64,000 nucleotides of DNA from Candidatus Electrothrix aestuarii. Its GTDB lineage: Bacteria > Desulfobacterota > Desulfobulbia > Desulfobulbales > Desulfobulbaceae. The notes beneath the pieces are model-generated. The model saw nothing but the letters and a program-made list of their open reading frames with translations. It had not been told where the DNA came from and ran no database searches. The position numbers and the translations under genes are program-made. Shown here piece by piece: positions 1 through 64,000 of this stretch; position 1 is the stretch's first letter; each line of letters opens with the position of its first letter. The DNA lies in assembly GCA_032595685.2 (NCBI GenBank), contig CP159373.1:4255821-4319820 (forward strand), read 5' to 3'.

Positions 1-166
1 GATTACTCATTGAGGAGGAGCTTTGTGAATGAGAGAATACCCTTCCCGTGGATGTCCATAACTTCACTCTGGTAGATAAAAAGTAGGTAACTCGGCGATC
101 TCTCTCAGAGAGATCCGTAACTTTCCGACACCGTCCACGACGGATGTGGCTTTATGCAACTTTCCC
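1..166. other. Intergenic, no gene seen
   Basis: No open frame here looks like protein. The only structure I see is a 19-base inverted repeat at 97-115 (arms GATCTCTCT and AGAGAGATC around a single C). It could end transcription of a gene lying left of the window or be an operator. It has no T-run after it, so the terminator reading is weak. Confidence 0.4.
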
Positions 167-196
167 TTGCCTTTCAAAGTTTTTTCCCTTTATAAT
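167..196 (+). promoter_or_regulatory. Putative sigma70 promoter for the CHAD-parA pair
   Basis: A TTGCCT box (167-172) and a perfect TATAAT box (191-196) are separated by 18 bases. They lie 77 bases before the start codon of the CHAD gene. Read by eye only; no start-site data. Confidence 0.55.
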
Positions 197-272
197 ACAA
201 ACTGTTATTTATTCCATACCGAGCGTATCGCCCTAGCCGAGATACCCTGAAACCACAAAACAGGATTCTTTC

Positions 273-1811
273 ATGAAACCTCTTGCACAGCTTTCCAGGC
301 AAGTCCCTGACTCCTCTGCTCTTCAGGAGCTGGTACATGCTCTTGGGAAAAAATATACTGTCCAGGATACTCCTTCCCAAGCCTACACCCTGAATTTTTA
401 CGATAGCTATGACTGGCGCTTGTACAGCGCTGGATACCTTTGCTTTGAGAGAGGTGGAAGACTTCACCTGAGCGATTTGACAGACCAGGAACTGGTCCCG
501 TCCTTAGCAATCTCCGGGAAAAATCCTGGATTCTGCCAACATCTCCCCGAATCTGCCCTGCAAAAAAAAATCGCCCCAGTGATGGAGATGCGAACGCTGC
601 TGTCACAAAGCAGCTTTACCCAAACAACGCGCAAGCTTCGGGTACTCAATAAAGACAAAAAGACCGTTGCCATCCTTGTTCAGGTAGAGCTCAGTGTAGG
701 AGAAGAACAAACGGCCTGCTCCGTGCAGTTACACGAGGTTCGTGGCTATGAGAAATGGTTCCAACGGCTGGAACAGGACCTGGAAAAATTCGGTCAGCCC
801 CAGGCCTGCACCAGGGAGCAGGACCTCAAAACCGCCCTGGCAGCCAAAGGACGTGTACCCCAGGATTACAGCTCAAAATTTAACGTGATTTTGCAGCCGG
901 ATATGGATGCCCTGACAGCGGCTCAAACCATTTACCGTGATCTTCTGGAAACCATGCTGAAAAATGAGCAGGGGATTCTTGATGATCTGGACAGTGAGTT
1001 CCTCCACGATTTCCGGGTGGCCATCCGCCGAACCCGTTCCGGGTTGTCCATGATCAAAAATGTCCTGGAACCAGAGATCAGGACTCGTTTTCAAAAGGAT
1101 TTTCGTTATCTGGGCCAGATCACCGGGCCAGTCCGTGACTTGGATGTCTACCTGCTCATGGAAGAGGATTATAAGGCCAGGTTGCCGGAGCACCTGCAAA
1201 AGGGTCTGCGCTACTTTTTTGATGATCTGGCTAAACAGCGAAAAAAGGAGCAAAAGGACTTGGTCCAGGCTCTGCAAGGTCCGCAATACAAAGGCATCAT
1301 CAAGGACTGGAAGAAATATCTTCAGAAAACAAAGAAAAGCGGAGCAAAAAAGGCAACAAGGCCCATTGGCAAGATGGCCAACAGTATTATTTTCAAACGT
1401 TTTACTAAGGTCCTGCGTGATGGTCAGGCCGTTGACGCAGATTCACCGGATGAAAATCTGCACCGTCTCCGCATTCAGGGCAAAAAACTCCGCTACAGCC
1501 TGGAGTTCTTCAGTTCTCTCTATCCTGCCAAGGAAATGAAAACCCTGATCAAGCAGCTCAAAAATCTCCAAAATAATCTCGGCTTGTTCAACGATCTCTC
1601 TGTTCAGCAGGACATGCTTAATGATTACCTCGGAGGCCTTCAGCCCGGTTCCAGCAAGGCCAAGAAGATGGGGGCAGCCATTGGCGGCCTGCTCACCAAC
1701 CTCTATCACGAGCAACAACAGGTCCGGAGCGAATTCGAGGAAACCTTTCGTCGCTTTTCCTCAAAAGAGAATATTTCCTTATATGAAACCTTATTTGAAT
1801 CGGAGCAGTAA
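273..1811 (+). CDS. CYTH-like/CHAD domain protein
   Basis: This 512-residue protein carries a CHAD domain in its second half (about residues 215-505). The hallmark basic helices are LHDFRVAIRRTRS near residue 245 and LHRLRIQGKKLRYSLEF near residue 395, with conserved His, Arg and Lys. CHAD domains bind inorganic polyphosphate and are found on polyphosphate granules (family knowledge). The N-terminal part (FYDSYDWRLYSAGYL) resembles the CYTH triphosphate-tunnel fold often fused to CHAD, but acidic tunnel residues are not obvious, so catalysis is doubtful. There is no signal peptide, so it is cytoplasmic. A ParA-type ATPase gene follows after 64 bases on the same strand and is probably co-transcribed. 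Confidence 0.85.
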   Translation: MKPLAQLSRQVPDSSALQELVHALGKKYTVQDTPSQAYTLNFYDSYDWRLYSAGYLCFERGGRLHLSDLTDQELVPSLAISGKNPGFCQHLPESALQKKIAPVMEMRTLLSQSSFTQTTRKLRVLNKDKKTVAILVQVELSVGEEQTACSVQLHEVRGYEKWFQRLEQDLEKFGQPQACTREQDLKTALAAKGRVPQDYSSKFNVILQPDMDALTAAQTIYRDLLETMLKNEQGILDDLDSEFLHDFRVAIRRTRSGLSMIKNVLEPEIRTRFQKDFRYLGQITGPVRDLDVYLLMEEDYKARLPEHLQKGLRYFFDDLAKQRKKEQKDLVQALQGPQYKGIIKDWKKYLQKTKKSGAKKATRPIGKMANSIIFKRFTKVLRDGQAVDADSPDENLHRLRIQGKKLRYSLEFFSSLYPAKEMKTLIKQLKNLQNNLGLFNDLSVQQDMLNDYLGGLQPGSSKAKKMGAAIGGLLTNLYHEQQQVRSEFEETFRRFSSKENISLYETLFESEQ

Positions 1812-1875
1812 GGGCGAACCCCGTTGTCACCCTTGGAGAACATCTATCCCTTTCCCCATTATTTGAGGAACTCTC

Positions 1876-2625
1876 ATGGCAATCATTGCTGTTTATAATA
1901 TTAAAGGTGGTGTCGGCAAGACAGCCACCTCGGTTAACCTCTCTTACATGTCTGCCCATACCGGCAAGAACACCCTGCTCTGTGACCTTGACCCCCAAGG
2001 CTCATCCAGCTATTATTTCCGGGTGAAAGCGAAGAAAAAGTTCTCAGCCGAGCATTTTCTCCAGGGAGGGAGCCGGGTTGAGCTGAGCATTCGGGGCACA
2101 GACTACCCAGGTCTGGATATCCTGCCAGCGGATTTTTCCTATCGCAATCTGGACATCACCTTGGATCATATGAAAAAATCGAAAAAACGCCTTAAGCAAG
2201 TTCTGGCCCCTCTTGCAGAGGAGTATCAGCATATCTTTCTCGACTGCCCGCCCAATATCACCCTGCTGTCGGAAAATATCTTCTATGCTGCGGACATAGT
2301 CCTGATTCCCTTTATCCCGACCACCCTCTCCATGCTGTCCTTTACCAAGCTCCTGGACTTCTTTAAGGAAAGCGGGATTGACCGAAGCAAACTCCATGTT
2401 GTTTTCTCTATGGTGGAGCTGAAAAAGAAAATTCACCGGGATATAATGCGCAGCTTTGAAGAGAGAAAACGCATCCTGAAAACCTTTGTCCCCTATGTAA
2501 CGGACATCGAAAAAATGGGGCTTTATCGCCAGCCGGTTCCAGCCTATTTGCCTAATTCCAAGGCCGGGCGCACCTATGCCGAGCTTTGGCAGGAGCTTGA
2601 GGAAAAACTGCTCGCAAACTCATAA
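1876..2625 (+). CDS. ParA/MinD-family ATPase (orphan)
   Basis: A 249-residue cytoplasmic P-loop ATPase. It shows the deviant Walker A motif KGGVGKTA with the signature lysine near residue 10, the DLDPQGSSS switch near residue 38, and Walker B FLDCPP near residue 118. ParA proteins dimerise with ATP and position plasmids, chromosomes or protein cargos on the nucleoid or membrane. No ParB gene or parS-like cluster is visible nearby, which points away from DNA partitioning. The only partner in reach is the upstream CHAD gene. The ATG start is preceded by GAGGAACTCTC, a fair ribosome binding site. The 3' end is followed by a decayed GGDEF fragment on the other strand. Confidence 0.9.
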   Translation: MAIIAVYNIKGGVGKTATSVNLSYMSAHTGKNTLLCDLDPQGSSSYYFRVKAKKKFSAEHFLQGGSRVELSIRGTDYPGLDILPADFSYRNLDITLDHMKKSKKRLKQVLAPLAEEYQHIFLDCPPNITLLSENIFYAADIVLIPFIPTTLSMLSFTKLLDFFKESGIDRSKLHVVFSMVELKKKIHRDIMRSFEERKRILKTFVPYVTDIEKMGLYRQPVPAYLPNSKAGRTYAELWQELEEKLLANS

Positions 2626-2639
2626 GGGAGCTGACGAAG

Positions 2640-2975
2640 AAATATCCTCCCTCCTTCGTAACGACCCGGTTTCGTTCCTTCTTCTCCTCATAAAACGCCA
2701 GCTCTGCGACCTTGCATAAGGCATCGACATCACTATTTGTGATAGTTGATGCCACTCCGACACTGAAGGCGATTTGTATTCTCTCCTCGGGAAGCTCTAC
2801 CTCACTGGACGCTCTGCTATTTGCTGAGCTTCCCCAAGAGAGGTATCTGACAGAAACACAAGAAATTCCTCCCCGCCCCATCGGGTAACGATATCCTGCA
2901 CCCGCAGTCCATTCTGGATAGTGAAGGGAAACCACTGCAACACGAGAGACGGTATAAGGTCTGCATAGTATTAAC
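2640..2975 (-). pseudogene. Decayed GGDEF (diguanylate cyclase) fragment
   Basis: On the minus strand one frame reads RVQDIVTRWGGEEFLVFLSD, the active-site stretch of a GGDEF domain, and stops soon after. A second frame downstream reads IQIAFSVGVASTI and then AELAFYEEKKERNRVV, which are the usual C-terminal GGDEF blocks. The two parts are joined by a frameshift near 2815-2825, and an in-frame stop lies just upstream of the first part. The N-terminal sensor region and the first helices are absent. I read this as the last third of a lost diguanylate cyclase. Confidence 0.7.
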
Positions 2976-2994
2976 CAACCACCATAATTTACTC

Positions 2995-3444
2995 ATGAAA
3001 AGACCAAAGAAAAAGCTCCTGTGCAGAGCTCTACTCATCCTCATTTCTCTCGTTATTCTCGCCGTAGCAGGCTGGTATACCACGTTTATTCTTTACCCAA
3101 AATCAATAGCAGCAGAAGTAACGACAGCCTTTGAAAAGGCCGCCAGATTACAGGACCGTGCAGGTATGCTCAATATTTTATCCCAAGACAGTCATCTAAG
3201 ACGGTTGAAACAAGATATTATTGATAAATATTTCGGAAGGTTTGACCAGGGAATTGAAATAACCTGGTGCATCCGAAAAGCGAATGAACGTTTTCCATCT
3301 AATGAGGATACAATCTTTGCTGGAGGAAAAATGAAGGCAAAGATTGATGGGCAATACAGGGAACACTTTGAGTTTTTTCTAGTGCAGGAGGGAGATCAAT
3401 GGAAACTCCGTCAATTTGCATTCCCTGATTTCATAGATTATTAG
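2995..3444 (+). CDS. Small membrane-anchored protein of unknown function
   Basis: I do not recognise this 149-residue protein. It begins with a basic stretch (MKRPKKKLLCR) followed by one hydrophobic helix at about residues 10-32, so it is likely a signal anchor with the rest in the periplasm. The soluble part resembles small SnoaL/NTF2-like or DUF4019-type folds: a helical segment, then FFLVQEGDQWKLRQFAF, where a Gly-Asp-x-Trp-Lys-Leu turn typical of those families is visible. That resemblance is weak. It stands alone between a decayed gene and a nuclease gene. Confidence 0.6.
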   Translation: MKRPKKKLLCRALLILISLVILAVAGWYTTFILYPKSIAAEVTTAFEKAARLQDRAGMLNILSQDSHLRRLKQDIIDKYFGRFDQGIEITWCIRKANERFPSNEDTIFAGGKMKAKIDGQYREHFEFFLVQEGDQWKLRQFAFPDFIDY

Positions 3445-3531
3445 CCACTTTTCTAGAAGAGCAGTCTGGTTATAAAATTTTTCTCTGCCCATTTTGAGGA
3501 TTATTATTACCCTACACTAAAACATTACCTC

Positions 3532-3537
3532 TTGACA
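3532..3537 (+). promoter_or_regulatory. Possible -35 box upstream of the EEP nuclease gene
   Basis: A perfect TTGACA lies in an AT-rich stretch. Candidate -10 sequences (AAATAA at 3553, TATAAA at 3561) have non-ideal spacing of 15 or 23 bases, so the promoter call is tentative. The gene has a strong ribosome binding site, AAGGAGGAGT, before its ATG. Confidence 0.3.
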
Positions 3538-3654
3538 TTAATTATCAAATACAAATAACCTATAAAAAGCAAAGTGTCCTTATGCACCATGTATGTACTC
3601 TCAGAGAGTTTTTCTATGGACACAAAAAAATGATAATATTCAAGGAGGAGTACC

Positions 3655-4521
3655 ATGTCTTTTACCTTAGCAACATTTAATACCTTCTGGTTGTTTGATA
3701 ATGAGGAACCACTGAAAAGATGGGGCGAAAGACTGCCCGAAGGTGGTTTAGAAGAAAAAATCAGAATTACGGCTGAAGCTATTCTATCAATTGGCCCGAA
3801 TGGACCAGATATCATTGCATTGCAGGAAGTTGAAGGCCCCGTCACATTGGATCCTTTGCTTGAAAAGCTCCAGGAACAGGATTCTGCCTACCGATATTTC
3901 TGGTGCAGCGATACCCTGGATCCCTTTACCGGGCAAAATGTCGCTGTTATCTCAAAACATCCAATTTCGATCAAACCAGTGACTCGGCTTGATCAGACCA
4001 CGCTCAAGTATGTGGATCACAGGGAAAGGGAAAAGATAGGAAGTTTGGGGAAATTTCTACGGGTTGACCTTGAGGTCGATGATGATATTTTCACTTTATT
4101 TGTGGTCCACCTCAAATCTCGCCGTGGAGGAACTGAGAATACCAGACTGTTACGAGAAGTCCAGGGCATGATTGTACGCCGATTAATGCGGCCTCGCATT
4201 GAGCAAGGCAGCCCGTCTTCTCCCTGTTTTGTTGGAGTCGTGGGCGATTTTAACGATGAACCAAAGACTTTACCCTTAGATATCATTCAAGGAAAGAGAG
4301 ATACCAGCTATAACCTTGAATCTGCTACTCAAGGCTTACCGGAAGAAGAAAAATGGACCTATATCCATAATGACGTTAAGCAGCAGCTTGATCATATTCT
4401 TCTGAACAAATTTTCTCATGAACGCATAATTGATGCGGGCTTCACCCGTATTGACAGGACCGTATCTGATCACGATGCCGTATGGGTCACCATTGATCTG
4501 AAAAAACAGGTCACAAGGTAA
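3655..4521 (+). CDS. Endonuclease/exonuclease/phosphatase (EEP) family protein
   Basis: A 288-residue member of the DNase I-like EEP superfamily, which hydrolyses phosphodiester or phosphomonoester bonds with a divalent metal. The fold motifs appear in order: ATFNTFW at the N-terminus, LQEVE near residue 60, VVHLKSRRGG near 150, GDFNDEP near 198, LDHILL near 245 and SDHDAVW near 275. The catalytic His, Asp, Asn and Glu are all present. No signal peptide, so it is probably cytoplasmic. Substrate cannot be told from sequence. Next to it downstream lies a complete insertion sequence. Confidence 0.85.
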   Translation: MSFTLATFNTFWLFDNEEPLKRWGERLPEGGLEEKIRITAEAILSIGPNGPDIIALQEVEGPVTLDPLLEKLQEQDSAYRYFWCSDTLDPFTGQNVAVISKHPISIKPVTRLDQTTLKYVDHREREKIGSLGKFLRVDLEVDDDIFTLFVVHLKSRRGGTENTRLLREVQGMIVRRLMRPRIEQGSPSSPCFVGVVGDFNDEPKTLPLDIIQGKRDTSYNLESATQGLPEEEKWTYIHNDVKQQLDHILLNKFSHERIIDAGFTRIDRTVSDHDAVWVTIDLKKQVTR

Positions 4522-4538
4522 TCAATGAACATGCAATC

Positions 4539-4561
4539 GGGGCAATCTCGCTGATTGCCCC
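4539..4561 (+). terminator. Hairpin after the EEP nuclease gene
   Basis: A perfect 9-bp stem (GGGGCAATC with GATTGCCCC) closes a 5-base loop 17 bases after the stop codon. The following bases are only moderately T-rich, so it may be a weak or Rho-assisted terminator. Confidence 0.5.
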
Positions 4562-4599
4562 TCACTTCATTCCTCCCACCTGATACCCTTCCCTTCCCC

Positions 4600-6038
4600 C
4601 AGTAATTTTAAATTTTAATATTATCAGGTCGATAGATTTTTAATTTCAAGCTGTTTAAACATAAAGTCTATCAGCTGAGACCAACTGTTAAAAAATAAAT
4701 ATCTGGTTAATGCTTTCAGGTCATTAAAAAAGGTCTTTCGGACAGACAAGACCGATCTGACGGCTTTGTATTTTGTATCAACAAGCTCCAGGAATGTGTG
4801 AGCTAAAAATGCGACCAGATTGAGAGTCAGTAAGGTGTTCGAGAGAAATTTATTGCCATGCCCGAAATTATGCTCTAAATGGTAGCCTTTTGTTTTCAGG
4901 ATATTATTATTTTCATTTTCCACCTTCCATCGAGTTCTTCCGGCTTGTACTATAGATTGAACATTGGTTCTGTCTATTTTAAAATCAGTGATAAAAGTAT
5001 TTTTATACAGAACCTCTTGTGTTTTGGTGTTAATGACGGTCAACTCAACCCAATTGACAGAAGGAGCGTCATCCCCCTGCTTGAGGGGTAAGTCATTAGC
5101 ATAACGATAAGTATGAAGCTCGTGAAATTTTCCGTTCCATTTTCTTTGAGAACTTACTGTAATACCATCTTTCTTTTCAAGTTCGGCAACATACTGATAA
5201 AGGGTCGTATGTGAGGAGGGTTTGCAAATCAGGATAAAACGAAAACTGTGTGCCGATAATAAGTTGCAAAACGGCCCTCTGGAAAACAAATCGTCTCCCA
5301 GGATGATAACTTTTCGAGCCGATAAAGAAGAGTTCCGTTCAATCCAGCGCTTAGCAGCATTCAACTCGCAATCCTGTTTTGCTGAACCATCCTGAGGGGT
5401 GACGAATTCTGGTTCCAGAGCGATGACCTTGTTGTTGTCCGGTGCAGCTACCACCGGGGTAAGAACCTTATGGGAATAACTTACCGTTCCGTTGGAGTTA
5501 CGAGCAACGGAACAGTTTTCACAATGTATTTTGGAGGAACGAAAAAATTCTGTACCATCTATCGGAACCAACAAATATTCATCCAGCACTCTATAACGAT
5601 CCAAGTGTCCAGCACTTTCAAGCCGATCAAAAGTTTCTGAAAAAATTGGATAAAAATTATCAGAAGTAAGGGTGTCAAGAAGATTGCGGGTCTGATTGTC
5701 CGACATGATCTGTGTTATTCCGAACAAACTTTGAGCATTATTATGCCCGTGAGCCTGCTGCATTGCCCGCTGATGAGATAAGAATGATGGGGATTGGTTG
5801 AAAAACATGGAAAACGCACCTAACGCCGCATCCTTCATTGAATATGTGAGGTTTGGGCTGAATTTCCGGTAATCCGGGAGTTCATCAAATATGCTATGGA
5901 TCTGATTGACAAACGTATCGAATGTTAATTCTTTGGTATTTGAAGGCATAAGCAGAGGACTCGTGTGATATTGATCATGCCTTTCAATAACACATATTCG
6001 TTAAATAAAATAGTACGTTGTCAAATTTATAATTGCTG
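4600..6038 (-). mobile_element. Complete IS4-like insertion sequence, 1439 bp, 9-bp target duplication
   Basis: The element starts with CAGTAATTTTAAATTT and ends with the imperfect inverse of that sequence (reverse complement CAGCAATTATAAATTT). It is flanked on both sides by the same 9 bases, CCCTTCCCC (4591-4599 and 6039-6047). Terminal inverted repeats of about 16 bp with two mismatches and a perfect target duplication indicate a recent, intact insertion into the space between the EEP nuclease and YaiI genes. A single transposase gene fills it. Confidence 0.85.
4624..5949 (-). CDS. DDE transposase, IS4-like
   Basis: A 441-residue transposase that moves the surrounding element by cut-and-paste. 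Catalytic acidic residues of the RNase H fold can be placed at PIDGTEFF (about residue 129), ILGDDLFS (about 217) and the TRWKVENENN block (about 345), which has the Arg-x3-Glu and downstream Lys seen in IS4-type enzymes. The N-terminal third is helical with no recognised DNA-binding motif. The frame is intact and the flanking target duplication is perfect, so it may be active. Exact IS subgroup is uncertain. Confidence 0.85.
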   Translation of the reverse strand: MPSNTKELTFDTFVNQIHSIFDELPDYRKFSPNLTYSMKDAALGAFSMFFNQSPSFLSHQRAMQQAHGHNNAQSLFGITQIMSDNQTRNLLDTLTSDNFYPIFSETFDRLESAGHLDRYRVLDEYLLVPIDGTEFFRSSKIHCENCSVARNSNGTVSYSHKVLTPVVAAPDNNKVIALEPEFVTPQDGSAKQDCELNAAKRWIERNSSLSARKVIILGDDLFSRGPFCNLLSAHSFRFILICKPSSHTTLYQYVAELEKKDGITVSSQRKWNGKFHELHTYRYANDLPLKQGDDAPSVNWVELTVINTKTQEVLYKNTFITDFKIDRTNVQSIVQAGRTRWKVENENNNILKTKGYHLEHNFGHGNKFLSNTLLTLNLVAFLAHTFLELVDTKYKAVRSVLSVRKTFFNDLKALTRYLFFNSWSQLIDFMFKQLEIKNLST

Positions 6039-6136
6039 CCCTTCCCCAATATCCCTACCCATTCCAGGTCAGATCAGGTACAGTGGTGCGCAAAAATCAG
6101 ATGTATGTAAATGAAAAAAATCAGTGGGGAAATACG

Positions 6137-6589
6137 ATGAAAATATGGGTGGATGCCGACGCATGCCCTGTTGTCATTAAAGAAGTTTTGTACAAGGCAG
6201 CAGAAAGAACACAAATCCAACTGATCCTCGTGGCGAACAGCTCTTTTCGGATACCTCGCTCCCCGTTGATTCACTTCATCCAGGTTGGCAAAGGCTTAGA
6301 TATCGCAGACAATGAAATAGCTCAAAAAGTTGAGCCATATGATCTTGTGATTACAGCTGATATCCCTTTAGCGGCCCGAGTAGTGGAAAAAGGAGGCCTT
6401 GCCCTCAATCCCAGGGGGGAAGTTTATACAGAAGCGAATATACGGGAAAGGCTCAGCACCCGTGATTTCTTAGACCAATTACGATCCAGTGGTATAGAAA
6501 CCGGTGGTCCGGCGGCATTCAATGCACGCGACAAGCAGGCCTTTGCAAACAAGTTGGACCAAATCTTAACCAAATACAAAAACAAATAA
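6137..6589 (+). CDS. YaiI/YqxD (UPF0178) family protein
   Basis: A 150-residue member of the DUF188 family, related to PIN/NYN nucleases but without proven function. It begins [17 protein letters not shown], the family's hallmark with acidic residues, and contains [15 protein letters not shown] and [15 protein letters not shown] chose the ATG at 6137 because the family starts with the MKIWVDAD block and GGGGAAA lies just upstream. An in-frame ATG at 6083 would add 18 unrelated residues. A hairpin repeat begins right after the stop. Confidence 0.88.
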
Positions 6590-6603
6590 AGCACTTCCAG
6601 AGG

Positions 6604-6735
6604 GGATGGTTTTCTATCCCGGTCTTGAAAGACCGGGCTATTTTCGGCAGTCCCTCCGGGGCGATGTCCTCCCTCAGCCTTGGAGGGGCGACAGAAAATA
6701 CCCCATTGTTTTAACGATGGGCATTGGGCGTGAAA
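6604..6735 (+). repeat. Multi-hairpin interspersed repeat, copy A
   Basis: Contains three short inverted repeats in order: CCCGGTCTTGAAAGACCGGG, a CCTCCGGGG/CCTTGGAGGGG segment, and CCCATTGTTTTAACGATGGG. The same arrangement, with about 80 percent identity by eye, occurs at 22838-22965. It begins 15 bases after a stop codon and ends about 70 bases before hsdR. Translation of this stretch is not meaningful, which decided the hsdR start. Confidence 0.75.
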
Positions 6736-6803
6736 AAGCTCAAGTCTTTCCAGTGCTGAGTATAAGATCAAGGCAGTTAAGACCAGAGGACCCAAGCCGT
6801 ATT

Positions 6804-9257
6804 ATGTGTGCAAGCGAGAAGAAGATCGACAAGAGCATCGATCAAATAATCGATAGGAAGGAACTCAGCGAAACCGACATCTGCGACCAGTACATTACCC
6901 CGGCCCTGAAACGGAGCGGCTGGGACCAACGGAGCCAGATTCGGCGGGAATACCCGCTCACCCCGGGACCGGTGATTGTCCGGGGCAATATGTCGCTACG
7001 CAATCGCAAAAAGCGCAAGTATGCCGACTACGTGCTTTCGTACAAACCGGGCTTACCCGTGGCCGTGATTGAGGCCAAGCGAAACACCTACCCGGTCAGT
7101 CAGGGGATGCAGCAGGCCCTGGACTATGCCGCGATTCTGGATGTTCCCAGTGCCTTCAGTTCCAACGGCGATGCCTTTGCCGCCCATAACCGGGCTGCGC
7201 AATCTGGGGAGGAGATAGAGACTCGCCTGAGCCTGGACGAGTTTCCCTCGCCCGAGGAGCTTTGGCAGCGCTATAAGGCCTATCGTGGCATTCCAGAGTT
7301 TTCGGACGTGGGGTATCAAGAGGGCCAGCAGGCTGAGGATCAGAGGAGAGACAACAGCGATAAACTCCTGCTCCAGCCCTATCATAGCGATGGCTCGGAC
7401 AAGGAACCGCGCTATTACCAGATCGAGGCCATTAACCGGGTGATGGAGGCGGTAGTCAAAGGCCAACGGCGGCTCCTGCTGGTCATGGCCACGGGCACGG
7501 GCAAGACCTACACCACCTTTCAGATCATCTGGCGGTTGTGGAAGGCAGGGGCTGCCCGTCGCATCCTCTTTCTCGTGGATCGCAATATCCTGGCAGACCA
7601 GACCCTGGTCAATGATTTCAAGCCCTTTGGCTCGGTGATGTGCAAGGTCAGGAACCGCAGCTTTGATCCGGCCTATGAGATCCATCTGGCCCTGTATCAG
7701 GCCGTAACTGGCCCGGAGGAGCAGAACAAGGCCTACAAGCAGCTCTCTCAGGATTTCTTTGACCTGATCATTATTGACGAGTGCCATCGCGGCAGTGCTG
7801 CTGAGGACTCGGCCTGGCATGAGATCCTAGAGTATTTCTCCTCTGCCGTGCAGCTGGGTCTGACGGCCACGCCCAAGGAGACCAAGTACATCTCCAATAT
7901 GTCCTATTTCGGGGAGCCGATCTACACCTATAGCCTCAAGCAAGGGATTGAAGACGGTTTCCTGGCCCCGTACAAGGTGATCCGCATTCATCTGGACAAG
8001 GATATTGAGGGCTGGCAAGCTGCTGAAGGTATGGTGGATGATAAGGGCAAGGCGGTGGAGAGCCGGGTCTATGACCGCAAGGACATGGATCGTCTCCTGG
8101 TGCTCAAGCAGCGGACCAAGCTGGTGGCCCGGCGGGTCATGGCCTTTCTCCGCGCCACAGATCCCTTTGCCAAGACCATTATTTTTTGTGAGGACATCGA
8201 CCATGCCGAGCGGATGCGGGAGGCCATTGTTAACGAGGCCGGACAATTAGCCCTGGATAATCATCGCTATGTCATGCGCATTACCGGGGATAATAGCGTG
8301 GGCAAGGCAGAGCTGGATAACTTCATAGATCCAGAAAGCACCTACCCGGTCATTGCCACCACCTCGGAGCTCATGTCCACGGGCGTGGATGCCAAGACCT
8401 GCAAGCTGATCGTGCTGGACAAGACCATCCGGTCCATGACCATGTTCAAGCAGATCATTGGTCGCGGCACCCGGATTGATGAGGAGAATAAGAAGTTTTT
8501 CTTCACCATCATGGATTTTAAGAACGCCACGGCCCTATTCCGCGATCCCAGCTTTGACGGCGATCCTGTGACCATCTATGAGCCAGGCCCGGATGACCCC
8601 CCGGTTCCGCCGGAACCTCCTGAGGAGGCCCCCTATGATCTTGAGGCGGAAGAACCTGGACTGAGCACCAATGAAGACAGAAAAATCTATCTTGCCGGTG
8701 TTCCTATTCGCATCCTGGCTGAACGGGTGGAGTACATCGGCCCGGACGGCCAGCTCATTACTGAGTCTTACCGGGATTTCAGTCGCAAACAGATCCGCTC
8801 CCAATTTGCCTCCCTGGATGATTTCCTCCTCCGTTGGAGCGGGGCCAACAAGAAGCAGGCCATTCTGGAGCTGCTGGAGGAACAGGGCGTGGTTCTGGAG
8901 AATCTGGCTGCTGAGGTGGGAGCAGAGTATGGCGAGTTTGACCTGATCTGCCATATCGCCTTTGATCAACCGCCCCTGACCCGCAGGGAACGGGCCGAGC
9001 AGGTCAAAAAACGGGACTATTTCACCAAATACGGGAACCAGGCCCGGGCCGTGTTGGCTGGCCTGCTGGAAAAATACGCAGACGAGGGCATCTGCTCCAT
9101 TGAGCAGAATACTATCCTCAAACTCAGCCCCTTTCGGGAGATCGGCACCCCAATAGAAATCATCAAACAGGTCTTTGGCGGCAAGAAGGCGTACCACCAG
9201 GCCCTGCAGGAACTGGAAGAACAACTGTATCTGGATTATCAGGAGAAAACTGCATGA
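6804..9257 (+). CDS. hsdR: Type I restriction enzyme, R subunit (HsdR)
   Basis: The translocase/nuclease subunit of a type I restriction-modification system, 817 residues. An N-terminal PD-(D/E)xK nuclease is visible (YADYVLSY then AVIEAKR, about residues 73-94). The superfamily 2 translocase follows: Walker A MATGTGKTY near 230, DECH box near 322, LGLTATPKE near 352, and the motif VI arginines in IIGRGTRID near 555. The C-terminal part (about 680-815) fits the EcoEI-type R C-terminal domain that contacts HsdM. I chose ATG 6804: an upstream in-frame start at 6606 would translate the interspersed repeat. It overlaps hsdM by 4 bp. Confidence 0.95.
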   Translation: MCASEKKIDKSIDQIIDRKELSETDICDQYITPALKRSGWDQRSQIRREYPLTPGPVIVRGNMSLRNRKKRKYADYVLSYKPGLPVAVIEAKRNTYPVSQGMQQALDYAAILDVPSAFSSNGDAFAAHNRAAQSGEEIETRLSLDEFPSPEELWQRYKAYRGIPEFSDVGYQEGQQAEDQRRDNSDKLLLQPYHSDGSDKEPRYYQIEAINRVMEAVVKGQRRLLLVMATGTGKTYTTFQIIWRLWKAGAARRILFLVDRNILADQTLVNDFKPFGSVMCKVRNRSFDPAYEIHLALYQAVTGPEEQNKAYKQLSQDFFDLIIIDECHRGSAAEDSAWHEILEYFSSAVQLGLTATPKETKYISNMSYFGEPIYTYSLKQGIEDGFLAPYKVIRIHLDKDIEGWQAAEGMVDDKGKAVESRVYDRKDMDRLLVLKQRTKLVARRVMAFLRATDPFAKTIIFCEDIDHAERMREAIVNEAGQLALDNHRYVMRITGDNSVGKAELDNFIDPESTYPVIATTSELMSTGVDAKTCKLIVLDKTIRSMTMFKQIIGRGTRIDEENKKFFFTIMDFKNATALFRDPSFDGDPVTIYEPGPDDPPVPPEPPEEAPYDLEAEEPGLSTNEDRKIYLAGVPIRILAERVEYIGPDGQLITESYRDFSRKQIRSQFASLDDFLLRWSGANKKQAILELLEEQGVVLENLAAEVGAEYGEFDLICHIAFDQPPLTRRERAEQVKKRDYFTKYGNQARAVLAGLLEKYADEGICSIEQNTILKLSPFREIGTPIEIIKQVFGGKKAYHQALQELEEQLYLDYQEKTA

Positions 9258-10738
9258 GTAATGTGTCCGGCATCATCAAATCCATCCAGGATATTATGCG
9301 CAAGGATGTGGGCGTGGACGGCGATGCCCAGCGCATCAGCCAGCTGGTCTGGATGTTTTTCCTCAAGATCTTTGATGATCGGGAAGAAGAGCTGGAACTC
9401 CTGGAAGATGACTACAGCTCGCCCCTGCCCGAGGAACTGCGCTGGCGTTCCTGGGCCGCTGATCCTGAAGGCATAACCGGTGAGGGCCTGTCCGACTTTG
9501 TTAATCAGCAGCTCTTTCCTGCGCTCAAGGAACTCAGTGCTGGCAGCGACCAGCGGGCAACGGTGGTGCGCAATGTCTTTGCAGATACCTATAACTACAT
9601 GAAATCTGGCACCCTGATGCGGCAGGTGATCAACAAGATCTGCGCCATTGATTTTAACAGCCAAGAGGACCGCCATACCTTTGGTGCCATCTATGAGCAG
9701 ATCCTCAAGGACTTGCAGAGCGCGGGCAATGCAGGCGAATTCTACACCCCCAGGGCCGTGACCGGGTTCATCGTCAATCGGGTAGATCCCCGGCTGGAGG
9801 AGCAGGTGCTGGACCCGGCCTGCGGCACAGGCGGCTTTCTGGCCTCGACCATTGAGCATAAACGGAGCCGATACGTGCGCACGACCAGGGATGAAGAGCG
9901 TCTGCAAGAGACCATTCTTGGGGTGGAGAAAAAGGCCCTGCCCCATATGCTCTGTGTCACCAATATGATCCTGCACGGCATCGACACCCCGGTGCGTATC
10001 CGCCACGATAATACCCTGACCCGACCCCTGCGCGATTACCGGGCCAAGGATCGGGTGCCGGTCATTATCACCAATCCGCCCTTTGGTGGCATGGAAGAGG
10101 ACGGGATTGAAAAGAACTTTCCCCAGGCCCTGCGCACCCGCGAGACTGCGGATCTGTTCATGACCCTGATCATCCATCTCCTCAAGAAAGGAGGACGGGC
10201 AGCTGTGGTCCTGCCGGACGGCTTTTTCTTTGGCGAGGGCACCAAGACCCGGCTCAAGGAAAAGCTGCTCAGCGAGTGCAACCTGCACACCATTGTCCGC
10301 CTGCCCAATGGCGTGTTCAATCCCTACACCGGCATCAAGACCAACCTGCTCTTTTTCACCAAGGGCCAGCCCACGGAAACCGTCTGGTATTACGAGCATC
10401 CCTATCCCGAAGGGGTGAAGAATTACAGCAAGACCAAACCCATGCGTTTTGAGGAGTTCCAGACGGAGATCGACTGGTGGGGCAGTGAGGCAGACGGCTT
10501 TGCAGCCCGCAAGGAGACTGAACAGGCATGGAAAGTGGGGATTGAGGAAATCAAGGCCCGCAATTATAACCTGGATTGCAAGAATCCCCATCAGGTGGAG
10601 CAGGTGATTCACGATCCTGAAGTGCTGCTGGCTGATTATACCCGCCAGCAGGCGGAGATCAGCGATCTGCAAGAGCAGCTCAAGGGAATTTTGAGCGCGG
10701 CTTTGAGTGCAGGTGCAACCGGGGGAGGTGCTGCGTGA
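9254..10738 (+). CDS. hsdM: Type I restriction-modification DNA methyltransferase (HsdM)
   Basis: The modification subunit, 494 residues, which transfers a methyl group from S-adenosylmethionine to adenine in the target selected by HsdS. The N-terminal helical domain (GIIKSIQDIMRKDVGVDGD onward) is followed by the N6-adenine methylase core: DPACGTGGF near residue 187 (SAM binding) and NPPFGG near residue 274 (catalytic NPPF). Its ATG overlaps the end of hsdR and its end overlaps hsdS, each by 4 bp, so the three subunits are translationally coupled. No disabling change is seen. Confidence 0.96.
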   Translation: MSNVSGIIKSIQDIMRKDVGVDGDAQRISQLVWMFFLKIFDDREEELELLEDDYSSPLPEELRWRSWAADPEGITGEGLSDFVNQQLFPALKELSAGSDQRATVVRNVFADTYNYMKSGTLMRQVINKICAIDFNSQEDRHTFGAIYEQILKDLQSAGNAGEFYTPRAVTGFIVNRVDPRLEEQVLDPACGTGGFLASTIEHKRSRYVRTTRDEERLQETILGVEKKALPHMLCVTNMILHGIDTPVRIRHDNTLTRPLRDYRAKDRVPVIITNPPFGGMEEDGIEKNFPQALRTRETADLFMTLIIHLLKKGGRAAVVLPDGFFFGEGTKTRLKEKLLSECNLHTIVRLPNGVFNPYTGIKTNLLFFTKGQPTETVWYYEHPYPEGVKNYSKTKPMRFEEFQTEIDWWGSEADGFAARKETEQAWKVGIEEIKARNYNLDCKNPHQVEQVIHDPEVLLADYTRQQAEISDLQEQLKGILSAALSAGATGGGAA

Positions 10739-12384
10739 ACATAGAGCAGCTGACAAGCGAGCATCTGGCGGTCTGGACCGAGGCCCAGGTGGCAAAGGCT
10801 GCTGGGGGCAGAGGTCGTGGGAAGAAAAACGGGGATCTGCAAGCCTATGGGATCAAGAAACTGCGGGAGCTGATTTTGGAGCTGGCCGTGCGCGGGAAGC
10901 TGGTGCCGCAAGATCCAGCGGATGAACCGGCAGCGGTGTTGTTGGAGCGCATCGCGGCGGAAAAGGCGCGCTTGGTCAAGGAGGGGAAGATTAAGCGGCA
11001 GAAGAAGTTGCCGGAGATTGCGGAAGAGGAGAAGCCCTTTGCGTTGCCAGAGGGGTGGGAGTGGGTGTCTCTCTCGCAATTAGGAGATTTTTCTGGCGGA
11101 AAAACACCCAGTAAATCAAAAAGTATTTACTGGAATGGTGATGTCGCATGGGTAACGCCGAAGGACATGAAAGCCAAGTATATTTTTGATACTCAGGACC
11201 ACGTTACATCATTAGCGGTTGACGAAGGTTTAAGGCTTTATGAGAATGAGTCTATTCTCTTTGTAGTACGAAGCGGTATATTAAGGCACACATTTCCTGT
11301 TGCGATTGCTCAAACACCATGCACCGTCAATCAGGATTTAAAAGTGTTATCTCTATATAACAAGGAGTTGAGCTCTTATCTTTATCTGATGATGAAGGGG
11401 TTCGAGCGATATATCCTATCGAACTTGAGTAAAAAAGGCATGACGGTTGAAAGCATCATGTTTAGAGAGTTTTCATGCCATTACTTCATGTTACCCCCCT
11501 TAGCTGAACAACACCGCATCGTCGCCAAGATCGATGAACTCATGACCCTCTGCGACCGCCTGGAACAACAGCAAAGCGAGAGAGCCGCTACCCACCAGGC
11601 CCTGGTCAGCACCCTGCTGGATGCCCTGACCAACTCTGCTGATCACACGGAGTTTGCCGCAACCTGGCAACGCATCGCCGAGAACTTCGAGATCCTCTTC
11701 ACCACCGAGCAATCCATCGACCAGCTGAAACAGACCGTCCTTCAGCTTGCCGTGATGGGGAAGCTCGTTCCGTTTGACGGCGGTGCTACCGAATTTGTTC
11801 TAAAAGAGTTACTTGAGTTCGGACCTCGAAACGGATTCTCCCCGAAATGCGTTGAATACAAAACGAAGTTTAAGGTGTTGAAACTTGGTGCGACATCCTA
11901 TGGAGCTCTCAATACGGATGAAAGCAAATTTGTTGGTCAAGATATCCCTGCCAACTCGCACTTGCTGCTGAAGGAAGGAGACATTTTAATACAGCGCGGT
12001 AATTCAGCAAAATTTGTAGGCTCAAATGTCCTGATACGCCAGGATTACAGTAATTATATCTATCCTGACTTGATGATGAAAATCAGAGTCAACGATAAGG
12101 TCGAGCCTGAATTGTTATCGATTATTTTAATGGCACCGGATTCTAGGGAATTCATGTGGAATGCTATGACGGGAACGTCAGGAAGTATGCCGAAAATAAA
12201 TAAAAAGATCGTTGAGGCAATTCCTATTGTAATTCCACGAGATCGTAAAGTTCAACGTACTTTGGTTGAGAGAGTCGATGAACTCCTCACCCTCTGCGAC
12301 ACCCTCAAAAACCGCCTCCACCAGGCCCGCAGCACCCAGGTGCAGCTCGCTGATGCCCTGGTAGCGCAGGTGGTAGAGGCGTAG
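10735..12384 (+). CDS. hsdS: Type I restriction-modification specificity subunit (HsdS)
   Basis: The DNA-recognition subunit, 549 residues, starting at GTG. It has two target-recognition domains (about residues 110-255 and 350-505), each followed by a coiled-coil spacer with matching motifs: LAEQHRIVAKIDELMTLCDRLE and VERVDELLTLCDTLKNRL. The helical conserved regions are GC-rich while the two recognition domains are clearly AT-rich, a sign that recognition domains were exchanged by recombination. It ends just before a 59-base repeat. The remains of a second hsdS 3' end lie 0.9 kb downstream. Confidence 0.94.
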   Translation: MNIEQLTSEHLAVWTEAQVAKAAGGRGRGKKNGDLQAYGIKKLRELILELAVRGKLVPQDPADEPAAVLLERIAAEKARLVKEGKIKRQKKLPEIAEEEKPFALPEGWEWVSLSQLGDFSGGKTPSKSKSIYWNGDVAWVTPKDMKAKYIFDTQDHVTSLAVDEGLRLYENESILFVVRSGILRHTFPVAIAQTPCTVNQDLKVLSLYNKELSSYLYLMMKGFERYILSNLSKKGMTVESIMFREFSCHYFMLPPLAEQHRIVAKIDELMTLCDRLEQQQSERAATHQALVSTLLDALTNSADHTEFAATWQRIAENFEILFTTEQSIDQLKQTVLQLAVMGKLVPFDGGATEFVLKELLEFGPRNGFSPKCVEYKTKFKVLKLGATSYGALNTDESKFVGQDIPANSHLLLKEGDILIQRGNSAKFVGSNVLIRQDYSNYIYPDLMMKIRVNDKVEPELLSIILMAPDSREFMWNAMTGTSGSMPKINKKIVEAIPIVIPRDRKVQRTLVERVDELLTLCDTLKNRLHQARSTQVQLADALVAQVVEA

Positions 12385-12387
12385 TAG

Positions 12388-12446
12388 TAGGGGCAAACCT
12401 ATGTGTTTGCCCTTGTATACCGGGTAGACACGCGGGTCTGCCCCTA
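12388..12446. repeat. 59-bp imperfect palindromic repeat, copy 1
   Basis: Starts TAGGGGCAAACC and ends TCTGCCCCTA, so the ends pair as an imperfect hairpin. A second 59-base copy lies at 48827-48885. Here it starts 4 bases after the hsdS stop codon, behind three TAG triplets in a row. It could act as a transcription end or mRNA stabiliser. Confidence 0.7.
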
Positions 12447-12473
12447 CAAAACCGGGAATTTATTTTTGTGAAT

Positions 12474-12545
12474 TCCCACGTCCCGTGCCCCAATGTTAAA
12501 ACATTGGGCTATTTCCTGTCGTCCCTGCGGGACTTTTCCTTTAGC
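12474..12545. repeat. Hairpin interspersed repeat, partial copy
   Basis: Shares the parts CCCAATGTTAAAACATTGGG, the GGGCTATTTCCTGTCGTCCC segment and CCCTGCGGGAC with the repeats at 6604 and 22838, in shorter form. The 3' end of a small minus-strand reading frame runs into it. Confidence 0.55.
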
Positions 12546-12673
12546 CCTCTTTGGATAGCCTCTTCCATTTCTTTCAGCGTCTTAGCTGGTCCTTCGTATT
12601 GCAAACAGGACACAACCTCCTTAAGGGTGGTTGCAGGAAAAATCTTCTTCTCATCTGATTTCAACATATTCAT
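12509..12673 (-). CDS. Small protein resembling an AbrB-antitoxin C-terminus
   Basis: A 54-residue frame starting at an ATG that overlaps the stop of the HicB-like gene by 4 bases (ATGA). The middle, TLKEVVSCLQYEGPAKTLKE followed by EMEEAIQRG, resembles the tail of AbrB/VapB-type antitoxins (a CLKYxGPxxTLEEMDEAI pattern known to me from that family). The DNA-binding N-terminus of such proteins is missing and the last residues come from the interspersed repeat. It is probably a remnant or a short accessory protein. No toxin gene is visible beside it. Confidence 0.4.
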   Translation of the reverse strand: MNMLKSDEKKIFPATTLKEVVSCLQYEGPAKTLKEMEEAIQRGLKEKSRRDDRK

Positions 12674-13005
12674 GAGGCATGAAGAGCCTGTTCAAGCGTT
12701 TCCGCCACCCATTTATTAAGACTTTTTCCGGCACTCACCGCTGCTGCGGCAATTTTTCCGTGTAAAGATGAGTCTACTCGGACCATAAATTTCCCTGAAA
12801 AGGGCTTATCCGGTTCTCTCCCGGCTTTCGCACAACTTTCCAGATAAAAATCAACAGCTTCATAAAAGGCTGCTTTCACCTCGCTCACCGATTCGCCGTG
12901 AAACCCCACAGTATCACGGATACCGATAATATTACCGAACAGAATATTATCTTCCGGGTCGAATTCTATCTTCGCCGTATACCCTTTATAACTGATTGTA
13001 CTCAT
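12670..13005 (-). CDS. HicB-family antitoxin-like protein
   Basis: A 111-residue protein with the HicB partial RNase H-like fold at the N-terminus (YKGYTAKIEFDPEDNILFG, then the pattern FHGESVSEVKAAFYEAVDFY) and a ribbon-helix-helix DNA-binding tail (FMVRVDSSLHGKIAAAAVSA with SLNKWVAETLEQAL). HicB proteins neutralise the HicA mRNA-cleaving toxin and repress their own operon. No hicA-like gene (60-80 residues, double-stranded RNA-binding fold) precedes or follows it here, so it is an orphan antitoxin or a stand-alone regulator. Confidence 0.8.
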   Translation of the reverse strand: MSTISYKGYTAKIEFDPEDNILFGNIIGIRDTVGFHGESVSEVKAAFYEAVDFYLESCAKAGREPDKPFSGKFMVRVDSSLHGKIAAAAVSAGKSLNKWVAETLEQALHAS

Positions 13006-13074
13006 GCCTTAACTCCTGCTCTTCCCCTGTTTCCCAAGCTCCAGCTTGGGAACGTACAAAGGAAGCTCTGCTTA

Positions 13075-13314
13075 CTACTCATCATAACCTGGATACTGCT
13101 CAGGTGCCTTGCCCTGACTTTTCAGCAGCACAGGCTCCGATGCAACAGCGGTATCCGCATCGATTTCCTCCACCAGCACCTGAAACTCCCAGGAATCGCC
13201 AAAATCAAAAAGGAACACCATGTCCATACCAGGAAGGCAGGAAATTTCTCCCAGACGGGTCTCGTCCGTAAAGGGTGGTTCTTCCAAGGCAGAATGATTG
13301 ATATTTTTCTTCAA
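13075..13314 (-). pseudogene. 3' fragment of a pRiA4b ORF-3-like gene
   Basis: The 79-residue frame is a near-identical copy of the last 79 residues of the full-length gene at 18977-20230, ending GKAPEQYPGYDE in both. Homology stops at 13321, in the bases ATACCGAT, where it joins the 3' end of an hsdS gene on the other strand. The start codon here falls inside the original gene, so this is a truncated copy and not a separate small gene. Confidence 0.8.
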
Positions 13315-13321
13315 CCCATAC
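13076..13321. repeat. 246-bp direct repeat, left copy
   Basis: About 95 percent identical by eye to 18977-19222, in the same orientation. It contains the C-terminal 79 codons of the pRiA4b ORF-3-like gene. The two copies flank the interrupted gene with its three insertion sequences. Confidence 0.75.
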
Positions 13322-13325
13322 CGAT

Positions 13326-13454
13326 GTCGATGAACTCCTCACCCTCTGCGACACCCTCAAATCCCGCCTTCACCAAGCCCGCAGCACCCAAGTGCAGCTC
13401 GCAGACACCCTTGTTGAACAGACTGTGGCCCAGGACACCAACTCCACCCAGTGA
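13326..13454 (+). pseudogene. 3' end of a second hsdS gene
   Basis: Forty-two codons in frame, starting VDELLTLCDTLKSRLHQARS, match the last coiled-coil spacer of the hsdS gene at 10735-12384 (VDELLTLCDTLKNRLHQARS). The tail differs (ending VAQDTNSTQ), so it is the end of a different hsdS allele and not a copy of the neighbour. The rest of that gene is gone; the break shares the bases CGAT with the adjoining pRiA4b fragment. Confidence 0.75.
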
Positions 13455-13627
13455 CAAAGCACTGGGTTCTTATCATGCTGTTCCTGTGGCACGCTTTTCA
13501 CCCCACTTTCTAACGATTATTCTCCGTACGCACTATTTTTCAGTACCATTGTCAAGCATTTTATGTAATTCTTCAAGGCGTTAGAATCTAGGCAGGCAAA
13601 CAAGAAAAAACACAATGGAGATAACGA

Positions 13628-14245
13628 ATGCACCTTCCTATACTATTAGGTTTATTTATTCAAATTGCGTTTATGTTACATGCAATTAAAACCAATAAAT
13701 CATTCAACTGGCTCCTCTTTCTGTTGATTCCCTGGATCGGTTCGCTCTTCTACTTTTTTATTAAATTTTTGCCTGAAACTCTTCAAAATCAACAACCCTT
13801 TAATACTGAAAAAAGTCTACCAAAACAGCCTGACACCATAAGTCAACTCAATGGAAAAAAAATTGTTTACTTAACCCAGGGAAAGCTGTTTCACAAATGT
13901 GATGCTTTACCCCTGACCCAGATATCTAGTCATTTTGGTCAAAAGGTGATCGATAAGACCCTTGAGGCTCACAGGAGAAATGAGTGGAAAACCGAAAATA
14001 CCGGCTCACCTTTTGGAGGCAGTACTTTGTGGGGGGCAAATGAAGTAAATGCTGATGCAATTAAGGTGGATATTACCAGTGTGGCCCGATCCGATAACCA
14101 TGAAAAGCTTTATTTTCTCCTTGAAACGGAATCAACTGGCGGACTCTTTGTCTTTGATTACAAGGAGAAAGATGAAAAGCGTTTGTTTCAGAACAAAACG
14201 CCCTACGGGCGGATTAAAACGGAAGCAATTGCGGTATCCACTTAA
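13628..14245 (+). pseudogene. Interrupted membrane/beta-propeller gene, piece 1 (5' end)
   Basis: First of four pieces of one gene of roughly 500 codons. Two hydrophobic helices at the N-terminus (about residues 3-20 and 27-48, with LLIPWIGSLFYFF) resemble the PLDc_N membrane module. The rest (VDITSVARSDNHEKLYFLLE, then GGLFVFDYKEKDE) begins a TolB/PD40-type repeat region. The frame ends shortly after an IS91-like element begins. A ribosome binding site (ATGGAGATAACG) precedes the ATG. Function unknown; probably a membrane-bound propeller protein, now inactive. Confidence 0.7.
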
Positions 14246-15463
14246 CCTGCCGACCCGAAGAGTTTCTCTTGTTGCATTCTTGTTTACTCTTGCTTTCCAC
14301 AAAAGGTCCGTCTCTGCTCAGATCAAAGATATCTCCATAGTCAGGATGCCAAATCCGCCATAAAAACATTTTTTCTTTACAGTTTGGACATGTTAACGGA
14401 TCTTTCCCGAAACTCTGTACTAGACGCTCTCTCCAGCTCAATGACCTTGAATCACTTTTCATGAATTCAAAAGTCTTCTGGATAAAACGTTTACAGTCCA
14501 TCAAAATCTCTATCGCGATTGTTTTTGTACGTCGAGAATATAACCCATAATGGCGGACCATCTTGAATCCCTTTAGCGGGATATGGTCAATTAATCGTTG
14601 TATGAACTCTTTGGCTGGAATCGCTTCGGTAACTTTAACTTCTGTTTTATGATCAATATACCAAAATGTTACTTCCTCACCATCGTAATTCGTTATCTTG
14701 TGCTCTGCCAATGCTGGACGAGCCATATAGCGACCAATATATCGAGCTGCATGTCTTGCTGATGTCATCTTGCTTTTACCATTTACATAAAAACCATTAC
14801 GTTGGCTTTTAAACAGGTAATCTATGAATCTTACATTTTCTTTTGTTTGCGGCAAGCTAGCCTTTATTTCAGTCAGCAAATAATATTGCCATTTTTTTCT
14901 AAGCAGACCATATGGCAAAAATGGAATATCAACCCACTGATTGGAAGATGTTAATCCTCCTTCTGTCATTAACATATGGACATGCGGATTAAACTTAAGA
15001 TCTCTTCCAAACGTATGGACAACTAATAGAATTCCCGGAACAGCATCAACTCCTTTACTTTGAAGTACTTCCACAGCCGCTTTTGAAGCACAATCCATCA
15101 TAATCTTGATCAGCATACGATCACTAAAAATTATCTTTCGGAGTTCTTGTGGAATGGTAAACACTAAATGTCGATGAACTACGTCGAATATACTTTTCAC
15201 TGTCTTTTCAACCCATTCATCGACGTATCGCTTACCGCAAGACGTACAGAATCGACACTTACAGGTGAACCCTACTCTCTTTTTTCAAAACAATTCGGAC
15301 AAATATACTCGACATAGCCATTGGTAGACTCTCCACAGTTGATCATTTTTTCTACATTTTCAACGATTGACTCCCAGTGAAGGCTTGAGTACCTGCTTGC
15401 CAATTCAACGCAGACTACATACCAAAAATCACGAAAGATTAATTTTATCAGCTTATTTTTCAT
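14214..15463 (-). pseudogene. IS91-family (HUH, Y2) transposase, frameshifted
   Basis: A rolling-circle transposase in two frames. The first frame (15272-15463) holds the start of the N-terminal zinc-binding region (GYVEYICPNCFEKR). Its continuation, FTCKCRFCTSCGKRYVDEWV, lies in another frame, so an extra GA in GAGAGTAGGG near 15285 breaks it. The second frame (from 15200) has the HUH motif NPHVHMLMTEGG and the paired tyrosines YIGRYMARP. The last residues read into the interrupted host gene. The element occupies about 14246 to 15471-15492. IS91-type elements make no target duplication and none is seen. Confidence 0.8.
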
Positions 15464-15471
15464 TAAGCTAA

Positions 15472-15845
15472 TACTCTATTCGCAATTACAACATGTTGAA
15501 AGGAAAATTTTATAATTTCCTATACAATAAAGAAAAATTTCATGCCAAAGACCTGGATTTGAACGAAGAAAACGATAAGCTTGTCTGTTCTCGCAGGTTT
15601 GCCAACGGTACAGCTAATATAATGGTTATGGATGGAGACGGTAGCAATATGTCTGAGGTAACCGCAGGTGATAGTGTGGATGAAGCGCCTTCTTGGGTTG
15701 CTGGCGAACAAAACCAAATTATTTTTCAATCTTCTGGAATTGCCAGAAACCGTGAAGGGTATGCCCTTGGCACGGGTCCATCGGCCTTGCAATTATTAGA
15801 CGTTGCTCAGCAGAAACTCTCAACAGTGCTCGAAGACAGTAAATA
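15472..15845 (+). pseudogene. Interrupted gene, piece 2 (propeller repeats)
   Basis: Open from 15472 to the next insertion. It encodes TolB/PD40-like beta-propeller sequence: LNEENDKLVCSRRFANGTAN, IMVMDGDGSN and DEAPSWVAGEQNQIIFQSSG. The frame ends SVLEDSK-like at the insertion point (VLEDSK) and continues in piece 3 when the element is removed. The exact left edge is unknown because the IS91-like boundary cannot be fixed between 15464 and 15492. Confidence 0.65.
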
Positions 15846-17501
15846 GAGCATCCTCAAAAAGCCAACCTCTCATACAGGCAATACTGCAGGACTTGCCTTG
15901 GCATTTGCTCAAAGAACGCAAAAAATCGAGCGCTAATATGATTCAGCTGGCTGCGTAAAAGTAAAAACCGTGAAAGATATAAATTTTCAAGCTGTTCCTG
16001 CAACTTCCTGAGCAGAACCATCAGATTCATGACCAGGAAAATACAGTTAATCCATGCTTCAGAGGTTCTCTGAAGTTTTGCCCGGATGTAGTTGAGTCGG
16101 TAGCCGTTTTTTCCTTGGCCAAATTTCCCCTCAATGGGGATCCGTTCTCGACTATCCCGAATCCGTTGTGCTTTCAGTTCCCGAAGACGTTCTTTGTTTT
16201 CTTCTGTCTCTTTCGGGGACCTGCCCATTCGTTTACCACCAAATCGAATGCCTTTCTCTTTGAGATATTTACGATTTTCTCTTGTTCCGTAAATTTGATC
16301 AGCAAGCACTGCAGCAGGATAGTAGCCATTTCGGCGTTTGTAGTTTTCCACCTGCGCCTGCAAATCCGTGCCTTCGTTGAAGGCATCCCAACCAATATGA
16401 TCGACAAAAGCCAAACCATCGACCATGCTCACGCTGAGTTTGGCACCGAACTCCACATTTTTACCTGCTTTCCCACGAACTATTGGTCGTACATGAGGTT
16501 GGGCAATGGAAACAATTCGGTCATCGCAGCGTCGTTTTCGTTTTTGTACATCTCATCCTGCTGGCGATACACATGCTGAATGATCCAATACTGTCGTTGT
16601 TGCTGATGGGGAAGTGGAAAAGGTGCCGATCCAACATTATCAAGCAACTCATCAATATATCGTAAATTTCTTCGGACGTACTGTAATTGCTGCCGAAGTC
16701 CGCGCCGCAGATTTTTTTGCCTGGTTTCTTTTTTTTAGCCAGATTCAGGTAGTTTTTGCGAGCAACTCTCCGATATGTCCTGGGCTTTTTGGGGTAGCCA
16801 CTCTGTTTGTACAGATCATCAATCAGCTGCTCGGAAATCTCACGAGCTTCGTTGAGTAAACTCAGATCAGTCGGGTAACGAATCGCTTGCTCAGCAACCG
16901 TTGCATCGACAAGCATTTTCCCCTTATTTTCAACGGGCTCTTCCTCACCCTTATCCTCTTTTTCATCTTCATTTGTCGTACTTTTCTTTGAGAGAGCAAG
17001 TTTTTCCAAAATCACTTCTTCAAACGCAGAAAAGACATCCTTTCCCATCCGTTTTCGAATCTCAACAAACAGGCTCGGAGCTAGAGGTTGCTTGTCTTGA
17101 AAAGAAGAAAACCCAACAAAATACTGAAGATAGGGGTTCTCCTGAATCTGGAGTACGGTTTCTTCGTCACTGAGCGTCAGCTTATGTTTAATGATTAACG
17201 CGCCGATCACCAATCTGGCATTTTTGGCAGGTCGCCCCTGACGCGGGTCCAATGTTCGGTAATATCTGATGGCGAACTCATCCCACGGAATAACTTTATG
17301 CCATTTGATCCATCTGTTGTCAGGGTTCAGTTTGCCTCCAAAGGGAAGGCTGAATCCTTCAAGTGTAAGCTGTCTGTCACTGGTGTACCTGATCATGTGC
17401 ATGCCTTATGAGGGGGTGAACGTCAAAAGTATGCATATTTTACAATATTTTTATAACTTTTTCATTTAAAATCAGCGCGCTGAGAGTTTTTAAGGACAAT
17501 C
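15846..17501 (-). mobile_element. IS5/IS1182-type element, 1656 bp, 6-bp target duplication
   Basis: Flanked by TAAATA on both sides (15840-15845 and 17502-17507). The ends are imperfect inverted repeats: GAGCATCCTCAAAAA at the left and, read inward from the right, GATTGTCCTTAAAAA (11 of 15 match). Removing the element and one TAAATA restores the host reading frame exactly (VLEDSK joined to YDFLQPHVGPDG). Its transposase gene is broken. Confidence 0.85.
15854..17402 (-). pseudogene. IS5/IS1182-type transposase broken by two frameshifts
   Basis: The N-terminal part (from 17402) reads IPWDEFAIRYYRTLDPRQGR, then ARLVIGALIIKHKLTLSDEE, then GKMLVDATVAEQAIRYPTDL, the first catalytic region of this DDE group. 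After a run of seven A near 16710 the matching sequence (RRNLRYIDELLD onward to QQDEMYKNEN) moves to a second frame. It moves again near 16535 to the frame reading RIVSIAQPHVRPIVRGKAGK, then FGAKLSVSMVDG, and the C-terminal half to 15854. Two shifts mean the enzyme is inactive unless frameshifting occurs at both sites. Confidence 0.8.
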
Positions 17502-17745
17502 TAAATATGATTTCCTGCAACCCCATGTTGGCCCGGATGGGTCCTTGTATTTCATTCGTCGGCCCTATGAAACCAATCAATATAATGATGAGGCGGCATT
17601 TATTGATTTCTTTTTATTTCCTTTCCGGTTGGTACGGGCCGTGTTTCATTATCTCAATTTTTTTTCATTGATCTATTCAAAGAAACCTCTGACAACAGCT
17701 GCTGGCCCGGTGATAAAAGGAGACGATATAAAAAACATCATCTTA
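17502..17745 (+). pseudogene. Interrupted gene, piece 3
   Basis: Continues piece 2 in frame once the IS5/IS1182-type element is removed: KYDFLQPHVGPDGSLYFIRR, then AAFIDFFLFPFRLVRAVFHY with a hydrophobic stretch, ending GDDIKNIIL at the next insertion. The Pro-Asp-Gly turn is typical of PD40 propeller blades. TTA at 17743-17745 is the target duplication of the following element. Confidence 0.7.
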
Positions 17746-18633
17746 GAACCTGTTGAAAAACTATTTATACCTATTTAGCATCTTCCTGATTGATGCTATG
17801 TAAACCATAGTTTCGGCTGATTGCGCCTGTCGCTCGTAGTCGATCATCAGTCTTCGATCCCATTGGAACCAGCCGAAGGTCCTTTCAATAATCCAGCGTT
17901 TCGGCACCACTTGAAACCCTTTAGTCTTCAAGGTGGGAGCGATTTCCAACCGGCACTGAAAGGCGCACCATAAATAGTCGGCCAAATCGCCTCGATAAGC
18001 GGCATCGGCCCAAACCATTTTAATGGAAGCAAACCACAAAAAAAGAGTTTGAAAGATAGAGATAGACTGCTTTCCATCTGACAGGTTGGCATCATGAACT
18101 TTGACAATTAGCGGAAAACCAAGGGTATCCGAAATTACATGGCGTTTTCGTCCTTTTACTTTCTTATTGCCGTCAAAGCCTCGGGTCTCAGCCATCTGTG
18201 CAGTTTTGACGGATTGACTATCAATCATAACCGCAGAAGGCTCAGCGTTTTTCCCTTGTTCCTCTCGCAGGTCCGTGTGAATTGCCTGCTTGACGAGAAA
18301 CCAGGTTCCATCCCGCTTCCATTTACGAAAGTAATAGTAAACGCTGGTCCACTTTGGGAAATCATGCGGAATTTCTCGCCATTGACACCCAGTGTGAACC
18401 AAGTAAAAAATTGCGTTGAGAATCTCTCTGAGAGCATAAGATCTTGGCCTGCCGGTTTTTGAAGGAGAGGGGAGAAATTTATTAATAATTTCAAATTGTA
18501 TATCAGTGAGATCTGTACTGTAGCTAGCTCGTTCCATGTTGTTTTTCCTTTCGCTGTTTGATATGGCTGAAAAGAAAATTATGCTATGAAACTGCTTCAG
18601 CAGTAAAGTCTCAAAAAGTTTTTAAACAGGCTC
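17746..18633 (-). mobile_element. IS5-family element, 888 bp, TTA target duplication
   Basis: Ends are inverted repeats of over 20 bases: GAACCTGTTGAAAAACT at the left and GAGCCTGTTTAAAAACT read inward from the right. Flanking TTA triplets (17743-17745 and 18634-18636) fit the 3-base TNA duplication of the IS1031-type IS5 subgroup. Removing it joins NIIL to KGKVINAEKAM in frame. A single intact transposase gene fills it. Confidence 0.9.
17761..18537 (-). CDS. IS5-family DDE transposase
   Basis: A 258-residue transposase in one uninterrupted frame. It shows the N-terminal DUF4096 region (LTDIQFEIINKFLP, REILNAIFYLVHTGCQWREI), then the DDE core: MIDSQSVKTA for the first Asp (about residue 104), WADAAYRGD for the second (about 178) and WIIERTFGWFQWDRRLMIDY for the Glu (about 222). 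Long terminal repeats and an exact target duplication surround it, so it may still move. It is the only one of the three elements in this gene whose transposase is intact. Confidence 0.92.
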   Translation of the reverse strand: MERASYSTDLTDIQFEIINKFLPSPSKTGRPRSYALREILNAIFYLVHTGCQWREIPHDFPKWTSVYYYFRKWKRDGTWFLVKQAIHTDLREEQGKNAEPSAVMIDSQSVKTAQMAETRGFDGNKKVKGRKRHVISDTLGFPLIVKVHDANLSDGKQSISIFQTLFLWFASIKMVWADAAYRGDLADYLWCAFQCRLEIAPTLKTKGFQVVPKRWIIERTFGWFQWDRRLMIDYERQAQSAETMVYIASIRKMLNRYK

Positions 18634-18906
18634 TTAAAGGGAAAAGTGATCAATGCAGAAAAAGCAATGCGCAAAGGAACGTCAATTTTAGGTGTGCCAT
18701 CATTGGTCCCTTCTTCCTGGGAATTGGTGAAACGGGACAGGAACGGTCATGAGAAAATTCTTGCAAAAAGTATCCTTGCATTCGATATTCATTCAGATGG
18801 AACCATTGCCTACTCTAACGGCTATGGGATTTTCACCCTTGATGCTGTGGGGAAGTCCAAATTGGTTGTAAAAGATAATCTGATCGAAGAGATCGCTATT
18901 AGTTAA
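18634..18906 (+). pseudogene. Interrupted gene, piece 4 (3' end)
   Basis: Continues piece 3 in frame when the IS5 element is removed: KGKVINAEKAMRKGTSILGV, VKRDRNGHEKILAKSILAFD, SDGTIAYSNGYGIFTL, ending with a TAA stop at 18904. The Ser-Asp-Gly-Thr turn is again propeller-like. With pieces 1-3 the ancestral protein would be near 500 residues. No start codon or ribosome site supports separate translation of this piece. Confidence 0.7.
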
Positions 18907-18976
18907 AGCATGTGGCGACATGGGGAGAAGGGAGACTGCCGGTCGCCCCTTCAACCATCCCTCTTGATTCCCATCG

Positions 18977-19222
18977 TCACTCATCATAACCTGGATACTG
19001 CTCAGGTGCCTTGCCTTGACTTTTCAGCAGCACAGGCTCCGATTCAACAGCGGTATCCGCATCAATTTCCTCCACCAGCACCTGAAACTCCCAGGAATCG
19101 CCAAAATCAAAAAGGAACACCATGTCCATACCAAGAAGACAGGAAATTTCTCCCAGACGGGTCTCGTCCGTAAAGGGCGCTTCTTCCAAGGCCGGATGGT
19201 TGACATTTTTTTTCAAGCCATA
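18977..19222. repeat. 246-bp direct repeat, right copy
   Basis: This copy is the genuine 3' end of the full-length pRiA4b ORF-3-like gene. Homology with the left copy ends at ATACCGAT, beyond which the left copy continues into hsdS sequence. Confidence 0.75.
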
Positions 19223-20230
19223 CCGATCATTATAAATAAACTGATACAGGTGATCGCGATCAAAGTCAAAGGCCTGTAAAATCGCCTCTGCAAAAGCATC
19301 AAAGGTGGACTCCCCGGAAATGGCTATCTTTCTCCAGGCCTTGCCCTGGGAAACCTTGACAACATGCACCCCTGCTTGAAAAGGCGTTTCATGACCAGGC
19401 AAGGAGGTCTGCCAGTCGCTGAAAAAGGGCTGCACCAGGGCTTTCCAGCGCTCAAAAGCAGAGGTCTTTAATTCCAGCAGAGGGACGTCCTCCTCAAGCT
19501 CAAGCTCCAGCTGAGTCGCCCTATGCACGGTTTCTATAACTGCCCTGCCCCAGCCTGTGGGAGTAATTTTTTCAATGCACCAACCCTGCCCTCCATCAGG
19601 TTCCCCGTATTCTATCCTGACCAGGCAAAATAATTCGAGCAAGGCCAGCGAATGAAACCCTGGTGAAAAGCGCAGATAATTCATGGCATCCTTCTTATCC
19701 TCCAGGCAGACGCCATTCCTTGGCAGCTTGATAATATAATCCAAGCAACGAAATAAGGGATCATGCACCCCCAAGCCTTCCCGTTCCCCAACAATTTCAT
19801 CGCTTCCCCGGCACCACCAGGCTGCAAACAAGGAGAAGTAACGCTCTGTGGGATTGAGTTCCTGCCAACCCTGCAATACCTTGGTATTGATCTGCAATTG
19901 GCTTTTCTTCCCTTCGCTGACAAGAGTCCCAAGCCCTGAGGCCCGAAGAAGCAAATAGAGCGCATTGATATGGGGGTAGGATTTCTGGAGAGGACGCTTG
20001 AGACGTATATGCAGAGGATGGACCAGCTGATCATTGATTTTCGCAAGTTGCCCCTGTGAAAAATGTTTTTTCACCCCGGAAACAGGAACTCCCTTTTCCC
20101 CGATATACCCTATGAGCATGTCCATGTTTTGGACAACGGTTCCGCGAACAGTCTGCCGAGCAGCCTGTTCTTTGAAAATATCTTCTTGAAAGGAGGTAAG
20201 GACGAACTCTTTTTTTTCGGGCATAATCAA
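18977..20230 (-). CDS. Plasmid pRiA4b ORF-3-like domain protein
   Basis: A 417-residue protein of unknown biochemical role. The C-terminal third (about residues 275-400) matches the pRiA4b ORF-3 domain: AWRKIAISGESTFDAFAEAI, then FDFDRDHLYQF, then MVFLFDFGDSWEFQVLVEEI. The N-terminal two thirds is helical and I do not recognise it. Genes with this domain are common on plasmids and genomic islands. The stop is GTAC-free and lies 70 bases from piece 4 of the interrupted gene, which faces it. A truncated second copy of its 3' end sits 5.9 kb to the left. Confidence 0.8.
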   Translation of the reverse strand: MIMPEKKEFVLTSFQEDIFKEQAARQTVRGTVVQNMDMLIGYIGEKGVPVSGVKKHFSQGQLAKINDQLVHPLHIRLKRPLQKSYPHINALYLLLRASGLGTLVSEGKKSQLQINTKVLQGWQELNPTERYFSLFAAWWCRGSDEIVGEREGLGVHDPLFRCLDYIIKLPRNGVCLEDKKDAMNYLRFSPGFHSLALLELFCLVRIEYGEPDGGQGWCIEKITPTGWGRAVIETVHRATQLELELEEDVPLLELKTSAFERWKALVQPFFSDWQTSLPGHETPFQAGVHVVKVSQGKAWRKIAISGESTFDAFAEAILQAFDFDRDHLYQFIYNDRYGLKKNVNHPALEEAPFTDETRLGEISCLLGMDMVFLFDFGDSWEFQVLVEEIDADTAVESEPVLLKSQGKAPEQYPGYDE

Positions 20231-20338
20231 CGAGGTCCAAGCAGGTTGAGATTATGGAGAGTCTTATTTAAACGATCTCCCCGTGAGGACTACATATGAT
20301 ACTGCGGCAGATGATGAGAGGTGATATCTTACAGAGGG

Positions 20339-20365
20339 GGGCGGGCAGACCTTGCCTGCCCGCCC
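20339..20365. terminator. Strong GC hairpin after prfC
   Basis: A perfect 10-bp stem (GGGCGGGCAG with CTGCCCGCCC) and a 7-base loop lie 17 bases beyond the prfC stop on the minus strand. An A-run on the plus strand at 20371 gives a T-run before, not after, the stem for prfC transcripts, so it is not a textbook intrinsic terminator in that direction. Confidence 0.5.
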
Positions 20366-20381
20366 ACACACAAAAAAATAT

Positions 20382-21971
20382 TCAGTTATGTTCCCTGGTA
20401 TTGTGAAAAACAATCTCTGGAAAGAGCTCAGACGTATGGTTCAATCGCCATTGGCCGTCTGCCAAAAAGGCCAGGTGGCCTTCAGCATCATGGGCAAGAT
20501 TGCCCTGATTTCTGGCCTCAAAGACCTTGAGCTTTTTCGGATCATCACAGGTCACCCAGCGAGCAAGGTTGTACTGAACCATCTCATAGATAGCATCCAC
20601 ATTATACTCGGCCTTGAGCCGGGCCATAGTCACCTCGAACTGGAGCACACCTACTGCGCCCAGGATGTAATCACTGCCCATCACCGGGCGAAAGAGCTGC
20701 ACAGCGCCCTCTTCTGCCATCTGCACCAGCCCCTTATAGAGCTGCTTGGTCTTGAGCGGATTCTTTAACAGCACCCGGCGAAAATGCTCAGGGGCAAAGT
20801 TGGGGATGCCCGTGAATTTAAGCTGCTCTTTATCTGTAAAGGTATCGCCGATCTTGATGGTGCCGTGGTTATGGATACCGATGATGTCACCAGGATAAGC
20901 CTCATCCACGTTTTCCCGGTTCTGGGCCATAAAAACCGTGGCCTTGCTCAAGTTGACCTCCTTGCCTAGGCGATGATGCTTCACCCGCATACCTCGGGTG
21001 AACTTGCCGGAACAGATCCGGAAAAAGGCAATGCGGTCACGATGGGCCGGGTCCATATTTGCCTGGATCTTAAAGGTAAAGCCGCTAAAGGCCTCCTCAT
21101 GGGGCTCCACATCGCGGGAAAGGGCAGCGCGTGGCCCAGGAGCCGGGGAAAGCTCAACAAAATTATCCAGTAGCTCTTTGACTCCGAAATTATTAATGGC
21201 ACTACCAAAAAACACCGGGGTCTGGCCTGCCTTGAGATAATCCTCATAGGAAAAGGGATTAGCAGCTCCGTGCAATAGCTCCACCTCTTCCCGCAGCTGT
21301 TCTGCATCTGGCCCGCCCAGGAGTTCGTCCAGGCGGGGGTCATCCAGGCCCTGCACAGTGATCCGATCCTGGGGCCGGGTTTCCTGGCTCGGGGTAAAGA
21401 GGTTAAGCTCGTTGCGGTGCAGATCATAGACCCCTTTAAAGCGCTTGCCCATACCAATGGGCCAGGACAGGGGCGCGCATTCAATCTGGAGCTTTTCCTC
21501 AATATCTGCGAGGATGTCCAGAGGGTCCATGCCGTCCCGGTCCAGCTTATTAATAAAGGTGATGATGGGGGTATTGCGCATCCGGCAGACTTCCATCAAC
21601 TTGGTGGTCTGGGCCTCAACACCCTTGGCCGAATCAATCACCATCAGGGCCGAGTCCACCGCTGTGAGGACCCGGTAGGTATCCTCGGAAAAATCCTGAT
21701 GTCCCGGGGTGTCCAGGAGATTGATCTCAAAATCCCGGTAATTGAATTTCATCACCGAGGTGGTTACCGAGATACCGCGCTCCTGCTCAATGGACATCCA
21801 GTCACTGGTGGCATGGTTAGCGGTTTTACGGGATTTCACGGCCCCGGCCATCTTAATGGCCCCACCAAAGAGCAGGAGCTTTTCCGTGAGGGTGGTTTTA
21901 CCTGCATCGGGATGACTGATAATGCCAAAGGTGCGCCGTTTTTCTATTTCTTTTTTCAGCTTGCTGCTCAC
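20382..21971 (-). CDS. prfC: Peptide chain release factor 3
   Basis: A 529-residue translational GTPase that removes RF1 or RF2 from the ribosome after peptide release. GTP-binding motifs are in place: [19 protein letters not shown] (G1, about residues 19-37), [13 protein letters not shown] (G3, about 88) and NKLDRDG (G4, about 142). The RF3-specific sequence [20 protein letters not shown] and the C-terminal domain 3 (about 390-525) are present. Length matches the family. It starts at GTG with a weak AAGG upstream. It stands alone, which is usual for prfC. Confidence 0.97.
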
Positions 21972-22258
21972 AAGAATACCTTATCGGCTTGACCGATGGT
22001 TAGAATTATGTGTACATGTTTTCCTTGCCGTCCTTTCGCACATCGTTTTCTCTGCCCGATGGATCGGATCAATAGGGTCAACCATGTTGCCTGATTGTTT
22101 TTATATTTTTTATATCCCTTATATAAAAGGGTCAGCAAAGGAACAAGGGAGTATTTACGCTGGCAGGCAAAATACCGTTTTTTACTTTTTTATGCAAGAA
22201 TCGTTCATTTCAGGGAAGGGCTCAGGAGAGCTCTCCTGTTGAATACACAGACAACACC

Positions 22259-22798
22259 ATGAAAAAACATAATAACCTGACAGTTACCCCCCTCTTCAGC
22301 AGCAAGATGTCTAGCCCTCTGGGAGAGCTTACGCTTATTACAGATAATCATACCCTCGTCGGTATTAATTTTCCAGGCGATAGAGCACGACAGGATTTTG
22401 CCGCGAGAGCAACCCCGATCAAAGCTCATACTCATCATACTCCCCCCCTGCTCTGCCAGGCCAAAACCCAGCTGGATGAGTATTTCCAGGGAAAAAGAAA
22501 AATATTTGATCTGCCGCTCAGGCCCCAGGGAACATCGTTCCAGCAGGCAGTCTGGGCCTGCATGCAGGAGATCCCCTTTGCTGAGACCAGGAGCTATGGT
22601 GAGATCGCAACGGCTCTCGGCAATCCCAACAAAGCCAGGGCCGTAGGCGGGGCCGCCAACAAAAATCTGCTTCCCATCGTCATTCCCTGCCACAGGGTGA
22701 TAGGAAGCACCGGCAGCCTGACCGGCTTTGCCGGGGGCTTGCATATGAAGCAATTCCTGCTGGATATGGAAAAAAAGATTCCACATTGCATCGGATAA
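22259..22798 (+). CDS. ogt: Methylated-DNA--protein-cysteine methyltransferase
   Basis: A 179-residue suicidal DNA repair protein that moves methyl groups from O6-methylguanine (and O4-methylthymine) to its own cysteine. The active-site block IPCHRVIGSTGSLTGFAGGL is near residue 140-160 and is complete, as is the preceding helix-turn-helix (FAETRSYGEIATALGNPNKA). No AraC-type regulatory half is fused, so it is the Ogt/Ada-C kind. The region upstream (22010-22258) holds no gene. A hairpin repeat follows 40 bases after the stop. Confidence 0.93.
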   Translation: MKKHNNLTVTPLFSSKMSSPLGELTLITDNHTLVGINFPGDRARQDFAARATPIKAHTHHTPPLLCQAKTQLDEYFQGKRKIFDLPLRPQGTSFQQAVWACMQEIPFAETRSYGEIATALGNPNKARAVGGAANKNLLPIVIPCHRVIGSTGSLTGFAGGLHMKQFLLDMEKKIPHCIG

Positions 22799-22837
22799 AG
22801 ATACAGCATATAATCCTCTGTAAATGTTCCTGGAAAT

Positions 22838-22965
22838 GCGTTTTCTGTCCCGGCCTTGAAAGACCGGGCTATTTCCGGCAGTCCCTCCGGGACGATGTTT
22901 TCCTTCAGCCCCCGAAGGGGGCGACAGAACATAGCCCACCGTTTCAACGGTGGGCATAGACTGGC
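22838..22965 (+). repeat. Multi-hairpin interspersed repeat, copy B
   Basis: Same arrangement as 6604-6735: CCCGGCCTTGAAAGACCGGG, CCCTCCGGGACG, CCCCCGAAGGGGG and CCCACCGTTTCAACGGTGGG. It lies between the ogt stop and the acyl-CoA synthetase start. Several compensating changes between the two copies keep the stems paired, which suggests selection on the folded form. Confidence 0.75.
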
Positions 22966-23005
22966 ATACACATATCTTTGCGAAAAGTTTTTGTGAAAAA
23001 TCTTT

Positions 23006-24790
23006 GTGAAAACCTCTGAAACCTCCAAAGAAAGCAGTGCAGATATTTACTTCCCGGTAAAGGAATACCGGGAAGAAGGCCGGGCTCCCCACCTGAACGC
23101 CCTGATTGACTCCAGCTGCGCCGAGTATAAGGACCTGCCAGCCCTGGGAACTGCCCTGCAAGGGACGATAAGCTACCAGGAATTGCATGAGCGCATTCTG
23201 CTTATTGCAGCCATGCTGCGTCAGGTCGGTGTCAGCACCGGGGATCGGATCGCCCTGCTGGCGGAAAACTCGCCCAACTGGGGCACGGCCTATTTCGCCA
23301 TTATTCGCCTGGGGGCTGTCTGCGTGCCCATCCTGCCGGATCTGCCTGAGGAAGATGTGCTCCATATCCTCACCGAGATGGCCTGCGAGACAATCTTTAC
23401 CACGCGCAACCTGATCCAGAAAATCACGGTCAAGGAGCTGGATATCCATCGGATCATCACTCTTGATGATCACCAGGACCAGGCCTTCCCGGTTGCTATA
23501 ACAACCTTCTCAGACTTTCTCTTCCAGGCAAAAAACACCTATGGTCATGCACTCCAGACCGGGGACCTACAATTCCCCGAGCCTCTGCCGGATCAACCCG
23601 CCTCTTTCATGTATACCTCTGGGACCTCGGGATTTTCCAAGGCCGTGATCCTCAGCCATAAAAATTTCTGCGCCAATGCCTATGCCACCAATGAGGCTAT
23701 CCACCTGCCGCCTGGTGCAGTTTTTCTCTCCCTCCTCCCCATTTCCCATGCCTACGAATTCACCACCGGCTTTCTCATGCCTCTGATTAAGGGGGCCACT
23801 GTGCTCTATATCAGCAAGGTACCTACCCCCTCAGTCCTGGAAAAAATCTGCAAAAAAGAACGGCCCCATGCCCTGCTGGCTGTCCCGCTGGTTATGGAAA
23901 AAATCTATAAAAAACGGGTTATCCCTGTTGTGGAAGGGAATAAAGCCCTTGCGCTCCTCTGCAAGCTGCCCCTGGGAAGAAAATTTCTTTTTCGGCGGAT
24001 TGGGGCAAAACTCCATCGTTTTTTTGGCGGACGTCTGGAAATACTCGGGCTGGGTGGAGCTGCCCTGAATCCTGAGGTGGAACAATTTCTTCGCGATGCT
24101 CGGTTCCCATTTCTTGTGGGGTATGGCCTCAGCGAGGCTGCCCCTCTGCTTTCTGGCGGTCCTTTTGAAGACCGTACTATCCTGCCCGGCTCTGCGGGCA
24201 AGCCTGTGCTGGGGGTGGAAGTGCGCATTGCCGATCCAAACCCTCAAACCGGTGTGGGAGAGATCCTGGCCCGTGGTCCCAATATCATGCAGGGATACTG
24301 GTCCAATCCCCAGGCAAGCCAGGAAAGCCTCACCAAGGACGGCTGGCTACGCACCGGGGATCTGGGCTGCATGGATGCACAGGGAAATCTTTGTATACGC
24401 GGACGGTCAAAATCGGTTATTGTGCTTTCTAATGGCGAAAATGTCTATCCAGAGGCCATTGAGCATCGCCTTGTCAGCTATCCAATGGTGCTTGATGCCC
24501 TGGTGCTTGAAAATGGTCCAAACCTGGAGGCTTGGGTTCATCTGGATTATGATAACCTTACTGAGCAGCCCCATCATGCCTCGCATAAAAGGTCTCGCGA
24601 GGCAGGCTCCAGGCAGGAGCAGATTGCCATTGAGCTTGAACAAATTCGCAAAAGCGTGAATAGCCGACTCGGCTCCGCTTCCAAGCTGAGCGCGGTCTTT
24701 GAACAAAAGCAGCCCTTTGTCAAAACAGCGACCCATAAAATCAAGCGCTATCTGTATACAGCCGAGAGCTTGCGACGAGAGGCAGAGTAA
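23006..24790 (+). CDS. AMP-dependent synthetase/ligase (long-chain acyl-CoA synthetase-like)
   Basis: A 594-residue adenylate-forming enzyme that would activate a carboxylic acid with ATP and, in most relatives, load it on coenzyme A. The ANL motifs are visible: P-loop MYTSGTSGFSKAVILSHKN near residue 205, GYGLSEAAPLLSG near 373, GWLRTGDLG near 450 and the hinge RGRSKSVIVLSNGENVYPE near 468. The C-terminal lysine is likely the one in TATHKIKRYLY. It starts at GTG. The missing membrane segment and overall pattern fit the FadD/long-chain group, but the substrate is not determined. Confidence 0.88.
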   Translation: MKTSETSKESSADIYFPVKEYREEGRAPHLNALIDSSCAEYKDLPALGTALQGTISYQELHERILLIAAMLRQVGVSTGDRIALLAENSPNWGTAYFAIIRLGAVCVPILPDLPEEDVLHILTEMACETIFTTRNLIQKITVKELDIHRIITLDDHQDQAFPVAITTFSDFLFQAKNTYGHALQTGDLQFPEPLPDQPASFMYTSGTSGFSKAVILSHKNFCANAYATNEAIHLPPGAVFLSLLPISHAYEFTTGFLMPLIKGATVLYISKVPTPSVLEKICKKERPHALLAVPLVMEKIYKKRVIPVVEGNKALALLCKLPLGRKFLFRRIGAKLHRFFGGRLEILGLGGAALNPEVEQFLRDARFPFLVGYGLSEAAPLLSGGPFEDRTILPGSAGKPVLGVEVRIADPNPQTGVGEILARGPNIMQGYWSNPQASQESLTKDGWLRTGDLGCMDAQGNLCIRGRSKSVIVLSNGENVYPEAIEHRLVSYPMVLDALVLENGPNLEAWVHLDYDNLTEQPHHASHKRSREAGSRQEQIAIELEQIRKSVNSRLGSASKLSAVFEQKQPFVKTATHKIKRYLYTAESLRREAE

Positions 24791-24917
24791 GAGAAATCTC
24801 TGTACCATCCTGGTATAAAAGCTGATAGAAAAATTGATACGAAAATTAACAGAATTTTTTTAGGTCGGATTACATACGGTAACCGACATGTTCCAAGAAA
24901 AAATCAGGTGAAAAAAT

Positions 24918-25694
24918 ATGATTGATTTTTTGCGTTTTCTGGTCCCCATTTTCGCACCTCTGCCCCTAGGTGCCTTCTGCCTCCTCCTGGCGCTCCTCTT
25001 TCTGATCTTGCGCATGTACAAGATGACAGCCTTTACACTCCTGTTCAGCCTGAGCTTTTTTCTCGTGCTGGGATACGGTATGCCTGCCCGGCAACAGCTG
25101 AGCAATATGGAGAGAAAATACAGCCCACTGGATGTGGAAAAAATCTCTACAAAGGAAAAACAGCAGATTCGCTTTGTGGTTGTGCTTGGCAATGCAAATA
25201 TCACCGATCCAGGAATCCCGGAAAGCAACCAATTAAGTAGCACCTCTCTCTACCGTCTGGTGGAGGGAATCCGCATTCAACGGGAACTTCCTCAGACCTT
25301 TCTCATCCTCAGCGGCGGAGCAAACCAGGACTCTCAAGCCAATGCTGTTGTTGCAGGTAGGGTGGCTGAGTCTCTGGGCATGAATGAATCTCAACTCATC
25401 ATTAAAAAAGACCCTAAAGATACCGCAGAGGAGGCCAAACTGCTCCAACCCATGCTCAAAGAGATGCCCTTTATCCTGGTGACTTCGGCAGCGCATATGG
25501 AACGGGCCATGAAGCTCTTCCAGGACACAGGGATGCATCCTATCCCCGCGCCTACAGACTTTCTCGTCAAAGACAATAATCAGCTGACCTCTTCTTCTTT
25601 TGTGCCCACGCTGGAAAATCTCTGGCTTTCCGAACGGCTGATTTATGCTTGGGGAGCCAAGGCCTGGAATACGGTCAGCAGCTTGATAAAGTAA
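24918..25694 (+). CDS. YdcF/ElyC-like (DUF218) envelope protein
   Basis: A 258-residue protein with two N-terminal hydrophobic segments (about residues 10-30 and 34-54) and a periplasmic or cytoplasmic DUF218 domain. Family hallmarks: RFVVVLGNANITDPG, LILSGGANQDS, and KDPKDTAEEAKLLQPML, followed by LVTSAAHMERAMKLFQ. Related E. coli proteins ElyC and SanA affect peptidoglycan or lipid-carrier handling (family knowledge); the exact reaction is unknown. It follows the acyl-CoA synthetase gene after 127 bases. Confidence 0.85.
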   Translation: MIDFLRFLVPIFAPLPLGAFCLLLALLFLILRMYKMTAFTLLFSLSFFLVLGYGMPARQQLSNMERKYSPLDVEKISTKEKQQIRFVVVLGNANITDPGIPESNQLSSTSLYRLVEGIRIQRELPQTFLILSGGANQDSQANAVVAGRVAESLGMNESQLIIKKDPKDTAEEAKLLQPMLKEMPFILVTSAAHMERAMKLFQDTGMHPIPAPTDFLVKDNNQLTSSSFVPTLENLWLSERLIYAWGAKAWNTVSSLIK

Positions 25695-25792
25695 AACCTG
25701 CTGATGGCGTTTCCCTTCATCAGGATAAGAAAACATACTATACACAGGTCACGCTCTGTGATATTATGTTTGTTATATTGAATTCTTGGAAG

Positions 25793-25814
25793 AAAAAAAG
25801 GCGCAACACCGCCT
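25793..25814 (-). terminator. Possible minus-strand intrinsic terminator
   Basis: Read on the minus strand, a 5-bp stem AGGCG/CGCCT with a 6-base loop is followed directly by seven T. No minus-strand protein gene lies upstream of it; the nearest DNA is argJ antisense. It may be a chance match or end an antisense RNA. Confidence 0.25.
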
Positions 25815-25888
25815 CCCAAGAGCCTATTATATCGTGCTAATCCTTCTCTATAGAGGGAGTTGGACGGGTTTCAGCCCCGCTCAGGCAC

Positions 25889-27103
25889 ATGAACCGAAAA
25901 AAACTACTTAAGCATTCGATGAAGGTCAAAGGGTTTAGTGCTGCTGCTGTCCAGGCAGGCGTTCGTTATCAGAATCGGCTGGATCTCGGCCTGATTTACT
26001 CTGAAGTTCCGGCTGTCACTGTCGGGATGTTTACAAGCAATACTGTCCAGGCTGCCCCTGTGGTCCTGGGTAAAAAACGATTGCTGCATGGCAAGGCGCA
26101 GGCTGTGCTGGTCAATAGCGGCAATGCCAACGCCTGCACCGGCGAACAGGGCATGGAGGCAGCTTTGCATACCAGCAGGCTGACTGCAACAGCACTGGGA
26201 ATTGAGGAAGAAATGGTCCAGGTGGCCTCCACTGGCGTTATCGGGGAGCAGCTGAATCTGGAGCCCTTTGAGCAGGGGATACCTCAGCTTGCCAAGGCCT
26301 TGCACGATGACGGCTTTGAAGGGCTATCCCAAGCCATCATGACCACAGATACCGTGCCCAAAACCTCTTCAGCCACAGTGGAGGTGAACGGCGTAGAGGT
26401 GAATATCCTGGGTATTGCCAAAGGCGCGGGGATGATCATGCCGGACATGGCCACCATGCTCTGCTTTGTGGTCACCGATGCCCAGATCCCTTTTTCTGCC
26501 TTGCAGGATATGGTCAAGACCGGGGTTGAGCATTCCTTTAACCTGATTACCGTGGACGGTGATACCTCGACCAATGACACGGTTCTGGTTATGGCCAATG
26601 GTGCAGCAGAGAATCCCTGGATCGACGAAGAAAATCAGGAGAGTGTACACATCTTCACAGATGCCCTGCACAAGATCTTCAAGGATCTTGCCCTCCAGAT
26701 CGTCTCTGACGGAGAAGGCACCACCAAGGTGGTTACCATTCGAGTCACTGGAGCACGGAGTAGAGAAGAGGCCATGAACGGTGCCCAGACCATTGCCAAC
26801 TCCGCCCTGGTCAAAACTGCCTTTTATGGTGAAGATGCCAACTGGGGACGAATTATTGCGGCCCTTGGTCGTTCAGGATGCCAATTTCAACCAGAGCAGG
26901 TTTCTATAGCCTTTGACGACGTTGTCATAGTGGAAAACGGGCTCGGTTGCGGTAAAGAGGTTGAGAAACTGGCCTCCAAGGTCTTGCAGCAAAAACAATT
27001 TACCGTTACCGTAGACCTGAAGGACGGCGGTGAGAGCGCGGAAGTATTCACCACGGATCTGACCTGCGATTATGTTAATATTAACGCAGATTATCGATCC
27101 TGA
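25889..27103 (+). CDS. argJ: Bifunctional glutamate N-acetyltransferase/amino-acid acetyltransferase ArgJ
   Basis: A 404-residue enzyme of arginine synthesis that recycles the acetyl group from N-acetylornithine to glutamate and, in bifunctional forms, also uses acetyl-CoA. The self-cleavage site is visible in GMIMPDMATMLCFVVTD, with the nucleophilic Thr after Ala near residue 189. Other conserved parts are GVMTSN-like VGMFTSNTVQAAPV, NSGNANACTG and AFYGEDANWGRI. Full length and intact. Mono- or bifunctional activity cannot be told by eye. A small gene follows 31 bases later. Confidence 0.95.
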   Translation: MNRKKLLKHSMKVKGFSAAAVQAGVRYQNRLDLGLIYSEVPAVTVGMFTSNTVQAAPVVLGKKRLLHGKAQAVLVNSGNANACTGEQGMEAALHTSRLTATALGIEEEMVQVASTGVIGEQLNLEPFEQGIPQLAKALHDDGFEGLSQAIMTTDTVPKTSSATVEVNGVEVNILGIAKGAGMIMPDMATMLCFVVTDAQIPFSALQDMVKTGVEHSFNLITVDGDTSTNDTVLVMANGAAENPWIDEENQESVHIFTDALHKIFKDLALQIVSDGEGTTKVVTIRVTGARSREEAMNGAQTIANSALVKTAFYGEDANWGRIIAALGRSGCQFQPEQVSIAFDDVVIVENGLGCGKEVEKLASKVLQQKQFTVTVDLKDGGESAEVFTTDLTCDYVNINADYRS

Positions 27104-27134
27104 GCAGGAACCTTGCTGTTAACAGGAGCAGAGG

Positions 27135-27383
27135 ATGACGGATTATGCCAGAGGGGATTACCCCCGCGAAATTCAAAAAATTTTTCAGGAAATAGAGCAA
27201 GCTCTTTCTGGAGCGATAGGGCCTGCTGCTGACATGATTCTTCGTGATTATATTGAGCAATGGCAGCGTAATGGTCCAGTTGTGGCTGCCCGTATCGTTG
27301 AGCTGACCACGGCCTTAGTGGAAGAAATCGGCGATCCTGAAACAGCACAAGAGTTTATCAGTAGAGTTGAAAAAAAATGTTAA
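27135..27383 (+). CDS. Small conserved-looking protein, unknown
   Basis: An 82-residue, acidic and mostly helical protein that I do not recognise. It has a good ribosome site (AGGAGCAGAGG) just before the ATG and sits 31 bases after argJ on the same strand, so it is probably translated from the argJ message. No cysteine pair, membrane segment or known motif apart from one terminal Cys. Confidence 0.6.
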   Translation: MTDYARGDYPREIQKIFQEIEQALSGAIGPAADMILRDYIEQWQRNGPVVAARIVELTTALVEEIGDPETAQEFISRVEKKC

Positions 27384-27512
27384 GTGGAAAGATTGTAATG
27401 TTCTTGGACACTCCGGGACTTTTCCGCGAACCGATATTTCATCAGGAGTATTCCTGAACCACGTAAGACTGTACCTGAAGGAACACAGGTAACATAGGTA
27501 ACACAGGGAGTT

Positions 27513-29633
27513 TTGATGCGAAGTACCAAGATACTGATTGCTGCTTTAGTTATTCAATGCGCAACAGCCCTGCCCTCTTATGCCAAATGTCTCTCTGGGG
27601 ACTGCAAGAATGGCGTGGGAAAGTTACGAAGTGCGAATGGTCGGGTGTACGAAGGGGAATTTAAAAAGGGTTTTCTCTGGGGCCGTGGACATTTGGTCAC
27701 ACCCGATGGCATGCAGTATGACGGCGAATTCGTCAAGGGAAAATTTCATGGCTTCGGCATCCTCAAGACTCTTAATGGTCGTTCCTATAAGGGCACCTTT
27801 AAAAACGGGGTTATTGACGGAGAGGGTCTCCTCAAAGAAGCTGATGGGCGCCGCTATCAGGGGCAGTTCGAACTCGGTAAATTTCATGGCAAAGGTGTCC
27901 TGATCTACCCGGACGGGAGAAAATACGTCGGTGATTTCCGAAGTAACTTCCTCCACGGGAAGGGCGAAATGATTATGGCCGATGGCAGCAGCTATGAAGG
28001 TGAATTTCGTGATGGACACCCTGATGGCAAGGGAGTCCGCAGGTATGCTGATGGCACCGTCTATATTGGCAGTTATGTGGGCAAGGTCCGCCAGGGCTAC
28101 GGAATCCTGCAAATGGCCGATGGCAGCCGGTATGAAGGGTATTTTGAAAACGACCTATATAACGGACGAGGCACCTTAAAGGAAAAAAACGGCCGCACCT
28201 ATATCGGTACCTTTCTTGATGGCAGCATTACCGGCCAGGGCACGATAAACTGGGCTCAGGAAGGGCAGCAGTATAAAGGTGATCTCCTGAACGGCCTGCC
28301 ACACGGCGAAGGAACCATGAAATACGGCGACGGTTCCCGGTACGTAGGCCAGTGGGATAAGGGTATTCGGGTCGGTATTGGTAAGCTGGTATATGCCGAT
28401 GGCAGAGTGTATGAGGGTTTGTTCTCCAAAAATGAACCTGTCAGCCCTCCTCGGAAAAAACGAGCCAAAGCAAAGGTTACGCCGCCTCCAGTCCTTGCAG
28501 AAAAAAAGCAGAAAAAAGAACCTGCTTCAGAACGCCTTGCCGCCCATATCCAGCAAGAAGACAAGAAGAGGAAAGCAAACCTTGCCACGCAGGAAAAGGG
28601 GCTTGAACAAAAACTGCCCTTACCTGAGGACGAAGAGATCATTGACAGCCTGGTCGAAGAAGAGGTTGTCACGGCTGATACACTCGAAGCACCTATTGAA
28701 GAAGAAATACTACTTGATGAGCCGGAAAAATCTCCGCCAGCACCGGAGACAAGCATACGCATTCAGCAACCTGCGGCTGCGGAACATGTGGCCGAGAAAA
28801 AAAACAAGAAAGAGGTCGCTCAGGTCAAAAAACAAGAAAAGCCTGTTGAACCTGCGCCTCCGGTTGAAGCAATTGACATTAGCGAGGAAGAACTTCCCCC
28901 TTATTTTGCTGAGGCCACACCTGCTGAAGTACAACAGGTTGAGGTGGTTGAGGTAAAAAAAGAAAGGAAGGCAGAAGAACCCAAAGATGAAGGGCAGATT
29001 ACCCTGATTAACGAAATCCCCTACTCCTTTACCAGCCCTGAGGAAAAAAAAGAAAAGAAATCCTTCAGTGGGGTGCGCGAGGTCGACCTGCCTGACTCCT
29101 CCCATTATCAGGGAGAGTTCAAAGACGGGACGATGGAGGGTTGGGGCACCATGCAACTGGCAGACGGCGAGACCTATGAAGGGGAATTCTCCGGTGGCAA
29201 GTTTCATGGGCAAGGGACCTATGTTTTTGCCGATGGTCGTCAGTACAAGGGCAGCTTTAAAAAAGGTGAACGAGAAGGCAGAGGAATCTTTACCTATCTT
29301 GATGGCTCCTCATACGAGGGAGATTTTGTTAAAGGGGTTTTTGAGGGCAAAGGAAAATATATTTTCCCGGACGGTAGCTATTATAAGGGAGAATTCTCTG
29401 ATGGCTTTTTTGCTGGTCAAGGGGAATTAGTGTATAAAAACGGCAAGAAATACAAAGGTGAGTTTAAAAACGATCTGCCGCATGGACATGGGCAGCTCAC
29501 CTCTGCTGACGGCACAGTGTACGAGGGCATGTTCAAATCCGGGCGCAGAAACGGATCAGGAACAATCAAGTACGCTGATGGCCGGGTGGTGCGGGGCACC
29601 TTTAAAAACGATGAGCTTGTTGAGCAGGAATAG
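27513..29633 (+). CDS. Exported MORN-repeat protein with two repeat blocks
   Basis: A 706-residue protein beginning with a signal peptide (about residues 1-24, ending SYAKC; the Cys just after could suggest a lipoprotein, but a full lipobox is not clear). Block 1 (about 45-305) has 11-12 MORN repeats of 23 residues of the form YEGEFKKGxxxGxGxxxxxDG. A charged Lys/Glu/Pro-rich linker follows (about 310-520). Block 2 (about 525-705) has 7-8 more repeats. MORN repeats form elongated beta-sheets used in membrane or protein binding. The M20 amidohydrolase gene starts 2 bases after its stop, implying translational coupling. Confidence 0.88.
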   Translation: MMRSTKILIAALVIQCATALPSYAKCLSGDCKNGVGKLRSANGRVYEGEFKKGFLWGRGHLVTPDGMQYDGEFVKGKFHGFGILKTLNGRSYKGTFKNGVIDGEGLLKEADGRRYQGQFELGKFHGKGVLIYPDGRKYVGDFRSNFLHGKGEMIMADGSSYEGEFRDGHPDGKGVRRYADGTVYIGSYVGKVRQGYGILQMADGSRYEGYFENDLYNGRGTLKEKNGRTYIGTFLDGSITGQGTINWAQEGQQYKGDLLNGLPHGEGTMKYGDGSRYVGQWDKGIRVGIGKLVYADGRVYEGLFSKNEPVSPPRKKRAKAKVTPPPVLAEKKQKKEPASERLAAHIQQEDKKRKANLATQEKGLEQKLPLPEDEEIIDSLVEEEVVTADTLEAPIEEEILLDEPEKSPPAPETSIRIQQPAAAEHVAEKKNKKEVAQVKKQEKPVEPAPPVEAIDISEEELPPYFAEATPAEVQQVEVVEVKKERKAEEPKDEGQITLINEIPYSFTSPEEKKEKKSFSGVREVDLPDSSHYQGEFKDGTMEGWGTMQLADGETYEGEFSGGKFHGQGTYVFADGRQYKGSFKKGEREGRGIFTYLDGSSYEGDFVKGVFEGKGKYIFPDGSYYKGEFSDGFFAGQGELVYKNGKKYKGEFKNDLPHGHGQLTSADGTVYEGMFKSGRRNGSGTIKYADGRVVRGTFKNDELVEQE

Positions 29634-29635
29634 CC

Positions 29636-30826
29636 TTGTTTACCCTAACTAAGGCGCAGGAGCAGAGAATCCTGGAGATTCGCCGGACCTTGCATCGTCA
29701 ACCCGAGCTTGCCTATCAGGAAAAAAAGACAGCTGCCCTGATTGGTAAAGAGTTGGTCCGGCTTGGGATTCCCTATACGACGGGGCTGGCCGGTGGCACA
29801 GGTATCCGGGCTGAATTGGGCAAGGGAACCGGCCCCTGCGTTGCCCTGCGAGCAGATATGGATGCCCTGCCTGTCCTTGAAGAAACCGGGCTTGATTTCT
29901 CCTCCGAGCAGCCAGGAATCATGCATGCCTGTGGTCATGATGGTCATACGGCCATGCTCCTCGGCGCCGCCGCGCTCCTTTCCCAGAACACCATTCTGGA
30001 GGATATAGGCGCACGGGTGGTTCTGCTTTTCCAACCCGCTGAAGAATCCGGCAATGGCGCCTCAGCCATGCTTGCTGACAACTGCCTGCAGGATGTGGAG
30101 ATGATCTTCTGCGGTCATATTGACACCCACCATCCGGTGGGCTGTCTGTCCGTGGACAAAGGGCTGATCTGTTCCTTTGCAGATCCCTTTCTCATAGAGA
30201 TCTCCGGCCAGGGCGGGCATGCAGCCCGGCCCCATGAGGCCATTGATGCCGTGGTTGTGGGGGCCAGTCTGGTGTTGAATATCCAGACTATGGTTTCACG
30301 CATGATCAATCCGGCCAATCCAGGTGTGATTACGGTGGGAAAAATTGCAGCGGGCTCAGTCCATAATGTCATTGCAGGCAAAGCTGTACTTGAGGGCACT
30401 ATCCGCAGCACCCATCCTGACACCAGAACCCAGATCATCAAAAGAATGCAGGGTGTGGTCAAGGGGCTGGAAGAGATGTGCAATGCCCGAATCAACTTTA
30501 CCCTGAAGCAGGGCCTGCCTGCGGTGATTAATGATCCGGTTTCCTGGTCCATTGCCCGGCAGGCAGCGCAAGACGTGGTAGGCCCTGACAGAGTTATCTC
30601 CCAAGGCCTCCCCAGCCTTGGAGGAGAGGATTTCTCCTTTTATCAACAAAAAATTCCCGGAACCATGATCCGCTTCGGAGCAGCCAAAGAGCCGAATGCA
30701 GAGTCGAGCACTGTCGGCCCTTCTCATTCCGGCACCTTTGATTTTGACGAAAAAGTGCTGGTCTACGGGAGCCGATGGTTGGCCACGGTTGCCGTACAAA
30801 GCTTGCAATACCTGCAAAATTCGTAA
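29636..30826 (+). CDS. M20D-family amidohydrolase/peptidase
   Basis: A 396-residue metal-dependent amidohydrolase of the M20D group (hippurate, N-acyl-amino-acid and indole-conjugate hydrolases). Metal and catalytic motifs: ADMDALPVLEETG near residue 75, HACGHDGHTAMLLGAA near 103, PAEESGNGA near 137 and HIDTHHPVG near 161. The dimerisation lid domain spans about 185-305. No signal peptide. The start is TTG, placed 2 bases after the MORN gene stop; the GAGCAGGAA that ends that gene may be its ribosome site. The substrate is likely an N-acyl or gamma-linked amino acid, given its neighbours (inference). Confidence 0.88.
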   Translation: MFTLTKAQEQRILEIRRTLHRQPELAYQEKKTAALIGKELVRLGIPYTTGLAGGTGIRAELGKGTGPCVALRADMDALPVLEETGLDFSSEQPGIMHACGHDGHTAMLLGAAALLSQNTILEDIGARVVLLFQPAEESGNGASAMLADNCLQDVEMIFCGHIDTHHPVGCLSVDKGLICSFADPFLIEISGQGGHAARPHEAIDAVVVGASLVLNIQTMVSRMINPANPGVITVGKIAAGSVHNVIAGKAVLEGTIRSTHPDTRTQIIKRMQGVVKGLEEMCNARINFTLKQGLPAVINDPVSWSIARQAAQDVVGPDRVISQGLPSLGGEDFSFYQQKIPGTMIRFGAAKEPNAESSTVGPSHSGTFDFDEKVLVYGSRWLATVAVQSLQYLQNS

Positions 30827-30843
30827 ATCGGAAAGGCATACAA

Positions 30844-31983
30844 ATGCAAGAGATCCCCTTTTCACCTGTTTTTCATGGCAGTCAGGCCTATACTCTTGGT
30901 GTGGAGCTGGAATTTCAGCTTGTGGATCGCGAAACCCTGGACCTGGTGCCACGGGTCAGCAACATTCTGCAAGAGCTGGCCCCGGATGGGAGTAACAGAA
31001 TCGTTCCAGAATTTTTGCAATCGATCGTCGAACTGCAGACCGGGGTCTGTGACTCGGTCAATGATGTGGGGGAGGACCTCAGCCGTCTGATTCATCTGGT
31101 TGAAGATGCTGCGAGCCACGAGAAATGCTACCTCTATTCCACAAGCCTCCATCCCTTTGCAGACCCCTCAGCCCAGGTTGTCAGCCAAGGCGAACGCTAT
31201 CAACGGATCATGAATGAGTTGCAGCATGTTGGTCGCCAATTCATTACCCAGGGCATGCATGTCCATGTGGGTATCCCTGATGGGAATACCGCGATCAAGG
31301 TCTGTGATACCATTCAGCCCTATCTGCCCATCCTCTTGGCCCTGAGCTGTTCCTCGCCCTTTTTCTGCGGCCGGGATACCGGTTTTCAATCCTATCGGAC
31401 CAAATTATTTGAGGCCTTGCCTATTGCAGGAATTTCCGGTTACCTTGGGACCTGGCAGAGCTACGTCCAAGAGGTCACCCATCTCTATGAGCACCGGGCC
31501 ATTGAACGCCTCAAAGATCTCTGGTGGGATGTGCGGCCGAGCCCGAAATTCGGCACAGTGGAAGTTCGTATCTGCGACCTGCCCTGTCGTTTTTACTCCA
31601 TCCTGGGCCTTACGGCTACGATCCAGGCCCTGGCAGCGTATCTGGCAGAGGCTGATATTTCCTCCTGTCCGGTGAGTTTGCAAATCCTACGATGTAATAA
31701 ATGGCAGGCCTCCCGACATGCACTGGAGGGACGTTTTATTGATCCCTGTGGTTTATTAAGCAAGACCGACTTGACCATGCGGGAGGCAGCAAGCAGGCTT
31801 TTTCAGCTCATTCTCCCCATGACAGAAAGATTCCAGACCACAGTCCATGTGCGTGAGCTCTGTAAAATCCTGGAATCTGGCACAGGGGCTGATCGCCAAC
31901 GACGACTGGCTGAAGGGCAAAAGAATAACTTCAGAAAAATGATCACCAGCCTGCGAAATGATTATTGGCTGAAAGAACAGTAG
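30844..31983 (+). CDS. YbdK-type carboxylate-amine (glutamate-cysteine) ligase
   Basis: A 379-residue member of the GCS2 family. Such enzymes join the gamma-carboxyl of glutamate to an amine, usually cysteine, using ATP. Conserved blocks are YTLGVELEFQLVD at the start, PEFLQSIVELQTGVC near 57, FITQGMHVHVGIPDG near 130 and FGTVEVRICDLPCR near 235. I chose the ATG at 30844, 17 bases after the amidohydrolase stop with GGAAAGGC upstream; an in-frame start at 30775 would lie inside the previous gene. E. coli YbdK is only weakly active, so the true amine acceptor is open. Confidence 0.9.
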   Translation: MQEIPFSPVFHGSQAYTLGVELEFQLVDRETLDLVPRVSNILQELAPDGSNRIVPEFLQSIVELQTGVCDSVNDVGEDLSRLIHLVEDAASHEKCYLYSTSLHPFADPSAQVVSQGERYQRIMNELQHVGRQFITQGMHVHVGIPDGNTAIKVCDTIQPYLPILLALSCSSPFFCGRDTGFQSYRTKLFEALPIAGISGYLGTWQSYVQEVTHLYEHRAIERLKDLWWDVRPSPKFGTVEVRICDLPCRFYSILGLTATIQALAAYLAEADISSCPVSLQILRCNKWQASRHALEGRFIDPCGLLSKTDLTMREAASRLFQLILPMTERFQTTVHVRELCKILESGTGADRQRRLAEGQKNNFRKMITSLRNDYWLKEQ

Positions 31984-31991
31984 AAAAAATA

Positions 31992-33533
31992 ATGGAGATA
32001 AAAAAAAGCAAAAAGGCACTTGTTGCCGCAGGCCATGAAGAGGTGGCCAAGGCCGCAGCCATTATTCTGGAAGCGGGCGGTAATGCCTTTGATGCCGTGG
32101 TCGCGGCTGGTCTGGCCAGCACTGTTGCTGAACCCATGCTGACCAGTTTGGGCGGGGGCGGCTTTGCCTTGGCCCGTACAGCGGATCAGGAGGAGATATT
32201 TTTTGATTTCTTTGTTGATACCCCTGGTATCGGCCTGAAAAATAAAGAGCTGGAGCCCCATTTTTATCCCATAGATGTTGACTTTGCCGGTTCCACCCAG
32301 GAATTCAATATCGGTCTGGGCTCTGTGGCTGTCCCCGGTACCCTGAAGGGACTTTTGCATATCCACGAACGGCTTGGCCGGATGCCCTTGCAGGAGATTG
32401 TGGAACCAGCTATTGCCCTGGCACAGGGCCATGAACTGAATCATATCCAGGCCTATTTCCTCAAGATACTTTGTCCGATCCTGGAGCTCGGTGAAACAGG
32501 GCGTGTACTCTATAAAGCCAGTGGTCAGCTTATCAAAGAGGGGGAGACCCTGATTAATCCTGAGCTTGCAAATTTTCTTCTCCAGTTACCAGAAGACAAG
32601 GGTAAAGAATTTTACTTGGGAACACTTGCTGCCCAGATCGACCAGGACATGCGCAATGGTCAGGGCCTGCTTACAGCCCAGGATCTTGCCGCTTATACAG
32701 TCCATGAGCGTAAACCTCTACGAATCCCCTATCATGGGCATACCCTGCTCACAGCACCGGATATGGGTGGCTCGCTGATCGGACTGTCCTTATTTCTCCA
32801 GGAAAGAGCTGGCGAGGCCATCGGGCCTGTGCAGAATTGGGCAAGCACAGAGCACCTGCTCCGTACCCTCGGTGTCATGCACGAGGTGGAAAGGTTACGG
32901 AAACAGGGACTGTGTACCCCTCAGGCCCTGGAAGCCTTTATCAAAGGAAAGGAACCGACTGCAAGTGTTGCCCATATTCGCCAATTCAGTCGGGGCACCA
33001 CCCATGTCTCCATTGCTGACAGCATGGGCAATATTGCCGCCATGACCTGTTCCAACGGTGAGGGCTCTGGCTATTTTGTGCCGGGCACCGGCATTATGCT
33101 CAATAATATGATGGGAGAAGATGATCTCCATCCGGGTGGATTTCATGCAGAACCACCGGGTCAGCGGGTTGGCTCTATGATGTCCCCCTCTGCCCTTCTG
33201 CATGGAGATGAGGTGAAGCTGGTCTTTGGTAGCGGCGGTTCCAAACGGATCAGGACTGCCCTGTCCCAGGTTTTGACCCAGGTGGTCGACTTCAAACGTG
33301 ATCTGGCGGATGCAGTGCTGGCACCGAGAATGTACTGGGACGGTGATGCAAACATTCTTCAGGTGGAACCCGGTTTCAGCGCTAAGGCCTTACAGGCCCT
33401 GGAAGAGCAAGTCCAGGTCAATCACTGGCAGGCCCCGGATCTCTACTTCGGCGGCGTGCATGCAGTTATGCCCGGTCTGAGCGGCGTGGGCGACCCTAGG
33501 CGAGGCGGCTCTGTAGCAATGGTGGAACTGTGA
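31992..33533 (+). CDS. Gamma-glutamyltransferase-like protein, cytoplasmic
   Basis: A 513-residue Ntn-hydrolase of the gamma-glutamyltranspeptidase family, which cuts or transfers gamma-glutamyl groups. Large-subunit blocks GGNAFDAVVAAGLASTVAEP and SLGGGGFAL are present. The self-cleavage Thr is expected in RGTTHVSIADSMGNIAAMT near residue 342, followed by NNMMGEDDL. There is no signal peptide, unlike classic periplasmic Ggt, so it resembles the YwrD-like cytoplasmic branch. ATG 31992 is 8 bases after the ligase gene; a TTG at 31965 would overlap it. Its end overlaps the next gene by 4 bp. Confidence 0.88.
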   Translation: MEIKKSKKALVAAGHEEVAKAAAIILEAGGNAFDAVVAAGLASTVAEPMLTSLGGGGFALARTADQEEIFFDFFVDTPGIGLKNKELEPHFYPIDVDFAGSTQEFNIGLGSVAVPGTLKGLLHIHERLGRMPLQEIVEPAIALAQGHELNHIQAYFLKILCPILELGETGRVLYKASGQLIKEGETLINPELANFLLQLPEDKGKEFYLGTLAAQIDQDMRNGQGLLTAQDLAAYTVHERKPLRIPYHGHTLLTAPDMGGSLIGLSLFLQERAGEAIGPVQNWASTEHLLRTLGVMHEVERLRKQGLCTPQALEAFIKGKEPTASVAHIRQFSRGTTHVSIADSMGNIAAMTCSNGEGSGYFVPGTGIMLNNMMGEDDLHPGGFHAEPPGQRVGSMMSPSALLHGDEVKLVFGSGGSKRIRTALSQVLTQVVDFKRDLADAVLAPRMYWDGDANILQVEPGFSAKALQALEEQVQVNHWQAPDLYFGGVHAVMPGLSGVGDPRRGGSVAMVEL

Positions 33534-34579
33534 GTCTGTACATCCTGAAACGCTTCCTGCTCATGATCCCCACCCTGTTCGGGGTCATGTTCATCACCTT
33601 TGTCATTACCCAATTTGTGCCCGGCGGCCCGGTTGAACGCATGATGGCCCAGATTGAGGGGCGGGGTGCAGGTGGCGAATCCGGTGGCGGTAGCGGAGGA
33701 CTCTATCAGGGCAAAAAGGGCCTTGATGAGGAGCGCATTGAGCAGCTGAAAAAGCTCTATGGTTTTGACAAACCGCCCATCCAGCGTTTTTTCTCCATGA
33801 TGGGCTCCTATCTGGTTTTTGACTTTGGGGATTCCTATTATCACCAAAAGGGTGTGGCAGAGCTGGTAATCTCCAAGATGCCGGTTTCTATGTCCCTGGG
33901 GCTCTGGACCTTTCTCATTGTTTATTCCGTCTGTATCCCTCTTGGCATCCGCAAGGCGGTCCAGGATGGTTCCCGCTTTGATGTCATGAGCAGCACCATC
34001 ATTCTCGTTGGTTATGCCATTCCCGGTTTTGTTCTTGGTATCCTCCTCATTGTTCTGTTCGGCGGGGGTAGCTTCTGGAATATTTTTCCTCTGCGCGGGC
34101 TGGTCTCAGATAATTGGGCGGAGTTAAGCTGGTCATCTAAGGTCCTGGACTATCTCTGGCATATGGTCCTTCCTGTTATTTCCTCAACTGTGGGCAGCTT
34201 GGCAGTTATGACTCTGCTGACCAAGAACTCTTTTTTAGAAGAGGTCCGCAAACAATACGTGATCACTGCAAGGGCAAAGGGCTTGGGGGAAAGTCAGATC
34301 CTGTATCGCCATGTTTTTCGTAATGCCATTATCCCTATCATTACTGGTTTTCCCGGCTCGTTTATCACGGCCTTCTTTACCGGTGCCCTACTCATCGAAA
34401 CCATTTTTTCCCTGGACGGCATGGGCCTGCTGGCCTTTGACTCGGTGATGAACAGGGATTACCCTGTGGTTCTAGGTACCCTGTATTTCTTCACCCTGAT
34501 CGGTCTCATTTCCAGGCTCCTTTCCGATCTGAGCTATGTCTGGGTTGACCCAAGAATTTCTTTTGATAAAGTCCAATAA
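33530..34579 (+). CDS. Peptide ABC transporter permease, YejB-like
   Basis: A 349-residue inner-membrane permease of the oligopeptide/dipeptide class (BPD_transp_1). The N-terminus MSLYILKRFLLMIPTLFGVM, a Gly-rich periplasmic loop near residues 40-62, about six membrane segments and the coupling motif ITARAKGLGESQILYRHVFR near 240 are typical of YejB, the microcin C/peptide importer subunit. It starts at GTG, overlapping the gamma-glutamyltransferase-like gene by 4 bp, and pairs with the next gene. No transporter ATPase or binding protein follows. Confidence 0.9.
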   Translation: MSLYILKRFLLMIPTLFGVMFITFVITQFVPGGPVERMMAQIEGRGAGGESGGGSGGLYQGKKGLDEERIEQLKKLYGFDKPPIQRFFSMMGSYLVFDFGDSYYHQKGVAELVISKMPVSMSLGLWTFLIVYSVCIPLGIRKAVQDGSRFDVMSSTIILVGYAIPGFVLGILLIVLFGGGSFWNIFPLRGLVSDNWAELSWSSKVLDYLWHMVLPVISSTVGSLAVMTLLTKNSFLEEVRKQYVITARAKGLGESQILYRHVFRNAIIPIITGFPGSFITAFFTGALLIETIFSLDGMGLLAFDSVMNRDYPVVLGTLYFFTLIGLISRLLSDLSYVWVDPRISFDKVQ

Positions 34580-34592
34580 AGAAGGAGTCGCT

Positions 34593-35615
34593 ATGAAGAA
34601 GCAGACACTTGCGGCTCGCAGATGGAGAAATTTTAAGAAAAACCGGAGAGGTTTCTATAGCCTAATTATCTTCAGCATACTCTTCGGTCTCTCTCTTTTT
34701 GCTGAAGTCCTGAGTAATGATAAGCCCCTGCTGGTCAAATACGAGGGATCGTATTATTTCCCATTGCTCAAGGCCTACCCGGAAACCGTGTTTGGGGGTG
34801 ATTTTGACACGGAAACAGATTATAGGGATCCCTATATCCTGGATAAACTGACGGTTGACGGTAATAGGGTTATTTTCCCGCCCAATCCCTACAGCTATAC
34901 CTCGATAAATCTGAGGAGTGACCAGCCTGTTCCGGCCCCGCCTTCGGATGACAATTTTCTCGGTACTGATGACCGGGGCAGAGATGTCTTAGCACGTCTG
35001 ATCTACGGATTCCGTCTCTCAGTGCTGTTTAGTCTGGCCCTGACCATCGTCGGGACCTTGCTTGGCATCATTGCCGGAGCATTTCAAGGATATTTTGGCG
35101 GCAAGGTAGATCTGTTCTTTCAACGCTTCATAGAAATCTGGAGTTCAATGCCGGAACTCTACCTATTGATTATATTTTCCTCAATATTTAAACCCAGTAT
35201 CCTGCTCTTGCTGGGACTCCTTTCCTTATTCGGCTGGATGAGTTTATCCGATTATGTGCGGGCGGAGTTCCTCAAGGGGAGAAATATGGAATATGTCAAG
35301 GCAGCCAAGGCCCTGGGGGTCGGCAACCTGACCATCATGTACCGGCATCTCCTGCCCAATGGCATGACCCCGGTGATCACCTTTCTTCCCTTCAGGATGT
35401 CAGGGGCAATTCTCTCCCTGACGGCCCTGGACTTTCTCGGACTCGGTGCTCCCCCTCCAACTCCCAGTCTGGGTGAACTGCTCAATCAGGGCAAGAGCAA
35501 TATAGAAGCCTGGTGGCTCTCAATGACCACCTTTGGGGTGCTGGTCGGTATGCTGGTCCTGCTGATCTTTATCGGCGAGGCCCTACGCGAGGCCTTTGAC
35601 CCGCGCAGGCAGTAG
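34593..35615 (+). CDS. Peptide ABC transporter permease, YejE-like
   Basis: A 340-residue second permease subunit. It has one N-terminal segment, then a large periplasmic part with the YejE-typical stretches VKYEGSYYFPLLKAYPETVF and DPYILD, the DNFLGTDDRGRDVLARLIYG entry block near 135, and the coupling motif YVKAAKALGVGNLTIMYRHL near 240. ATG 34593 is preceded by GAAGGAGTCGCT, a strong ribosome site; an earlier in-frame start at 34536 lies in yejB-like sequence. It is the last gene of the run; the YejF-type ATPase is not in the window. Confidence 0.9.
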   Translation: MKKQTLAARRWRNFKKNRRGFYSLIIFSILFGLSLFAEVLSNDKPLLVKYEGSYYFPLLKAYPETVFGGDFDTETDYRDPYILDKLTVDGNRVIFPPNPYSYTSINLRSDQPVPAPPSDDNFLGTDDRGRDVLARLIYGFRLSVLFSLALTIVGTLLGIIAGAFQGYFGGKVDLFFQRFIEIWSSMPELYLLIIFSSIFKPSILLLLGLLSLFGWMSLSDYVRAEFLKGRNMEYVKAAKALGVGNLTIMYRHLLPNGMTPVITFLPFRMSGAILSLTALDFLGLGAPPPTPSLGELLNQGKSNIEAWWLSMTTFGVLVGMLVLLIFIGEALREAFDPRRQ

Positions 35616-35634
35616 TCCTCTGGTAAACTTACGC

Positions 35635-36531
35635 CTACTCGCAGATCCGAAAAAACTTTAATTCATTTAACGGCTTGAAGGAAAACGGCCAACAAGGCCC
35701 TGTTCCTGAAGACGACGTGCTTGTTTGCACGGACTGGTCCTCAGGAAGCGGAGCAACGCGCTGCAACAGGGCCACTGCGGCTGGACCGACATGTACGGCA
35801 GGCTCCGCCTGACCACCGGTACGCACCCCGGCCACAGAAAGCGGCGTGACCTGCACCGAAGGACCGTATTGACCGGCAAGCTCCACAGTTGATTGCCTCC
35901 CTCCTGTAAGGACTGCTGTCAGCAAAGTTGCTGGCACATGCTTCATCCAGACCGGCCTTGCACTCGCAGGGGTCGGAGCCACAGCCACCATGAAATCCGT
36001 CCCCCGCACCCCGACGCTTCCTGTCGGAGTCCTGATGGTATATTCACCCGCAAGCTTCTTCACTAAGGAACGAATTCTGCCGAAAAAAAGTTGGAGCACC
36101 GTGTCACGGACCATCATTCTGGGCAGGGATCTGTCTATAGTCAGTTTGGTCTCTGCGGTCAGAATAAGCGAGCTTTCATCGGCCATCTGCAAGGTAAGGC
36201 GGCTCTTTTCTCCGGTGACCAGGGTATCGCCGTTAAAGAGTGGTAGGTTTTCTTTTAATGTATAGGCAATAGTATCGTCCTGATGGTACACATAGGCCAC
36301 GCCCTCCACCTTATCAACAGTCCCGGCAAAGGGATTGCTGCTCGGTCTAAAGCTTTCTTCAATGGCCAGGGTGGGTGGCAAGAGGGCAAGAAAAGGAGGA
36401 TGTTCTGATCCAAGAAACTCCAGCAGGCTGCTGCTCTCAAGGGCAAAACTAGACGTAAAAAAAAGAACCACCATCAGCATTATGGCGGCCTGGAGTGACA
36501 AAAATCTTCTACTCTTACTATGTAGGGGCAT
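35635..36531 (-). CDS. FecR-domain exported protein
   Basis: A 298-residue protein with an N-terminal signal or anchor segment (SLQAAIMLMVVLFFTSSFAL). The FecR domain follows (about residues 60-190): YTLKENLPLFNGDTLVTGEK, SLILTAETKLTIDR and GEYTIRTPTGSVGVRGTDF, the last being the family hallmark. In this architecture it is a periplasmic domain protein of unknown partner, not the iron-citrate sensor, since no sigma factor or TonB receptor is near. ATG 36531 was chosen because it directly precedes the signal segment; the frame is open further upstream to 36672. It converges with the yejE-like gene. Confidence 0.8.
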   Translation of the reverse strand: MPLHSKSRRFLSLQAAIMLMVVLFFTSSFALESSSLLEFLGSEHPPFLALLPPTLAIEESFRPSSNPFAGTVDKVEGVAYVYHQDDTIAYTLKENLPLFNGDTLVTGEKSRLTLQMADESSLILTAETKLTIDRSLPRMMVRDTVLQLFFGRIRSLVKKLAGEYTIRTPTGSVGVRGTDFMVAVAPTPASARPVWMKHVPATLLTAVLTGGRQSTVELAGQYGPSVQVTPLSVAGVRTGGQAEPAVHVGPAAVALLQRVAPLPEDQSVQTSTSSSGTGPCWPFSFKPLNELKFFRICE

Positions 36532-36876
36532 TGTGTGTTCTACCTGAATGTTGTGATAGGGTTCAGCAGAGGAACAGATGGCAGATGCGTGCTGTTCCAC
36601 TTGCATCATTTTCTCAAATGTAATGACACGAATATGCGCCTGAGTCAAGCACAGCCTGCCGAAGCGCTGCATTTATCTTGTTGAAGTTCTGGCCGATATG
36701 TATAAAAAGTACTCAGATATTTATATCCTGTAATCTATTGCCCTCTTGCAAGGGGTCGGTTATCTTTACTTTTCATGAGGTTGTGAGGTCTAATAGAGGC
36801 AGGCGTATGGCCTGAGCTTGCATCTCTGCGAACAGAGATATCCTGGCAAACAAATTCTGACTTGGTGAAGATTATT
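36532..36876. other. Intergenic, no gene supported
   Basis: This stretch separates two divergent genes and must hold both promoters. I see no clear -35/-10 pair. The FecR gene frame stays open leftward to 36672, so a longer N-terminus is possible but would place the signal segment internally. Confidence 0.4.
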
Positions 36877-37541
36877 ATGGCACAAAACAAACTTCAGGTG
36901 GGTGATTCCGTGGTTGTCAAACCGAATGCTGAAGACCCGGACCTGGATATTATCATTGGCGGGTGGCAAGGGCGGATCACTGAAATTGAGGAAGAAGACA
37001 ACGTTATTGGTATAGAGTGGGATAGTCAGACACTCCGACAGATGCCAGACGAAACGATTATCCAGAGTGAAGAAGAAGGACTTGATTGGACCAAAATGTA
37101 CCTTCTGCTGGAAGACGTTGAGCGGACAACGCCCAGGGATAGTGAAAATGATGTCCAGGAAGTAATTGATCTACTTACCAGTAAGCATGAAGGGCGTACT
37201 TGGGTGAAGAAGGCAGGCGGATACAGGCTGTCCTGGACAAGGCTGAAGACGAAAGTGAATGGGCTGCCTACGAGGCCTGGCAAGAGCATCTTCAGGAGGT
37301 GCTGAAATTTCCCTTTGAGGCAGAGGTCCTTGAGTGGCAGGAGAGAGGGCCGTTACGAGGAGTAGATAAGGTAAAAGTCACGAGTGTGGATGAGATTGTA
37401 GATCCCCAGGGAATATTGGTGTCGTTGCGGCATGGGCGCAGGAAGTATGAATTTCCCTTATGTGACTTGGAAGTGCTGGATAAATCCTCACCAAACTATC
37501 AGCCAGTGAAGGATTATGCGATTTGGTTTGCCAATCGTTGA
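36877..37541 (+). pseudogene. Frameshifted protein with two SH3-like segments
   Basis: Two overlapping frames form one protein of about 220 residues. The first begins MAQNKLQVGDSVVVKPNAED and includes GGWQGRITEIEEEDNVIGIE, an SH3-like barrel pattern. Near 37195 the sensible reading moves to the other frame (GEEGRRIQAVLDKAEDESEW, then WQEHLQEVLKFPFEAEVLEW) and ends with a second barrel-like stretch (GRRKYEFPLCDLEVLD, YAIWFANR). I do not know the family; similar two-barrel proteins are annotated as calcium-binding or hypothetical. A single-base error or a true inactivating shift would both explain it. Confidence 0.55.
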
Positions 37542-37547
37542 GCCGCC

Positions 37548-37778
37548 ATGCTGGCAGAGGTTACCCCGCATGACGAAGATAAGTATGGAGTGCGTTACAC
37601 AGCGGATATTCCTGTTCAAGGGACGGAAGGACGTGAAGCTGTGGTGCGAACGGGCTGGATACTGCCTCACGGAAGCAGGGAGGCGCATCTGACAACACTG
37701 TATGTAGTAAGGGTAAAGCCGGACATGAAGGAGCCATTGCAAACTCCCCTGGTAGTTCTGCTGCAACTCCCTACGTAG
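37548..37778 (+). CDS. Short protein resembling the C-terminal part of a DUF6883-type domain
   Basis: A 76-residue frame 6 bases after the previous gene. DEDKYGVRYTADIPVQGTEG followed by VVRTGWILPHGSREAHLTTLYVV resembles the end of small DUF6883-like proteins (the pattern VRTxWxxxxGxxxxxLTTLY), from memory and not checked. The expected first half is missing, and the 3' end runs into a palindromic repeat array, so it may be a remnant. Confidence 0.35.
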   Translation: MLAEVTPHDEDKYGVRYTADIPVQGTEGREAVVRTGWILPHGSREAHLTTLYVVRVKPDMKEPLQTPLVVLLQLPT

Positions 37779-37837
37779 TTTGAATACAACTCCCTTAGGA
37801 GTTTGAAAACAAAGTCCCCGGGGACTTTCGTGAAAAC
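37742..37837. repeat. Array of four short palindromes at 23-base spacing
   Basis: Units begin at 37742, 37765, 37788 and 37811-37812: AACTCCCCTGGTAGTT, AACTCCCTACGTAGTT, AACTCCCTTAGGAGTT and AAAGTCCCCGGGGACTTT, with spacers such as TGAATAC and TGAAAAC. The last is a perfect 18-base palindrome. The spacing equals that of the array at 55432. Confidence 0.7.
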
Positions 37838-37877
37838 ATAGCGGTGGTATCCTGAAAACCCTCCCGGAAACGTCAGC

Positions 37878-37985
37878 TTCCACAACGGTGGGCTATGTTC
37901 GCTTCGTCCCTCCGGGACGTAACTCCATGTCCCGTAGGGACAACCGATAATAGCCCCGTAATTTATCGCGGGGCGGGGTGCAGGG
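37878..37985. repeat. Hairpin interspersed repeat, variant copy
   Basis: Contains ACAACGGTGGGCTATGTTCG, CGTCCCTCCGGGACG, TGTCCCGTAGGGACA and the CCCCGTAATTTATCGCGGGG hairpin. Parts match the repeats at 6604 and 22838 but in a different order. It fills the space before the Roco gene. Confidence 0.55.
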
Positions 37986-38027
37986 ATCCCCTGCTCTTTT
38001 TACTAAAATGAGCAAGTACACTTGTTG

Positions 38028-40118
38028 ATGAAGGATAAAAGACTGCTTAACATAATAAAAAAGGCTAAAAAAAAGTCGTTACTGAACCTCAGCAGCAGAG
38101 GATTAACCGAACTGCCACCTGAACTTTTCCAATTGACCAACCTCATTAGGCTTGATCTCACCAACAATGAGTTAACCTCTCTACCATCGGAAATTGCTCA
38201 ACTGACCAATTTGGAAGAACTTAAACTCCGTAGTAACCACCTTACAACCTTGCCTCCGGAAATCTGCTGCCTAACTAATCTCAAACGGCTTGAACTTGAC
38301 CAGAATGAGCTTGACGAAATACCGCCAGAGATTAGCTTGTTGCCCAAGCTTCGCTGGCTTGACCTAAGCTACAACAAACTCACTAAACTGCCACCAGAAA
38401 TTGGTCAATTAATAACAAATGACGCATATATTCCTCTTTACGATAATCCCCTCACCTCCCCACCATCGGAAATTGCAGAACAGGGGCTCCAAGCCATCCG
38501 CCAATACTTCACCTCGCTCCAGCAAGAAGAACAGCCTCTCAACCAAGTCAAACTCCTTCTCATCGGCGAAGGCGCAGCTGGCAAGACCTCCCTGGTCAAG
38601 CAGCTCTTCGGCGAAGACTTTGACGCCCACGAGGACACCACCCACGGCATCAGTATCCGCAACTGGAAGGTGGAAGAGAACGGCGACACACCCCTGCGGG
38701 TCAACATCTGGGACTTCGGCGGGCAGGAGATCATGCACGCCACGCACCAGTTCTTTCTCTCCCGGCGCAGTCTCTACGTCCTGGTGCTTGACGGTCGCCG
38801 TGACGAACGCCCGGAGTATTGGCTCCGCCATATCGAGAGCTTCGGCGGTGACTCTCCCGTGCTGGTGGTCCTCAACAAGCAGGACAGCAACCCCTCATTC
38901 CAGTTAAACGATCCCTTCCTGCAGGCAAAGTACCCGGCCATCAGGGGTTTCTTCCGCACCTCCTGTGCCGACGGGCGCGGGATCGCCGAGTTCCGTTCCG
39001 CCCTGCTGCACGAGCTGGCGCAGGTGGAGATGATAGGCATCCGCTGGCCCGGCTCCTGGTTCCGGGTCAAGGAGCGAATCGAGCAGCTTGACCGACCGTA
39101 TATCAGCAGCGAGGAATACAGCGACCTCTGCGCGGAGGCGGGTATCAGCGAGCCGCAGAGCCGGGAGGTACTGGTGGACTTCCTCCACGATCTGGGCGCG
39201 GCAGTCCACTTCCGCGACTTTGTCCTCAAGGCCATGCACGTCCTCGACCCGGTCTGGGTGACCGAGGCGGTGTATAAGATCATCAATGCCGAGGAGGTGG
39301 CGGACGCCCGTGGCACCCTGGGCCTGAACAGCCTCGGCACGATCCTGCCCTACCGCAAGGACGAAAAGCTCTCCTGGCCCGAGTCCACCCATGTCTTTAT
39401 CCTGGAGCTGATGAAGAAGTTCGAGCTGTGCTGGGGCCTCGGCGAACAGGCCGTGCTCATCCCCCAGCTCCTGCCCGTGGCCGAACCCGCGTTCAGCTTT
39501 GATTACGCAAATGCCCTGGGCTTTGTCCTCCATTATCAGGACTTCCTGCCGCCCTCGGTCATGCCCCGCTTTCTGGTCAAGCGACACGGGCAGATCAGGA
39601 AAGGCCTCTGCTGGCGCACCGGGGTGGTACTGGAGGACAAGGAGAGCGGTACCGAGGCCGTGGTCAAGGCGGATCATGAGGCTCGGCGCATCTACCTCTG
39701 GGCTGGCGGCCCGCGCCGCAAGGAGTTCCTCACCTTTCTCTGGTTCTCCCTGCGGGCCATCAACGACAGCTTTGAGAAGCTCAACGTCAGCGAGTTGATT
39801 CCTATGCCGGATCAGCCAAGCGTCACTGTCAACTATAATACCATGCTGACGTATACAAAGAAGGGCATTGATGTATATATTCCTGATGGCTCAGAAAAGG
39901 AATACAGTGTGCGGGAGTTGCTTGGCTTGGTGGAGCCGGAAGGAGAAGATGAGATGCGTCAACTAATGCACAAGATAGAGGCCCACCTTGATGAGAAGGA
40001 ATCTGCAACCGAGGCTGCCGTCAGCCTATTTGAGCTGAAGCCGAATATAGCCGGGATCGGCGTGAACCTGAATGAGCTGTTCGGTAGGATTCTTGGCCGT
40101 GAGAAACGGAAGAAGTAA
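38028..40118 (+). CDS. LRR-Roc-COR (Roco) family GTPase
   Basis: A 696-residue bacterial Roco protein. Five 23-residue leucine-rich repeats (about residues 18-135, pattern LxxLxLxxNxLxxLPxEI) are followed by a Ras-of-complex GTPase: P-loop LLIGEGAAGKTSLVKQLFG near 178, WDFGGQEIMH near 225 and VLNKQDSN near 278. A COR dimerisation domain spans about 325-600. No kinase or TIR domain is attached. The repeat part is AT-rich, and from about 38550 the gene is strongly GC-rich, suggesting a composite origin. ATG 38028 was preferred to the TTG two codons earlier; the ribosome site is poor. The ABC ATPase gene starts 17 bases later. Confidence 0.92.
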   Translation: MKDKRLLNIIKKAKKKSLLNLSSRGLTELPPELFQLTNLIRLDLTNNELTSLPSEIAQLTNLEELKLRSNHLTTLPPEICCLTNLKRLELDQNELDEIPPEISLLPKLRWLDLSYNKLTKLPPEIGQLITNDAYIPLYDNPLTSPPSEIAEQGLQAIRQYFTSLQQEEQPLNQVKLLLIGEGAAGKTSLVKQLFGEDFDAHEDTTHGISIRNWKVEENGDTPLRVNIWDFGGQEIMHATHQFFLSRRSLYVLVLDGRRDERPEYWLRHIESFGGDSPVLVVLNKQDSNPSFQLNDPFLQAKYPAIRGFFRTSCADGRGIAEFRSALLHELAQVEMIGIRWPGSWFRVKERIEQLDRPYISSEEYSDLCAEAGISEPQSREVLVDFLHDLGAAVHFRDFVLKAMHVLDPVWVTEAVYKIINAEEVADARGTLGLNSLGTILPYRKDEKLSWPESTHVFILELMKKFELCWGLGEQAVLIPQLLPVAEPAFSFDYANALGFVLHYQDFLPPSVMPRFLVKRHGQIRKGLCWRTGVVLEDKESGTEAVVKADHEARRIYLWAGGPRRKEFLTFLWFSLRAINDSFEKLNVSELIPMPDQPSVTVNYNTMLTYTKKGIDVYIPDGSEKEYSVRELLGLVEPEGEDEMRQLMHKIEAHLDEKESATEAAVSLFELKPNIAGIGVNLNELFGRILGREKRKK

Positions 40119-40135
40119 AGGTACGGCTCATCACC

Positions 40136-40840
40136 ATGCAACTCACCTGCGACAACCTCAGTTTCCAGTACCCGAACAACGGAACCAAGGTGCTTGACCG
40201 CCTCTCCTTCACCATCCAAGGCCCAGGCTTCCATGCCGTGTTCGGCCCCTCTGGAGCAGGCAAGACCTCCCTGGCCCGGATTATCGCCGGAGGTATCAGT
40301 GAGTTCCAGGGCGACCTGCAACGCACAGGCATAACAACCATCCTCTACTGCTATAATTTGGAGCGGCTGCCGGGCTGGACCAACATCGGCAAGCTCCTGC
40401 AAGAGATCACCCCTTCAGGACGTGCCCCCCTACTTGAAGAACTCATCGCTGTTTTCGACCTCAACGACCTGCTGGATTCCCGTTTTCCCCAGCTCTCAAT
40501 GGGCCAGCAGAACCGCGTCAACCTGATCCGCTATCTGGTCCAGGACTTTGACCTCCTGATCCTTGATGAAAGCCTGGCTAATGTGGATGAGAAACTCCGC
40601 CAGACCATCCTCCTCCACATCAAAGAACGCTTTCCAGACAAGATGTTTCTTGCAATCTCCCACAACCTGATGGAGATAGCTACCTTTTGCAAGGATATTA
40701 TGGTGCTGGATTCCTATAGTGGAGGAGAACAAGGACGCCTGCTCCAGGGCATGGACCTGCAACGCAAGGGTGCAGAGAACATAAGCCCGGATAGGAAAAA
40801 ACTGGATGCAGTGATGCTGGAGATTATGAATGCTTGGTAG
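40136..40840 (+). CDS. ABC transporter ATP-binding protein (NitT/TauT-like)
   Basis: A 234-residue ATPase subunit. Walker A GPSGAGKTS near residue 37, a signature-like LSMGQQNRVNLIRYL near 120 (Ser-Met-Gly-Gln in place of SGGQ), Walker B LLILDES near 142 and the switch His in AISHN near 174. With the two following genes it makes a complete importer whose permease and binding protein are of the nitrate/taurine/thiamine-precursor class. It is shorter and more divergent than usual relatives, but motifs for ATP hydrolysis are intact. It overlaps the permease gene by 11 bp. Confidence 0.88.
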   Translation: MQLTCDNLSFQYPNNGTKVLDRLSFTIQGPGFHAVFGPSGAGKTSLARIIAGGISEFQGDLQRTGITTILYCYNLERLPGWTNIGKLLQEITPSGRAPLLEELIAVFDLNDLLDSRFPQLSMGQQNRVNLIRYLVQDFDLLILDESLANVDEKLRQTILLHIKERFPDKMFLAISHNLMEIATFCKDIMVLDSYSGGEQGRLLQGMDLQRKGAENISPDRKKLDAVMLEIMNAW

Positions 40841-41603
40841 ACGAATTGCCCAGTTTCTCATAGTCTACAGTGTTGGCCTTGGAGGTCTACTGGGCCTGAA
40901 ATACGCACTCTCGCTCTCCAATTATGTTGTCCCGGATATCCCCCTGATCCTGGAAACCACTCAAGAGGTGATCAGGGACTATATCCCTGCGGTCTTCAGC
41001 ACCCTCTCGGTTACGGTCCTGGGCCAGCTGATCTCCATCGTCCTGGCCTTCAGCGTGGGCATCGCTGGCAGGAAATCCTCCTGGCTGGGTTCCTTTATCC
41101 GGGTCACTGCCTATAACATCCAAGCCTATCCCATCGTGGCCCTAGCCCCGATCATCTTTATCCTGCTCGGTGACGGTTTTCTCTCCCGGCTCCTCATCGC
41201 CTCCATGATCTGCTATTTCCCACTCCTCCTCTCTGTCCTCGGTATCATGGCGGCCCCAGTCCGGGATATCGAGCATTTTTATCGTGCTACAGGCCGGATG
41301 ACTTGGTATTTGGAGGTCAAAATCCGGGCCTTTGAAAACCTCAGCAAACTCTTTACCGTGATCTCCGGCAGCGCAACCCTGGCAATGGCTGGCACCATAG
41401 TAGCGGAATTCATTGCTGCCAATGCGGGAATCGGCTACAGCATCCGCACCGCCCTGTACCAGAGCGACCTGGCAAAGATCTTTGTGGCCCTCTTCCTCAT
41501 TGGCATCATCATATCAGTTTATCAGGGCCTGCTGGAAAGCATCGGCACCTGGACTATCCGTAAAATCTCAACTGCATCGCCTTCCCATGTACAAGAAATA
41601 TAA
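40830..41603 (+). CDS. ABC transporter permease (NitT/TauT-like)
   Basis: A 257-residue inner-membrane permease of the BPD_transp_1 fold. Membrane segments include IAQFLIVYSVGLGGLLGL at the start, a long central hydrophobic region and LAKIFVALFLIGIIISVYQG near the end. The ATPase-coupling region is in FYRATGRMTWYLEVKIRAFE near residue 150, and the family's GTIVAEFIAANAGIGYSI block is at about 190. It overlaps the ATPase gene by 11 bp and the binding-protein gene by 17 bp, so all three are one operon. Confidence 0.9.
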   Translation: MLGRRIAQFLIVYSVGLGGLLGLKYALSLSNYVVPDIPLILETTQEVIRDYIPAVFSTLSVTVLGQLISIVLAFSVGIAGRKSSWLGSFIRVTAYNIQAYPIVALAPIIFILLGDGFLSRLLIASMICYFPLLLSVLGIMAAPVRDIEHFYRATGRMTWYLEVKIRAFENLSKLFTVISGSATLAMAGTIVAEFIAANAGIGYSIRTALYQSDLAKIFVALFLIGIIISVYQGLLESIGTWTIRKISTASPSHVQEI

Positions 41604-42582
41604 AAAACGCATCTCTTTTTTCCCTCTCCTGTTCGCTGCCCTTTTTGCCGTCCTGACGGTTTTCGGATCTGCCCAGGCTGAAGAACAGGAAATCCGCTAC
41701 AGACTGAAATGGCTCTTTAACACCAGCGTTGCCGGAGATATCTATGCAGATAAGGCAGGATACTTTGCCCGGCAGGGCTTGCGGGTCACGGTCCGTGAAG
41801 GCAGCCCGGAAAAAAATGCCATTAATGAGCTGGAGCTTGGGCGGGCCGAATTCGGGGTGGCTTCAGCAGACCAGGTTATCCAGGCCCTGGACAAAGGAGC
41901 CCGCCTTGTTGTGCTGGCGCAGATCTTCCAGGTCAACCCTATGCAGTGGATCTACCGGGCAGATCAGCCAGAAATAAAAACGCTCATTGATCTGCGGGGA
42001 AGAAAGATCGGCATCACCTTTGGCGGTAATGATGAGACCATTATGCATACCCTGCTGGCGCAGGCAGGAATTAAAAAAAATGAGGTACGGCTCAGCGGAG
42101 TGCGCTTTGATTTCACCCCCTTTTTCCGCCGCAAGGTTGATGTCTGGCCGGTCTATCGCAACAGCCAAGGCGTAATTCTGCAAGATAAGCTGGCCAAGGA
42201 AGGAGAGGCAGTTCGTTTCTTTAACCCGGCAACATTCGGGATGAATTTTGTTGCTAACTCGGTGATCACCTCAGAAAAGATGGTCAAGGAACACCCTCAG
42301 ACTGTGAAAAAATTTCTGACAGCCCTTCTCCAAGGATGGGAAGCAGCTATGCAGCTGGAGAATGAGACTAAGGTGCTGGCAGCAGTGAAAGAGCTGGAGA
42401 AGAACACAGATGCCGCAATCATGCAGCAGCAACTTGCCTCGACACGGGAACTGGTCATGGGGAACGGAAAGAACTTCGGCACCATTGACCTAGCTGCCTG
42501 GCAGCAAACCGAGAAGATTATGCTCCAGGCAGGTCAGATTAAACGGGCTGTGCAAATTGAGAAGTATTTGCAGGTGCAGTAA
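41587..42582 (+). CDS. ABC transporter substrate-binding protein (NMT1/THI5-like)
   Basis: A 331-residue periplasmic binding protein with a signal peptide (ISFFPLLFAALFAVLTVFGS, cut after AQA). NMT1/THI5-like features: RYRLKWLFNTSVAGDIYADK, AGYFARQGLRVTVREG, ADQVIQALDKGARLVVLAQI and DLRGRKIGITFGGNDETI. Relatives bind pyrimidine precursors of thiamine, nitrate, sulfonates or similar compounds; the ligand here is not known and no thiamine riboswitch was seen. ATG 41587 directly precedes the signal peptide; the frame is open upstream inside the permease gene. Confidence 0.9.
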   Translation: MYKKYKKRISFFPLLFAALFAVLTVFGSAQAEEQEIRYRLKWLFNTSVAGDIYADKAGYFARQGLRVTVREGSPEKNAINELELGRAEFGVASADQVIQALDKGARLVVLAQIFQVNPMQWIYRADQPEIKTLIDLRGRKIGITFGGNDETIMHTLLAQAGIKKNEVRLSGVRFDFTPFFRRKVDVWPVYRNSQGVILQDKLAKEGEAVRFFNPATFGMNFVANSVITSEKMVKEHPQTVKKFLTALLQGWEAAMQLENETKVLAAVKELEKNTDAAIMQQQLASTRELVMGNGKNFGTIDLAAWQQTEKIMLQAGQIKRAVQIEKYLQVQ

Positions 42583-42594
42583 GGATGTTGTTTT

Positions 42595-43386
42595 TTAACG
42601 GCTTTCCTTCCGCAGTACTTTTATCTCAAATAAAGAGGGCCAAAGCTTCCCGGTAATAAAAAGGCGATCCTCAACGGGATCATACATGATCCCGTTGAGC
42701 ACATCTTTTCTTGCTTGCCAAAGGCTCTGCATTCGCTGGCACAGGTCGCTCAGATCTAGCCAGCCTGTAACCACGCCGTCTTCCGGGCGAATAATGGCTA
42801 TCCGGTTGGTCTGCCAGACATTGGCATAGATTGCATCCTGGACATATTCCAGCTCGTTCAGTTTGCGGACCTCGCCTTGATCATCCCGGACCAGGATACG
42901 CCGTTTCTCTGTCAGGGTTCCGGGATCAAGAAAATACAAAAAGGCCGAACCATCACTGACAAGCAGCTCCTTGCCGTTATGGGTAATGCCCCAGCCCTCA
43001 CGCGGGTATGACCAGGATTTAAGCGGAGTGAACTCTCTTTTATCAAAGAGAAAGGCTTCATTATTTTTCCAGGTGAGTTGATATATTTTATCCTGGAACA
43101 CCGTAATCCCCTCAGCAAAATACCCTTCAGGGAAATTATACTGCCGCTTTACCTGCCCGGTTTTCAGGTCCACCAAACGCAGGGAGGAACGGCCATAGAG
43201 CCCGGTGCTTTCGTAAACTTGCCCCTCATCCCAGATGAGCCCCTGGGTAAAGGCCTTGGGATCATGAGGGTATTCCTGAACCACCGTATAGGTATACTGA
43301 ACAGGCTGTGGAATCCCGGTATTGCTTGTAGCAATATGCCCATTTAGCAAGAGGAGGAGTGGGATCAAAAAAATCCAGCTTCGCAT
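42595..43386 (-). CDS. Glutaminyl-peptide cyclotransferase
   Basis: A 263-residue exported enzyme that turns N-terminal glutamine of peptides into pyroglutamate. It has a signal peptide (about residues 1-20) and the five-bladed propeller of the plant/bacterial type: VVQEYPHDPKAFTQGLIWDE, YESTGLYGRSSLR, FAEGITVFQDKIYQLTWKN, LNELEYVQDAIYANVW and LNGIMYDPVEDRLFITGKLW, which hold the conserved Gln, Glu, Trp and Asn. It converges with the binding-protein gene and shares the minus strand with recJ, 14 bases downstream of it, so they are probably one message. Confidence 0.92.
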   Translation of the reverse strand: MRSWIFLIPLLLLLNGHIATSNTGIPQPVQYTYTVVQEYPHDPKAFTQGLIWDEGQVYESTGLYGRSSLRLVDLKTGQVKRQYNFPEGYFAEGITVFQDKIYQLTWKNNEAFLFDKREFTPLKSWSYPREGWGITHNGKELLVSDGSAFLYFLDPGTLTEKRRILVRDDQGEVRKLNELEYVQDAIYANVWQTNRIAIIRPEDGVVTGWLDLSDLCQRMQSLWQARKDVLNGIMYDPVEDRLFITGKLWPSLFEIKVLRKESR

Positions 43387-43400
43387 GGTACCTTATGACA

Positions 43401-45200
43401 TCAAGAAGACATATGCTCGTGTTGCGTAGCTGCTGGCTTCAAGGAAACTGCATGGACCTCCAGACGCTTTCTCCCTCGAAAGCAGGATTCCTTTAAACGA
43501 AAGCCTAAGTCCACCCTGCCCGCCTCGGCAAAGCTATGCTGCTCAGCCATAAAAAAACCTATCCCGCTGAGGCGCGTGCCGTTGAGGCGAAGGAAAAATT
43601 TCAGGTGTTCCCGCAGGCAATGAACCTCTTCCAGATGAACATTCTGAACCAGAAATACTGGCTCAGGATTGCCCTCACCAAAGGGCTCCATGAGCTGCAG
43701 GCCGCGCAGGATATCCTGGCAACTCTGCTCCTCATCCAGCAGGGCATCAATACTGGTCCCCAGCACCTGTTCATCCCGCTCCATCTGCTGAACCTGTTCA
43801 TCAAACAGAGCACGGAAGGCTTCGAAGGCATCCTGTCGAACGGTAAGTCCAGCCGCCATAGCATGACCACCGAAGCGGAGGATCTGTTCCTGGCAAAGCT
43901 CCAAAGCACGATGCAGATCAAGTCCTGGCACAGAACGACCGGATCCCTTGACCACAGCCACCTCTCCTTCTTCCATGCAATAAGGCGGCGTATCTCCGGT
44001 AAAGACCAAAGACGGGACGTGATAGCGGTCCACCATGCGGGAGGCAATGATACCGATGACGCCTAGATGCCAATTCCTACCGTACAGGACCAGGCTCTCC
44101 ATACCCTCGCCAAGCTGGGCCTCAGCCTGCCGCACAGCCTCATCCAGAACAGCTGCTTCCAGTTCCCGCCGCTGAAGGTTGGCCTGCTCTAATTCCTGGG
44201 CCAGAGCATTGGCTGTATCGCCCTCGCTGAGGAGGAGCTCTGCTGCCAGCTCAGGATTGCCTAAGCGGCCTGCGGCATTAATCCTTGGAGCCAGCTGATA
44301 GGCGATATCCTCAGCCGAAATTATTCCCTGGCCTGTTCCGGTGACCTTGCACAAGGCCCGAATCCCAGGTCGACTGCGCTCTCCCAGTACCTCTAACCCA
44401 GCCCTAACCAGAATACGATTGACCCCGGTCAGCTGCATCACATCAGCCACTGTGCCCAGGGCCACTAAATCCAAAGAGTCCCTGAGATTCGGCATGGTCT
44501 CCTGAGTCCAGACCCCCTCTTCCACCAGCCTGCGCCGCAGCGCCATGATGAGAAAGAAGGTCACCCCAACACCGGAAAGATCCTTATAGGCAAAGGTGCA
44601 ATCCTCCTGACGAGGGTTCAGCACCGCATCGGCCTGGGGGATCCGGCTCGAATCGCTGGGTGGTTGATGGTGGTCCGTAATAATCACCCGGAAGCCCAGT
44701 TCCTTGGCATAGACCACCTCATCCGCAGTGCTGATGCCGCAATCCACTGTAATTAACAAGGCTGGCATCTCTACTTTTTCGGCCAGTGCAGCCACGGATT
44801 TCATAGTCAGGCCGTAATCATCGGTCAGACGATTGGGTAAATGCCAGATGGCCTGCACACCAAGTTTAGCCAGGAAATCGGTCAGCAGAACCGTGGAGGT
44901 AATGCCGTCCACATCGTAATCTCCGTGAATCACCACCTGTTGCCTGGCCTGAATACTTGTAACAAGAAGGTCAACCGCTGCATCCAGTCCTTTCAGAGTG
45001 GCAGGAGAAGGAAGTGCTGACAGCTGTGGAGAGAGATAAGAGGCGGCTTCCTCCGGGTCTGTTACTCCGCGCTGGCAGAGAAGCTCTGCGATAACCCCAG
45101 GCAGGCGAAATTCTCGGGCCAGTTTTTGAGCGCATACAGCCTCGGTGGTAGTGAGTGGTGGAGGGAGGATATAGGGGAGGTATTCTTTTGTGGTGGTCAA
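43401..45200 (-). CDS. recJ: Single-stranded-DNA-specific exonuclease RecJ
   Basis: A 599-residue 5'-3' exonuclease of recombination and repair. The DHH phosphoesterase motifs are VVIHGDYDVDGITSTVLL near residue 77, LITVDCGIST near 148 and VIITDHHQPP near 173. DHHA1 sequence with VVKGSGRSVPGLDLHRALE and FGGHAMAAGLTV lies near 415-455, and the OB-like C-terminal part covers about 465-595. Length and order fit the family. The start codon is TTG at 45198-45200. It faces away from the toxin-antitoxin genes. Confidence 0.95.
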   Translation of the reverse strand: MTTTKEYLPYILPPPLTTTEAVCAQKLAREFRLPGVIAELLCQRGVTDPEEAASYLSPQLSALPSPATLKGLDAAVDLLVTSIQARQQVVIHGDYDVDGITSTVLLTDFLAKLGVQAIWHLPNRLTDDYGLTMKSVAALAEKVEMPALLITVDCGISTADEVVYAKELGFRVIITDHHQPPSDSSRIPQADAVLNPRQEDCTFAYKDLSGVGVTFFLIMALRRRLVEEGVWTQETMPNLRDSLDLVALGTVADVMQLTGVNRILVRAGLEVLGERSRPGIRALCKVTGTGQGIISAEDIAYQLAPRINAAGRLGNPELAAELLLSEGDTANALAQELEQANLQRRELEAAVLDEAVRQAEAQLGEGMESLVLYGRNWHLGVIGIIASRMVDRYHVPSLVFTGDTPPYCMEEGEVAVVKGSGRSVPGLDLHRALELCQEQILRFGGHAMAAGLTVRQDAFEAFRALFDEQVQQMERDEQVLGTSIDALLDEEQSCQDILRGLQLMEPFGEGNPEPVFLVQNVHLEEVHCLREHLKFFLRLNGTRLSGIGFFMAEQHSFAEAGRVDLGFRLKESCFRGRKRLEVHAVSLKPAATQHEHMSS

Positions 45201-45232
45201 AATGGTTCAGCGGGTAAAATTCTATTATCTAT

Positions 45233-45290
45233 AACTGACTATACCCCGTAGGGGGTATATTTTAGCCCCAACGGGGTGTGAGGGATCATT
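45233..45290. repeat. Short double-hairpin intergenic repeat
   Basis: Two small stems, ATACCCCGTAGGGGGTAT and CCCCAACGGGG, lie between recJ and the toxin-antitoxin promoter. They look like the hairpin-repeat modules seen elsewhere in the window. Confidence 0.45.
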
Positions 45291-45298
45291 AAGCAATC

Positions 45299-45340
45299 TT
45301 GACAAACCCTTTTCTATGTAGTAACGTTACTACATAGAAA
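45299..45340 (+). promoter_or_regulatory. Toxin-antitoxin promoter with perfect 30-bp operator palindrome
   Basis: TTGACA at 45299-45304 abuts a perfect 30-base palindrome (45311-45340; half-site TTTCTATGTAGTAAC). With a 17-base spacer the -10 would fall at the palindrome centre (TAACGT, 45322-45327). Repressor binding there would block the promoter, as expected for self-regulation by a Phd/VapC-type complex. The antitoxin gene's AGGAGGTG ribosome site follows 8 bases later. Confidence 0.75.
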
Positions 45341-45358
45341 TCCAACAGGAGGTGTATT

Positions 45359-45616
45359 ATGTCTATCACAACAATTTCCAGCAGAACATTCAACAGAGAT
45401 GTTGGCAAGGCAAAAAAGGCTGCTCAAACCGGTCCGGTCATTATTACAGATCGAGGACAGCCAGCCTATGTTCTTATGCATATAGATCAATACCGACAGG
45501 TTACCGGGAATAAAAAGAGCATTCTGGACCTACTTGCCATGCCCGGCGCAGAAAACATCGATTTCACTCCGCCCCGCATGCAAAACAACACATATAACCC
45601 CGCTAAGCTATTATAA
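45359..45616 (+). CDS. Phd/YefM-family antitoxin
   Basis: An 85-residue antitoxin. The N-terminus (TTISSRTFNRDVGKAKKAAQ, then GPVIITDRGQPAYVLMHID) is the Phd/YefM DNA-binding and dimerisation fold; the tail binds and blocks the PIN-domain toxin encoded next. It likely represses the operon by binding the 30-base palindrome upstream. Ribosome site AGGAGGTG is strong. The gene overlaps the toxin gene by one base (TAATG), so antitoxin and toxin synthesis are coupled. Confidence 0.92.
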   Translation: MSITTISSRTFNRDVGKAKKAAQTGPVIITDRGQPAYVLMHIDQYRQVTGNKKSILDLLAMPGAENIDFTPPRMQNNTYNPAKLL

Positions 45617-46044
45617 TGTACCTACTTGATACTAATGTCGTTTCAGAACTACGCAAAGCAGGGACGAATAAAATTGATCACAATGTCCAGCTCTGGGCCA
45701 GTCAACTTACTGTCCCAGATCTCTACCTGTCGGTCATCACACTGCTGGAGCTGGAAATGGGTATCTTATTGCTTGAACGAAAAGATAGCGAACAGGGGGC
45801 GATCCTTCGATCCTGGTTTGACGAGTATGTTATCCCAGCATTTTCAGGACGTATTCTGGATATTGATAGCACTATAGCACTACATTGCGCAGCCTTACAT
45901 GTTCCAGACCACCAGTCAGACCGGGATGCACTTATTGCAGCAACAGCACTTGTCCACGGCATGACAGTCGTTACCCGCAATATTGCAGACTTTGAGCCCA
46001 CTGGAGTAGCTCTGCTGAATCCTTGGCTTGAACAGAAAAAATAA
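45616..46044 (+). CDS. PIN-domain ribonuclease toxin (VapC/FitB-like)
   Basis: A 142-residue PIN-domain toxin that cuts RNA with metal ions. The acidic residues are in place: LLDTNVVSELRK (Asp5), LELEMGILLLERKD (Glu near 46), SDRDALIAATALVHG (Asp near 97) and VTRNIADFEPTG (Asp near 121). The whole active site is intact, so the toxin should be functional. It pairs with the preceding Phd/YefM antitoxin. Confidence 0.93.
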   Translation: MYLLDTNVVSELRKAGTNKIDHNVQLWASQLTVPDLYLSVITLLELEMGILLLERKDSEQGAILRSWFDEYVIPAFSGRILDIDSTIALHCAALHVPDHQSDRDALIAATALVHGMTVVTRNIADFEPTGVALLNPWLEQKK

Positions 46045-46068
46045 AGTTCCTCAACAAGCAACCCACCG

Positions 46069-46098
46069 GGCAGCCTGATCTGACTACGGCAGGCTGCC
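46069..46098. terminator. Bidirectional-type hairpin between toxin and glmS
   Basis: A perfect 9-bp stem (GGCAGCCTG with CAGGCTGCC) and a 12-base loop lie between two converging genes. No long T-run follows on either strand. Confidence 0.5.
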
Positions 46099-46109
46099 TC
46101 AGCCATATC

Positions 46110-47948
46110 TTATTCCACTGTCACACTCTTGGCCAAATTCCTCGGCTGATCCACATCACAACCACGGCGATTGGCTATTTCGTAGGAAAGCAGCTGGGCC
46201 GGGATGGTGTAGAGCAAGGGATTGAGCTCCTCATGGACCTTGGGCAGATAGAGTATATCTTCTGTCAATTCTGCAAGATGCTCGTCCCCTTCCGTGCCGA
46301 TCAACAGCAAGCGTCCCTGGCGAGCCCGAATTTCCTCAACATTGGAAATAGACTTTTGATAAACAGCATCCTGGGGCACCAAAGCCATGACCGGCATATC
46401 TCGATCAATCAGGGCAATGGGGCCGTGCTTAAGCTCACCAGCAGCATAGCCCTCAGCATGGATATAGGAAATCTCCTTGAGTTTCAAGGCACCTTCCAGG
46501 GCAATGGGAAAATTCAGTCCCCGCCCGACAAAAAGAAAATCCTTGGCATCATAATAGCCCTCAATCATCTCCCGGATCTGTTCCTGCATAACCGGCAGGG
46601 TTGTGTCAATTACGGCAGCTATCTCTACAAGGGCAGCACCCAGTTCCTTGAGCGTATCCTGGTCAATGGTTTTACGGACCTGTGCCAGATAGAGGGTGAA
46701 GAGGAACAAAGCGGAAAGCTGACTGGTAAAGGCCTTGGTGGAGGCCACCCCGATCTCAGGACCAGCATGGGTGTAGATCACACCGTCTGCCTCCCTGGTC
46801 ATGGTGGAGCCGACCACATTACAGATGGTCACTACTCTGGAGCCCAGTGAAGCAGCCAGACGGATACCAGCCAAAGTATCAGCGGTCTCCCCGGACTGCG
46901 AAATAGAAACGGTCAAGACCCGCTCATTGAGAAGGAGGCGGCGATAACGAAATTCCGAGGCAATATCCACATCCACGGGGATTCCAGCCCATTTTTCAAT
47001 CCAGTATTTTGCCACCAGGGCGGCATGCCAGGACGTTCCACAGGCTACCAAGGCGATGCGTTCGATGTTTCGTAATTCCTCATCAGAAAGACCGATCTCC
47101 GGCAGGTCAACATCCCCAGTATCTGGGATAATCCTACCGCTCACCGTGTTCAGGATTGCCTGAGGCTGCTCAAAGATCTCCTTAAGCATGAAATGCTTAT
47201 AACCGGCCTTTTCAGCCATTGCTGCATTCCAGTCAATGGTCTTGACCTGCTTGTTGATTTCCTGCCCGCTTTCAACGCCCATAATGGTGTAGGAACCCTT
47301 TTCCAGCACCGCCAGCTCGTGATCATCAAGAAAAATGACATCCTTGGTATAAGGCAACAAGGCCGGAATATCCGAAGCCAGATAGCAGGCCTCTGCATCC
47401 ACGCCCATAACCAGAGGACTCTGGTTGCGCGCAGCCACCAGGCGATCTGGATCCTTGAGCCACATCACGCCCAGGGCATAGGAGCCATCAACACGGGCCA
47501 GGGCCTTGCGCACAGCAGCAACCAGGTCATCTTTCAGATATTTTTCTATCAGATGGGCAAGTACCTCGGTGTCCGTCTCAGAGGAGAAACGATGCCCGTC
47601 CGCAAGGAGCTCCTGCTTGAGTTTGCCGTAATTCTCAATAATACCATTATGTACCACCACCAGCTCGCCGGTACAATCAGAATGAGGGTGGGCATTATCC
47701 TCAGTGGGAGCGCCGTGGGTCGCCCAACGGGTATGGCCAAGCCCGGTATGGGCGTCTGCACCTATATATTCATCAAGTACCTGCTCCAGATTCACCAATT
47801 TTCCGGCAGCCCGAAATTTCACCAATGCATCCTGGTGCTGATATACAAGACCGGCAGAATCATATCCCCGATACTCCAAACGGCGCAATCCTTCCAGTAA
47901 TACAGGGATGACCTTTCTGTTCCCGGTATAACCGACTATCCCACACAT
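46110..47948 (-). CDS. glmS: Glutamine--fructose-6-phosphate aminotransferase (isomerizing)
   Basis: A 612-residue enzyme that makes glucosamine-6-phosphate, the entry to peptidoglycan and lipopolysaccharide sugars. Cys2 of MCGIVGYTG is the glutaminase nucleophile. LEYRGYDSAGL, GHTRWATHG and HNGIIENY are conserved in the N-terminal domain. Two SIS sugar-phosphate isomerase domains (about 290-430 and 460-600) include VACGTSWHAALVAKYWIE and SQSGETADTLAGIR, and the C-terminus ends PRNLAKSVTVE as in the family. A good ribosome site (TTGGAGATGCC) precedes the ATG. No glmS ribozyme was recognised upstream. Confidence 0.97.
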   Translation of the reverse strand: MCGIVGYTGNRKVIPVLLEGLRRLEYRGYDSAGLVYQHQDALVKFRAAGKLVNLEQVLDEYIGADAHTGLGHTRWATHGAPTEDNAHPHSDCTGELVVVHNGIIENYGKLKQELLADGHRFSSETDTEVLAHLIEKYLKDDLVAAVRKALARVDGSYALGVMWLKDPDRLVAARNQSPLVMGVDAEACYLASDIPALLPYTKDVIFLDDHELAVLEKGSYTIMGVESGQEINKQVKTIDWNAAMAEKAGYKHFMLKEIFEQPQAILNTVSGRIIPDTGDVDLPEIGLSDEELRNIERIALVACGTSWHAALVAKYWIEKWAGIPVDVDIASEFRYRRLLLNERVLTVSISQSGETADTLAGIRLAASLGSRVVTICNVVGSTMTREADGVIYTHAGPEIGVASTKAFTSQLSALFLFTLYLAQVRKTIDQDTLKELGAALVEIAAVIDTTLPVMQEQIREMIEGYYDAKDFLFVGRGLNFPIALEGALKLKEISYIHAEGYAAGELKHGPIALIDRDMPVMALVPQDAVYQKSISNVEEIRARQGRLLLIGTEGDEHLAELTEDILYLPKVHEELNPLLYTIPAQLLSYEIANRRGCDVDQPRNLAKSVTVE

Positions 47949-48403
47949 GGCATCTCCAATGTAATTTTTATATCAAAGTGGTCGGTGAAACCGACCAGAC
48001 ATACTTTCATGTTTGGTTCTCTCGGCCCGAAGGCCGAAATGGAATTACTAATGAACAAAAGAAAACGATTCATAGGCTCGGAATATTCCTTGGAATACAT
48101 GCAAGGCCGAGCAACAATAAAAAAAGAATATCATATCCAGTCGATAAAGGACATAGAAAAAATACCGGAAAAGAACCGGTAAAATATTTACAGGCTGTGG
48201 CAAAGGAAGTATTTTGTTTTTCCGTAAAGCGGATCCTTTCTGAGGATGTCGTTTTTTCAATACCCAAGCAGGGAAATTGAACGTAGCGCAGATCCCTCCC
48301 TTTGCCAGAGTTCGACACAAAGTTTGACGATGACAAACCTTTCAAACCGGTTCTATGACCTGTATAAAGCAACAGAAATCATAGCCGGACAGCATAACGT
48401 GCA
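47949..48403. other. Intergenic region without a supported gene
   Basis: Two hairpins are visible, GGTCGGTGAAACCGACC at 47981-47997 and TCGGCCCGAAGGCCGA near 48024. A 43-codon plus-strand frame starts at 48051 (MNKRKRFIGSEYSLEYMQGR), and a second frame continues with VKYLQAVAKEVFCFSVKRIL. Together they might be the remains of a small gene broken by a frameshift, but I recognise no family and do not call it. Confidence 0.35.
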
Positions 48404-48829
48404 ATGATGAGCAAGCAGGATAAAAAAAGCGTACGAAAAAAAGCAGGCGTTGTTGCCTATAAACAAACAGAGAACGAGGAAGAGCCTCTCGTCCTTCTGG
48501 TCACAGCCCGTAAGATTCCAGGAACCTGGGTATTTCCGGTGGGCGGCATTGATCCCGGTGAAACACCGGAAATTGCAGCGGCCCGGGAATGCGAAGAAGA
48601 ATCTGGTTACAGTGTGGAGATCGGCAAGAAGCTGGCTCCCATTGAAGCAGACAATGGCAAAAAAACAGACCATTTCATCTTCTTTCTCGCCACAGTATCT
48701 GCAGAAAAAGAGACCTGGGAAACCGACAGAACCAGGGCATGGGTGCCCCTGTCCCAGCTTAAAGACAGGCTGCCTCCCTTTTTTCACAGCGTGGCAGAGG
48801 AAGCAACTGCCTACCTGACTGAACAGTAG
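48404..48829 (+). CDS. NUDIX hydrolase
   Basis: A 141-residue hydrolase of nucleoside-diphosphate-linked or diphosphoinositol-like compounds. The full Nudix box is present: GGIDPGETPEIAAARECEEE then SGY, near residues 47-69. The N-terminal KAGVVAYKQTENEEEPLVLL and the spacing of the box resemble the diphosphoinositol polyphosphate phosphohydrolase-like branch, which can also cut short polyphosphates, but substrate is not certain. The stop codon TAG is the first triplet of a 59-base repeat. Confidence 0.88.
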   Translation: MMSKQDKKSVRKKAGVVAYKQTENEEEPLVLLVTARKIPGTWVFPVGGIDPGETPEIAAARECEEESGYSVEIGKKLAPIEADNGKKTDHFIFFLATVSAEKETWETDRTRAWVPLSQLKDRLPPFFHSVAEEATAYLTEQ

Positions 48830-48885
48830 GGGCGAACCTTTGTGTTAGCCCTTGCCTATCGGGCAGACACAGGGGCCTGCCCCTA
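48827..48885. repeat. 59-bp imperfect palindromic repeat, copy 2
   Basis: Starts TAGGGGCGAACC and ends CCTGCCCCTA. Same length as the copy at 12388-12446 and about 80 percent identical by eye, with the downstream GTGAATTTCTTTTTGT also shared in part. Its first three bases are the stop codon of the NUDIX gene. Confidence 0.7.
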
Positions 48886-48953
48886 CGAAATATATCGGAA
48901 ACGGTGAATTTCTTTTTGTAACACCTCTTACTAGATAAAAATTATAAAAAAAC

Positions 48954-49514
48954 ATGAATACAGTAGAAGAACGACAACGACTCAAGGAATTACTCCTGGA
49001 AAAATCATATCGCGAAGGCACCTTCACCCTGACCTCAGGCAAGCCCTCAGATTTCTATATAGACGGCAAGCAGACCACCTTGGATGCAGAAGGCGGCTAC
49101 CTCTGCGGACGTCTCCTCTTTGAACTGATTAAGGATGCTCCTGAGAAAATCAGCAGCGTGGGTGGCATGACCTTGGGAGCAGATCCCCTGGTGACCGCTG
49201 TATCTGTTGTCAGCCATCTGGATGGCAATCCCATCCCGGCCTTTATTGTCCGCAAAGAAGCCAAGGGGCATGGTACAGGCAACTACATCGAAGGCAAGAA
49301 AAATCTGGAGCCGGGCAGCTATGTTGCATTGGTCGAAGATGTTGTCACCACAGGCGGCACCCTGATTAAGGTTATTGAGCGCGTGGAAAACGAAGGATTC
49401 AAGGTAGGCCTGGTTGTTACAGTGGTTGATCGGGAGGAAGGCGGCGCAGAGGTCCTTGCTCAGGCTGGCTATCCTTTAAAATCCATTTTCACCAGAACAG
49501 AGCTTATTGGTTGA
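48954..49514 (+). CDS. pyrE: Orotate phosphoribosyltransferase
   Basis: A 186-residue enzyme of pyrimidine synthesis that joins orotate to PRPP, giving orotidine monophosphate. The PRPP loop is YVALVEDVVTTGGTLIKVIE near residue 118, the substrate-side block is FTLTSGKPSDFYIDGKQTTL near 22, and GGMTLGADPLVTAVSVVS near 65 is conserved. The length is slightly short of the E. coli enzyme but normal for this branch. The upstream region is A-rich and no strong ribosome site is seen. A dual-CXXC protein gene follows 19 bases later. Confidence 0.95.
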   Translation: MNTVEERQRLKELLLEKSYREGTFTLTSGKPSDFYIDGKQTTLDAEGGYLCGRLLFELIKDAPEKISSVGGMTLGADPLVTAVSVVSHLDGNPIPAFIVRKEAKGHGTGNYIEGKKNLEPGSYVALVEDVVTTGGTLIKVIERVENEGFKVGLVVTVVDREEGGAEVLAQAGYPLKSIFTRTELIG

Positions 49515-49533
49515 TCTCGGAAGGAGTTCCACT

Positions 49534-49704
49534 ATGCAATGTAAAAAATGTCAGGGCAAATTGGAAGTGAAGCGGCAATGTCGTCGCATCCGCCTGCAAT
49601 GTCGCGACTGCCAGCAGGAGTATCAGATTCATGAGGTAGCTGCGGACCTGGATGCAGAAACCGAAGAGCAGCTTGCGCGCTACACCTGCATTATCTATGA
49701 TTGA
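49534..49704 (+). CDS. Dual-CXXC small zinc-ribbon-like protein
   Basis: A 56-residue protein with two CXXC pairs (MQCKKC and LQCRDC) that likely hold a metal ion, followed by QEYQIHEVAADLD and ending YTCIIYD. It matches my recollection of a family named dual CXXC motif small (seleno)protein found mainly in Desulfobacterota, some members of which have selenocysteine; here all four ligand positions are Cys and the stop is TGA. ATG 49534 has the strong site GGAAGGAGTTCC. It is probably co-transcribed with pyrE and is followed by a terminator. Function is unknown. Confidence 0.8.
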   Translation: MQCKKCQGKLEVKRQCRRIRLQCRDCQQEYQIHEVAADLDAETEEQLARYTCIIYD

Positions 49705-49727
49705 GTAAAAATCGCCTTACGCCTCAA

Positions 49728-49752
49728 GGGAAGCAGTATTCTACTGCTTCCC
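49728..49752 (+). terminator. Hairpin terminator after the pyrE unit
   Basis: A perfect 11-bp stem (GGGAAGCAGTA with TACTGCTTCCC) closes a 3-base TTC loop 23 bases after the TGA stop. It probably ends the pyrE and dual-CXXC message. Confidence 0.7.
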
Positions 49753-49893
49753 ATATTCCCCACCCTTCCTGCCTTTTAAACATTTCATACACTTCAACAC
49801 CAATTTCTCTTTTAAACTCCCCCTTTAAATGATAACATAAATTACAAAGTAATAGATATCAACAAAATCACATAAAAACAGGAGGGACACAGT

Positions 49894-50712
49894 ATGAAAA
49901 AAATAATACACCTCACTGATTTGCATATCGGAATAGATGAATGCGATCAAGTTATGAAAAATATCGTCGCAAACATAAAGGAAAAAACAACACCTGCAAG
50001 TGACTACATAATAGTTATCACTGGAGACTTGGTAGATAAAGTAGATGATAGCTTGAGTACATACATGCAGGCTAAGGAGTATATTGATGAGCTTAAACAG
50101 TCAGGATTCAATAATATACTTATTGTACCAGGTAATCATGATTATGGAACTGGAAATCATCAGGAAAAAGAATATGTAGGACTATTCAACAAAACTTTTC
50201 TAGGGAATGAATTCATTAAGTACCCTATTCTAGACAGAATTGATGAAATTGCCTTTATAGGTCTCAATTCAATGGAAGGAGAAATGACAAGAGTAATATC
50301 CCAATCTGATGAAGTAATATCTGTTGAGGAGAAGGACTCCCGATTCGCAGCTGGTAGCCTTGGGAAAAAACAGCTTAACGAATTAGAAAAAATGCTCACA
50401 AGCAATCCGAAGGTAACTACTGCACAAAAAGTTGTTGTCTACTTGCATCATAGACCCTTCTATTATCTTATTCCCCCAACAGGGCATCATCTACAAGACA
50501 GAACTCAATTAAAAAAAATTCTTAAGGGAAAGATCGACCTTCTGCTCTTCGGCCATACTCATCGCGAAAAAACGTTTCATGGTAGGAGAAAAATACCTCG
50601 AATATACGATGGCGGAGCTTCGACTGGAAAAGACGGTAAAAGACCTCCTCATATGGTCATTGATCTCTCAACAGACCCCAAAAATGATATTGATGGAAAC
50701 TTCTATGAATAG
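49894..50712 (+). CDS. Calcineurin-like metallophosphoesterase
   Basis: A 272-residue binuclear-metal phosphoesterase. All family motifs are present: DLHIGIDE near residue 9, GDLVDKVDD near 44, GNHDYGTGNH near 81, YLHHRPFYY near 185 and GHTHREKTFH near 218. The last two supply metal-binding His residues. No signal peptide. The gene is markedly AT-rich compared with pyrE and ilvC on either side, suggesting acquisition by transfer. It has a strong ribosome site (AGGAGGGACAC). The substrate is unknown; cyclic nucleotides or nucleic acids are possible. Confidence 0.9.
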   Translation: MKKIIHLTDLHIGIDECDQVMKNIVANIKEKTTPASDYIIVITGDLVDKVDDSLSTYMQAKEYIDELKQSGFNNILIVPGNHDYGTGNHQEKEYVGLFNKTFLGNEFIKYPILDRIDEIAFIGLNSMEGEMTRVISQSDEVISVEEKDSRFAAGSLGKKQLNELEKMLTSNPKVTTAQKVVVYLHHRPFYYLIPPTGHHLQDRTQLKKILKGKIDLLLFGHTHREKTFHGRRKIPRIYDGGASTGKDGKRPPHMVIDLSTDPKNDIDGNFYE

Positions 50713-50785
50713 ATTACTTACGCAGTAGCGTATAACTTAAACAGGGGGAGCCGATGGAACAGGCCCCCCATACACTTACCTGGCG

Positions 50786-52255
50786 TTAGATAATCGGCTT
50801 CATCGCACCCATATAGGAGCGCAGTTCTTCACCGATGATCTCCACTCCGGTGTAACGAATCGCCTCGTTCACCTCAATCAGCTCTTTGTTGTTAACACCA
50901 TTATCCTTCACGTCCAGCCCCTTGCCGATAACATCGGTATCCACAGTGGTCATGAAATCCTGCAACAAAGGATAAGCAGCATGGTTGAACAGGTAGCAGC
51001 CGTACTCAGCAGTATCAGAGATAACAACGTTCATCTCGTAGAGCTTTTTGCGGGTGATCAGGTTAGCGATCAGCGGCAGCTCATGCAGAGACTCATAATA
51101 GGCTGATTCCTCTTTGATGCCGGAGGCCACCATCGTGTCAAAGGCCAACTCTACACCAGCTTTAACCATAGCTACCATCAGGATACCCTTGTCAAAGTAC
51201 TCCTGCTCAGCAATCTCTACATCCGCAGCATCAATCTTCTCGAACTCAGTTTCGCCGGTCGCTTTGCGCCATTTCAGGAGATTGGCATCGTCATTAGCCC
51301 AGTCTTCCATCATGGTTGTGGAAAAATGCCCAGACATGATGTCATCCATATGCTTATGGAAGAGCGGCGCCATGATCTCCTTTAACTCCTCGGACAGAGC
51401 AAAGGCCTTGATCTTGGCCGGATTGGAAAGCCGATCCATCATATTGGTGATACCACCATGCTTCAGGGCCTCGGTGATGGTTTCCCAGCCGTGCTGGATG
51501 AATTTTACAGCATAGGCTGCGTCGATTCCCTGCTCAACCATCTTCTCGAAGCACAGCAAAGAGCCGGTTTGCAGCATACCGCAAAGGATGGTCTGCTCAC
51601 CCATGAGGTCTGATTTTACCTCAGCAACAAAGGAAGACTCCAGGCAACCAGCCCGATCACCACCAGTACCGCAGGCATAAGCCTTGGCAACATCCCAGCC
51701 GATTCCCTGAGGATCGTTCTCGCGATGAACTGCCAGCAGGGTCGGAACACCAAAGCCGCGTTTGTACTCCTCGCGAACCTCGGTTCCAGGGGATTTCGGT
51801 GCAACCATAACAACTGTGATATCATCACGGATCTGCATGCCTTCCTCAACGATGTTAAAACCATGGGAATAGGACAGGCAGGAGCCCTTTTTCATAAAAG
51901 GCATAACCGCCTCAATCACGTTGGAATGCTGTTTGTCCGGGGTCAGATTGATAACCAGATCGGCATCCGGGAGCATTTCCTCGTAGCTGCCCACCTTGAA
52001 ACCGTTATCTGTGGCATTTTTCCAGGACTGACGCTTCTCCTCAATTGCTGCCGCACGCAGGGTATAAGAAACATCCAGGCCAGAATCACGCAGGTTCAAA
52101 CCCTGGTTCAGGCCCTGAGCACCGCAACCAACAATAACAATCTTCTTGCCTTTCAAAGCCTCTACGCCATTGAACTCTGAGGCATCCATAAAACGACAAC
52201 GTCCCAGCTCGTCCAACTGCAAACGCAGAGGCAGGGTGTTAAAATAATTCGCCAT
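50786..52255 (-). CDS. ilvC: Ketol-acid reductoisomerase, class II
   Basis: A 489-residue enzyme of branched-chain amino acid synthesis that isomerises and reduces acetolactate or acetohydroxybutyrate with NADPH. The Rossmann site is [20 protein letters not shown] near residue 41. The two C-terminal knotted domains are present, which marks the long class II form of E. coli type in contrast to the 330-residue class I. Metal ligands fit [20 protein letters not shown]-like sequence near 210 and EQEYFDKG near 355. The ribosome site AAGGAGAAAAAG is strong. Confidence 0.96.
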
Positions 52256-52588
52256 TACTTTTTCTCCTTATAAATTTAATGTACGCAATCATACGCTCTT
52301 CCTTATCTTTGATCTTGACACCACGCAATAAAAAAGAGCCAGCTTTATCATTTTTATATTCGCGAGCATTGTAACATGCTCCAGCATTGCGTAAAGTGAT
52401 TTATTCGATATGTAATATTGCGAAAATAAAAATATCAAATCCTGTCCATACTATCAACCCGCCAGATATGAGTCGACACACCAATTTGGAGTACCGAGCT
52501 GATTTATCGATATGCAGCAGCACAAGAGTCGATTATTCGAGGTAACCCAAAAAACACTACTCCCAAGCCCCTCACCTGCCAGTATTCC
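52256..52588. other. Long intergenic region before ilvC and valS
   Basis: AT-rich spacer between divergent genes. I saw no T-box, leader peptide with a run of branched-chain codons, or other riboswitch. It must contain the ilvC promoter, which I could not place with confidence. Confidence 0.4.
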
Positions 52589-52617
52589 TTGAACCCTTCT
52601 TCCTGCTGTTATATACT
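52589..52617 (+). promoter_or_regulatory. Putative sigma70 promoter for valS
   Basis: TTGAAC (52589-52594), 17-base spacer and TATACT (52612-52617), followed by valS at 52683. Good match in sequence and spacing. Confidence 0.6.
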
Positions 52618-52682
52618 GGCGCTTTACATTGCACATTATCAGCAATTTCCCCTTATTTTATTCACATATTGTTATCGATACT

Positions 52683-55376
52683 ATGACAGAAAACAACACC
52701 TCGGAACATACTTCGGGCAAATACGACCTTCCCAAGGCCTACGAATTTGAAGAAGTAGAACAGCGCTGGTACAAATACTGGCTGGAACACAAAACCTTCA
52801 GCGCCCAGATGGAGGAAGGCAAGGATGCCTTTTCCATTGTTATCCCTCCACCCAATGTTACCGGTGTGCTCCATATCGGCCATGCCCTGAACAACACCCT
52901 CCAGGACCTGCTCACCCGCTATCATCGGATGAAGGGAGATAATACCCTCTGGGTTCCAGGTACAGACCACGCAGGCATTGCCACCCAAAACGTGGTGGAA
53001 CGTCAGCTGGCAACTGAAAAGAAAACCCGTCATGACCTGGGTAGAGACAAATTCATAGAACGGGTCTGGCAGTGGAAAACCGATAAGGGCGGTACCATTA
53101 TCAACCAACTCAAACGCATGGGAGCCTCCTGCGACTGGGACCGTGAGCGTTTCACTATGGATGAGGGCTTATCCAAAGCCGTGCGCGAGGTCTTTGTTCG
53201 TCTCTATGATGAAGGGCTAATCTACAAGGGCGATTATATCGTCAACTGGTGCCCCCGTTGTCATACTGCCTTAGCGGATGATGAGGTGGAACATGATCCC
53301 ACTAAGGGTAAACTCTACCATCTCCGCTATCCCTATGCCGATGGTTCCGGCTCCGTGGTGATCGCTACCACCCGCCCGGAAACCATGCTCGGCGATACAG
53401 CTGTGGCTGTGCATCCTGATGATGAGCGCTATGCTGGGCTTCAGGAGATCGGTATTCATCTGCCCATTGTTGACCGCACCATTCCTGTGGTCTTAGATCA
53501 TCATGTACAACGGGAATTCGGAACCGGTGCCCTCAAGGTTACCCCAGCCCATGATCGTGATGACTATGAGATCGGGCTGCGTCATGATCTGGAGAGAATC
53601 AAGATCATGGACGACCACGGCATCATGAATGAGCAGGCTGGTAAATACGCAGGGATGGACCGCTTTGCCTGTCGTGAGCAGATCATCAAAGATCTGGACG
53701 AGATGGGTTTCCTGGACAAGATCGAAGACTACGATCATGCAGTGGGAAAATGCTACCGCTGTGCCACAGTGGTCGAGCCCACCACCTCCAAGCAATGGTT
53801 TGTCTCAGTACGTCCCTTGGCGGATAAGGCGGTGGCAGCAGTTCGGGAAGAACGAATCAAACTCTACCCGGATACCTGGTACAACACCTTTTATTCTTGG
53901 ATGGATAATATTCGCGACTGGTGTATCTCTCGCCAGATCTGGTGGGGACATCGTATCCCGGCCTGGACCTGTAAGGAATGCGGCAAGCTGATGGTGGCCC
54001 TGGAGACTCCTGATGCCTGTCTTATCTGCGGCAGTTCGGATCTTGAGCAGGAAACCGATGTCCTGGACACCTGGTTTTCCTCAGCTCTCTGGCCTTTTTC
54101 CACCCTGGGCTGGCCTGAGCAAACCAAGGAACTCGCTACCTTCTACCCGACCTCAGTGCTGATCACCAGCTTTGACATCCTCTTTTTCTGGGTTGCCCGC
54201 ATGATGATGATGGGCCTCCATTTTATGGATGAAGTGCCCTTTCACGATGTCTACCTGCATGCCTTGGTGCGTGATAAGCACGGCAAGAAGATGTCCAAGT
54301 CTACCGGCAATGTTATTGACCCCCTGGATATGATTGCCCAGTACGGTACTGATGCCTTCCGCTTTACCCTGACCGCCTTTGCTGCCCAAGGCCGGGAAAT
54401 CAAGATGGACGAGGAGCGCATTGACGGCTACCGCCGCTTTATCAATAAACTGTGGAACGCGGCCCGCTTTGCCCAGATGCACATCAAGGATTGCGAACCC
54501 GGCATTGTGGCGGCAGCAGAAAAGCCCACTGAGCTCGCCCTGCCCCACCGCTGGATCCTGAGCCGTACTGACGCAACCATCCGTGACGTGCGCAAGGCTC
54601 TGGATGGCTATGATTTCAATCTGATCGCCTCAGCCATCTACCAGTTCACCTGGCATGAGTTCTGCGATTGGTATGTGGAGTGGATTAAGGCCGACCTGTT
54701 CTCAGATGATGCAACAAAACGTGATCAGGCCAGAGGCGTCCTCCTCTGCGTTCTGGAAAATATCCTCAAAATGCTCCATCCCATCTGCCCCTTTGTTACC
54801 GAAGAAATCTGGAGCCAGCTGCCCGGCGAACGCGGCACCATCATGCTGGAAGCCTTCCCTGAGACCAATGAGGCCTGGCAGGATGCAGAGGCCGATCAAT
54901 CCATGCAGTTGCTGATGGATGTAATCTCTGCTACCCGCACCATTCGCTCTGAGGCAGATGTCCATCCTTCTGCCAAGGTCCACGCCTCCATTCTCTGCGC
55001 TGATGCGGGTAAACGGGATATCCTGGATGCCTTCAGTGATTCGCTCTGTTCTATGACCCGCTCAGAATCTCTGACCATCATGGAAACAGGCACTGTCCCC
55101 GATGATGCTGGCCATATTCTCACCGAAACGGGCGTCGAGGTCTTTGTTCCGCTCAAAGATTTGATTGATGTGGAGGCAGAGCTGGACAAGTTGGCCCGTG
55201 ACCGCAAGAAAATTGAGCAGGAGCTCAAACGGGTACAGGGCAAGCTGGGGAATGAAAAATTCCTCAATAACGCACCAGATGATGTGGTGGAGAAAGAACG
55301 TGGTAAGTTGGAGGAACTGGAGATTCGTTTGGCGAAGAATGAGGAGTCAAGTGAGAGGATGGAGAAGTTAGGATAA
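52683..55376 (+). CDS. valS: Valine--tRNA ligase
   Basis: An 897-residue class I aminoacyl-tRNA synthetase. The HIGH site is PPPNVTGVLHIGHAL near residue 56, and the KMSKS loop is HGKKMSKSTGNVIDP near 535. The editing domain (about 200-350) includes TTRPETMLGDTAVAV. The C-terminal coiled coil (about 830-897, with ELDKLARDRKKIEQELKRVQ) that grips tRNA is intact. ATG 52683 begins MTENNTSEHTSGKYDLPKAY; an in-frame ATG at 52629 would add 18 residues in the presumed leader. Confidence 0.97.
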   Translation: MTENNTSEHTSGKYDLPKAYEFEEVEQRWYKYWLEHKTFSAQMEEGKDAFSIVIPPPNVTGVLHIGHALNNTLQDLLTRYHRMKGDNTLWVPGTDHAGIATQNVVERQLATEKKTRHDLGRDKFIERVWQWKTDKGGTIINQLKRMGASCDWDRERFTMDEGLSKAVREVFVRLYDEGLIYKGDYIVNWCPRCHTALADDEVEHDPTKGKLYHLRYPYADGSGSVVIATTRPETMLGDTAVAVHPDDERYAGLQEIGIHLPIVDRTIPVVLDHHVQREFGTGALKVTPAHDRDDYEIGLRHDLERIKIMDDHGIMNEQAGKYAGMDRFACREQIIKDLDEMGFLDKIEDYDHAVGKCYRCATVVEPTTSKQWFVSVRPLADKAVAAVREERIKLYPDTWYNTFYSWMDNIRDWCISRQIWWGHRIPAWTCKECGKLMVALETPDACLICGSSDLEQETDVLDTWFSSALWPFSTLGWPEQTKELATFYPTSVLITSFDILFFWVARMMMMGLHFMDEVPFHDVYLHALVRDKHGKKMSKSTGNVIDPLDMIAQYGTDAFRFTLTAFAAQGREIKMDEERIDGYRRFINKLWNAARFAQMHIKDCEPGIVAAAEKPTELALPHRWILSRTDATIRDVRKALDGYDFNLIASAIYQFTWHEFCDWYVEWIKADLFSDDATKRDQARGVLLCVLENILKMLHPICPFVTEEIWSQLPGERGTIMLEAFPETNEAWQDAEADQSMQLLMDVISATRTIRSEADVHPSAKVHASILCADAGKRDILDAFSDSLCSMTRSESLTIMETGTVPDDAGHILTETGVEVFVPLKDLIDVEAELDKLARDRKKIEQELKRVQGKLGNEKFLNNAPDDVVEKERGKLEELEIRLAKNEESSERMEKLG

Positions 55377-55431
55377 AGTGCGTTTTTGATTCAGCTGCCG
55401 GATTTCTTCCGAAGCAGTCACCCTCACGAAA

Positions 55432-55569
55432 CATCCTGGCATGTACCACCAATACATGCCAGGATGTACCGTCTATACATGCTGGCATATATTCCCCGAA
55501 CATGCCGGGATATAATCCCGATACATGCAAGCATGTATTGACAAAACATACCTGCATATACTCCCCAAG
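55432..55569. repeat. Tandem array of six 23-bp palindromic units
   Basis: Six units in exact 23-base register start at 55432, 55455, 55478, 55501, 55524 and 55547. Each starts CAT and has a short palindrome such as CATGCCAGGATG, CATGCTGGCATAT, CATGCCGGGATAT or CATGCAAGCATG, then a 7-9 base variable spacer. The array lies just after valS and before the converging FAD reductase gene. Confidence 0.8.
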
Positions 55570-55635
55570 CTCCCTGCCTTGCTGCCCCTCAGAATAAAAC
55601 GTCCATCAATGTTGATTTTACTCTTTCTCTTACAC

Positions 55636-56676
55636 TTAAGAAATGGAAGCCATCTCAATCGCCTTGAATTTGAGAATCCGAGATCGAAGAAAAAAAATGA
55701 GCAGTTCCATTAGCATAAAAGAATAGGCAACATGACTCCGGGAAAGCCTGACTAAACGGAGGTGCTGTTGATGTCTGCGAATAAGGGCTGACAACTCCTT
55801 CATATCTGCACCCGGATCAAGAATCTGACGCGCCACAGCTTGCCCGGAAACAACAGCAGGATAAATTCCTTCTCCTGTTAGTCCAGAAGCCAATCCAGCA
55901 GCATCTCCAATCAGCCATACGGGCCCAAAGGAATGTCCTCGATAATCGTAATTAATTAATGCAGCCTGACAATATAACTCATCCAGCTGAAAACCAAGAT
56001 TTCTTGCCCAGCGAAGGAGATTACGTTTTAATCTCCCTACAGACACCTCTCCCTCAGGAGTGTATGCCCCTATAGAAATGGTGTTTTTATGAGGGAAAAC
56101 CCACGCATACCCACAACCAAACCTCCTGGTATGCATATGCCATTCCATCCGATCATAATCTCCAGGAATTTGAAAATTAATACCTGGTCCTCGATCAATG
56201 ATTGGCACGCCAAGACTCCGTCTAACCAAGGAGTTGGCCCCGTCGGCTCCAACAAGCTGTGAGCAGCGAATCTCCTTGGTAGCGCCTTTCTGTACCGCCG
56301 TGACCTGAAGTCCATCTATAGCTGTGACTTTCGTTCCTGTGAGTATTTCCGCACCAGCCTGTTGCGCCTGTTGCATCATCCTTTGCCCCAAAGTTCTCCG
56401 ACTGACAGTGGCAATGATAGGATTCTTTTCCCGTATGATAACTCGTTGGCAAACAGTATAAACATACTGTTCTCGGAAACGCCTTTCCATAAACTCATCC
56501 GGCATCAGTTGCAACAGACCGTGCCATGTTACGCCGCCTGCACATACTTTAGGACCAATCTCCTCCTGTCGCTCAAGCAATACAACTTGACGTCCCTGCT
56601 CAGCAAGAACTTTGGCACAGGCAAGCCCTGCTGGACCAGCACCTATAATGAGAATGTCTGTTGAAATATTCGACAT
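55636..56676 (-). CDS. Geranylgeranyl reductase-family FAD oxidoreductase
   Basis: A 346-residue flavoprotein of the geranylgeranyl-reductase/ChlP group, which reduces double bonds in isoprenoid chains. FAD motifs: DILIIGAGPAGLACAKVLAE at the N-terminus, LVGADGANSLVRRSLG near 150 and WLIGDAAGLASGLTGEGIYP near 270. The Cys-containing KVCAGGVTWHG block near 45 is typical. I chose ATG 56676; a TTG four codons upstream is possible. It lies downstream of the glycan genes on the same strand, 67 bases from the sugar transferase gene, so a role in polyprenyl carrier maturation is possible (inference). Confidence 0.85.
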   Translation of the reverse strand: MSNISTDILIIGAGPAGLACAKVLAEQGRQVVLLERQEEIGPKVCAGGVTWHGLLQLMPDEFMERRFREQYVYTVCQRVIIREKNPIIATVSRRTLGQRMMQQAQQAGAEILTGTKVTAIDGLQVTAVQKGATKEIRCSQLVGADGANSLVRRSLGVPIIDRGPGINFQIPGDYDRMEWHMHTRRFGCGYAWVFPHKNTISIGAYTPEGEVSVGRLKRNLLRWARNLGFQLDELYCQAALINYDYRGHSFGPVWLIGDAAGLASGLTGEGIYPAVVSGQAVARQILDPGADMKELSALIRRHQQHLRLVRLSRSHVAYSFMLMELLIFFLRSRILKFKAIEMASIS

Positions 56677-56743
56677 GAGGAGTGTCAAAGAAAAAATAAT
56701 GAGGAGAAACGAGTAAGCTCACAGCAGATTGAAAATCTCAGCG

Positions 56744-58177
56744 CTAATAAGCCCCTTTTCCTGTAAGCATACAACGAATAGTTTTCAGAATAATCTTTAT
56801 GTCGAAAATAAGAGAATAATTAAGCACGTACCAATCATCCAATTCAATTCGTTCCTTATAATTTTCCACGTCACTTCGGGAAGTAACCTGCCAAGGCCCA
56901 GTAATACCCGGCTTCATGGAGACATAACGCCCAGCGCTCTGTTCTCCATTCCCTTTATAATATTCTTCCAGTTCACGGCCTATAATTGGACGGGCTCCGA
57001 CAACGCTCATCTCACCCTTGAGGACGTTAAAAAATTGAGGAAATTCATCCAGGCTGGTCCTGCGAAGAAAGCGACCTATTCTGGTTATTCTCGGATCTTT
57101 TTTTAGTTTAAAATTTCTCTTCCATTCCCGGGCAAGTGCAGGGTCACTCTCAAGAAGTTCGTTCAGTTTCTGATCAGCATCGATAACCATAGTTCTAAAT
57201 TTCAGGCAGCCAAATTCGCGTCCGGTCGCGGTAATGCGTCGATGCCTATAAAAAACCGGCCCCTTACTGTCCAGTTTAATCAGAAGCATCACCAAAAGCA
57301 TAAGAGGGCTGCTCAGCAGAAGAACAGTCAAAGAAAAGATGATATCAAACCCTCGCTTCCAACTTGATGCCGGGTTAAAATTCAAGACCAACATATCTCC
57401 CACAGACTGAATCTCTGCGTGATGCAAACCGAAAATATACAAATCTGGCACTAAAAAGATTTGTGCTCCAAGATCCCGGCACTCCCGTAAAATCCAGAAA
57501 ATCTTTCGCTCTGCCCGCATGGGTAAAGCAATATAGACATAATCGATATCATTATGAAGAAGGTATTCTTGAATCTCTTCAATTTCCCCAAGCAAAGGTT
57601 TATTCGTGACTTTTGAGGCATTTGCCTCCAGTTTATCATCAAAGAAACCAATAATTTCAATACCAGCCCAAGGGATCACCTCCATCTGCTGAGCCATCTT
57701 GAGACCGAGGTCACCAGCTCCTACTATCACAGCATGGCGAATATTTTTACCTTTGCTCCGATAGTAACGTAATAGTTGACGGACAAGAAGATGAGAGAAA
57801 AAAATTAAAAAGGGTGTGGTAAGTGCCCATAATATAAACACCACCCTTGAATATCCCTCTGATACCTTAAAAATAAAAAAATAAAAAAGCAGAAAACCAA
57901 CAACTGAAGCCCATGCCTTGGAAATAACGAAAAATTCCAGATAGAGTTTCCACCCTCGCCAGGACCTATAAAGCTGAAGATATTGAAAGCAGATAAAAGA
58001 GAGGGAAAAGGCGACGAGTTCCAGCCAAGTATAGTAGCGACTCCAAGGCACTTTGTATGAGAGGACGAGAAACCAAAGATAGCCGCAAACCAAAGAACAA
58101 TCAAGAATGAGGAGCAGTTTATAAATAACTGAACTGCGCTGGCGCAAGTTCCAGGATAACGCAGGGGACATAATCAA
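56744..58177 (-). CDS. Polyprenyl glycosylphosphotransferase (WbaP/EpsE-like)
   Basis: A 477-residue membrane enzyme that starts a surface glycan by moving a sugar phosphate onto undecaprenyl phosphate. Five hydrophobic segments (about residues 15-125) are followed by a Rossmann-like domain (HAVIVGAGDLGLKMAQQMEV near 148). The C-terminal catalytic domain begins with a reentrant hydrophobic segment (FSLTVLLLSSPLMLLVMLLI) and has KLDSKGPVFYRHRRI, RRTSLDEFPQFFNVLKGEMS, VVGARPI and a GITGPWQV block. All family landmarks are intact. The sugar is not determined. Confidence 0.92.
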   Translation of the reverse strand: MIMSPALSWNLRQRSSVIYKLLLILDCSLVCGYLWFLVLSYKVPWSRYYTWLELVAFSLSFICFQYLQLYRSWRGWKLYLEFFVISKAWASVVGFLLFYFFIFKVSEGYSRVVFILWALTTPFLIFFSHLLVRQLLRYYRSKGKNIRHAVIVGAGDLGLKMAQQMEVIPWAGIEIIGFFDDKLEANASKVTNKPLLGEIEEIQEYLLHNDIDYVYIALPMRAERKIFWILRECRDLGAQIFLVPDLYIFGLHHAEIQSVGDMLVLNFNPASSWKRGFDIIFSLTVLLLSSPLMLLVMLLIKLDSKGPVFYRHRRITATGREFGCLKFRTMVIDADQKLNELLESDPALAREWKRNFKLKKDPRITRIGRFLRRTSLDEFPQFFNVLKGEMSVVGARPIIGRELEEYYKGNGEQSAGRYVSMKPGITGPWQVTSRSDVENYKERIELDDWYVLNYSLIFDIKIILKTIRCMLTGKGAY

Positions 58178-58183
58178 AAAAGC

Positions 58184-59122
58184 TTACAGCCACCAGCCAG
58201 GGTTCATACTTAAACGGGCAGGAAAGTGGCCAGGAAATATCCTAAATCTTTTTCCCATCTGGTAGGCTATAAACTTACAAAAGTTACGAAGAAGGAACTC
58301 TGGCAGCAAATAGTATTTTCTTTTCTTGGCAAGGCAAGCAAGTTCTGACAATATGTATTTTTTCCCGGTTCCACCAGGTCCTTTATGCTGCAAAAGATAT
58401 CTTGACTGCGTCTTATGAAGCACTCCAATATCAAAATATCTCTTGAAATCCTGCAGGACTGAGTAATTATGTGAATGATACACGGTCGCCTCACTCACAT
58501 ATGCTACATAATATCCTTTTTCAAGCATTTTTGCCAATGCTACCGTGTCCTCACCAAAAAGTAAGTGTTCAGGAAAATACCCTTGTTGCTCTAAAATATC
58601 GCGGCGCCACGCTGCAAAAGAATTCGAAATAAAAACTGTTTTAAAACCATAGAGTCCCCAGTCTTGCTGGCTACGAATCTGTGATTGTTCCGGATAATTA
58701 AAAAGACGAAGATGCTCACTGAAGAAAGTAGCATTCTTTGCTGGCAGCTGCCTGCCGTAGGCAGCTGCCATATTGTCATCTTTTGCAAAAGAACGGATCA
58801 GTAATTCAAGAGCCATACTATCAGCCAGGATGGCATCCTGGGTCATGAAGACGAGGATATCGCTTGTTGCCTTTCGGGCAGCCATAGTACGGGTTCCGCC
58901 ATGATCAAACTCTTCTTTTTTAATTTGATACAGTTGGATAAAAGGATGCGTCTCCATATATCGATGCACGAGAGGAATCGTCGCATCGCTTGATCCAGAA
59001 TCAATGACGATCACTTCGTCTGGAACGAGCGTCTGATGTACTATACCCGAGAGCAGCTCATTAAACCAAAATTCACCATTTAAGGTTGGAATAATTAAGG
59101 AAACGCTCTGTTCTTTATTCAT
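58184..59122 (-). CDS. Glycosyltransferase family 2 (rhamnosyltransferase-like)
   Basis: A 312-residue GT-A-fold glycosyltransferase. The nucleotide-sugar site is SLIIPTLNGEFWFNELLSGI with VIVIDSGSSDATIPL, and the metal-binding region is LVFMTQDAILAD (QDA in place of a strict DxD). WRRDILEQQGYFPEHLLFGE near 185 is the acceptor-side motif with the likely catalytic Glu-Asp. It resembles rhamnosyltransferases of O-antigen and exopolysaccharide loci. No membrane segment. It sits 6 bases before the sugar-phosphate transferase gene, in one operon. Confidence 0.88.
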   Translation of the reverse strand: MNKEQSVSLIIPTLNGEFWFNELLSGIVHQTLVPDEVIVIDSGSSDATIPLVHRYMETHPFIQLYQIKKEEFDHGGTRTMAARKATSDILVFMTQDAILADSMALELLIRSFAKDDNMAAAYGRQLPAKNATFFSEHLRLFNYPEQSQIRSQQDWGLYGFKTVFISNSFAAWRRDILEQQGYFPEHLLFGEDTVALAKMLEKGYYVAYVSEATVYHSHNYSVLQDFKRYFDIGVLHKTQSRYLLQHKGPGGTGKKYILSELACLAKKRKYYLLPEFLLRNFCKFIAYQMGKRFRIFPGHFPARLSMNPGWWL

Positions 59123-59155
59123 TGATCAAATAGGGACCTGCTGATCATTTACTCA

Positions 59156-60121
59156 TCAATCAGTATTCTCATCTTGATTTTCGTGCCCAAACACTTGACG
59201 CACCACATAAATCGGTTTTTTCTGCGACTCATGGTAGGTTCTGACCTGAAGCTCTCCTAATAATCCCATATAAATAAACTGCATTCCCATGAGAATAAGC
59301 AAAATAGCCAGCAGAAGAAGAGGCCTATTCGCCATAGGGACATCAAAAAACATTCGCTGAGCGGTCATGAGTAAAGCAATAAGAAATCCTGAGCCACCAC
59401 TGACAAGCCCCAGCATACCAAAGACGTGAATAGGACGGGTGGCATAACTGAGCAAAAACTTAACGGTCATTAAGTCCAATACCACTCGCAGGGTCCTGGA
59501 AATACCATACTTTGAGGTGCCGAAGCGTCGCGGACGATGATTAGCTTTTACCTCTGTGATCTTACCTCCCACACCGCTGGCTATCGCCGGAATGAAACGA
59601 TGCATTTCTCCGTAAAGACGGATTCCCTGGGTAATTTCTTTTCGAAAGGTCTTCAGAGTACAGCCATAGTCGTGCAGATGAACCCCGGTAACCACAGAAA
59701 TAATCTTATTAGCAATCATGGAAGGTAAGCGACGATTCAAAAAAGGATCCTGGCGGTCATAACGCCAGCCGCTAACCAGTTCATATCCCTCTTCCATTTT
59801 TTTCAGGAACATAGGAATATCATGGGGATCATTCTGCATATCCCCATCCATAGTCACAATAACATCACCGGTGGCATAATCGAAACCGGCTGACATGGCC
59901 GCTGTCTGACCAAAATTACGGCGGAAGGAGACTACTACAACTGTATTATCTTGCTGCTGTATCTTTTCCAGTAAGGATAAGCTCGCATCACTTGAACCAT
60001 CATCAACAAAGACGATCTCATGCTCATGCTCTATATTTTTCAGAACCCCCTTTAATTCATCGTAGAGGAGGTTGATATTTTCTTCTTCGTTGTAGACCGG
60101 TATGACGACGGAGAGTTTCAC
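59156..60121 (-). CDS. Polyprenyl-phosphate glycosyltransferase (GtrB/DPM1-like)
   Basis: A 321-residue family 2 glycosyltransferase with a GT-A domain (LSVVIPVYNEEENINLLYDE, IVFVDDGSSDASLSLL, DVIVTMDGDMQNDPHDIP with the DxD) and two C-terminal membrane helices (about residues 230-255 and 265-290). Such proteins load a sugar on undecaprenyl or dolichyl phosphate to supply donors on the outer membrane face. It starts at GTG. Its product could feed the flippase-like neighbours. Confidence 0.9.
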   Translation of the reverse strand: MKLSVVIPVYNEEENINLLYDELKGVLKNIEHEHEIVFVDDGSSDASLSLLEKIQQQDNTVVVVSFRRNFGQTAAMSAGFDYATGDVIVTMDGDMQNDPHDIPMFLKKMEEGYELVSGWRYDRQDPFLNRRLPSMIANKIISVVTGVHLHDYGCTLKTFRKEITQGIRLYGEMHRFIPAIASGVGGKITEVKANHRPRRFGTSKYGISRTLRVVLDLMTVKFLLSYATRPIHVFGMLGLVSGGSGFLIALLMTAQRMFFDVPMANRPLLLLAILLILMGMQFIYMGLLGELQVRTYHESQKKPIYVVRQVFGHENQDENTD

Positions 60122-60149
60122 GTTTTATTCTCTTTCGTAATTATTCATA

Positions 60150-62240
60150 TTAATACAAAAAAATATCAGGCCAATTATCATTGCCGGTATGGAAACTCAG
60201 CCTTGCTGTATTTCCCATAGGCGTTCCAATCGGCCAGAGAAATATTTCATAGTCTGCCCTGTCATGCTCATGTCCTCCTGTACTTGCCCCAAAAACCAGC
60301 ATGTCCCCCGTATTGGAGGCCTTAGGGAAGTATTCATGGCTGAATGCTCCAGGCGCATCAAACCAAAGTTTTCTTTCTAAGCTTTCTGGATCGACCTTGA
60401 AAAAGGCGTTTCCACCGCCCTTGGTATGGTCAACGAAGTAGAGAAATGAGGAATCCGGCGACCAATTTAGCTGGCATCCCTTTCCTACCTGCTCAATCGA
60501 TTTATCTTTATTCATAATAAAGGTACCCCTTGCTCCGCCGCGTAAGGTTACCGCTAAGCCTTGCCGGGTCTCGCTCCAAGTTGGGGTTTCAAGCTCAATC
60601 GTGGAGTTCAGATGCTGATTCTTTCCTGTTTCAAATACCACAATTTCTTTTTGATTGGCAAGGGTATATTCGACAAACTGATTTGCCTGTCGAACAAAAT
60701 AAACCTTTTCCCCATCAGCAGACCAAGTCGGAGTATTGGCATCCTTTGCAAGTAACTGCGTTGTGCCAGTTGCTAAATCCAAGAGCCATGTATTCCAAGC
60801 AAATTTATTTCGTTGAGACACCCAAGGCTCCTGGGAGCGGCAAAAAACAACCTTGGTACCATCCGGTGAAATTCGAGGAAAATACTCCGTATGTGGGTCT
60901 TTTGTCAAGCGGGTGAGTTCTAGCTCCGGCAAGGTTAACATAACTAAGTCATGATTACCGAATCTATTACTACTCCAAACTACAAAACCATGCAGGTTAT
61001 CAAAAACAGGATTTGTTCTTCGCTCTGCTGCGCTTGGTACAGCTATCGAGTTACCAGGGCTCGGTGGATGAAACCAACCTTTTTTACGCATCTTCCAGAC
61101 CTGAACCCCTAAGAAAAGCGCTCCAATAAAAAGGAGAAGCAAAGTCAAAGAAAATAATTTCCAAGACTTCGCTTGAGGTCGCTGTGCCTTTTTCACAAGA
61201 TGCGTTCTCTTTACGACAGACAAAACAAAAAGAATTGTCGCTCCGATTCCAAAGGCATAGTCAATGAGCTGACTCCAGATATGGAGGGCAAGCATGACCA
61301 CAACCGAGCTCGCTTTGCTTGCTCCCAAGGCAACAAGAGCCAAGGTTCCACCTGCTTCATAGGTGCCGAAACTCATGAATGTCGGGACAGGTAAACCAGC
61401 TCCTGCTTCGGCGCTAACCAATGCAATAACAACATGGACAAGGTCTTTTGTGATATCAGTAAATGAGCCTGATACCACTCCGCAAAACAAGAGATAAAGA
61501 CCTGCATATTTTGCAAGACGAACTCCTAATGAGAGGAGGAGCACTTTGCCAAGTATGCCGCGATGAGCTGCTTTTTGCAAAGCAACAGAAGTATCTCGAA
61601 AAAAGCTCACTGCCTTTCTTATTCTTTCATTCTTAGCCTCGTTGTGTGCAAAAAATAAAGAAAGACGGTTACTCACCCTACGAAGTATAGGAAAAAGAAC
61701 GAGCAGGAGAAATCCGCAGATCAACAAAAGAAGGGTCAAGGTCCCAACAAGCCACAGCTCCACGCCGGAAAAAAAGATCTGATACCCGATCATTGTGAGA
61801 AGCAAAAAAGCCAAGGCTATTAAATCGAAGACAAAAGACAGAGCCAAAGAGCTGAGACAGGCATCTGCCTTGACTTTGAATCCCAGATTAAGCATGGCGA
61901 TATAGCTCAGTTCGCCTAAACGAGCAGGCAACATGTCGGTAAACATATTCCTGCTCATTGTCACCATAAAAAGATGTAAAAAAACCGGTAGCTCATCATC
62001 ATTTTCTATAGAGTTTTTGAGGAGTACTCGATACCGGAGTGTTCGAAAGAAGGTTTGTAAAACACTTGCCAGCATATAAAACAATAAAGCATTCCTTGTG
62101 GTATGAGCCAATACGGAAAAAAGTTTAGGGCGAATGGCAAGCTCTGCTGTTCCGTCAATGCCATTAATGAGAACGGCAACAAGAAGAAAGGAAATGCCTA
62201 AGGACAGAAGCGTGTTGAGCAAAAACCTATGATTAAGCAT
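60150..62240 (-). CDS. Flippase-like membrane domain fused to a TolB/PD40 propeller
   Basis: A 696-residue two-part protein. Residues about 1-345 form the membrane domain of the lysylphosphatidylglycerol-synthase/YbhN (UPF0104) type, with eight or so helices and the conserved MLPARLGELSYIAML region near 108. After one more helix (about 365-385) a periplasmic part (about 410-696) shows beta-propeller blades: HGFVVWSSNRFGNHDLVMLT, TEYFPRISPDGTKVVFCRSQ, TPTWSADGEKVYFVRQ and CQLNWSPDSSFLYFVDHTKG. The fusion is unusual. It lies 11 bases after a single-domain relative. Confidence 0.85.
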   Translation of the reverse strand: MLNHRFLLNTLLSLGISFLLVAVLINGIDGTAELAIRPKLFSVLAHTTRNALLFYMLASVLQTFFRTLRYRVLLKNSIENDDELPVFLHLFMVTMSRNMFTDMLPARLGELSYIAMLNLGFKVKADACLSSLALSFVFDLIALAFLLLTMIGYQIFFSGVELWLVGTLTLLLLICGFLLLVLFPILRRVSNRLSLFFAHNEAKNERIRKAVSFFRDTSVALQKAAHRGILGKVLLLSLGVRLAKYAGLYLLFCGVVSGSFTDITKDLVHVVIALVSAEAGAGLPVPTFMSFGTYEAGGTLALVALGASKASSVVVMLALHIWSQLIDYAFGIGATILFVLSVVKRTHLVKKAQRPQAKSWKLFSLTLLLLFIGALFLGVQVWKMRKKGWFHPPSPGNSIAVPSAAERRTNPVFDNLHGFVVWSSNRFGNHDLVMLTLPELELTRLTKDPHTEYFPRISPDGTKVVFCRSQEPWVSQRNKFAWNTWLLDLATGTTQLLAKDANTPTWSADGEKVYFVRQANQFVEYTLANQKEIVVFETGKNQHLNSTIELETPTWSETRQGLAVTLRGGARGTFIMNKDKSIEQVGKGCQLNWSPDSSFLYFVDHTKGGGNAFFKVDPESLERKLWFDAPGAFSHEYFPKASNTGDMLVFGASTGGHEHDRADYEIFLWPIGTPMGNTARLSFHTGNDNWPDIFLY

Positions 62241-62251
62241 AACTCATTTTC

Positions 62252-63235
62252 TCAAGATGTAGGAGCATCTGCTGGATTCGTTGGCCGAGATGTCAGCAGG
62301 CGGAACAAGTAAACAAGCCCCCCAATCAGCGAGTAACCCAACGAGGTCCCCAAAAACAGCAGGGCCAGTGAGCGGGTCTGAATATCAGTCATGCCAACCC
62401 AACCAAAGAAAAATACATACCCCACATCTCGCAACCCCAAACCAAACACAGAAATGGGAAGGGCTTCCATCAAGGTGATAAGCGGCACAAAAGCACTGAA
62501 ATAAAAAAAAGAAACCGAGGCGTGCAGAGACAGAGCCAAGAGCTGGACAATAAAAATAACTGAGAGCTGAAATACAAAGGATATCAGCATCACCTGCGTC
62601 AACAACTTGCGGTCAGCGCCGTAGCATTGAAAAGAAAGAAAGAACTTTTCTGTCAGCTTTACCAGAAAGGGAAAACGATTCAATCGGGTCAGACTGAGCA
62701 GAGCCCGTACAGGTTTCTCTTTGATCAAAGCGATGAGCACCACAAGCATAATCAGAAAAATCAACAAGGGGGCGAGAAAAAAGAAAAAATTATTAAACTC
62801 TCGCGCAACAAGGACGGAAGAAATTAAGCTCAGGGAAACCAGAGCGAGAAAACCGGAAAAACGATCGGCAAAGACGGATGCGGCTGCCCGCACGTTCTCC
62901 CTGCTTTTTTGTCCAATATCGTAAATTCGGTACGAGTCTCCACCAATATTTGAAGGTAAGAAAAGGTTATAAAAGCTGCCAATCAAATAGGTCATCGTCA
63001 GGGTTGAAAGCGGGATATCAACGCCATCAGCAGACAAAAAAAGACGCCATTTTAAGGCGCTCAAAACCGTATTAACAAAAAGCAGCAGGCCAATGGGCAG
63101 AAAATAAAGATAATTCAAGGAGCTCATAACTGCCTTGAGCTCCTCCAGAGGAATCCTGCGATAGAGGATGTACATCAAGGTTGTACTGAAAACTATCTTG
63201 GTCAGGAGCAGCAGATTTTTTTTCTTCCCACTCAT
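62252..63235 (-). CDS. Flippase-like (YbhN/LPG synthase TM) membrane protein
   Basis: A 327-residue integral membrane protein with about eight hydrophobic helices. The family signature FLPSNIGGDSYRIYDIGQ near residue 94 is clear, and LPISVFGLGLRDVGYVFFFG near 258 is the second conserved block. Members move or modify lipid-linked compounds; direct activity is seldom shown. It overlaps the acyltransferase gene by 4 bp and precedes the propeller-fused relative by 11 bases, so the two may act together. Confidence 0.87.
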   Translation of the reverse strand: MSGKKKNLLLLTKIVFSTTLMYILYRRIPLEELKAVMSSLNYLYFLPIGLLLFVNTVLSALKWRLFLSADGVDIPLSTLTMTYLIGSFYNLFLPSNIGGDSYRIYDIGQKSRENVRAAASVFADRFSGFLALVSLSLISSVLVAREFNNFFFFLAPLLIFLIMLVVLIALIKEKPVRALLSLTRLNRFPFLVKLTEKFFLSFQCYGADRKLLTQVMLISFVFQLSVIFIVQLLALSLHASVSFFYFSAFVPLITLMEALPISVFGLGLRDVGYVFFFGWVGMTDIQTRSLALLFLGTSLGYSLIGGLVYLFRLLTSRPTNPADAPTS

Positions 63236-63975
63236 GCCGTAGTATCCTTGCGATTTTTAACAACCCGAGCAGGAGCACCCACGGAAATTGTATACGCATC
63301 GACAGAGCGAGTTAAAATCGCACCAGCTCCGGCCACACTGCCCTTGCCCATCGTTACCCCGCCAAGCACCGTCACCTTGCCACCAAGCCAAACATCTTCC
63401 TCAAGATGAATACCGCCGTCGGCACGTATCCCCTGCTCCCGCATTGGGATATCCAGGCGATCAATATTATAACTCCCCCCTCCGACAAGAAAACATTGCT
63501 GGCCGATAATACAATCCGAGCCGATATGCACAGGACAATTATTAGTTGACTGAACTATGGTTCTGGCGTTTATCCCGCAGTTGTCTCCGATACTTATGGT
63601 TCCGTTCTTGCAGGAAATCATGACGTCATTGGAGAGCATAACATTATTGCCAAACCGGATGGACACTGATTCTGTTCCATGCCGACCATCAAGAATGCAG
63701 CCCTCACTGAGGATCACCGCATCACCGAGATGGATACGACCGGGTTGTCGGAGCGTAATACCGGCGGCAAACATGCAGCCTTTACCGCAACTGCCAAACA
63801 GCGCTGGCCAGAAAATTTTACGCAGGACCATCCCGAGTGCCCCTGGGATAGGAGCCAGAAACTGACACCATTCATAATAAAGAAAGGCGTAAAGCGAGCG
63901 GGTACCAACCATAACATCCTGGTATTTGGATAAGGACGATCCTTTCCCTGTTATGGCATTATGTGTTTTCTTCAT
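63232..63975 (-). CDS. Hexapeptide-repeat (left-handed beta-helix) acyltransferase
   Basis: A 247-residue acyl- or acetyltransferase of the LbH family. The repeats appear as [LIV]-G-x4 turns: IHLGDAVILSEGCILD, FGNNVMLSNDVMISCKNGTI, IGDNCGINARTIVQS and VWLGGKVTVLGGVTMGKGSV, then GAGAILTRSVDAYTISVGAP, the typical C-terminal cap. It probably O-acetylates a sugar or lipid intermediate of the neighbouring glycan pathway (inference). It is the first gene of the minus-strand run that can be seen; 25 bases remain to the window edge. Confidence 0.9.
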   Translation of the reverse strand: MKKTHNAITGKGSSLSKYQDVMVGTRSLYAFLYYEWCQFLAPIPGALGMVLRKIFWPALFGSCGKGCMFAAGITLRQPGRIHLGDAVILSEGCILDGRHGTESVSIRFGNNVMLSNDVMISCKNGTISIGDNCGINARTIVQSTNNCPVHIGSDCIIGQQCFLVGGGSYNIDRLDIPMREQGIRADGGIHLEEDVWLGGKVTVLGGVTMGKGSVAGAGAILTRSVDAYTISVGAPARVVKNRKDTTA

Positions 63976-64000
63976 AAATCAAGAAAGTTAGGACAAAAAT

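What the first reader, a model, noticed from the sequence alone, without database searches (positions are those of the whole stretch)
55432..55569. Six-unit 23-bp palindromic tandem array behind valS
Exact 23-base register over 138 bases with CATGC-type palindromes and variable spacers. It is not CRISPR: spacers are only 7-9 bases. With the 37742 array it suggests a class of arrays defined by spacing and self-complementarity and not by sequence, perhaps protein-binding or replication-slippage products.
Basis: seen in the sequence. Interest (0 to 1): 0.52.

Follow-up and report, generated by a model that had tools for sequence, protein, structure and literature searches.

The report
Orphan HU-protein operator-type palindrome array
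The six-unit repeat behind valS is a stray copy of a DNA control array that cable bacteria carry, in many sequence versions but mostly on the same 23-base grid, in front of a large family of HU-like DNA-binding protein genes.

Summary
In detail: six ACATNCNNGNATGT dyads at exact 23-bp steps (55431-55559), not matched in 1000 shuffles. The genome is inferred to be a cable bacterium (Ca. Electrothrix). The array is an orphan copy of one upstream of an HU-domain + DUF4469 ("HU-HIG") gene 254 kb away. That family has up to 28 matches per genome in 12 of 13 cable-genus genomes, and none in 60 others of the family. Upstream of 59 full-length HU-HIG genes the strongest lag is exactly 23 bp in 51. The palindrome differs between paralogues; 9 of 12 protein pairs at least 80% identical share it. 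All 59 have an exact TTGACA at -112..-60, 50 of them at -85..-90; of 34 clear arrays, 31 are in register with it, on a grid equal to the usual -35/-10 spacing. Most likely mechanism (inferred): HU-HIG dimers bind successive dyads and, spreading by 23 bp, cover the promoter. The valS copy lacks promoter and gene: a trans site or a relic. Binding is not shown; three of those 12 pairs carry unlike arrays.

The parts
55431..55559 (.). Six-unit 23-bp palindromic array (ACATNCNNGNATGT dyads at 55431, 55454, 55477, 55500, 55523, 55546); orphan: no TTGACA-type promoter found within 160 bp on either side and no HU-HIG gene beside it
55560..55590 (+). Right flank (CTCCC...CTCCCTGCC...) resembling the flank of the cognate array, up to C1:4057664; the similarity stops before the cognate promoter
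52629..55376 (+). valS, ends 54 bp before the array
55636..56688 (-). FAD-dependent oxidoreductase gene, convergent with valS; the array lies in the 259-bp convergent gap, so it is not in a promoter position here
37742..37828 (.). Second orphan array of the same class, different palindrome (AACTNCCNNGGNAGTT), 4 units here and 7 in relative G063; a similar palindrome fronts an HU-HIG gene in G062 (L214); no such HU-HIG gene was found among those sampled in G000

Best explanation
Cable bacteria carry a lineage-specific family of HU-HIG genes (HU-like DNA-binding domain + Ig-like DUF4469). Most of those examined form a stand-alone unit: 3-10 dyads of 14-16 bp repeated every 23 bp, a sigma70-type promoter (usually TTGACA-N17-TAnnnT), a leader of roughly 50 bp, then the gene (shown by sequence). 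In most clear arrays the dyad grid, extended downstream, falls on the -35 and -10 hexamers, because 6+17 = 23 bp is also their spacing (shown by sequence). Inferred: HU-HIG dimers bind successive dyads, one per 23 bp, cooperatively, and spreading by one or a few steps covers the promoter, so each paralogue represses itself through its own palindrome. Arrays grow, shrink and homogenise by whole units (one 3-unit difference seen directly), which lets each palindrome drift while spacing is held. The valS array is a copy of the C1:4057504 array that left promoter and gene behind; it is either a trans site for that HU-HIG protein (titration or local DNA structuring) or a relic.
For: Combined score: 51 of 59 upstream regions have their strongest lag at exactly 23 (by identity alone 51, by palindrome correlation alone 32); mean identity at lag 23 is 0.43 against about 0.25 at other lags, with a harmonic at 46 (0.405); downstream of the same 59 genes lag 23 shows 0.254. 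50 of 59 arrays exceed a shuffled null. Palindromic arrays (score 8 or more) upstream of 37 of 69 HU-HIG genes or fragments at period 23, 0-2 at ten other odd periods, 0 of 67 downstream. Control genes of 300 aa or more in 18 sampled stretches of G000: 2 of 115 with an array score, 6 of 115 with best lag 23, 10 of 115 with TTGACA in -112..-60, against 59 of 59 for HU-HIG. Best promoter score 9 or more of 12 in 59 of 59 upstream segments and 4 of 59 downstream ones. Register: of the 34 genes (of 59) whose array scored 8 or more, 24 have last dyad centre to -35 equal to 2.5 or 3.5 modulo 23, and 31 lie within 1.5-6.5. Protein pairs at least 80% identical share the palindrome in 9 of 12; at 45-50% in 0 of 554. 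The HU-HIG family was found only in the two cable genera of 257 class genomes. HU and DUF4469 domains: Pfam hits and collinear PDB 4fmr. Whole-unit indel and decay of unit similarity with distance.
Against: No binding or expression data. Three of 12 protein pairs at least 80% identical have unlike palindromes: L207/L179 (83%, similarity 0.29), L223/L179 (81%, 0.41), L223/L198 (80%, 0.50), so the array may not be read by its neighbour protein, or very few residues decide it. Same-palindrome pairs are predicted about equally well by identity in the HU part (AUC 0.987) and in the Ig part (0.989), although the rank correlation over all pairs is somewhat higher for the HU part (0.148 against 0.067). 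Some arrays are barely palindromic (L198, L202); 8 of 59 genes have another best lag; 25 of 59 had no array of score 8 in the register test and 3 of 34 were off register. Three distant HU-HIG genes in G000 showed no TTGACA-N17-TAnnnT, and one of them (L254) no array. G063 keeps the valS array but no second ACATG-type array, hence no HU-HIG gene with this palindrome, was found there; the tract is almost identical between G000 and G063, so recent transfer could explain that. The valS array is not in a promoter position. Dyad centres about 25, 48 or 71 bp upstream of the -35 would also suit an activator.
Confidence: 0.6

Rival explanations
1. The valS array is a functionless relic: a piece of an HU-HIG control region copied to a neutral gap by recombination.
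For: No promoter or gene beside it; convergent gap; present in G063 without a cognate gene found; several other orphan sites are short or decayed (L069, L074, L077, L079, L081 give no chain); L070 shows an array beside a truncated HU-HIG gene.
Against: All six units and the exact 23-bp step are kept; about a dozen orphan sites of this palindrome type occur in cable bacteria, two of them shared between species with turned-over units (L069/L083; L073/L087).
Confidence: 0.35
2. A REP- or MITE-like mobile repeat moved by a transposase in trans.
For: Same array type at non-orthologous places; flanks of some copies share short C-rich stretches.
Against: I saw no common outer end in the flanks; units lack the GTAG/CGTC tag; the arrays track a gene family that is not a transposase; palindromes differ between arrays. 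No clean empty site could be compared and no search for transposases or RAYT genes was made.
Confidence: 0.07
3. The arrays act as RNA hairpins (terminator, attenuator or RNA stability element).
For: Adjacent units can pair (units 1 and 2 of this array are exact reverse complements).
Against: In HU-HIG loci the arrays lie upstream of the predicted promoter; unit self-complementarity (0.779) is hardly above that between neighbours (0.754), as a shared dyad consensus predicts; fixed register with the -35 has no obvious role for RNA. No Rfam match in window 30000-64000.
Confidence: 0.08
4. The arrays bind a different, unknown factor that activates or silences HU-HIG promoters, one factor for all, reading spacing and dyad shape and not sequence.
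For: Spacing and register are nearly constant while sequence varies; some 80%-identical proteins have unlike arrays.
Against: Within an array and between close relatives the sequence is mostly conserved, which a shape-only reader would not need.
Confidence: 0.2

Closest known systems
HU-HIG / DUF4469 proteins (Pfam PF18291, PF14848, PF14734; PDB 4fmr)
   Same: The protein fronted by the arrays has the same HU-like plus Ig-like layout. A lineage-specific expansion of HU domains in Bacteroidetes, linked to recognition of invasive DNA, is recalled from a 2017 paper that my searches did not list.
   Different: Six homologues examined (four on plasmids of one Parabacteroides strain, two on unannotated gut phage contigs whose gene starts I estimated) have no 23-bp array upstream; the cable-bacteria family is a separate expansion with arrays.
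Phage lambda OR/OL operators (recalled)
   Same: About 17-bp dyads 23-24 bp apart centre to centre, next to a promoter, cooperative dimers.
   Different: 3-10 units instead of three; a predicted HU-type and not a helix-turn-helix protein; many paralogues with different dyads on one spacing; grid equal to the usual -35/-10 spacing.
Lrp- or ArgR-type repeated sites (recalled)
   Same: Regularly spaced dyads bound by oligomers.
   Different: Different protein fold; I know of no paralogue series with sequence-diverse arrays.
REP/BIME repeats (RAYT-associated; partly recalled)
   Same: Intergenic, palindromic, dispersed.
   Different: No GTAG/CGTC tag, exact 23-bp tandem spacing, linked to HU-HIG genes; RAYT genes were not searched for.

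Membership tests
23-bp HU-HIG-linked palindromic array class (defined here) | dyads of about 16 bp at 23-bp steps, several units | tested here: met
23-bp HU-HIG-linked palindromic array class (defined here) | same palindrome as an array upstream of an HU-HIG gene in the genome | tested here: met
   C1:4057504 array, gene C1:4057786
23-bp HU-HIG-linked palindromic array class (defined here) | in-register TTGACA promoter and HU-HIG gene beside the array | tested here: not met
   absent at 55431 and at 37742; both are orphans
lambda-type operator array | dyads spaced 23-24 bp beside a promoter | tested here: met
   for the cis arrays, predicted promoters; not for the valS copy
lambda-type operator array | cooperative binding by the adjacent gene's product | not testable with these tools
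   needs a binding assay
CRISPR array | constant repeats with unique spacers of about 25-40 bp | tested here: not met
   spacers 7-9 bp, repeats variable
REP element (GTAG/CGTC-tagged) | GTAG or CGTC tag at one end of the palindrome | tested here: not met
   unit sequences; definition from title and abstract start of PMC3733652 in search listings
REP element (GTAG/CGTC-tagged) | RAYT transposase in the genome | not tested
   no search was made
Plasmid iteron array | adjacent replication initiator gene | tested here: not met
   neighbours are valS and an FAD oxidoreductase; on the 5.1-Mb contig
Transposon end | transposase or target duplication at the ends | tested here: inconclusive
   the two flanking genes are not transposases; no syntenic empty site in five other Electrothrix genomes

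The most novel reading that the evidence does not exclude
Cable bacteria run many parallel, mutually insulated HU-Ig/array pairs. Each paralogue reads its own palindrome 'code', on one 23-bp protein lattice that is shared with the -35/-10 spacing of the target promoter; codes diversify by whole-unit amplification, and orphan arrays such as that behind valS extend each paralogue's reach in trans. This would be a diversified, sequence-coded chromatin or silencing system built on the HU fold.
Probability: 0.35. Interest if true: 0.9.

Novelty: new variant of a known kind. Interest (0 to 1): 0.8.

Why it matters
HU-fold proteins are usually seen as non-specific or single-site DNA benders (recalled). 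A bacterial family in which many HU-type paralogues each sit behind a different palindrome array, mostly on one 23-bp lattice in register with the promoter, would be a natural experiment on how protein-DNA specificity splits after duplication. It would also give cable bacteria, which are multicellular and hard to manipulate, a testable large regulatory or DNA-silencing family that my literature searches did not turn up.

Tried and rejected
Empty-site comparison behind valS: five other Electrothrix genomes with a readable valS end (G058, G059, G060, G062, G064) have unrelated sequence there (the G060 contig ends shortly after valS), so boundaries could not be defined. Rfam: no match in window 30000-64000. 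NCBIfam gave nothing for the cognate protein, and PADLOC nothing for the 20 HU-HIG members. The structure prediction was poor (mean pLDDT 37, single sequence) and was neither used nor searched. That the HU domain alone tracks the palindrome was not clearly supported. HU-HIG relatives were not found in plasmid, phage or viral collections with the cable-bacteria query. A partner gene common to all HU-HIG loci was looked for downstream and not found; seven pairs of loci share a downstream gene. Literature: the listings of searches show no title on these arrays or on DUF4469 in cable bacteria; in PMC10926707, PMC10030654 and PMC10580974 I saw only passages found by term search, with 'palindrom' absent in all three. 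Hits set aside: L028 and L029 gave no chain; L039 (a viral contig) gave two four-unit chains with steps of 22-24 in an ATGCAT-rich stretch, which I took for low complexity and did not follow. Five non-cable genomes with one loose pattern match each were treated as chance. L115, an A/T-rich hit of the sample scan, was treated as low complexity. Score thresholds were set by me while exploring, not beforehand.

Full report
Observation. The window contains six ACATNCNNGNATGT dyads starting at 55431 and stepping by exactly 23 bp, in the 259-bp gap between the convergent genes valS and an FAD oxidoreductase. Shuffled sequence did not reproduce it: 0 of 1000 dinucleotide shuffles of the gap, maximum score 7 against 14. 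The array at 37742 has the same geometry with another palindrome.

Where it comes from. The window lies in a 5.11-Mb single-contig genome. Its genus g1 includes G060, whose contig C76 has the same length, 44,850 bp, as the Ca. Electrothrix gigas contig QYLO01000022 that carries the same array; genus g12 includes G053, whose contig C1 has the length of an Electronema aureum contig. So g1 is inferred to be Ca. Electrothrix and g12 Ca. Electronema, the two cable-bacteria genera. With up to 3 mismatches, 10 of 13 genomes of the two genera match, seven of them more than once... counting matches: G000 9, G053 13, G054 2, G056 20, G057 8, G060 5, G063 5, and one each in G059, G062, G064; 5 of 60 other family members match once each. 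My own estimate of the chance expectation for those 60 is about six.

Shape of this palindrome family. Scanning 22 loci gave 17 chains of five to eight units, the outermost often weak; five loci (L069, L074, L077, L079, L081) gave none at that threshold. 9 of 17 chains contain the step series 23-23-22-23-23. The window's array is 23 throughout. The loci are mostly non-orthologous, with shared sites at one gap that I read as lon-ftsY (L069/L083; gene names are my reading), at L073/L087, and upstream of one gene in both genera.

The gene. The second own copy (C1:4057504) lies about 150 bp upstream of a 359-aa gene, and arrays in Electronema lie upstream of its homologues. The family matches HU-type DNA-binding domains and DUF4469: of 20 members, 11 match PF14848, 11 PF14734 and 6 PF18291 at E up to 0.01, while the cognate member itself matches none at that level (PF14848 at E 0.1). 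PDB entry 4fmr is collinear with the profile over positions 26-223 (E 0.0013). I call it HU-HIG. Matches occur in 12 of 13 cable-genus genomes, 2 to 28 per genome (some are fragments, and the search scored at most 28 candidates per genome), and in 0 of 60 other genomes of the family. A profile finds it in 12 of 257 genomes of the class. PF14734 hits 3 of 395 genomes sampled from the phylum, the two beyond G000 below the family's cut-off.

The class. Upstream of HU-HIG genes lie arrays with quite different palindromes, for example TTCCACTATAGTGGAA, AGCATGCCTGCATACT, TCGATCGTACGATCGG and TCCATGCCAGCATGGA. In 69 genes or fragments, 37 have a period-23 array (score 8 or more) within 450 bp upstream, 0-2 at ten other odd periods, and 0 of 67 downstream. 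In 59 full-length genes the strongest lag is exactly 23 in 51 by the combined score and by identity, and in 32 by palindrome correlation alone; 50 of 59 exceed a shuffled null. Of 115 control genes, 2 have an array-like score (one a true orphan array, one inside a neighbouring reading frame) and 6 have best lag 23. A sample of 400 kb of the own genome, two of whose 20 stretches were chosen because they held known arrays, gave four hits, all at period 23; one of the four is A/T-rich low complexity. 400 kb of a non-cable relative gave none. Three distant HU-HIG paralogues of G000 (22-26% identical to L214) are mixed: L257 and L258 have arrays on the upstream side, L254 has none, and none of the three showed a TTGACA-N17-TAnnnT promoter.

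Promoter register. All 59 genes have an exact TTGACA between -112 and -60 (10 of 115 controls), 50 of them at -85 to -90. In 53 of 59 the best-scoring promoter is TTGACA-N17-TAnnnT; promoter scores reach 9 or more in 59 of 59 upstream segments and 4 of 59 downstream ones. For the 34 genes whose array scored 8 or more (25 of 59 did not enter), the distance from the last dyad centre to TTGACA is 2.5 or 3.5 modulo 23 in 24, and 1.5-6.5 in 31. Some of the 34 are close relatives; setting aside eight such repeats by hand leaves 23 of 26 in that range. Since 6 + 17 = 23, both promoter hexamers then lie on the array's grid. This is the strongest hint of mechanism: a protein lattice with 23-bp steps, nucleated on the dyads, would reach the -35 and then the -10.

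Evolution. Units are more alike when close (0.784 for neighbours, 0.577 seven apart), and G000 differs from G063 at the 37742 array by exactly three units with identical flanks. That is whole-unit gain or loss. Among the 50 genes with arrays above the null, protein pairs at least 80% identical share the palindrome in 9 of 12, those at 70-80% in 6 of 15, at 60-70% in 4 of 67, at 50-60% in 4 of 496, at 45-50% in 0 of 554 and at 40-45% in 0 of 81. Against simple co-evolution, L207 and L179 are 83% identical throughout and have unrelated arrays.

What the valS array is. It matches the cognate array plus about 30 bp of its flank and then stops before the promoter. No HU-HIG remnant lies in the window by a 59-protein panel. 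I read it as an orphan copy, either a trans site or a relic. The convergent gap argues against regulation of valS by initiation. G063 has the same array without a matching HU-HIG gene found, though that tract is nearly identical between the two genomes and may have moved recently. Of the orphan arrays tested for a promoter, L026 keeps one close to register; the window's two do not have one.

Known or new. Six Bacteroidetes or gut-phage relatives of the protein have no 23-bp array; this is a small sample, four of them from one strain. Literature searches list nothing on these arrays. The kind of thing, a DNA-binding protein gene behind an operator array, is known. Its realisation here, with HU-type paralogues, sequence-diverse arrays mostly on one spacing and a promoter on the same grid, I did not find described.

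Noticed in passing
37742-37828: Second orphan array (AACTNCCNNGGNAGTT), 4 units here, 7 in G063; difference exactly 69 bp; related arrays at G000:C1:2345572, G063 and G062.
   Followed up: yes
about 37895-37980: CGTCCCTCCGGGACG / GTCCCGTAGGGAC pair plus GCCCCGTAATTTATCGCGGGGC, a different dispersed repeat of REP-like look, also next to the L077 array.
   Followed up: no
38022-40118: LRR-Roc-COR GTPase gene downstream of the 37742 array.
   Followed up: no
L026:6654-6759 (Electronema KV): Array with a TTGACA promoter close to register kept, but no HU-HIG gene follows; another gene does, and a look-alike of that gene follows an HU-HIG gene in L201 (by eye).
   Followed up: partly
L082:5411-6331: A gene with a ParB-like nuclease domain (PF08857) follows the cognate HU-HIG gene in the own genome.
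   Followed up: no
L198 and L202 (G056): 23-bp direct repeats, 0.90 and 0.83 alike, that are hardly palindromic, upstream of HU-HIG genes.
   Followed up: no
L001:1454-2300 (window about 55350-56200): Tract almost identical between G000 and G063 while the adjacent end of valS differs at many sites; looks like recent recombination.
   Followed up: no
L078, L114: Orphan arrays at the start of a phosphorylase-superfamily gene (L078) and upstream of a 949-aa open frame (L114), possible trans-regulated promoters.
   Followed up: no
L039 (viral contig IMGVR_UViG_3300001486_000019), about 10930-11120: Two four-unit chains of ATGCAT-rich palindromes with steps of 22-24 bp; taken for low complexity.
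   Followed up: no
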